From a virus: a DNA stretch of 25,380 bases. Location: IMG/VR virus record IMGVR_UViG_3300049440_000202, positions 1 through 25,380 of that record. The stretch is one strand, 5' to 3'. The notes beneath the pieces were generated by a model, which was not told where the DNA came from, did not search any database, and saw nothing but the letters and a program-made list of their open reading frames with translations. This document shows, one piece after another, positions 1 to 25,380 of this stretch. Positions within the stretch are counted from its first letter, which is position 1, and the number at the start of each line of letters is the position of its first letter. A program made the translations under genes and the position numbers.

Positions 1-16
1 CCACGCCTCTCCACAT
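1..16 (-). CDS. Start of a further gene cut by the left window edge
   Basis: An ATG overlaps the TAA stop of the preceding 78-aa gene in a TAATG arrangement and opens a frame (Met-Trp-Arg-Gly-Val) that runs off the window without a stop. The same kind of overlap joins several certain genes in this window, so the operon probably continues to the left. Only five codons are visible, so nothing can be said about function. Confidence 0.35.
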
Positions 17-30
17 TAGAGCGCTCTAAT
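15..30. promoter_or_regulatory. Perfect 16-bp palindrome
   Basis: ATTAGAGCGCTCTAAT is a perfect inverted repeat with no spacer and A/T-rich arms in an otherwise GC-rich region. It covers the stop codon of the 78-aa gene and the start of the next frame. It could be an operator for a dimeric regulator, or a short hairpin with a 4-nt loop. No T-run follows in the direction of transcription, so a classic terminator is unlikely. The function is not known. Confidence 0.4.
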
Positions 31-252
31 ATTCGCGCCCCTGGTCGACGTCGGCGCCACCCGGAACCGACCCCGCAGCTCGCCGACAATCGGCGTTGCG
101 GCGTCCAACGCCTCGTCAAGCGTCAGGTAATGCTCGCCCGTCCATTTCGGGAAGGGATCGCCGTGAAATCGCGCGACGTGCCAGCACGGCGTGTCCGTGT
201 GGAGCACGCGTTCGATCTGGAATCCGTGGCGGGCGCCCTTGAGGCGTGGCAT
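16..252 (-). CDS. Hypothetical protein, 78 aa
   Basis: A 78-residue protein starting at an ATG two bases after the stop of the upstream 75-aa gene. The same frame is open much further upstream, but that part is an antisense-like arginine-rich shadow, so the short start is preferred. The sequence looks like a compact soluble domain. It contains a CWHVARFHGDPFPKW segment (about residues 23-37) rich in aromatic and histidine residues, followed by an acidic helix-like stretch (TLDEALDAATPIVGEL, about 42-57). There is no signal peptide or membrane segment. I do not recognise a family. Its place at the end of the overlapping lysis and accessory cluster suggests an accessory phage protein translated by coupling. 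Confidence 0.6.
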   Translation of the reverse strand: MPRLKGARHGFQIERVLHTDTPCWHVARFHGDPFPKWTGEHYLTLDEALDAATPIVGELRGRFRVAPTSTRGANIRAL

Positions 253-254
253 CG

Positions 255-482
255 CTAGGCCGCGCTGCGCATGCTGCGCATGCGTTCCGACGGCCAGCCG
301 CGTTGGATGCGACGGCCAACCTCGTGCACGTCGGCCGTGCGTTGTCGCGACAACGCGCTGGCCGCAAGTCCGAACCGAAGCGCGACGTCCACCCGCCGAA
401 ATACATCCGCGTCCACGCAGGCGAGCACGCCGCGCTTCTCGAGCACGTCGCGGATCGTGAGCGGCGGCGCGTTGGCGATCAT
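255..482 (-). CDS. Hypothetical protein, 75 aa
   Basis: The ATG overlaps the TGA of the upstream secreted-protein gene (ATGA), which fixes the start at MIANAPPL rather than the slightly longer frame. The N-terminal half (TIRDVLEKRGVLACVDADVF) reads as an amphipathic helical domain. The C-terminal third is rich in arginine and serine and looks less like a folded domain. No family is recognised. The ATGA coupling and the following gene only two bases away support it as a real member of the operon, but its composition is weaker evidence than for its neighbours, and a truncated or decaying gene is possible. Confidence 0.5.
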   Translation of the reverse strand: MIANAPPLTIRDVLEKRGVLACVDADVFRRVDVALRFGLAASALSRQRTADVHEVGRRIQRGWPSERMRSMRSAA

Positions 483-952
483 GGCGGGCACGGCGCGGGC
501 CGCGCCGAAATCGTTGAATCCCCGCGAATCCCGGCGTTCGCGAGGGCCGTATCACAAGCCGTCGCGGCCGTAGCAAGAGGCGCCGGGAGGGAGAGCGCGA
601 GCGTATCGCCAAGCGTGGCATTCGCCGGCGTGATCTTCCCGTGATACGCTCGGAGAAAGACGTGGTAGCCCCGTGGCCCGTTGCAGGCCAGCGTGACGAT
701 CTGCGAGTTGCCGATGGCCTTGAAGCACGCGCCCTCGGGGCCACTTCTGCTACTCGTGGTCATGGCGATCGTATCGCCCGGCTGCACCGTCAAGAACTGC
801 GTGCCGCTGAGTGGCAACGCCTGAGGCATTGGCGCCGAGACTGGAAGACGCGACGGTCGCCACGCCGCCGAGCCTACGAACACGGCCGGCTCCAGCGCGG
901 TCCCGAGAGCGACCGCGCTGAAGGCCGTGAGGACTGCGAGGCCGGTCTTCAC
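479..952 (-). CDS. Small exported hypothetical protein
   Basis: A 157-residue protein starting with GTG in a GTGA overlap with the upstream coiled-coil gene. The N-terminus MKTGLAVLTAFSAVALGTA has one lysine followed by a hydrophobic core and small residues, which is a plausible Sec signal peptide or membrane anchor. The mature part is rich in alanine, threonine and proline and has four cysteines after about residue 70, as expected for a protein in an oxidising compartment. No enzymatic motif is visible. It lies in a run of membrane and export genes downstream of the endolysin, so an envelope-directed role (lysis accessory, superinfection exclusion or moron) is an inference only. Confidence 0.6.
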   Translation of the reverse strand: MKTGLAVLTAFSAVALGTALEPAVFVGSAAWRPSRLPVSAPMPQALPLSGTQFLTVQPGDTIAMTTSSRSGPEGACFKAIGNSQIVTLACNGPRGYHVFLRAYHGKITPANATLGDTLALSLPAPLATAATACDTALANAGIRGDSTISARPAPCPP

Positions 953-1335
953 GGAACCGGCGATTCGCCCGACGGCGCGGCAGGAGGCGCGGCGGGTCCG
1001 GCGTCGATCCCGTCGATGCTCGTCTCGACGCCCTTGAGCGTCGTCATGATCGCGTCGAGCGCCGTCGTGTCCACGCCCTGCGCTTTTAGCGCATCGATCT
1101 GGGACTGAAGATCGGCGTTCGCGGCCGTGAGGGTCGTCACCTGCGTTTGCAGCGCGGCGTTTGTCGCGTCTTCCGCCTGCTCGTGCGCGGTGACGCGGGC
1201 GAGGGCATCGGTGAGCTTCGAGGTGACGGTGGTGAGTTCGTTCTGGACATCAGCGAGCGAGGTCATGATCTGTTTCCCCAATAAGGTGAGTTGATCGGCG
1301 AGCGGAGCGAGGACGAACGAGCGAAAGGATTTCAT
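949..1335 (-). CDS. Coiled-coil protein, 128 aa
   Basis: ATGA overlap with the upstream 245-aa gene sets the start at MKSFRSF. An internal ATG (MTSLADVQ, residue 24, preceded by a GGGGA Shine-Dalgarno-like run) is an alternative. Residues about 28-95 form a long heptad-like stretch (LADVQNELTTVTSKLTDALA, then TTLTAANADLQSQIDALKAQ), typical of a parallel coiled coil. The last 20 residues are a Pro/Ala/Ser tail. Similar small coiled-coil proteins of unknown function are common in phage late regions. It could oligomerise with the coiled-coil membrane proteins nearby, but that is inferred only from position. Confidence 0.65.
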   Translation of the reverse strand: MKSFRSFVLAPLADQLTLLGKQIMTSLADVQNELTTVTSKLTDALARVTAHEQAEDATNAALQTQVTTLTAANADLQSQIDALKAQGVDTTALDAIMTTLKGVETSIDGIDAGPAAPPAAPSGESPVP

Positions 1336-2069
1336 CGTTTGGCGAGCTCATAGCCGGCAGCGAGGCCGGCAATCGTGAACGTCAGGGCCACCACCTTGCG
1401 GGGCGGGCAGGGCAGGAACCATGCGACGCGGCAGTCCTGCCCAGCATTGGACTTGGCGATACTCTCAGCCTTCGTGCGTGAGGCGAGCGCCGTTCTCAGG
1501 TCGCGGATCGTGTTCGTGTCGGCTGCGTGGAGGCTTTGCGCGATCGCGAGATTCCGTTCCGCCTTCGCCGCCTCGTCCGATTTCTCGACGAGCGACTTCC
1601 GAAGTTCGGCCCCGAGGTCGACCACGAACTGCGGCACGTCGTAGAGACGCGGATCGCCCTGCCGCTGAATCGTGGCGTACTTCGTTGTATCTGGTTCGGG
1701 CTGGCCATCGACCCCAGCGACTGCCGTCTCGCCTCGAGGCGCTGGGGTCTCGCGGTGAATCACGGTGATCGTGCCGAGGTGTTGGAGCGCGCGCGCCGCG
1801 CCGGAGTCCGCCTTGGCTTTTGCGACACGTAGCGCCTTCATCGAATCGGCGAAGACGCGCGCAAGGGAATCTCCAACCTTCGCCGACGCCTTGGCCGCGT
1901 TCTCGCTCGCCGTCGCTTGCGCGTCGGCCGCGTCTTGGCGATCCCGCGCGCTCTGATGCCGCGCACCGTCGCAGCGAGCGAGCCAGAGCGAGGTCGCCGC
2001 GACGAGAGCGGCGGCGACCACGCGCGCGGCCGTGTTCTTGGCGAGAGCGGGCCAGTTCACCGAGGTCAT
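1332..2069 (-). CDS. Membrane-anchored coiled-coil protein, possible spanin-like
   Basis: A 245-residue protein whose ATG overlaps the TGA of the DUF6527-like gene (ATGA). A longer in-frame extension exists but overlaps that gene entirely. Visible parts: a hydrophobic segment at about 16-33 (ARVVAAALVAATSLWLARC), an Ala/Lys/Asp-rich helical region at 40-98, a central Pro-rich linker at 105-130, a second charged helix at 150-205, and a C-terminal hydrophobic helix at about 226-242 preceded by a DCRVAWFLPCPP cysteine motif. Inner-membrane anchor plus coiled coil is the plan of i-spanins such as lambda Rz, but the second membrane segment is unusual and no embedded o-spanin was identified. The spanin role is inferred from context, downstream of the endolysin. 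Confidence 0.6.
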   Translation of the reverse strand: MTSVNWPALAKNTAARVVAAALVAATSLWLARCDGARHQSARDRQDAADAQATASENAAKASAKVGDSLARVFADSMKALRVAKAKADSGAARALQHLGTITVIHRETPAPRGETAVAGVDGQPEPDTTKYATIQRQGDPRLYDVPQFVVDLGAELRKSLVEKSDEAAKAERNLAIAQSLHAADTNTIRDLRTALASRTKAESIAKSNAGQDCRVAWFLPCPPRKVVALTFTIAGLAAGYELAKR

Positions 2070-2476
2070 TCGTCCCCCCAACACGACCCCAGTGTAGAGA
2101 GCACGACGGTGGAGTCGCCGCAGAGATCCAGCCGGCCGCCGCGCAGGAACGAGTGTAGGCGGTACGGCCGCCCTTCGTGCGCCAGGAACGATGGCGTGAC
2201 CGTCGGTGCCTCGACGCTGCCGTCCCATCCCCAGACGTTTGCGCGATCCTCCGCAATTTCTTCGGGCGTCGCGTCGAGCCGATGCCCCGCAGTCCCGCGC
2301 CGAAATGCCTGGCGCTCGTAGTGATGCTTTCGCCCCGGGTGAGCCGCGCACACGACACGGTCGTTTGGCTCGCCGAGAATCAGATACCAGACGGCGCCAT
2401 CTTCGCCGCGCCCCTCGTGACGCGAAAAGCTGATGTGAGCGATGAGCACTTCCGGCATTCGATCGCCGGCGCTCAT
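2066..2476 (-). CDS. DUF6527-like protein
   Basis: A 136-residue protein starting at an ATG that overlaps the stop of a 29-aa membrane gene (CGATGAGC). A second Met at residue 7 is an alternative start. The C-terminal half carries VWGWDGSVEAPTVTPSFLAH (81-100), then LHSFLRGGRLDLCGDSTVV (107-125). The W-x-W-x-GS, PTxxPS and histidine-to-aspartate layout resembles the DUF6527 family, small proteins found in phages and mobile elements. Cys43 and His46 upstream (VVCAAHPGRK) may bind a metal together with His108. The biochemical role of the family is unknown to me. Its placement inside the lysis cluster is worth noting, since nothing about it suggests an envelope location. Confidence 0.65.
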   Translation of the reverse strand: MSAGDRMPEVLIAHISFSRHEGRGEDGAVWYLILGEPNDRVVCAAHPGRKHHYERQAFRRGTAGHRLDATPEEIAEDRANVWGWDGSVEAPTVTPSFLAHEGRPYRLHSFLRGGRLDLCGDSTVVLSTLGSCWGDE

Positions 2477-2562
2477 CGGACGCACGCCCACCAGAACATC
2501 ACGAAGGCGGCCGTCACGAGGAACGGCTTCCAGAGGACGACGAACCAGGGCGGCGGCGTCAT
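2473..2562 (-). CDS. Tiny membrane protein, 29 aa
   Basis: A 29-codon frame lying exactly between the endolysin and the DUF6527-like gene. Its ATG overlaps the endolysin TGA (ATGA) and its own TGA overlaps the next ATG (ATGA), so it fills the gap with no spare base. The product (PPWFVVLWKPFLVTAAFVMF in its core) is almost wholly hydrophobic with several tryptophans, which predicts a single membrane-spanning helix. It is too short for most gene callers. A position directly after an endolysin would suit a small holin-associated or spanin-associated peptide, but no family match can be claimed. The double overlap is the main support that it is translated. Confidence 0.6.
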   Translation of the reverse strand: MTPPPWFVVLWKPFLVTAAFVMFWWACVR

Positions 2563-3020
2563 ACGCGTGGGAAATGGACGAAGACTTTGCCGGCCGCGCT
2601 GATCGCGTGCTCGGCAACGCGGTCGCCGTTTGACGAGACGCCGTCAGCACTTGTGTTGCCGGCGATGCTCGACAGTGGATCGAGCGACGAGACGATGCCG
2701 ACGTGGTGCGCGAGTCCTTGATCGTTGATCGAGAGCACGAGATCATCGACGACGGGAGTCGGCGCTGTCCAACCGTTCGCCAGCGCGAGCTGGTGCACCG
2801 CTTCGCATGAGCCCTGGCGCGGAATCGGCGCGTCGCCCTGAAAACACTCGTCCAGAATCCAGGTCGCGAAGTACATGCACCAGGACTCACCGTCCTTGCC
2901 GCCGCACCATACTTGAATCCCATTCACGCGCTGGCCGTGGTTCCCGCCCTCGCCCGTGACTTCGCGGATATACAGCTTGCGCCGCGCCGTCTCAGCCGGG
3001 CCGTAGACCATTTGACTCAT
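2559..3020 (-). CDS. Endolysin, CHAP/NlpC-P60-like cysteine peptidase or amidase
   Basis: A 153-residue protein with the layout of the CHAP-like lysin family (the group often modelled as TIGR02594). The WCGGKDGESWCMYFATWIL segment (38-56) supplies the probable catalytic Cys48 followed by an aromatic helix. AHHVGIV (104-110) supplies the histidine. GNTS (121-124) and the following NGDRV fit the third polar residue and the last strand. Such enzymes cut peptide cross-links or the sugar-peptide amide bond of peptidoglycan. It has no signal peptide, so release through a holin is expected, and several small membrane proteins flank it. The start is fixed by an ATGA overlap with the 145-aa membrane protein. 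Length is normal for a single-domain lysin without a binding module. Confidence 0.85.
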   Translation of the reverse strand: MSQMVYGPAETARRKLYIREVTGEGGNHGQRVNGIQVWCGGKDGESWCMYFATWILDECFQGDAPIPRQGSCEAVHQLALANGWTAPTPVVDDLVLSINDQGLAHHVGIVSSLDPLSSIAGNTSADGVSSNGDRVAEHAISAAGKVFVHFPRV

Positions 3021-3454
3021 TGGCCCGCCTTCGTATCAACCGTGACCGTCGTCTGTGCCGCCGCGTGTTCCTTCGTGGGCTTCACGTCGTCGATCGTCTC
3101 GCTCGAGCCATCCGGCTTTTTCCGGAGCAACAATCCGAGCACACCGGTGCCGAGGAGCGTGGTCAGCGCACTAACGAGCATGGTTGCGATCGCACCGCTC
3201 GCCTCCTTCGTGAACGCGAATCGGATGATGGCGCAGACGATCGCGAGCGCGGCGAGCATCGCCAGCCCGGCGCACAGCCGGGCCATTGAGGCGTGATCCA
3301 CGTAGTTCGGATCGTCGACGAAGGATCGGCAGTACGCCACGATGCGGCTGTAGTGCCGATAGACGTAGATCAGCGCCAACAAGAGGGCGAGCTCGCCGAG
3401 CGCCAGCACTGTGAACCAGAGAGCGGCGAGCATCCACGAGGCCGCGGTACTCAT
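3017..3454 (-). CDS. Three-helix membrane protein, holin candidate
   Basis: A 145-residue protein with three hydrophobic segments at about 7-31, 61-81 and 87-110, separated by a short charged loop (RHYSRIVAYCRSFVDDPNYV) and a one-turn polar link (FTKEAS). A hydrophilic tail follows (RKKPDGSSETIDDVKPTKEH and on to the end). It overlaps the genes on both sides (ATGA at each end) and sits immediately upstream of the endolysin. Three membrane helices and a charged C-terminal tail fit a class I holin topology, and gene order holin-endolysin is common. It is somewhat longer than lambda S. There are rival candidates in the same cluster, so the call rests on topology and position, not on sequence family. 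Confidence 0.6.
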   Translation of the reverse strand: MSTAASWMLAALWFTVLALGELALLLALIYVYRHYSRIVAYCRSFVDDPNYVDHASMARLCAGLAMLAALAIVCAIIRFAFTKEASGAIATMLVSALTTLLGTGVLGLLLRKKPDGSSETIDDVKPTKEHAAAQTTVTVDTKAGQ

Positions 3455-3744
3455 CGCGGCTCTCCCGCCTGGATGACCCGCGGTCGCTGGTGCGCCCGCT
3501 CGATCGAGTCGATGAGGAACGCTGTATGCGTTCGATCGCGCTGCGCGAACTGATGCCGAAGCGAATCATCGTGGACGTAGAGCGCGAACGTCGGGCTCGC
3601 GACGTAGTGCCGATCGAGATATGCCTTCGCCGTGCTCGCAATCGTGCCGAGTGCGCCGATCGCGGCGCCGATCGCAATGAGCCAGGTCATCGACGTTCTG
3701 AGCGTCGGGCCGCCGCGGTAGTACGTGGAAGGGGTCGGCGTCAC
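3451..3744 (-). CDS. Single-pass membrane protein, 97 aa
   Basis: Starts at GTG in a GTGA overlap with the upstream coiled-coil membrane gene and ends in an ATGA overlap with the holin candidate. An internal ATG at residue 19 would give a product beginning directly with the membrane helix. Residues about 19-37 (MTWLIAIGAAIGALGTIAS) form one transmembrane segment with small-residue packing motifs. After it comes a soluble domain of about 55 residues rich in His, Arg and Asp (YVHDDSLRHQFAQRDRTHTA). No family is recognised. The topology, a short N-terminus, one helix and a charged domain, is seen in i-spanins and in lysis regulators, but the soluble part is too short to span a periplasm. Confidence 0.6.
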   Translation of the reverse strand: MTPTPSTYYRGGPTLRTSMTWLIAIGAAIGALGTIASTAKAYLDRHYVASPTFALYVHDDSLRHQFAQRDRTHTAFLIDSIERAHQRPRVIQAGEPR

Positions 3745-4085
3745 GCGTCGGTCCGTCGCCGACGCGTCGGCACGGTCACGGTGGAATTCAGCGCCTCGAC
3801 GAACGCCTTCGCGAGCTCGTGTGCGCCACTGAGCTTCGATACGTCGGCGCGCAGCGTCTCGACGTGGTCGCGGAGCCGGCTGACCTCCGAAGCATTCGAC
3901 GTCGACGAGACCTCAAGTCGGCCGAGGGTGCCGCGCAAATCCCCGATCTCCCGGCTGGTCTCGGTCACCTTCTCGTTCGTGTCGCCGCCCTGCTTGAGGA
4001 TGAGCCGCAACAGCAGCACGCCGAGGCTCGTCACCAGTGTGAACACGGCCCCGAGAATCCAGAGGGTCAGATCGTTCGCGTTCAC
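3741..4085 (-). CDS. Membrane-anchored coiled-coil protein, 114 aa
   Basis: Starts at GTG (GTGAACGCG) overlapping the TGA of the 57-aa membrane gene. Residues about 7-31 (LTLWILGAVFTLVTSLGVLL) form a membrane helix. Residues about 36-100 are a polar heptad-rich coiled coil (EKVTETSREIGDLRGTLGRL, then SEVSRLRDHVETLRADVSKL). The C-terminus is short and arginine-rich. Anchor plus extended coiled coil fits either an i-spanin or one of the small haemolysin XhlA-like lysis proteins, which combine a coiled coil and a helix in the opposite order. The next gene overlaps by GTGA. Its role in lysis is inferred from the cluster. Confidence 0.65.
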   Translation of the reverse strand: MNANDLTLWILGAVFTLVTSLGVLLLRLILKQGGDTNEKVTETSREIGDLRGTLGRLEVSSTSNASEVSRLRDHVETLRADVSKLSGAHELAKAFVEALNSTVTVPTRRRRTDA

Positions 4086-4255
4086 GCCGCTGCCTTCCGC
4101 TGCACGATCACGAGCGTGATCGACCCGCCCGTCAGCAACCGGCCAATCAGCAACGCCAGCGCGAGAAAGAAGTACCCGAGCGCCGAACCGCCGATGTGCG
4201 CGAAGGCTTCGAGGGCGAAGTAGATCGCGAGGATGAGAAAGTCGATCGGTTGCAT
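4082..4255 (-). CDS. Small two-helix membrane protein, 57 aa
   Basis: A 57-codon frame with a clear GGAG Shine-Dalgarno six bases before ATG and a GTGA overlap with the next gene. The product (core IDFLILAIYFALEAFAHIGG, then ALGYFFLALALLIGRLLTGG) predicts two short membrane helices joined by a glycine-containing turn and a basic C-terminal end (VQRKAAA). It is the first gene of the lysis cluster and the only one there with a strong independent ribosome binding site, so it may set the translation level of the coupled genes after it. Two-helix proteins of this size at this place are compatible with a class II holin or antiholin. No family assignment is possible by eye. Confidence 0.7.
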   Translation of the reverse strand: MQPIDFLILAIYFALEAFAHIGGSALGYFFLALALLIGRLLTGGSITLVIVQRKAAA

Positions 4256-4267
4256 GGAATCTCCGGG

Positions 4268-4438
4268 TTAGGGGGCTGGAGCGGCACGGGGTTCGGCGGT
4301 ATCGTTGGCGGATATGAACAACCGCCCTGGCGCGTCCCGGTGGTGGGAATGGCTCATTCTATTCGTGCTGTTCGCGATGATTGTCGTTCTTTGGCTCAAC
4401 GGCCCGATTCCGAATCGGTCCCCCTTCTGACACGGCAT
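4268..4438 (-). CDS. Possible small gene, 56 aa, TGATG-coupled to the tail protein
   Basis: The ATG overlaps the stop codon of the discoidin-repeat gene (TGATG), which matches the coupling style of the whole operon and would fill the otherwise empty 182-nt gap. The predicted product (starting MPCQKGDRFGIGPLSQRTTI) is hydrophilic, with a Ser/His/Arg-rich middle and an Ala/Pro end, and shows no recognisable domain. It lies antisense to a + strand frame that encodes a clean membrane helix. Only one of the two is likely to be real, and the sequence does not settle which. Third-position GC is similar in both (roughly 70-76% by hand count). Confidence 0.25.
   Translation of the reverse strand: MPCQKGDRFGIGPLSQRTTIIANSTNRMSHSHHRDAPGRLFISANDTAEPRAAPAP
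4314..4430 (+). CDS. Possible antisense small membrane protein, 38 aa
   Basis: The only credible + strand frame in the window. It encodes 38 residues with a tryptophan-rich interface and one strongly hydrophobic helix (WWEWLILFVLFAMIVVLWLN) followed by NGPIPNRSPF. It begins 58 bases from the divergent start of the lysis cluster and ends 7 bases from the convergent stop of the discoidin-repeat gene, so it fits neatly inside the gap. A weak purine run (GGCGGA) lies very close to the ATG. No promoter is obvious. The hydrophobic pattern is better than chance in a GC-rich antisense frame, but a competing minus-strand frame occupies the same bases. Confidence 0.35.
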   Translation: MNNRPGASRWWEWLILFVLFAMIVVLWLNGPIPNRSPF

Positions 4439-5829
4439 CAGACGAGCGCCTTCGAGAAGTCGAACCACATCGGCGTGTCGTTCACGTAGCCGACGCTGAC
4501 TGGTGTCCCGGACGCTGCGACGTTCCAGACAGAGCCGTCGTCGGAGTACATGAACCAGACGTACTCGGGTGGGTTATTGCCGCCGGCGTGTCGCTGCACG
4601 GCCATCTGCATGACGGTCTTTGCACTCCCAAACTGGTAGCCCGCCCACGGCGCCCAGACCGCACCGGTCGTCCAGACGGTTGCATCGGTGCTGTCAAACA
4701 AATTCGACGAGTGGTGCGTTCCGTCGTCCTCAGATTGCAGTGCTGTTCCTCCTGTTGAGGCGATACTGGAGCCCGTATCGTCCTTGAACAACAGCGCCGA
4801 AAGGTCAAGGCCACCGGTCTGCTGGCCGAGTACTTCGTACACGCGCCAATATACGTGCGCGCCGAGATTGGCTCCCGACGGCGGTAAGCCGCCCGCTAGG
4901 CTGAAGTAGCTCGGTACATCGTTCGTCAGGGTGCCGAGATCAACAACCGCCGCGGTACCCCACGACTCGCCATCATCTGAATACTGGCAGAGTGCGGTAA
5001 ACGGCTCTGAGGAGCCGTCCATAGACGCGTGCCGCTGAAAGCCGAACTGCATGACTTTCTTCGCGGATGCGAACTGATAGCCGAGATATTCATGCGTTCC
5101 TGTGTTCTGGCTCTCCCAGAAGGTCGAGTCGGTGCCGTCGAACGCCATCGAGGCTTCTTCACCGGTGCCGTCTACGCCGGAGGAGAAGGCCGTACCGCCC
5201 GTCGTCGCGATGCTCGATCCGGCATCATCCTTGAACAGCAGCGCGCTCACCGCCGTGTAATGCAGATCGCCGCGCGTCTTGAAATTCAGGAATCGCCACC
5301 AAGTATGCGAGCCAAAGTCGGCCGCGCCCGGGGCCGGGACGAGGTTCGTGAAATCGAACCAATGCATCACGTCGTTCGTCAGCGTCGGCAACTGGAGCCA
5401 GACCATCGGATTCCAGGTCACGCCATCGTCCGAGCATTCGACAATCGCTTGCCGCGGCGTGCCCGTGCTGCCGACCGACATCGACGCCGTATTCTGCAGT
5501 CCGATCTGCCGAACCTTCTGCGCGCTGGCGAACTGAATGCCGCCCCAAATGCTGAGCTGCGTGTTGATGCCCGACCCGGCCCAATAGGTCGAATCCACGC
5601 CGTCGAACAGATTCGAGACAGCGTGTGAGCCAGTGTGGCCGCTCTCAATGGCTGTGCCGCCCGACGTGGAGACGCTCGACCCTGCGTCGTCCTTGAACGC
5701 CATCGCGGAGAAGCCTGGTGTATCACCACCGGCATCGGGCTGGTACATCGTGACGCGCCAATAGGCGTGGCTGTGCGCGCCGCCACCACCACCAGCGATG
5801 GGGGAGACCATCATCGCCCGACGACTCAT
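4438..5829 (-). CDS. Three-repeat discoidin-like tail protein, probable receptor-binding protein
   Basis: A 463-residue protein starting in an ATGA overlap with the tail fibre gene. After a short Gly/His-rich leader (GGGGGAHSHAYW) it consists of three tandem units of about 140 residues (20-163, 173-316, 323-463). Each has a YWR/WWR opening, the strand-turn KDDAGSS, a TGGTA step, a (S)NLFDG-DSTYW-like core (73-83, 227-238, 375-386), a YQFASAKKV strand, and a closing SDDG-W then TNDVMHWFDF block. The FDG-x-x-TxW signature is that of F5/8 type C (discoidin, galactose-binding-like) beta-sandwiches, which often bind glycans. Together with its place after the fibre, this suggests a surface-glycan adhesin at the tail tip. 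No catalytic motif is visible. Confidence 0.75.
   Translation of the reverse strand: MSRRAMMVSPIAGGGGGAHSHAYWRVTMYQPDAGGDTPGFSAMAFKDDAGSSVSTSGGTAIESGHTGSHAVSNLFDGVDSTYWAGSGINTQLSIWGGIQFASAQKVRQIGLQNTASMSVGSTGTPRQAIVECSDDGVTWNPMVWLQLPTLTNDVMHWFDFTNLVPAPGAADFGSHTWWRFLNFKTRGDLHYTAVSALLFKDDAGSSIATTGGTAFSSGVDGTGEEASMAFDGTDSTFWESQNTGTHEYLGYQFASAKKVMQFGFQRHASMDGSSEPFTALCQYSDDGESWGTAAVVDLGTLTNDVPSYFSLAGGLPPSGANLGAHVYWRVYEVLGQQTGGLDLSALLFKDDTGSSIASTGGTALQSEDDGTHHSSNLFDSTDATVWTTGAVWAPWAGYQFGSAKTVMQMAVQRHAGGNNPPEYVWFMYSDDGSVWNVAASGTPVSVGYVNDTPMWFDFSKALV
4441..4863 (-). repeat. Discoidin-like repeat unit 3
   Basis: Third in-frame copy within the 463-aa tail protein, residues about 323-463. It keeps the YWR opening, KDDTGSSIASTGGTA, NLFDSTDATVW and SDDGSVW landmarks of the other two units and ends the protein with WFDFSKALV. 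Confidence 0.65.
4882..5313 (-). repeat. Discoidin-like repeat unit 2
   Basis: Second in-frame copy, residues about 173-316, with HTWWRF, KDDAGSSIATTGGTA, MAFDGTDSTFW, YQFASAKKVMQ and SDDGESW landmarks. It is closest to unit 3 in the YQF-SAKKVMQ strand. Confidence 0.65.
5341..5772 (-). repeat. Discoidin-like repeat unit 1
   Basis: First in-frame copy, residues about 20-163, with AYWRV, KDDAGSSVSTSGGTA, NLFDGVDSTYW, IQFASAQKVRQ and SDDGVTW landmarks. The three units share these blocks in the same order, which shows tandem duplication at the protein level. Confidence 0.65.
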
Positions 5830-6797
5830 GGCGCGAAGCTCTGGCCGAAGACGGCGCCGAGAATCGTCCCGCTAATCAGCTTGTCGAACGTGAAGACGTC
5901 CACCTTCGAGGCCGTCGCCGTCGCGGTCGGTGCGGTACCGCCAGGCCAATTCGTGCTCGCGAACGTGCAGGTGAACGAGCCCGCGCCCGTGTAGACCTCC
6001 AATGTGTAAACCTTGCCCGACACCATGTTGCTGTGCGTGATCGTCGCATTGCCCGTCAGCGTGCACTTCTGTTGCGTCGCGACCGACCAGTCGATCGTGA
6101 GCGCCGTGCTCGTGTTCCCGGCATCGTGGGTCGCCGCGCCGACGTCGAGCTCCGTGAGCGTGCGAAACGATCCGGTTCCGTCCTCGAACTTTGTTGCGTC
6201 GTTCGGCAACTTCTGCCCGAACCCATGCTTGGACGTCGAGCGGTCGTTCGTGGCGATGTCCGACGTCGAGAGCAGCGCGTCCGTGACCGCCTGGAATGAT
6301 AACGCGGAGCTCGCTCGTCCGAGGAACAGACCGTCTGAACCGGCAGAAATGTCGGCCGGGTCGCCCGTGCTGTTCGCCGACCGGCCGATGACGGACAGCG
6401 CGCTCGAATCGCGCAGCTTCGCGTTCGTGACCGAATTGTCCGCAATGCCCCCGGATGCGATCGCATCTGCGTAAGCGGTCGTTGCGAGTTTGGTCGAATT
6501 GTCCCCTGGCGATTGCGTTGGTGCGGTTGGATTCCCCGTCAGCGCGGGAGACGCGAGCGGCGCCTTGAGCGCAAGCGCCGTCGCGAGATCGGCGACCGTC
6601 GTCCAGGCCGAATTCCCCGAATTGCGATATTTCAGGATGGCGCCCGCGCTGAGCGTCGCGCCGCCCGTCGTGTCTAGCCACCACTGGAAGGGTTGGACGT
6701 CATTGGCCGGCACCGTCGCCGGATCGGTCGAATCGATCCACATGAGCTCGTGGATCGCGTCGAGACCCGAGACGCGATTATGATAGAAGTCTGTCAT
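5826..6797 (-). CDS. Tail fibre protein
   Basis: A 323-residue protein beginning at MTDFYHNRVSG. A longer in-frame start overlaps the hub gene by about 65 bases and is less likely. The N-terminal 70 residues form a virion-attachment-like domain. Residues about 76-112 contain the common phage tail-fibre repeat motif (APLASPALTGNPTAP, then GDNSTKLATTAYADA). Residues 115-140 carry an NAKLRDSSALSVIGRS segment frequent in fibre shafts. The C-terminal 80 residues (ending GTILGAVFGQSFAP) resemble a beta-rich end domain found in many phage fibres. It ends in an ATGA overlap with the discoidin-repeat gene, so the two adhesion proteins are probably made together. Confidence 0.85.
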   Translation of the reverse strand: MTDFYHNRVSGLDAIHELMWIDSTDPATVPANDVQPFQWWLDTTGGATLSAGAILKYRNSGNSAWTTVADLATALALKAPLASPALTGNPTAPTQSPGDNSTKLATTAYADAIASGGIADNSVTNAKLRDSSALSVIGRSANSTGDPADISAGSDGLFLGRASSALSFQAVTDALLSTSDIATNDRSTSKHGFGQKLPNDATKFEDGTGSFRTLTELDVGAATHDAGNTSTALTIDWSVATQQKCTLTGNATITHSNMVSGKVYTLEVYTGAGSFTCTFASTNWPGGTAPTATATASKVDVFTFDKLISGTILGAVFGQSFAP

Positions 6798-6810
6798 TTT
6801 TGGGGACCCG

Positions 6811-8844
6811 TTATTGCCGGGTGATGATTCGACGAAGCGATTGGTCGAATACGAAGCCGAAGCCGGCTCCGTCATGGACGATGACCGGGTCGCCGGTCGA
6901 TGAGCCGCCGGCCGTGGGGCTGGCCTGGAACGTCAGCGTTCCCTGAATGACCTGCGATGATCCGTCGTCGCTGGTGTAGGTAACGCGCCAGTAGATGTAG
7001 CTCTGCGCGTCCGTCGCGAGTGGAACATCCGGCGCAGCCCAAAGGCCGCCCGACATGCTTACTGAACCGAAGGCCGATTTCGCCGCGCGGCCGGTCTGTG
7101 TCGCGAATTCAACCAGCGTCACGTTGCCAGAAGGCGCGATAAAGAGTCGGCCCGATCCGTTGACGCCATCGTCGCTCTGAAACGCCTGGACCGTAGGCGC
7201 CGCGACCTTGACCGCGCCGGGGTCAAGCCAGCCGCCCGGGTCGACGGTATATGGTACCTCGGGCAGCCCGAACAGATCTTCGATCAGCTCGAGCACGATC
7301 GACCCATCCTCGAGGTCGCCCGAATCGACCGACGTCACGCGAACCGGGACATTCGACAGCCCGTACCGGACGTAGCTCAGACTCAGCACGGCGCCCGGCT
7401 TCGCATCCCAGACCGTCCGATCGACCGTCGCTGTCCCGGTGCCGAGAGGCAGCGTCAGCGCCTTCAGTTCGCGCGCTGCAACCTTAACCGCCTGCGCTTC
7501 CGTCGAGACGTAGGGGAATTCAAACTGCTGCTGGCGAACGGATCCGGTCGCGAAGACATTCGCGTGATCCTGGACCGTGACGATATTGCGCGTGTAGCCG
7601 CGATCGCGATCGACATAGACGACGGAAACAGTATTGATCGTGTCCGCGACGTCGCGGCGGGTCCATTCGAGTTCCTTAATGTTCGCTTCGTTCAACACCG
7701 GCTGGTTCGCCAGAACGTAGCCTCCGCGGATTAGATCCAGCGACAGGAGGCCGGTCGTCGGGTTGCGATAGAGAACGCCGTCGATCGTCCGAAGGATCTC
7801 GTTGATCACGTCGTTCCCAGCCTGCTGCTGGACGAGCGAACCGGAAATGCCGAAGGCTTCGACGCCGAGCGCGAAGCCAGCGTTAAAAAAGCTCGTCCCA
7901 TCGATGAGGGACAGGGAAACGCCGAGCCCCCATTCCTGATCCGTCAGAACGGCGAGCAGCACTTGGGCCGCATCCGCATCGAGGTTGCCGTTGATCGACA
8001 CCAGATGACGAACGATGAATTCCTGTTTATTGAGTTGAGAGGACGTCCCCTGATCGACGTCGCCTTCCCAGACATATCCGAAGTGCGGGTATAGAATTCG
8101 GCCATGGCCGGAGGTCGTAGGAACCGGGACACATTGCTCGGTCGCGGGCACGGTGCCGTAGTTCTTGATGTCATCGATCGGCACGTGGCCGCCGTGCGAA
8201 TCGTCGCCGGAGAAGAACGCGAACTTCCCGCCTGGCGCGAACCGGTTCTGACAAATGACCAAGAATGCCGCGATCCCGCCCTGCGTAACGGCATCCGGAT
8301 CGCCATTGCTAATGCCGCCCTCGCCCGGTGGGATATTTCCGCCGAAGAGGGTTGGTAAGTAAATCTCTGCGTAGCTATAATCGTGAAAGCCATTGTCCGG
8401 AAATCCACCATACGAGAAACCGCCAGGCGATGTCGTGCCCGTCGACACCGTCGGCGGAAAGGTGCTCGTATCGAATTGCGTCAGATACTGCTGTGCGCCC
8501 TCGGCGCTCAGCTTTTTCGAATCATTGAAAATGAGGTCATCGAACAGGATGCGCCCCCATCCGACGAGCGCTGTGAGCGTCACGACGCGCTCATAGGCGA
8601 CGACCTGCTTGCTAATCGTGATGCCGAACACCGACGAGAAGCTGAATACGGGACGCAGCCCGTAGGAGAAAGCGACGATAATTGGCTCGACCTTCACGCT
8701 TCCGAAATGAAACGGGATCGGCGTTCCGGCCGCGACCAGGGGCGGCCTCGTTTCGCCCGGCGCTTGCGTGGTTGACTTCGTCCGACGCGTCAAGAGCAGC
8801 GTCAGGGTCTGGCCGACGAGAAACGCGACGATGATCCAGAACAT
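6811..8844 (-). CDS. Tail tip hub / central fibre protein, lambda gpJ-like
   Basis: A 677-residue protein starting in a TAATG overlap with the gpL-like gene. It begins with a hydrophobic helix (FWIIVAFLVGQTLTLLLTRR, residues 2-21), then a beta-rich region including PIPFHFGSVKV. Further on there is a long hub region with EFIVRHLVSINGNLDADAAQ, a DVINEILRTIDGVLYRNPTTG segment, and NEANIKELEWTRRDVADTIN followed by VSVVYVDRDRGYTRNIV. This last stretch is typical of the phage tail protein 3 (gpJ/TipJ) family that forms the tail-tip hub. The C-terminal part (about 545-677) contains a fibronectin-like beta domain. It organises the tip and connects to the fibre encoded next. The opening hydrophobic helix is common in this family and may aid membrane contact. 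Confidence 0.85.
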   Translation of the reverse strand: MFWIIVAFLVGQTLTLLLTRRTKSTTQAPGETRPPLVAAGTPIPFHFGSVKVEPIIVAFSYGLRPVFSFSSVFGITISKQVVAYERVVTLTALVGWGRILFDDLIFNDSKKLSAEGAQQYLTQFDTSTFPPTVSTGTTSPGGFSYGGFPDNGFHDYSYAEIYLPTLFGGNIPPGEGGISNGDPDAVTQGGIAAFLVICQNRFAPGGKFAFFSGDDSHGGHVPIDDIKNYGTVPATEQCVPVPTTSGHGRILYPHFGYVWEGDVDQGTSSQLNKQEFIVRHLVSINGNLDADAAQVLLAVLTDQEWGLGVSLSLIDGTSFFNAGFALGVEAFGISGSLVQQQAGNDVINEILRTIDGVLYRNPTTGLLSLDLIRGGYVLANQPVLNEANIKELEWTRRDVADTINTVSVVYVDRDRGYTRNIVTVQDHANVFATGSVRQQQFEFPYVSTEAQAVKVAARELKALTLPLGTGTATVDRTVWDAKPGAVLSLSYVRYGLSNVPVRVTSVDSGDLEDGSIVLELIEDLFGLPEVPYTVDPGGWLDPGAVKVAAPTVQAFQSDDGVNGSGRLFIAPSGNVTLVEFATQTGRAAKSAFGSVSMSGGLWAAPDVPLATDAQSYIYWRVTYTSDDGSSQVIQGTLTFQASPTAGGSSTGDPVIVHDGAGFGFVFDQSLRRIITRQ

Positions 8845-9650
8845 TATTTCAGCTGCGTGGTCGCCGGATTCACCGTCGGCAGATCAGGAAATCCGCCGAA
8901 GTTCGTCGCGTTGTTGAATTTCGTTTCGCAGGTCGCGAACTGTTTGTCGCAGCCCATGTAGACCGTGACGCTCGCGCCATCAACCGCTTCGGATGGGATC
9001 TCGTTCCAGACCGTCAACGCGAGCCCCGCCTGCTTCGCGACGAACAGGAGTTGCCCGGTCGCCGCGATGCGCAGGACGCCGTTGGTATAGACGTCATCCG
9101 CCGAATCGGCGAGCGTACCAACGCTGATGACTTGTCCCGTGATGGCATCGATCGTCGTATCGTGCGCGAACGCGGCCTTGTCGACCCCGCAGTTGGGCGA
9201 ATAGACGGCCCACGGGCAGGTCCGCGAAATCGTAATACGAGGAATCTGTTGCTGGAAGTCGTATTCGGCCGTCGCGATCGTGACGGTCATGTCGAAGGCC
9301 GCGAACTTGACCTGGACGATCCGGCCCAGCAGCGTCTGTTTGATCGGCGCCCCCGTCGCGCCCACCTGCAGCCGCTGAATCGAGCCGTAGGCCGGCGCGG
9401 ACGTTTCTGTCAGCATCGATTGCGCGAAGCTCGTCGCGAGCGGCAGCGTCACCTCGACCTGAGTGCCCGGTGTGTCCTGCTTCTGCTGGACCTTCCCGCG
9501 GCGGATATTCGCCGGCGTATAGGTGAGGCCCGCGACGATCTGGGCGACGTCGCCCGAGACGTAGCGCCAGACGGATTGCCCGCGCTGGAACGTATAGAGT
9601 TCGATCGGCGCGCCGCCGGCCCGTTCAAGCGCGGCGAAGGTCGGGCTCAT
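8844..9650 (-). CDS. Minor tail tip protein, lambda gpL / phage BR0599 family
   Basis: A 268-residue protein starting at MSPTFAALERAGG through an ATGA overlap; a longer open frame upstream is antisense-like and ignored. The C-terminal half shows the family landmarks: SRTCPWAVYSPNCGVDKAAF (Cys145 and Cys154) and GCDKQFATCETKFNNATNFG (Cys234 and Cys241), followed by GFPDLP. In lambda gpL the equivalent four cysteines hold an iron-sulfur cluster, so the same is expected here; this is by analogy. The N-terminal domain (ELYTFQRGQSVWRYVSGD) is the usual beta-barrel of this family. It lies directly before the gpJ-like hub, as gpL lies upstream of J in lambda. Confidence 0.85.
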   Translation of the reverse strand: MSPTFAALERAGGAPIELYTFQRGQSVWRYVSGDVAQIVAGLTYTPANIRRGKVQQKQDTPGTQVEVTLPLATSFAQSMLTETSAPAYGSIQRLQVGATGAPIKQTLLGRIVQVKFAAFDMTVTIATAEYDFQQQIPRITISRTCPWAVYSPNCGVDKAAFAHDTTIDAITGQVISVGTLADSADDVYTNGVLRIAATGQLLFVAKQAGLALTVWNEIPSEAVDGASVTVYMGCDKQFATCETKFNNATNFGGFPDLPTVNPATTQLK

Positions 9651-10354
9651 ATGCCGTGGTTGTCCACGAGAGCGGTGGGCGATTCCGTTGGCAGGAACGC
9701 AACCGTCAGCGCGATACTTGCCAAGTTCGGATGATCCCAGGACGTGGTGATCGCTTCGTCGGCGAACCGCGCCCAAAGCATGCGCATAATCCGCAGACCG
9801 CTCTCGAAAGTGAGCGGCCCGCTGATGACGAGGTTGTTTCCGGCATGCCCGCCAAAAACGTCGATACTATAGGCGCGCGTCGGGTATCCGGCCGCGTCCG
9901 TCGCCATGTCCGGCGGCGTGTTGGGGAAGATCTGACTGATGTACCAGGGCGACGATCCCTGGCTCGCACGGTAGAAGAGCGTGTGCTGAAACCGTGAATT
10001 CGCGAGGGCCGATGCTTGTCCATATTCCCGAAGCATCCACCCGCCAGAGTCGGTCGACGGGTAATAGTCGAGCTGCCCGGACGGGCACCAGAACCCGCCC
10101 TTCCGTCCTTTCTGTGCATCGACGAAGGCTTCGATCGTTCGCGCGGTCGATCGAGAGAGGCCGACGTAGTTCAGCGTGACCGTCTCGGCTCCGTAGGTCG
10201 GACGCGTCGCAACCGTCGTCAGGCCGGCAGGATTCGTTGCCCGGTCGGCCTTCCAGTCCCAATGATGCGCGCGATCGTCCGGGCCGTTCGGCATGAAGGG
10301 AAGGACCGGCAGTGAGACATATGTTGCCGGTAGTGCTGGAAGAAGATCAGCCAT
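9647..10354 (-). CDS. Distal tail / minor tail protein, 235 aa
   Basis: Starts at MADLLPALPATYVSLP in a TAATG overlap with the 291-aa gene and ends in an ATGA overlap with the gpL-like gene. It is a soluble, beta-rich protein without membrane segments. The central region has FVDAQKGRKGGFWCPSGQLD and the C-terminal part has GLRIMRMLWARFADEAITTS. Positionally it belongs to the tail-tip block between tape measure and gpL, where lambda has gpM and where other siphophages have distal tail (Dit-like) proteins. I cannot name the family with confidence. The FWCPSG region and a similar size in the preceding gene hint that the two may be related structural rings. Confidence 0.7.
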   Translation of the reverse strand: MADLLPALPATYVSLPVLPFMPNGPDDRAHHWDWKADRATNPAGLTTVATRPTYGAETVTLNYVGLSRSTARTIEAFVDAQKGRKGGFWCPSGQLDYYPSTDSGGWMLREYGQASALANSRFQHTLFYRASQGSSPWYISQIFPNTPPDMATDAAGYPTRAYSIDVFGGHAGNNLVISGPLTFESGLRIMRMLWARFADEAITTSWDHPNLASIALTVAFLPTESPTALVDNHGI

Positions 10355-11229
10355 TAACTCGCCCCGATCGTTCCGACGGCCGCGCCGCAAGTCGCGGCGA
10401 TTTCGCTTGATGGAGTCGACGCGAGAACGCGAGCGAATCGACTATTGATCGACGGCCTGACGTCCACGGTTCCGACCGGAACCGACCAGGCGACTTCCGC
10501 CGACGGCATCGGCAGGCCGGCGAGGTCGAAGACGATGGCCTCGGCGAACCAGACAGTGGCGCCGACATGCGGATCGCCGGTCGCAACCGAATGACTGTGC
10601 TGATAGATCGCAACCGATCCTGCGACCGGCGCGTCCGCATCGTCGGCGAGCGCATAGCCGGCTTGATCCTTCTCGTCGACGAACGAAATCGGGACCGAGG
10701 CAATCGTGGAATTCTGCCAGGTCAGATCCAGCGGCAAGGAGAGCCACATGATCCGGCATGGGATGACCCGCGTGCCCGCCGCCGCATAGTCCTGCGAGAT
10801 GCCTGATGCGAGGAGCACCAGCGTATCGTCGAGTTCTTCGATCGTGACGACCTCGGCGTAGGACTCCGACCGCCACAGCATCGCGTAGCCTGGGGCCGTG
10901 AAGAACGGACGCGTCGTCGTGTCGAGTTGGACGATCGCATCGCCGGCGGCGAGATCGGCCGTCAAATCCGTCGCATCGCACCAGAGCGGCGCGTAGAAGC
11001 GGAGCGGCTGCGCGGCGGAGCGCCAGAGGGCAAGCAAGCGCCCGGCCTCGAAGGTGGTGCCGAAGATGCACTGCATCGCCAGCGAGACGACCGGCGTCGC
11101 GCGCAGCTGCACGCGAACCTCGGTTCCGTTGACCGATTCCTGGACGTCCGTCTGATAGGTGCGCGTGACCTGGAACGGCGTTCCCCAATCGTGGCGGAAG
11201 GGGAAGATGGACGGCGCGGCGATGGTCAT
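10354..11229 (-). CDS. Distal tail / minor tail protein, 291 aa
   Basis: A 291-residue beta-rich protein following the tape measure after a 5-base gap. The N-terminus (FPFRHDWGTPFQVTRTYQTD) and the segment RLLALWRSAAQPLRFYAPLW resemble virion structural proteins encoded just after the tape measure in many siphophages, including Mu-like Pseudomonas phages; this is pattern recall, not a search result. A VTIEELDDTLVLLASGI block may be a small beta domain. The C-terminal part (SINSRFARVLASTPSSEIAA) is more variable. The likely role is a ring at the distal end of the tube that joins tube and tip. Its stop is shared with the next start (TAATG). Confidence 0.7.
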   Translation of the reverse strand: MTIAAPSIFPFRHDWGTPFQVTRTYQTDVQESVNGTEVRVQLRATPVVSLAMQCIFGTTFEAGRLLALWRSAAQPLRFYAPLWCDATDLTADLAAGDAIVQLDTTTRPFFTAPGYAMLWRSESYAEVVTIEELDDTLVLLASGISQDYAAAGTRVIPCRIMWLSLPLDLTWQNSTIASVPISFVDEKDQAGYALADDADAPVAGSVAIYQHSHSVATGDPHVGATVWFAEAIVFDLAGLPMPSAEVAWSVPVGTVDVRPSINSRFARVLASTPSSEIAATCGAAVGTIGAS

Positions 11230-11234
11230 CGGGA

Positions 11235-14015
11235 TCAGAGGTTGAGGGCGGCCCGGAAGAGTCGCGGGTTCGCGCTCAGGACTTGATGCAGCGCACGCAC
11301 GCCGCCGCGCGTTTGCAAGTGTTTGATGACCAGCCCCTCCTCGAGGCCGATCGTCGCGTCGATGCCGCCCGAGACGTCTGTGGTTCCACCGCCGCCCGTC
11401 ACGAGCCCGCCGGAGGCAAATGCGGGCAATCCGCTTCGGGACGGCGAGCGGAGCGTCGGCATCCGAGCGCCCGCATTGAGCGCGGACAAGAAGCCGACGC
11501 CGAGGTGTTTCACCGCGTCGGCGCGCACGACGAATTCGCCGTGCGACAGCCGGGCGAGGATCGAATCTGACGTTCCCGTTCCTGGCCCTCGAACGGGACC
11601 ACCCTCGGCGAGGCCGAAGATGCCGAATGTCGTGAACGCGGTCGCGATACTGTTGGCGTTCGCCGCCGCCGCCGCCGCCGCGAGTGCCGCTGCGGAGGCG
11701 CCCAATGTAACCGCCGCGCCAGCCACAACGTCGCCGGCCGCCGAAAGTTCATTCGACGATGCAGCGATGGCGTCCGCGCCGACAATGACCGTCGCGCCGG
11801 CCGTCTTGAGCGCCGTCGCGGCGACGACCTGCGGCGTGGAATCGAAGAGACCGGAAATGCCCTCGACCAGCTTCGTCGAAAGGATTTCGGCAATGGCTTT
11901 CTGAATCGACTGCACGGCGGAGAGCAGGGCTTCCCGAGCCACGTTCGCCAGCGTCGGAAGCGTCTTTTTCGTGGCGTCGATCTCGATGCCGAGATTCGCG
12001 ACCTCTTGGCGCAGCTCGTCGACCCGCTGCTGCGACTGGACCGTCTGCGGACCGGCGAGCAGCTGATTCATCTCGTCCTTCGTGCTCGCGAGGACGTTTT
12101 GCAGCGCCGCGAGTCCGGACGTCTGACTGGTGAAGAGACTATCGATGCCAGTCGTGAGGAAATCGCTGATCGTGTTTTGGGCGATGTCTTTGACGGTCGC
12201 GCCCAGTTCTTTCAGCAGCTTGTCGGATTTGTCCACATCGACGCCGATCCCAGCGAAAGACGCAGCAAACTGCTGGGCCGCCTGGATCAACGCCGGATCC
12301 TTTGTTTGCTGCGCGAAGAACAGCATCTGGTCGGCGAGCTTCGTCAGCGTCGGCAATCGATCGGCTTCGAGGGCGTGGATCTGCGTCTCGGCCGCGTCCT
12401 GCGTGATCAGCCCTTGATTCGCCTGGGTAGTGATCTGATCCCGCTGAATCCCGAGCTCGGCCAACGCCCGCTGCCCCTGCCGCTGCTTCTCGTCGAAGGC
12501 GGCGCGACTAGTGAGCAGGTTCGAGAAGGCCGCGGTCTGGCTGTTGATGAAGTCATCCGACAGCCCTTTGATTCCCTGCAACGTCAGCTTATAGGCTTCG
12601 GCCTGTTTCGCGATTTCGATCTGCGCGGCGCCGATTTCGTCGCCCGTGCCTTTTGCGATCGTAGCAGCGAAACCCGCGACGTTATCGGCGAGTGCCTTGA
12701 CCTGCACACGTTCCTGCTCAAGCAGCCCGTTGACCTCGGTCTGCCCATTGACCTTCGTCAGCGCGATCTTCGCTTCGATGTCGGCGATGTCTTGCGCGCG
12801 CTTGATCCGCGCCGCATCGGTGTTCTCGTCGAGCGGCGATGCCACGATCGCCGCTCGCTCTTTTTGCAATTCGGCGACCTGCAAGGCGACGCCGCTTCGC
12901 GTGATGCTGATCTTCGAGGCGAAGAAGTCCTCAAGGGACCTCTTACCCTGCGCGAACGACGCTGCCTCGATCTGTTCCTGTCGCTTGAGACCGGCCGCTG
13001 TCGCTTCCTGCTCGTCCTTCGCCTGCTGACGAACGGCGGCGAGGCGCGCATCGGTCAGCGCCTTGAAGACGGCCGGGTCGACGAATGGAACGTCGGGCTT
13101 GACCTTGCCTGGCGTTGCCGACGCGGGGAGAGCCGACGGAGCGGTGCCGGCTTGCGGAACGCCGCCGCCCGTGACAAGCGAGCCGAAGAGCTTGAACGCT
13201 TCGCGGTCGGCTACGGCGAGCGACGTCGAAAAATCGATGAGCTTGGAGATGACGCCGAGGACGGGCGCCATCGCGTTGACGAAGCCCTTCGCCGACCCCG
13301 TGAGTTTCTTGAGCGAATCGTCGAATTGATCGGCTGCTGCCGCGGTCTTGCCAGAGATGACCAGGCCGAGGCGCTCCGCTTCGGCGCGCGCCGGAGCGAA
13401 TCCGGTCTGCGCGAGCTCCTGGAGAAACGGGATCATCGCCACGCCATTCCGCCCGAAGAGCTGCATCATGACGGCGGCCTTCCCGGCGCCGTCCGAGAAG
13501 TTTGCCTGGGCGTTCGCGATCTTGACGAGCACCTCATCGAGCGAGAGCCCCTTAAAATCCGAAGCTCGCAGACCGAGGGAGGCGAACGCGGTCGTCGCCT
13601 TGACCGATCCGGCTTCGGCCTCCGCGACCGATCGAGAGAGGAACTTGAGGCCGTTCGTCATCTCCTCGACGTTGACGTCGGCCTGCTTCGCGACGAAGCC
13701 GAGTACGCTCAACGCTTCCGTCGAGACGCCCGTCTTGAGCGAGAGTTTCCCGAGTTCGTCGGCAGCGTGAATCGTATCGCCGACGAACCGAATCAACTGG
13801 AATGCGCCAAAGGCCGCAGCGAGGCGGCCGATCGTCGCGACGAGCCCGTCGAAGGCTCCTCGTGCTACGCCCGCGGCATCGCCGAGTTGCTTCGTGCCTG
13901 TGGCCGCCGTGCGATTCTGCGTGTCGAGTTGCTTGACCGCGGACGAGAGGCGACGAACGATCTCCGTCGCTTGGTCGTCTGCCGTTAGCGTCACTCGGAC
14001 TGCAGACGTGCCCAT
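11235..14015 (-). CDS. Tape measure protein
   Basis: At 926 residues this is the longest protein in the window, and it sits where a tape measure belongs, directly after the tail chaperone (TAATG overlap with the frameshifted product). The N-terminal 50 residues (VTLTADDQATEIVRRLSSAV) and the hydrophobic stretch at about 60-80 are typical. Long alpha-helical, Gln/Ala/Lys-rich segments follow, with hydrophobic patches. Near the C-terminus, an Ala-rich segment (about 770-790) precedes FGLAEGGPVRGPGTG and the common end motif ARLSHGEFVVRADAV (about 822-836), seen in many siphophage tape measures. It sets tail length and is ejected with the DNA. If the usual relation of about 1.5 angstrom per residue applies, the tail is of moderate length. 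Confidence 0.92.
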   Translation of the reverse strand: MGTSAVRVTLTADDQATEIVRRLSSAVKQLDTQNRTAATGTKQLGDAAGVARGAFDGLVATIGRLAAAFGAFQLIRFVGDTIHAADELGKLSLKTGVSTEALSVLGFVAKQADVNVEEMTNGLKFLSRSVAEAEAGSVKATTAFASLGLRASDFKGLSLDEVLVKIANAQANFSDGAGKAAVMMQLFGRNGVAMIPFLQELAQTGFAPARAEAERLGLVISGKTAAAADQFDDSLKKLTGSAKGFVNAMAPVLGVISKLIDFSTSLAVADREAFKLFGSLVTGGGVPQAGTAPSALPASATPGKVKPDVPFVDPAVFKALTDARLAAVRQQAKDEQEATAAGLKRQEQIEAASFAQGKRSLEDFFASKISITRSGVALQVAELQKERAAIVASPLDENTDAARIKRAQDIADIEAKIALTKVNGQTEVNGLLEQERVQVKALADNVAGFAATIAKGTGDEIGAAQIEIAKQAEAYKLTLQGIKGLSDDFINSQTAAFSNLLTSRAAFDEKQRQGQRALAELGIQRDQITTQANQGLITQDAAETQIHALEADRLPTLTKLADQMLFFAQQTKDPALIQAAQQFAASFAGIGVDVDKSDKLLKELGATVKDIAQNTISDFLTTGIDSLFTSQTSGLAALQNVLASTKDEMNQLLAGPQTVQSQQRVDELRQEVANLGIEIDATKKTLPTLANVAREALLSAVQSIQKAIAEILSTKLVEGISGLFDSTPQVVAATALKTAGATVIVGADAIAASSNELSAAGDVVAGAAVTLGASAAALAAAAAAANANSIATAFTTFGIFGLAEGGPVRGPGTGTSDSILARLSHGEFVVRADAVKHLGVGFLSALNAGARMPTLRSPSRSGLPAFASGGLVTGGGGTTDVSGGIDATIGLEEGLVIKHLQTRGGVRALHQVLSANPRLFRAALNL

Positions 14016-14688
14016 TACGGCTCTCTCAGCAAGGCGGGAATCTCCGGCGGGTCAGGGGCGCGCTTCGCGTGCGGCGCGAGGAGCGCCCACACGGTCAACT
14101 CGTCGCTGTAGTGTTCTCCTGCCACCCGTTTCAGTTTGAGCCGGTACGCGTGCAGGAGATCCGCGAGCGGCCATTCGAGGAGTTCGTCTACGCGGGTGGC
14201 GTCGCCATCGACGATCCAGCGGGCGCAGTCGGCCCAGCTGCCGCGCGTTTGCCGGTCGAGCGCCGCGCGGGCTTGTGCCCGTTGGCTGAGTTGTCGGGGG
14301 CGTCCGTTCTCGAAGCAATCGGAGAAGGCGTCAAGGACCGGCCCCCGCTGAGAAAAAAAGCCGCCAACACCCCTTCAAAGACCGACCCGAGGACGCGCTT
14401 CTCCTCGGCATCGGTCAGATCGGCGAAGAATTCCGCGTTCTTGACCGCCGCGTCGGGCGTCCACTTCGTATCGACTTCGACGAGTAGCCCGGCGATGATC
14501 GCGTGGTACTTGCCGGATCGAATGGCCTCGACGATGAGGCGGCGTAACCCCGTTTCATCGACCCCCGCCGTCAGCAGCGCCAAGACGCCCGCGTCCTCGA
14601 GTTGCACCATGACCCAGCCGTCTTGCCGGCTGGTCGTCTGCTCGGCGGGGGCGAAGATCCGCCCGCCGAGCGGGTAAACCTGACCCAT
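14015..14688 (-). CDS. Tail assembly chaperone, -1 frameshift product (gpG-T-like)
   Basis: The short chaperone and this longer product share 112 residues. At the T7 run (0-frame GCT TTT TTT CTC) a -1 slip leads into a frame that stays open for 112 more codons and stops at TAA overlapping the tape-measure ATG (TAATG). The extension begins SQRGPVLDAFSDCFENGRPR and contains DELLEWPLADLLHAYRLKLK and DELTVWALLAPHAKR, which looks like a normal folded T-like domain, unlike the arginine-rich 0-frame tail. In lambda, gpG and gpGT are made by the same device and coat the tape measure during tube assembly. The 224-residue length is close to gpGT (279). The frame is too hidden for routine annotation. 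Confidence 0.85.
14188..14688 (-). CDS. Tail assembly chaperone, unshifted product (gpG-like)
   Basis: A 166-residue protein following the tube protein after a 6-base gap, with no strong Shine-Dalgarno. The shared N-terminal domain (1-112) has an acidic helical pattern (LTAGVDETGLRRLIVEAIRS, then AEFFADLTDAEEKRVLGSVF) typical of tail chaperones. After the slippery site at residues 110-112 (AFF) the 0-frame continues for 54 residues of low-complexity Ala/Pro/Ser/Arg sequence, as expected when the opposite frame is the selected one. The protein is not normally in the finished virion. It keeps the tape measure in solution with the longer frameshifted form. Confidence 0.85.
   Translation of the reverse strand: MGQVYPLGGRIFAPAEQTTSRQDGWVMVQLEDAGVLALLTAGVDETGLRRLIVEAIRSGKYHAIIAGLLVEVDTKWTPDAAVKNAEFFADLTDAEEKRVLGSVFEGVLAAFFLSGGRSLTPSPIASRTDAPDNSANGHKPARRSTGKRAAAGPTAPAGSSMATPPA
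14353..14359 (-). promoter_or_regulatory. Programmed -1 ribosomal frameshift site, T TTT TTT
   Basis: Seven consecutive T in the coding strand, phased as T-TTT-TTT against the 0-frame, so both the P-site and A-site tRNAs can re-pair after a one-base slip. It occurs in a GC-rich gene where such a run is rare. The gene order (between tube protein and tape measure) is the classical place for this mechanism. A GC-rich stretch follows that could form structure, but no convincing pseudoknot is evident by eye. Confidence 0.85.
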
Positions 14689-14694
14689 GCTTCG

Positions 14695-15504
14695 CTACCG
14701 CGTGATCGTACGGAAGAACGGCTCGACCGACGAACCGCCGTACGTGCCGGACGCGTCGGAATTGATCGAGCCCTTCATGTTCCACTTGAGGAAGTCGTCG
14801 GAGATGAGCCCGATGTCGCCGTCCGGCGCGAGCGAGACGTTGTAGATCCGCACCTCGATCTGCGGTCCGGTCGCGACGTTCGGCAGGAAGAGGAGCGAGC
14901 CCTTGAGCAGTGCGGTATTGCCGGCCCGTACCACGTCTTTGGCGGTCGCACCGGAGAGTGCGGCGGCCGTGTAGTTGTACGTGATCGCCGTCGAGTCGAC
15001 GACGGTCACGCCGGCCGGGAGGATGTGGAACGTCCCCGAACTGGCGTCGAAGATCTCGTAATCGGTGCCCGAGACGAGCGTGTTCGTGCCCTGGACCAGT
15101 GTCGGCGCCGTCACGCTTCGGAACGGTGCCTTGAAGAAACAGCCGAGGACGTTGGTCAACCCGGCCGGAACGAGCGTTTCGGTCTGCCCCGCGGCGGTGT
15201 GGGCCGCCTGCGTGTACGTCGTGATGTCGCCGAGGACCAGGATCGCCATGTTCTTGGTCGAGACCTCAAAGCCGGAGATCTTGATGTCGGCGGTCGTCTT
15301 CTTGATCGCCCGGTTGTACGGGAGACTGGTCGACTGCGTATAGTCGGTCATATCGACCTCATCCGCCACGATCGAGATGGCGAACTGGTCGCAGTTGCCC
15401 AGGCTGACGTACTGGCCGTAGGACACGCCGTTCGCGTCGAAGCGATCGAAGAACACCTGACCGCGACCGAACAGCGTATTGGCAGAATTGGGGGTGGCGC
15501 TCAT
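14695..15504 (-). CDS. Major tail tube protein
   Basis: A 269-residue beta-rich protein preceded by a GAGGA Shine-Dalgarno about eight bases before ATG. The N-terminal part (GRGQVFFDRFDANG, then VSLGNCDQFAISIVADEVDM and DYTQSTSLPYNRAIKKTTAD) is a typical phage tube fold, in which rings of six stack around the tape measure. Residues about 130-180 include TLVSGTDYEIFDASSGTFHI and a short immunoglobulin-like pattern, possibly an outer decoration loop. Its position between the tail terminator and the tail chaperone is canonical for siphophages. It is one of the few genes here with a real intergenic space and its own ribosome binding site, which agrees with the need for high expression. Confidence 0.88.
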   Translation of the reverse strand: MSATPNSANTLFGRGQVFFDRFDANGVSYGQYVSLGNCDQFAISIVADEVDMTDYTQSTSLPYNRAIKKTTADIKISGFEVSTKNMAILVLGDITTYTQAAHTAAGQTETLVPAGLTNVLGCFFKAPFRSVTAPTLVQGTNTLVSGTDYEIFDASSGTFHILPAGVTVVDSTAITYNYTAAALSGATAKDVVRAGNTALLKGSLLFLPNVATGPQIEVRIYNVSLAPDGDIGLISDDFLKWNMKGSINSDASGTYGGSSVEPFFRTITR

Positions 15505-15540
15505 GGGTCAGATCCTCGAGAGGGAAAGGCGTGGAAACGA

Positions 15541-15566
15541 CGAGGCCGCCCCGAAGAGCGGCCTCG
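15541..15566 (-). terminator. Strong hairpin between tail terminator and tube genes
   Basis: A perfect 9-bp stem (CGAGGCCGC / GCGGCCTCG) with an 8-nt loop lies in the 81-nt gap after the tail terminator stop codon. In the direction of transcription it is followed by TCGTTTCC, a weak U-tract. It could be an intrinsic terminator or attenuator, or an RNA-processing or stability element that protects the tube mRNA. The weak U-tract argues against full termination. Confidence 0.5.
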
Positions 15567-15585
15567 CGTGCGGTGAAATCGTTCT

Positions 15586-16050
15586 TTAGTTCGTCAGCGT
15601 GTCGGGGTTGCTCGCGTCGGTCACGTACTCGACATCAAAGAGCGTTCGGGCGGCGGCGTAGACCTTGTCCTGCTCGACCTCGTCCCACTTCGTGCCAATC
15701 TCTTTGAGATCGTACGCCAGGCCGCCGAGCGAGACGCCAGAGCAGAGCTGCTGCACCGCCCAACTCAGGAGCGGGTCAAGCGCCTGATCGGGCGGTGTAT
15801 TCTCGGCATCGACGCGGTGCTCGACACAGAGCGTCAATTTCCGTTTCGCCTTGCGAGTGTAGGCCAGCGGAGCGCCGCGCCCCGGTGCAGTATCGTTTTC
15901 TTCCTGCAGCGCGTAGACGACCTGTGCCGGCAATTGATCATGCGTGAGCGAAATCGTTCGTTGCCGGTGCACGTTGAGCCCTGCGGGGCCGCCTGCCTGC
16001 TGCAACAGCGCGACACAGGCGGCCGTGATCTGATCGCGGCGTGAGCTCAT
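15586..16050 (-). CDS. Tail terminator / minor tail protein
   Basis: A 154-residue protein starting in an ATGA overlap with the FII-like gene. The beginning SSRRDQITAACVALLQQAGG, the LNVHRQRTISLTHDQLPAQV segment, the Arg/Lys strand RKAKRKLTLCVEHRVDA, the ALDPLLSWAVQQLC helix and the final FDVEYVTDASNP strand match a widespread phage family encoded between head-tail joining and tube proteins. By position this is the tail terminator (lambda gpU counterpart), which caps the tube and joins it to the head. The length is normal for that family. The role is assigned by combined pattern and gene order. Confidence 0.75.
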   Translation of the reverse strand: MSSRRDQITAACVALLQQAGGPAGLNVHRQRTISLTHDQLPAQVVYALQEENDTAPGRGAPLAYTRKAKRKLTLCVEHRVDAENTPPDQALDPLLSWAVQQLCSGVSLGGLAYDLKEIGTKWDEVEQDKVYAAARTLFDVEYVTDASNPDTLTN

Positions 16051-16337
16051 CGGAGTGAGATGAGCGTGAAGGCCCCATCATCGAGCGGCTGGATCTCGCG
16101 GACGAGGTACGGCACTGCGTCGACAACGATCGTCGCTTCTTGCGCCAGCGTCCCGAGTTGGTCACTCCGCACGATGACCGTTCGATCCGTGGCGTTCACG
16201 GACCCGCGACCCTGATCGGCGAGAACGAAGAGCCCCGGCGCATCGACGATGCCGAGCATATCCGGCTCGGCACCGACGAACGCGACGGACACGCCGAAAT
16301 CCCGAAGGAAATCGTTGTACGGTTCAGTGAACGCCAT
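16047..16337 (-). CDS. Head-tail joining protein, lambda FII-like
   Basis: A 96-residue protein three bases after the stop of the lectin-like gene. The pattern DFGVSVAFVG, then GIVDAPGLFVLADQGRGSVN, RTVIVRSDQLG, and VDAVPYLVREIQPLDDGAFT fits the small beta-barrel head-tail joining (FII / Phage_attach-like) family. These proteins bind the bottom of the head connector and receive the tail. The final VR-x-IQPLDDGAFTLISL strand is the most recognisable block. The gene order capsid, decoration, FII, tail terminator, tube agrees with this. Overlap with the next gene is ATGA. Confidence 0.8.
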   Translation of the reverse strand: MAFTEPYNDFLRDFGVSVAFVGAEPDMLGIVDAPGLFVLADQGRGSVNATDRTVIVRSDQLGTLAQEATIVVDAVPYLVREIQPLDDGAFTLISLR

Positions 16338-16340
16338 TCG

Positions 16341-17051
16341 CTACGACCGGAGCTGCCACCACTTCACATAGTCGATCGTCACCGTGCCGACGGACGTGCC
16401 GGACGCCTTGCTGATGCGTGCGTACGGCTGCAGCGCGACGGTCGGCGTGGTCGACATGTCGAACGTCGTCGACGACGCGACGCGATTGCCGTTGATGTAG
16501 AACTTGACGTCCGTGATCACCGAGCAGTCGATCCGCCCGATGCACCAGTCGGTGGTCAGCAGTGTGACGCCAGTGGCGACCTTTGATGTCTCGTTGGTCG
16601 TGTCGTCACATTCGACCGTGATCGCGCCGGATCCGTCGGCGCGGAACCAGGCCGACGTCGCTACACTGTCGAGCGTGGCGTTGTGCGCCGCAGCGAGCCC
16701 GAGAGCCGCAATCGACGATGATGTGGACGGCAGCACCGAGAGCTGAAATCGGAATTCGATGTTCAGTCCTTGGTTGAGTATGAGCGTTTGCTTGTCGTTC
16801 CACGACAGACCGGCCAGTTCTGCCTCGCTGGTGGCGGCGAGGGTGAGGGCGACCTGCCCGTTCGGGGCGTCTTCCACGAGCGCTTCCGTCGCGTCGCCGG
16901 TGTCGAGGGCGGTCCAGCCGATCGTCGTATCGAGCGCCTGTTTCTCGAAGTCGTCCTTGCCCCACACGGGGGCCAAGGCGTGAAGCGTCTCGAACGTCGT
17001 GCCATCGTAGAAGTGGAGAATCCCGTTCCGGTACTGCGCTTTCGTGCTCAT
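16341..17051 (-). CDS. Virion decoration protein with concanavalin A-like lectin fold
   Basis: A 236-residue protein with a strong AGGAG Shine-Dalgarno six bases before ATG. It lies in the head block after the capsid and a smaller structural gene. The alternating strands (GLNIEFRFQLSVLPSTSSSI, SAWFRADGSGAITVECDD, WCIGRIDCSVITDVKFYING) and the VKFYINGNRVASST block are typical of LamG/ConA-like beta-sandwiches. The N-terminus (MSTKAQYRNGILHFYDGTTF) is distinct and might attach it to the capsid. Such domains on phage heads may bind glycans or only stabilise the shell. The decoration role is inferred from gene order and the independent ribosome binding site. Confidence 0.65.
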   Translation of the reverse strand: MSTKAQYRNGILHFYDGTTFETLHALAPVWGKDDFEKQALDTTIGWTALDTGDATEALVEDAPNGQVALTLAATSEAELAGLSWNDKQTLILNQGLNIEFRFQLSVLPSTSSSIAALGLAAAHNATLDSVATSAWFRADGSGAITVECDDTTNETSKVATGVTLLTTDWCIGRIDCSVITDVKFYINGNRVASSTTFDMSTTPTVALQPYARISKASGTSVGTVTIDYVKWWQLRS

Positions 17052-17063
17052 TGAAATCTCCTA

Positions 17064-17127
17064 GCCGTTCCGGCGGCGAGCGCCCCGGTGAGTGAGCGCC
17101 CGTCGCCGCCCAGAAGGGCGAAACGGC
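17064..17127 (-). promoter_or_regulatory. Intergenic stem-loop between the two decoration genes
   Basis: An 8-bp perfect inner stem (GGCGGCGA / TCGCCGCC, 17072-17079 and 17103-17110) is enclosed by a 6-bp outer stem (GCCGTT / AACGGC, 17064-17069 and 17122-17127). It occupies most of the 104-nt gap between the 158-aa gene and the 236-aa gene and ends a few bases before the latter's AGGAG. No U-tract follows. It could be an attenuator, a processing site, or an mRNA stabiliser for the highly expressed head genes. Confidence 0.45.
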
Positions 17128-17155
17128 AATGGAAGGTTGGAAAATCGCGAGAGGA

Positions 17156-17632
17156 TCAGGTGGTCGAAATCGTCTGCGTCGCGTTCGGGAAGCGCGGCTC
17201 GAGCATCTCGATCAGCACGCCGCCAAGCCGCGCCGATGCGACCGATTCGACGGCGGTCAGCCGGACGTAGCCGTAGCCCAGCGATGCGATGTTCTCCGCC
17301 GGGACCTCGAACTCATAGGTCTGATTCGAGCCGGCGGTGCTGAGGAGCCCCGTCGAGGCGCACGCCGTGATCGCGCCGGGCGCCGCGCCCTTGACCGTGA
17401 TGCGATAGTAGAAGGCGACCGCGGTCGTGTTCGAGGGCGTCGTGTCGTCGCACGCCTCGACGGTGAAAGTGGACGTACCGGTCGTGCCAACGCCCCAATG
17501 GGCGATGAACCGGACGCGGTTGTGATTTTTCATGCTCACGACGACGGAATGGACCGTGCCGGCGAACGCATCGGCGACGGCGGCGATTCCAGTCTCGAAG
17601 CTTGAGCGCTGAGAGAAAAGGCCGGTGCTCAT
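17156..17632 (-). CDS. Probable head decoration / minor head protein, 158 aa
   Basis: A 158-residue beta-rich protein immediately downstream of the capsid gene, with GGAG about eight bases before ATG. The sequence (MSTGLFSQRSSFETGIAAVA, then VHSVVVSMKNHNRVRFIAHW, ACDDTTPSNTTAVAFYYRIT and VPAENIASLGYGYVRLTAVE) matches a kind of small structural protein often seen just after the major capsid protein in siphophages: a strand-rich domain with a tandem strand pattern and no catalytic motif. I assign head decoration or stabilisation by position. It has its own ribosome binding site and a short GC-rich spacer on each side, consistent with high copy number. Confidence 0.65.
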   Translation of the reverse strand: MSTGLFSQRSSFETGIAAVADAFAGTVHSVVVSMKNHNRVRFIAHWGVGTTGTSTFTVEACDDTTPSNTTAVAFYYRITVKGAAPGAITACASTGLLSTAGSNQTYEFEVPAENIASLGYGYVRLTAVESVASARLGGVLIEMLEPRFPNATQTISTT

Positions 17633-17668
17633 GGAGGGAGTCTCCGAAAAGAGTGAGGAGCCCGCGCC

Positions 17669-20023
17669 TTAGCGCGTGCCGAGGACGACGTGATCGGACA
17701 GCGTGGCGCTCGCGGAGCCCTTGTAGGGCGTCAGGGCGCTCTTGAGACGCGGGGCGCCGCCGACGCGCGAGACCCAGCGGAACGTCCGCTCGTTGTTGAT
17801 GAAGCGAACGTGAATCGAGTCCATCGCCTGCAGGCCGCCCTTGGTGACCAGCTGGTAGGCCTGCCTCAGGTTGGCGAGGATGATGTCGCCGACCGTTCCC
17901 GGGGCGGAGCACTGCTCGACGACCTTGACCGGCGCGCCGTAGATCGTCCCGTACTTCTGACCTGAGAAGCCGCCCGGCGGCATGTACACCAGCTGCGCCG
18001 AGACGCCCGTGCCGATCTGCATGAACTGGAGCTGCTGCTCGACTTCCTGGTTGATGTACCAGGAGGCGCCGGCCTTGGCGCGCGGCATGAGCCGCGCCCA
18101 CATCTTGGAGATGTTCTCCGCGACAACCGTCGCGGCGAGCTGACCCGTCTCCTTCGTGACGGTCACGAGCGCCGGCGAGTTCACGATCCCGAGGCACTGA
18201 CCCGCGCCGGTTCCGCGAACGATCTCGTCGTCGACGACGAACGCGAATTCCGAGGCGAACCCCTGCGAGAACACCGACTGCATCGCCGACGCATCCTGCA
18301 ACAGCCGCTCGGTCATGTAGGCGAGCCCGATGAGGTCGTACACGCGGGTTTCCCACTCGCCGATCTTCGGCTTCTTCGCCGTGGCCGAATCGGCCTCGGC
18401 GCCGCGGTAGATCTGGATGCCGCCCCAGCGCGATCCGGTTGCGCGGCTCGTCTCATCGACGTACGCGACGCGAAGGCCATCGGAGCTGGCGGAGACCTCG
18501 GTGCTCGAGCAGTCGGCGGCGAGCTGCCCTTCGTTGAACGCATCCTTCGTCAGATCGACGACGAAGTCCTGCTGGATGAGGAACGAGCCATCCGACGGCA
18601 CGTTCGCGCCAGCGCCCGTCGCGGCCGCCTGAACGCCCATGAGACGCTTGTCGAGCGCGCCGCCCATGCCGTACTGCGCGATCGCGACGAGTTGATCGCC
18701 GAGCGTGCCGAATGGCTTCCCGGCTTCGCGGTCGACGACGCTGGTGAGGCCGGCGATCGGCTTCGGCTGCGAGGCGCGAGCCGCGAGTTCCTGGCGGACC
18801 TGCTCGACCGTCTTGTCCGATGCGGCGAACGCGTTGGCGTCGGCGAGCGTCGCGCCGGCGAGCGCGCAGAGCTGGCCGATCGCGTCCGAACGCGCGAGAC
18901 GCGCATTCGCTTTCTCGAGAGCGGCCAGTGAATCGGCTGCACTCGGCACGGCCCCGGTGGGGACCGCCGTGTTGGGAGTTTCCACGGGTTGCTCCTGGGC
19001 TTTTGGGGCCGCGGTGGAGTGGAGGGGCGCGGCCAAGGCCGCAGGAGCGTCGATCGGCACGACCGACGCGAGGGGTCCGGCGGTGAGGCCGGAAACAGAA
19101 CCGCCGCTCGAAAGAGCGGCGGCGGGTTGAATCGAGTGGAATCGAATTGACGGCGGGTCAGCGCTCGCCCTCACCTTTCCGGGCGGCTTCTGCGCGCTCA
19201 CCAATTCTTGAACGACTTGATCGAGCGTCGCTACGCGATCGACGAGGCCAGACATCTGCGCCGCGCCGGCCGCAAACACGCGACCCTGCCCGTACTTTTG
19301 CTCGACGTCCTGCGCCGAGATGCCGCGACCCTTCCCGATGTCACCGACCATCATCGCGTAGGCATCGTTGACGATCGACTGCAGATGGGCACGTGCGTCC
19401 GGCGACAACGGACCGAGGCCGTCCGCCTTGTGGGCGCCGGCAGAAATCACCGTGCGCTTGAGTCCCAACTGCTCATCTGCGCCGGTATCATCGATGTGCA
19501 CCATGTACACGCCGACCGAGCCGACCAGCGACGAGGGCGAGGCGATGACCTCCGTGGCTTGCGAGGCGAGGTAGTACGCGGCGGAGGCCATCGTCCCGTT
19601 TGCAACCGCATAGACCGGCTTCACCTGTCGGGCGGCGCGAATCTTGGCCGCCGCTTCGGGCACACCGAACATCGACCCGCCCGGGGAGTCGACGTCGAGC
19701 ACGATGGCCGCGACGTTTGGGTTCGCCACGAGGGCATCGAGTTGCGCGGCGAATTGATCGGTCGACGTGCCACCGGACGTATCCGCCATCATGTTCATAC
19801 GCTGCGACATCACGCCGTACAGCGGGAGGACGGCGACCGCGCCGTGCGCCGTTGCGGGAGCGCCAGACTTGGCGTCGATGCCGACGCGTGCGCGGATCTC
19901 CTCTCTCGAGAACCGCAATCCTTCGGCGTGGAACTCGAGCACGTCGAAGATCGCCTCGAGCTTGTCGGGCAGGATCGCCCATGGCAGCGAGGCCGCTGCC
20001 TTCAAGACGCCATCGGTCTTCAT
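17669..20023 (-). CDS. S49 prohead protease fused to HK97-type major capsid protein
   Basis: One 784-codon frame starting three bases after the portal stop. Residues about 55-275 are an S49 (lambda gpC / SppA-like) protease: VAAIVLDVDSPGGSMFG (104-120), the nucleophile region GTMASAAYYLAS with probable Ser147, VGSVGVYMVHIDDTG, and the probable catalytic lysine in AGAHKADG (Lys199). Residues about 285-365 are a Pro/Ala/Ser linker, and about 365-420 a helical segment (SLAALEKANARLARSDA) like a scaffold or delta domain. Residues about 435-784 are an HK97-fold capsid subunit (DDEIVRGTGAGQCLGIVN, then GAPVKVVEQCSAPGTVGDII). Normally protease, scaffold and capsid are separate. Self-cleavage in the linker would release the capsid. 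No internal stop or frameshift is seen. Confidence 0.88.
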   Translation of the reverse strand: MKTDGVLKAAASLPWAILPDKLEAIFDVLEFHAEGLRFSREEIRARVGIDAKSGAPATAHGAVAVLPLYGVMSQRMNMMADTSGGTSTDQFAAQLDALVANPNVAAIVLDVDSPGGSMFGVPEAAAKIRAARQVKPVYAVANGTMASAAYYLASQATEVIASPSSLVGSVGVYMVHIDDTGADEQLGLKRTVISAGAHKADGLGPLSPDARAHLQSIVNDAYAMMVGDIGKGRGISAQDVEQKYGQGRVFAAGAAQMSGLVDRVATLDQVVQELVSAQKPPGKVRASADPPSIRFHSIQPAAALSSGGSVSGLTAGPLASVVPIDAPAALAAPLHSTAAPKAQEQPVETPNTAVPTGAVPSAADSLAALEKANARLARSDAIGQLCALAGATLADANAFAASDKTVEQVRQELAARASQPKPIAGLTSVVDREAGKPFGTLGDQLVAIAQYGMGGALDKRLMGVQAAATGAGANVPSDGSFLIQQDFVVDLTKDAFNEGQLAADCSSTEVSASSDGLRVAYVDETSRATGSRWGGIQIYRGAEADSATAKKPKIGEWETRVYDLIGLAYMTERLLQDASAMQSVFSQGFASEFAFVVDDEIVRGTGAGQCLGIVNSPALVTVTKETGQLAATVVAENISKMWARLMPRAKAGASWYINQEVEQQLQFMQIGTGVSAQLVYMPPGGFSGQKYGTIYGAPVKVVEQCSAPGTVGDIILANLRQAYQLVTKGGLQAMDSIHVRFINNERTFRWVSRVGGAPRLKSALTPYKGSASATLSDHVVLGTR

Positions 20024-20026
20024 GGG

Positions 20027-21667
20027 CTATCCCTCGGCCAGCTTGAGATGCGCGCCCGGCTGTTTGCCCGGCGGCGCGGTCGGCGTTGACTCGGGGTTCG
20101 TATCAGGACGCGTCGTCTCCGCGTCGCTCGGCTGATCGGTGACGTTCTGATCGGCGAGTGTCGCATTGCCGCGGGTGACGAGCACCGGGCGAAGATCGAG
20201 CGCGAGCGGGACCTTGTACTTCTCGGCGAGCTTGATCTCTTCTTGGCGGGTCTGGAAAATCTCTTCGATGTCGCGGCCTTGCTCCGCGGCGATCGCAGTG
20301 AGCGTGTTGACGCCAAAGGCAACCTCCTTTCCTTTCGACGTCAGATCCTTCTCCGGATCGATCCAGGGGAACGACCGCGGATGCCAGGTCACTTCTTGGT
20401 ACCGTGTCGCGTCGAAGGAATCGAGCCGCAACGCACCAGAGAGCAGCGCGTTCTTGAGCCAACGGCGATAAATCGGCTGTTCCACCTTCGTGATGAAGCG
20501 CTGCTGCAAATACTGGTAGACTGCCCGCTCGGCGAGCATGCCGATGCGCCCGGAGCCGAACGAGGTGTCCGAGAGATCGGACGAGAGCGAGAGGTACGAG
20601 ACACGGACCCCCGAGGCGATCGAACGGAGAATCGTCTTGTCGAAGGCGGAGAAGGCTGTCGTCGGGTGCTGCGGGTCCCAACTCTTGAATTCCCAGCCCT
20701 CCGGGATCTGCTCAATGACGCCCGGATCGGCGTCCCATTTGAGATAGGGCTGCTTCAGGTTGCCGGAGTCGTCGAGCTCGAGCGCGCCGTCGCCCGCTTC
20801 TGGGCTCTTCTGCTCGAGGAACCCCTGCTTCGCCGCCGCGGTGCGAGCGGCGATCAGTTCCGCCTCGCGGTAGTAGCCAAGGTTGTTGAGGTCGACGATG
20901 ACCGGCGCGAACCACGTGACACCGCGCGTCTGCCGCGGCCGACGCTGAACGAATAGGTGGATGATCTGATCGGCCGGGACACGCTCGCGCTTCCATTGGC
21001 CTTCGCCCTGATGCCGCACAAGCAAGTGGTACGCGACGCGACGGCCCCACGGATCCATCTCGACGCCCATCCGGATCTCGTTCTGTCCCGGACCCGGAAA
21101 GACATTGTAATTCCAGTCGAGTTGATCCGGATCGATGAGCTCCGTCGAGAATCCGAAGTCGTTCGGGAACCCCTCGAGGAGCCGGATGATCACCTCGCCG
21201 TCCGTGCACTCGCTTTCCGCGATGAGCGTTTCCGTCTCAGTCCAGCAACGCAAGCCGTCCGCGCTGGCCGTCTCCGCCTCACACCATTCGTACCAGGCGT
21301 CTTCGATCTTGGCGTTGTTCGTCGCGTGGAAGTCGCCGCGCGAATTCTTCACGCGCGCCTGCATCTGGATGCCGTCCTTCCCGATGATGTTCTCGGAAAA
21401 GAGCGCCGGCACGCGGGCGGCGGTTGCGTTATTGATCACGAGCTCGCGCGCGCGAGCGCGCAGCGTGACCCCATCCGGGCGGAGGACCTGATCCGCCGAG
21501 AGCAACGAGGGCATGCGGAAATCGCCCATGAGTCGGCCGCCGGCGGCGCCGTTGTAATTCGCCGGGAAGTTCGCGCGCATGCCCGTGCGGCCGGAGACGG
21601 CTGGCCGTTTTCGCTCGAGGCCAAGCACGCCGAGCATCCGATCAGAGAGCGATTTACGCGCGGGCAT
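20027..21667 (-). CDS. Portal protein, lambda gpB family
   Basis: A 546-residue protein if started at the ATG (MPARKSLSDRML) that overlaps the gpW-like gene by 14 bases. A GTG at 21703, with GAGAAG upstream, would add 12 residues. Landmarks of lambda-type portals are visible: LRARARELVINNATAARVPA near the start, ECTDGEVIIRLL, TELIDPDQLDWNYN, PADQIIHLFVQRRPRQTRGV with the following TWFAPVI, AAAKQGFLEQKSPEAGDG, and SLSSDLSDTSFGSGRIGMLA then PIYRRWLKNALLSG. Twelve subunits form the ring through which the terminase packages DNA. The C-terminal 60 residues are a flexible Pro/Thr/Asp-rich tail. Placement after the terminase and before the protease-capsid gene matches lambda. Confidence 0.92.
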   Translation of the reverse strand: MPARKSLSDRMLGVLGLERKRPAVSGRTGMRANFPANYNGAAGGRLMGDFRMPSLLSADQVLRPDGVTLRARARELVINNATAARVPALFSENIIGKDGIQMQARVKNSRGDFHATNNAKIEDAWYEWCEAETASADGLRCWTETETLIAESECTDGEVIIRLLEGFPNDFGFSTELIDPDQLDWNYNVFPGPGQNEIRMGVEMDPWGRRVAYHLLVRHQGEGQWKRERVPADQIIHLFVQRRPRQTRGVTWFAPVIVDLNNLGYYREAELIAARTAAAKQGFLEQKSPEAGDGALELDDSGNLKQPYLKWDADPGVIEQIPEGWEFKSWDPQHPTTAFSAFDKTILRSIASGVRVSYLSLSSDLSDTSFGSGRIGMLAERAVYQYLQQRFITKVEQPIYRRWLKNALLSGALRLDSFDATRYQEVTWHPRSFPWIDPEKDLTSKGKEVAFGVNTLTAIAAEQGRDIEEIFQTRQEEIKLAEKYKVPLALDLRPVLVTRGNATLADQNVTDQPSDAETTRPDTNPESTPTAPPGKQPGAHLKLAEG

Positions 21668-22211
21668 GGCCGAAGGCGATGCGAATCGCGGGGTTCTGGC
21701 CACCGTGCTTCTCGCGGCGAACGCGCGACTTGTAGATGTCGTACCACTTCTGCAACTCGAGCTTCTTCATGCGCACGAGTTGCCGGCCGTGGATCTGGTA
21801 GGACTCGACGTCTGATAGCGTTCCGCTGCCATAGAGCAGCGTCCAGAGCGCGGAGAGCATCTTCTCGTTGTCACTCTGCAGTGCCCCCGCCGTCGCGGTG
21901 GCGGCGTCCGGAATGATCTCGAGCGAGGGGAGCGAATGCGTCCAGCGTTGGCCGCCGTTCGTGTAGTGCCGCTCGAAGCGATACGTGCCAGCGATGAGCG
22001 CCGCGGTCGCGGTCGCGGGGATGGCGACGGTCCAGAGCCGGCCGTCATTCGTGACCCAGTTCGGATCCCACGTCGGGGCCGAGGCGCCGCGGATCGAATA
22101 GGACAGGGCCCAGCCGTCGGCGATGGGAAACGCCCCGTTTTCGTGCGTCCAGGTCCAGGTATCACCGGCGACAACGTCCGCCGGTTCGCAGGTCGGGATC
22201 TGGGGAGCTAT
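21654..22211 (-). CDS. gpW-like head-tail joining protein with a non-standard start codon
   Basis: The frame is open from a TGA near 22360 down to 21654 but contains no ATG, GTG or TTG before a Met 68 codons from the end, while protein-like sequence clearly extends upstream. Best start: ATA at 22211, forming ATAG with the stop of the preceding gene, an exact counterpart of the ATGA overlaps elsewhere in this operon (185 aa); a CTG at 22223 is the alternative. The N-terminal half (APQIPTCEPADVVAGDTWTW) is a beta domain. The C-terminal 60 residues (SYQIHGRQLVRMKKLELQKW and IYKSRVRREK) are gpW-like. Proteins with this two-part layout precede the portal in many phages. A sequencing error or a true ATG-to-ATA change is possible. 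Confidence 0.75.
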   Translation of the reverse strand: MAPQIPTCEPADVVAGDTWTWTHENGAFPIADGWALSYSIRGASAPTWDPNWVTNDGRLWTVAIPATATAALIAGTYRFERHYTNGGQRWTHSLPSLEIIPDAATATAGALQSDNEKMLSALWTLLYGSGTLSDVESYQIHGRQLVRMKKLELQKWYDIYKSRVRREKHGGQNPAIRIAFGHARA

Positions 22212-22555
22212 CGGAGTTTCCAGCGCGTCGGGGCGCGGCGAAGGAACGGCCCGGTGGTGCCGCGGGCCGCTTGCACGAACGAGAGTTGGCGTGAGAGGAC
22301 GGTAATGCGAAAGGCACGAGCGCCCGCCGTGCGCGCACGCGCGGCCATTGGCGTATCAGGCGTATATGGCGAAACAGTTTCGCCCGAATCCTTGGCGATG
22401 GGATGCTCGTCGACGGTCGGGCCGCCAATGAAAAAGCCCGCCTCGGAGTGACCGGCGGGCTGTGGATGATCGTCGCTGAACGGATTCGTCAGCCAGTAGC
22501 GCTCGTCGTCCCGGGTGTAGGGCGACATCGTCGCGCTGACTTGCACTTCGCGCAT
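22208..22555 (-). CDS. Hypothetical protein, 115 aa, in the packaging block
   Basis: A 115-residue frame after a 60-nt gap. The start ATG at 22555 has an in-frame stop just upstream and no good Shine-Dalgarno. A second Met (MSPYTRDDERYW, residue 10) is an alternative. The N-terminal half is acidic and aromatic (TRDDERYWLTNPFSDDHPQP). The C-terminal 45 residues are strongly basic (RAFRITVLSRQLSFVQAARG then RRAPTRWKLR), so the C-terminus might bind nucleic acid or the acidic face of another virion protein. I recognise no family. It couples to the gpW-like gene at its stop codon. A scaffold or a minor connector component is possible, but nothing in the sequence proves it. Confidence 0.55.
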   Translation of the reverse strand: MREVQVSATMSPYTRDDERYWLTNPFSDDHPQPAGHSEAGFFIGGPTVDEHPIAKDSGETVSPYTPDTPMAARARTAGARAFRITVLSRQLSFVQAARGTTGPFLRRAPTRWKLR

Positions 22556-22615
22556 GCTACGAAAATCGTGTCAAGCCCCCTGCACGGTAATGCGCTTTTG
22601 ACTACGCCAATGTGG

Positions 22616-22867
22616 CTAGGCCGCCGAATCCTCGGATTGCGCGCCGGTCTCGTCGAAGCCGAGTTCGAGGAGATCTTCGGCGTAGCGCAGCACACGCCAC
22701 GACGACGGGCCGGACCCTGGCAGGTGCTGGCCGACGTCCTCGATGTGCTTCCGGACGGTGCGAATTGAGATGTGGAGGATTCCGGCGATGCCCGCATAAT
22801 CGAGTTCGTCGCGCCAGAACAACGCGATGACGCGAAACTGCGCCGGCGTGAGTCGGCGAAGTGTCAT
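22616..22867 (-). CDS. Small LuxR-type helix-turn-helix protein
   Basis: An 83-residue protein whose ATG overlaps the terminase TGA (ATGA). Residues about 4-50 show the LuxR/GerE (or sigma-70 region 4-like) HTH pattern: LRRLTPAQFRVIALFWRDEL, then DYAGIAGILHISIRTVRKHI with recognition-helix spacing as in LuxR C-terminal domains (LT-x-Q-x-x-V...IA-x-x-L-x-IS-x-x-TV-x-x-H). There is no receiver or ligand domain. The C-terminal third is an acidic tail (YAEDLLELGFDETGAQSED). It probably binds DNA as a dimer, and it may regulate late transcription or act in packaging, since terminase neighbours sometimes include HTH proteins that recognise the pac or cos site. The position inside the packaging operon is unusual for a transcription regulator. 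Confidence 0.75.
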   Translation of the reverse strand: MTLRRLTPAQFRVIALFWRDELDYAGIAGILHISIRTVRKHIEDVGQHLPGSGPSSWRVLRYAEDLLELGFDETGAQSEDSAA

Positions 22868-24795
22868 CGGATTTTCCAGGAGCCGCCGGCGCGCGCCGAG
22901 CGGACGAAGGAGGGCCGGCGCGGAGATGCCGGATGATGCGGCGCTTGCGCCGTTTGCTGCTCGAGATCCGCACGCATGTCATCGGTTGCCGATTCTTCAT
23001 GCGTTTTCGCTGCGGCGAGTTGCGCGGCGCGCGCGGTTGCCATCGCTCCGAGCTGCGAAAGGAGCCGCGGGCCGAGCGCGTGAAGCGCCGCCGTGGCATA
23101 GACGACCAGATCGAGGGCCTCATTCCGCCGGCCGGCGATCGGTCGCCAGACTTTCGTCGGCCGTCCCTTCACAAGAATGGTCCGCAATTCTTCGGCGGTG
23201 AGCTGGTCAAAGAAGACCTCGTCCAGCGTGTCGGCAAAATGGACCGAGCCCTCGCGCCCCGGTGCTCGGGGGAGCCGAAGCGCGAGCAGATCCTTCACGG
23301 AATCCACGCCGACGAGCCACGGCGGACGTTCAGCTTTCCGACGAGCGCGGCCAGGACGGCGGATGATCGGTCGCCCTCGGCCATCCTCGCCTTTCACGCC
23401 GATGACTTTCACGCCGGCGCCGTTCCACCTGTCCACGTACTTCCACGCGGTCGATGTGAGAAAGCCCGTATCGATCGCCACCGACCGGAGCGGGGCCCCG
23501 AATGGTTTCGTGAGCGCTGCCCACGCCTCGAGCCAAGGCGCGTCCGATGCGGTCGGGTCGCCGTCGTGCTGCTGCCAATCGAAGACGTACGATTCTTCGC
23601 CGGCCGCCCATCCGATCGTCAGCGTCTCCACACGGTTCGCCTGCACGTCGATCGCGCCGGTGACTAGCGCCACCGCCGTTGGCGCATCGGGCAACGGCTC
23701 GACGCGGGCCATCAGCGTATGCACGTCGATGCGCTCGCCGACAGGCTTCCATGGCTCGGCGAGCACGTGCGTCACGAAGACCTTAAGGCGTTCGTGATTC
23801 CCCTGCGCATCTCGCCACTTTCGGATGATGTCGCCCCACGAGAGCCAGGGAGACATCAGCGCGTTACCGAGATCGAATCCAACTGTCTCGCGCTCCGGCC
23901 GTTCCGCGATCCACCGGCCGCCGCGGTTCATCTTCGCTTTCTCGGCTTCCGGAATCAGCACGCCGCAGCTCATGCAGAGGTAGCGAGCCGTCTCCGGAAT
24001 CATCTGGCCTGCGGCGTCGCGGTCGCAGACGATGCGATACGTACCGTCGCTGGCCTTCCACTGGAACGGTTCGATGAAGCCGCACGCGGGACAGGTGACA
24101 TGGAACCGCCGAAGGTCCGAATCGGCCAGCGCCGCGGTGATCGGGCAGGTGCCTTCCTCGCCCGGCGTCGACCCCTGGATTCGCTTCGCGTTCCAGAAGG
24201 TCGTCGTCCGTTCGACGGCCAAGTCCCACGGATCGCCCTGTGCTCGCGCGTCCAACGTCCAGCCCGATCGTTCGTCGCCGAGCACGCGGCGGGCGGGCCG
24301 CGACCTGAGCCCCGATGCCGAGTTCGCCCCCACGACGGCGAGCCATCCACCAGGAAACACTTTCCGGAGCATCGTGTCGTCCGACGTCCGGCGTCCGCCC
24401 TCTGAGCGGACGATGTTCTTGAGCGCGGACGATTCGGCCAGCATGGGGTCAATGCGTTCTTTCGTCCACGACTTGGCCCGTTCGAGGTCCGGCTGAATGA
24501 CGATCACGCCGGACGGATCGGCCTTCATGCACGAGGCGATGAACTGATTGATCGCCTCTGTGAAGCCGACCTGCGCGGGCTTCTTGAATACGACGTCACG
24601 GTGTGTTTCGTCGCCCATGATGTCGAGGATCTCGCGCATATAGGGCACGCGATCGGTGGAATACGCGCCAGGCTCCGAGGCACCGGACGACCTGGCGATC
24701 CATCCGTAGCGATCGGCCCACTGGCTCAGAGAGAGCCTTGGCGGGGCGGCGAAGCCACGTCGGACGGCGCCGGCTGTGCGCTGGGCGAGGTTCAC
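22864..24795 (-). CDS. Terminase large subunit, lambda GpA family
   Basis: Starts at GTG overlapping the small-subunit stop (GTGA), giving 643 residues. The longer frame to 24939 is an Arg/Asp-rich antisense-like stretch. The ATPase half has a deviant Walker A (KKPAQVGFTEA, 71-81) with the lysine ahead of the loop, as in lambda GpA, and a Walker B-like RRVLGDE (169-175). A four-cysteine zinc-finger pattern follows (CPACG at 235 and CMSCG at 274). The nuclease half has the acidic triad candidates Asp383 (GAIDVQ), Asp442 (AIDTG) and Asp562 (NEALDLVVY). The enzyme cuts concatemeric DNA and pumps it into the prohead through the portal. The C-terminal 60 residues are a variable, basic, portal-binding-like tail. 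Confidence 0.93.
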   Translation of the reverse strand: MNLAQRTAGAVRRGFAAPPRLSLSQWADRYGWIARSSGASEPGAYSTDRVPYMREILDIMGDETHRDVVFKKPAQVGFTEAINQFIASCMKADPSGVIVIQPDLERAKSWTKERIDPMLAESSALKNIVRSEGGRRTSDDTMLRKVFPGGWLAVVGANSASGLRSRPARRVLGDERSGWTLDARAQGDPWDLAVERTTTFWNAKRIQGSTPGEEGTCPITAALADSDLRRFHVTCPACGFIEPFQWKASDGTYRIVCDRDAAGQMIPETARYLCMSCGVLIPEAEKAKMNRGGRWIAERPERETVGFDLGNALMSPWLSWGDIIRKWRDAQGNHERLKVFVTHVLAEPWKPVGERIDVHTLMARVEPLPDAPTAVALVTGAIDVQANRVETLTIGWAAGEESYVFDWQQHDGDPTASDAPWLEAWAALTKPFGAPLRSVAIDTGFLTSTAWKYVDRWNGAGVKVIGVKGEDGRGRPIIRRPGRARRKAERPPWLVGVDSVKDLLALRLPRAPGREGSVHFADTLDEVFFDQLTAEELRTILVKGRPTKVWRPIAGRRNEALDLVVYATAALHALGPRLLSQLGAMATARAAQLAAAKTHEESATDDMRADLEQQTAQAPHHPASPRRPSFVRSARAGGSWKIR

Positions 24796-25301
24796 GCCGC
24801 GGCCCCTTCGCTCGTCGCTTCGTCCGCTTCGATCTCGTCCGCCCCGTCGCTCAATGCGGTCAGAACATCCGACGCCAGCGCGTCGAGCGTCGACGTCGCT
24901 TGCGCCATCGTCTCGAGCCCAATCACTCGCGGCGCCCAACGCCCGCGAACCGCGAGGAGGCGCGACCGGATCATCGAGACGACTCGCTCGACCTGCCGCT
25001 CGGCTTCCTCGGCCGGTACGAGCTCGCCCCGCCGCTCTCGTACCTTGAGTTCCGCCAGATCCGCGTCCGCAGCGAGCTTCCGAGCTCGCTCTTTCGACTC
25101 ATCCGGTGACGCACCTTCCCGGTTCTCGCGCTTGTCCTTCTCTCGTCGCCACTGAACGCAACCGGCGATCTCAAACCGCGGATGGCCCGAGATCTTGCGT
25201 TGCGGCATGCCTTGCTGACGCCAAAGGCCGATCGTGTCCGTGTCCACATCGAACAGGGCCGCGATTTCGCCAAGGCTGACCGTCTCAATCTTCGGTGCCA
25301 T
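24792..25301 (-). CDS. Terminase small subunit, Nu1-like
   Basis: A 169-residue protein starting at ATG (MAPKIETVSLGEIA); the GTG one codon before is less likely. The N-terminal 50 residues form a MerR/Nu1-like winged helix-turn-helix (SLGEIAALFDVDTDTIGLWR, then GHPRFEIAGCVQW) that binds the packaging site. The middle (AADADLAELKVRERRGELVP, then EEAERQVERVVSMIRSRLLA) is the Nu1-family helical oligomerisation region. The C-terminal 40 residues are acidic and should contact the large subunit. There is no clear Shine-Dalgarno. A TGA overlaps the ATG (TGATG), so coupling to an upstream gene beyond the window edge is possible. It forms a GTGA overlap with the large subunit. Confidence 0.85.
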   Translation of the reverse strand: MAPKIETVSLGEIAALFDVDTDTIGLWRQQGMPQRKISGHPRFEIAGCVQWRREKDKRENREGASPDESKERARKLAADADLAELKVRERRGELVPAEEAERQVERVVSMIRSRLLAVRGRWAPRVIGLETMAQATSTLDALASDVLTALSDGADEIEADEATSEGAAA

Positions 25302-25380
25302 CACGAGTTAGGAGGAAGCCGATACCGAACGTCGACATCACATCGTTGCATACAAATGGGTGCCGCCGTCGCGCGTGACC
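25302..25380 (-). other. Right-edge sequence upstream of the small terminase, no clear gene
   Basis: Two minus-strand frames enter from the window edge. One ends at TGA 25338-25340 with a C-terminus VTRDGGTHLYATM. The other ends at TGA 25301-25303, overlapping the terminase ATG, after the stretch ICMQRCDVDVRYRLPPNS. Either could be the end of an upstream gene. No promoter, tRNA or clear cos-like element is visible in these 79 bases. Confidence 0.3.

Follow-up and report, generated by a model that had tools for sequence, protein, structure and literature searches.

The window analysed here is the whole of a 25,380-base IMG/VR record with a GC content of 64.6%. Its minus strand carries a siphophage-type head and tail operon that includes a large terminase gene (terL) of the GpA type, a small HTH-like ORF, an ORF of 115 aa, a head-tail adaptor gene and a lambda-type portal gene, followed by genes for a protease and major head protein, head closure, tail terminator, tail tube, tape measure and tail fibres (Table 1). 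The HTH-like ORF (LTPAQFRVIALFWRDELDYAGIAGILHISIRTVRKHIEDV), which lies between the terminase and the head genes, gave no match in a PHROG search. Before the tape measure gene, two frames overlap (14015-14374 and 14188-14688, minus strand), the second without a start of its own; this pair is the usual -1 frameshift of tail-assembly chaperones, and its slippery TTTTTTT at about 14353-14359 is kept in contigs G001 and G002. The right end of the window (25380, minus strand) and base 1 of a related contig, L002, are the identical base (GGTCACGCGCGAC...; 22 mismatches in 700), and two assemblies that end alike suggest that a physical end of the genome (cos) lies close to the gene for the small terminase.

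Table 1. Features of the adaptor locus in the window (positions are those of the 25,380-base record).
Feature	Position	Strand	Evidence or remark
Head-tail adaptor (joining) gene, 185 codons + TAA, read from ATA	21654..22211	-	PHROG 5774, homologues, dN/dS
Proposed ATA start codon	22209..22211	-	Same column: ATA in L002 (3117) and L054 (3435), ATG in L091, GTG in L095
TAG stop of the upstream ORF	22208..22210	-	ATAG with ATA, 4-nt overlap, geometry as ATGA
GGAAA, weak Shine-Dalgarno-like stretch 5 nt ahead of ATA	22217..22221	-	Anti-SD duplex energy
Rival start CTG, four codons 5' of ATA	22221..22223	-	Kept in L002 and L054
Ig-like (attachment) domain, residues 12-100	21912..22178	-	AlphaFold2 model, 8gtd_M match
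gpW-like helix-hairpin-helix (tube) domain, residues 114-168	21708..21872	-	AlphaFold2: helix 114-127, strands 137-146, helix 150-168
68-aa ORF from the first standard start, expected gene-caller output	21654..21860	-	First standard start at other codons in L002 and L054
115-aa ORF upstream, putatively coupled, without a family match	22208..22555	-	Kept in L002 (62%); N-terminal half also in L009
Portal gene, overlaps the end of the adaptor gene	20027..21667	-	Phage_portal_2, E 2e-85
Small HTH-like ORF after the terminase	22616..22867	-	ATGA junction; counterparts in L002, L054 and L151
Large terminase gene, GpA type	22864..24798	-	GpA_ATPase and GpA_nuclease matches

The first-pass annotation had described the gene before the portal as a gpW-like joining gene encoding a two-domain protein of about 185 residues. 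Judged from its sequence and predicted fold, its product is a 185-residue head-tail adaptor composed of an Ig-like and a helix-hairpin-helix domain, and the two-domain description thus stands. The PHROG 5774 'head-tail joining' profile covers residues 9-170 (E 6e-22), and the gene lies directly upstream of the portal gene, as expected of PHROG 5774 or R4C-type adaptors. An AlphaFold2 model built from a 52-member alignment (mean pLDDT 90) consists of an all-beta domain at residues 12-100 and a helix-hairpin-helix at 114-168. The likeness to gpW proved to be partial. It is limited to the fold of the C-terminal domain, and lambda gpW is a single small domain. A Pfam search of the adaptor protein gave no match at E values up to 1, gpW was absent among the families matched by the 52 homologues, and Pfam gpW membership was rejected on both counts. 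The most fitting assignment for the protein is to the R4C-type adaptors (PHROG 5774), and 'gpW-like' describes the fold of its C-terminal part.

By family profile, the only clear solved relative is the head-to-tail joining protein 8gtd_M (E 3e-38), and a Foldseek comparison of the model with this chain returned an E value of 3e-11 and TM scores of 0.67-0.69. This protein, vBDshSR4C_004 of roseophage R4C (PDB 8gtd chain M), has the same two-domain build in 178 aa as against the 185 aa found here; the two are 27% identical by fold alignment, and the gene in the window has ATA as its proposed start. The R4C adaptor is present in 12 copies per virion as a dodecameric ring that docks on the portal; its Ig-like attachment domain spans residues 1-106 and is followed by a tube domain (PMC10276861). 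By homology, the adaptor of the window would likewise form a 12-subunit ring under the portal. Other known phages carry related genes at the same place. The homologues in Vibrio VP882 (gp05), Halomonas phiHAP-1, Achromobacter Mano and Acinetobacter Alexa are 27-34% identical and also sit between terL and the portal gene, those of VP882 and Alexa with a 4-nt overlap like the one in the window. In contrast to the window, all four follow terL directly, without the HTH-like and 115-aa ORFs, and have standard starts. A homologue in Alux-21 also lies between terL and portal, and all five of these genes start with ATG or GTG. A search of prophages for a relative found none with the adaptor and only remote portal matches; an Rfam search gave no match.

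What sets the gene apart is its beginning. The earlier claim that no standard start precedes the recognisable N-terminal sequence holds, since ATG, GTG and TTG are all absent from the adaptor frame between the upstream in-frame TGA at 22358 and the ATG at 21860, which is codon 118 (Met118). The standard starts therefore allow only the 68-aa fragment that gene callers had been predicted to report. The ATA, TAG and CTG triplets lie where the first-pass annotation had placed them (Table 1), and the ATAG overlap that it described recurs in two relatives. ATAG stands at the same alignment column in the window, in L002 (79% identical) and in L054 (63%), and neither relative has a standard start. The junctions read ...CTGGAAACTCCG|ATA|GCTCCC in the window, ...CTGGAAGGTCGT|ATA|GCTCCC in L002 and ...CTGGAGGGCCGC|ATA|GCTCCC in L054. 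Read from ATA, the predicted N-terminus is (Met-)APQIPTCEPADVVAGDTW... In L054 an in-frame TGA (3408) nine codons 5' of ATA leaves only CTG or ATA as near-cognate starts. The first standard start differs among the relatives (codon 35 in L002, codon 36 in L054), and none is conserved.

L002 and L054 come from different metagenomes; a further contig, L003, is near-identical to L002 and begins past the ATA, so that it is uninformative here. The ATA was found in three contigs only, namely the window, L002 and L054. A DNA pattern scan with TGGANNNNCNNATAGCTCCC returned 48 matches, among which the adaptor gene was present only in the L002 and L054 contigs. Synonymous divergence (dS) in the N-terminal part is 1.0-1.6 among these three phages. 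ATA is a rare codon in them: of 218 Ile codons in a set of nine long window genes, where 8.6% of codons have A as the third base, just one is ATA, and in the counted genes of all three phages the figure is 3 of 297. An ordinary internal ATA at this position in all three phages is thus unlikely, though the TAG overlap constrains part of the ATA.

The first-pass annotation had proposed an alignment with proteins encoded just before the portal. In almost all of about 75 distinct homologous loci, a standard start (ATG, GTG or TTG) lies no more than a few codons from the ATA position. Two of them, L091 (ATG) and L095 (GTG), start exactly at the ATA column, where the same 'AP' follows, and the VP882, Mano, phiHAP-1 and Alexa proteins begin within a few residues of it. 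None of the homologues checked starts at the Met of the 68-aa fragment. In a tree of the family the three ATA members form one clade (support 100/99), which indicates that ATA was probably gained once.

Selection on the two frames also changes near this point. After the ATA, dN/dS in the adaptor frame is 0.21-0.25 in the N-terminal part and 0.16-0.24 in the C-terminal part, values that denote purifying selection. Over the 24 codons before the ATA (window versus L002), dN/dS is 2.15 in the adaptor frame and 0.40 in the frame of the upstream ORF. Selection thus shifts from one frame to the other near the ATA, and this leads to the conclusion that the protein begins at or very near that codon.

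At a probability of roughly three in four, we infer that translation of the adaptor starts at AUA (22211-22209) and is coupled to the upstream ORF. This is the option that the first-pass annotation had preferred, and it gains support from the recurrence of ATA in two diverged phages and from Shine-Dalgarno-like pairing ahead of it. The predicted duplex energy with the anti-Shine-Dalgarno sequence before ATA is -3.3 kcal/mol in the window, -6.1 in L002 and -9.8 in L054, and the stretches involved are a weak GGAAA, a moderate GGAAGG and a strong GGAGG, respectively. Furthermore, the terL/HTH junction of the window (CTGGAAAATCCGATGA), which uses ATGA, has the same layout as the adaptor junction (CTGGAAACTCCGATAG), so the ATAG looks like a standard junction in which A stands in place of G.

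A start at CTG (22223), which the earlier annotation had offered as an alternative, appears unlikely. It would lie four codons upstream, give a 16-nt overlap with the upstream gene and make the ATA an Ile codon at position 5. The window, L002 and L054 all have this in-frame CTG at the same position, and CUG is a near-cognate start in bacteria. However, the CTG is forced by a Trp codon of the upstream gene (c-TGG), and it is preceded by a Shine-Dalgarno sequence in none of the three phages (duplex energies of 0.4, -1.7 and 0.5 kcal/mol in the window, L002 and L054); the GGAGG of L054 stands downstream of the CTG, between it and the ATA. With ATA at about 1% of Ile codons (3/297), three ordinary ATA codons across these lineages would be odd. 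Finally, the closest start-bearing homologues align to the ATA rather than to the CTG.

Less probable still is a product limited to the C-terminal gpW-like domain of 68 aa, made from the ATG at 21860. This ATG is a standard start, and a product of one small domain would correspond to lambda gpW. Against this, the N-terminal domain is itself under purifying selection (dN/dS 0.21-0.25), it is present in 8gtd_M and in full-length annotated homologues of known phages, and the relatives have different first standard starts.

Very improbable too is a -1 frameshift fusion of the adaptor with the upstream 115-aa ORF. The overlap of the two frames has the right sense for a -1 shift, and the same phages use the conserved slippery TTTTTTT in their tail-chaperone ORF pair. 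Yet a scan that did find the TTTTTTT control detected no X_XXY_YYZ heptamer within the final 120 nt of the upstream ORF of the window, L002 or L054. The last sense codons of the upstream ORF also vary (CGA, GTA and GCA), and the adaptors of VP882, phiHAP-1, Mano, Alexa and Alux-21 are encoded separately, each by an ORF that has a start codon of its own. Just as improbable is a sequencing or assembly error, or the recent mutation of an ancestral ATG that broke the gene, the last of the options raised at first: the record is metagenomic and all homologues checked but one have ATG, GTG or TTG near the ATA position, but the same ATAG in two contigs from other metagenomes, at a dS of about 1 or more and with a dN/dS of 0.16-0.25 for the gene, makes a shared error or a recent loss implausible.

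Under initiation at AUA, ribosomes terminating at the UAG of the 115-aa ORF would be held at the overlapping AUAG, the Shine-Dalgarno-like stretch 5 nt before AUA would assist re-initiation, and re-initiation would take place at AUA with the initiator fMet-tRNA. Weak decoding of AUA would then keep adaptor output low and tied to the upstream gene, and a low, coupled yield could suit a protein of which each virion needs about 12 copies. In R4C the 12-copy adaptor compares with about 415 subunits of the major capsid protein (PMC10276861). The portal, also present in 12 copies in R4C, has an ordinary ATG in the window, and dosage control through the AUA is accordingly offered here as a hypothesis.

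Natural AUA starts and coupled overlaps are each documented. In Staphylococcus aureus, AUA starts of ccpN and citZ give 10-30% of the output of AUG, and the ccpN AUA is conserved to Bacillus subtilis (PMC13009471). The adaptor resembles S. aureus infC, ccpN and citZ in its proposed AUA start. In contrast, the S. aureus genes have strong, extended Shine-Dalgarno sequences and some of them are regulatory, whereas the adaptor is a phage morphogenesis gene in a stop-start overlap whose Shine-Dalgarno sequence ranges from weak to strong by phage. In Escherichia coli, a figure cited in PMC12864459 puts AUA at up to about 1% of AUG. Excess IF3 lowers re-initiation, less so with a Shine-Dalgarno sequence (PMC2268962). 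Given the low E. coli yield and the effect of IF3, the adaptor might be made in insufficient amounts in a host that does not tolerate AUA. Gene pairs with overlapping stop and start codons (ATGA, TGATG) occur in bacteria and archaea, where termination-reinitiation couples them (PMC6728339). The adaptor junction has the same 4-nt overlap geometry and differs in reading ATAG rather than ATGA; the terms ATAG, GTGA and TTGA are absent from the text of that paper. In the open-access papers searched, a partial coverage of the literature, we found no phage structural gene with an AUA start. Each of the two features has been described separately; none of the searched papers reports them together in a gene for a phage structural protein.

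ATA does not appear to serve as a general start in this phage. When all conserved frames of four contigs were compared, no other gene was clearly without a standard start except the frameshifted tail-chaperone frame, and a general use of ATA was rejected. The other conserved frames with no standard start nearby were that second chaperone frame and alternative frames inside conserved genes such as terL. An ORF after terL in L054 (2486-2809, IAPALSADEW...) also overlaps the preceding stop as ATAG; it was set aside as a second case because a GTG, itself a plausible start, lies four codons upstream after a GA-rich stretch, and because the ORF has no homologues in phage or plasmid records. A distant adaptor homologue in L119 (2369-2920) has an in-frame TGA six codons upstream and no ATG, GTG or TTG. 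Its likeliest start is ATC, with GGAG 8 nt before it, although this is one contig and an indel could explain the observation.

We put somewhat less than even weight on a broader proposal, in which a phage lineage has fixed AUA within an AUAG overlap so that a weak start coupled to termination sets adaptor output. Under this proposal, near-cognate starts control dosage across the structural operons of phages, and no current gene caller sees them. If this is true, L119, with its possible ATC start, would count as an independent example. Programs restricted to ATG, GTG and TTG cut the adaptor differently in each relative (ORFs of 68, 151 and 155 aa), and conserved near-cognate phage starts would be systematically missed by them. 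IF3 normally rejects a codon such as AUA, and the conserved AUAG junction is also a simple natural setting in which to test whether ribosomes can re-initiate there after termination.

Two further elements lie in or beside the upstream ORF. A terminator-like hairpin (GCCCGCC...GGCGGGC followed by TTTTT) is located at 22430-22461 on the minus strand, inside the 115-aa ORF, and is also found in L002 and L009. The region encodes the peptide '(S/T/N)-(E/A)-A-G-F-F', and the hairpin is possibly a transcription terminator or attenuator within coding sequence. Additionally, TTGACACGATTTTCGTAGC (22556-22574, minus strand) directly precedes the ATG of the 115-aa ORF. No sigma-70 -10 element was found. 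The stretch is identical in L002 although the flanks differ, the exact string TTGACACGATTTTCGTAGC+ATG occurs among IMG/VR contigs only in L002, and L151 and L009 have TTGACAC at a similar place.
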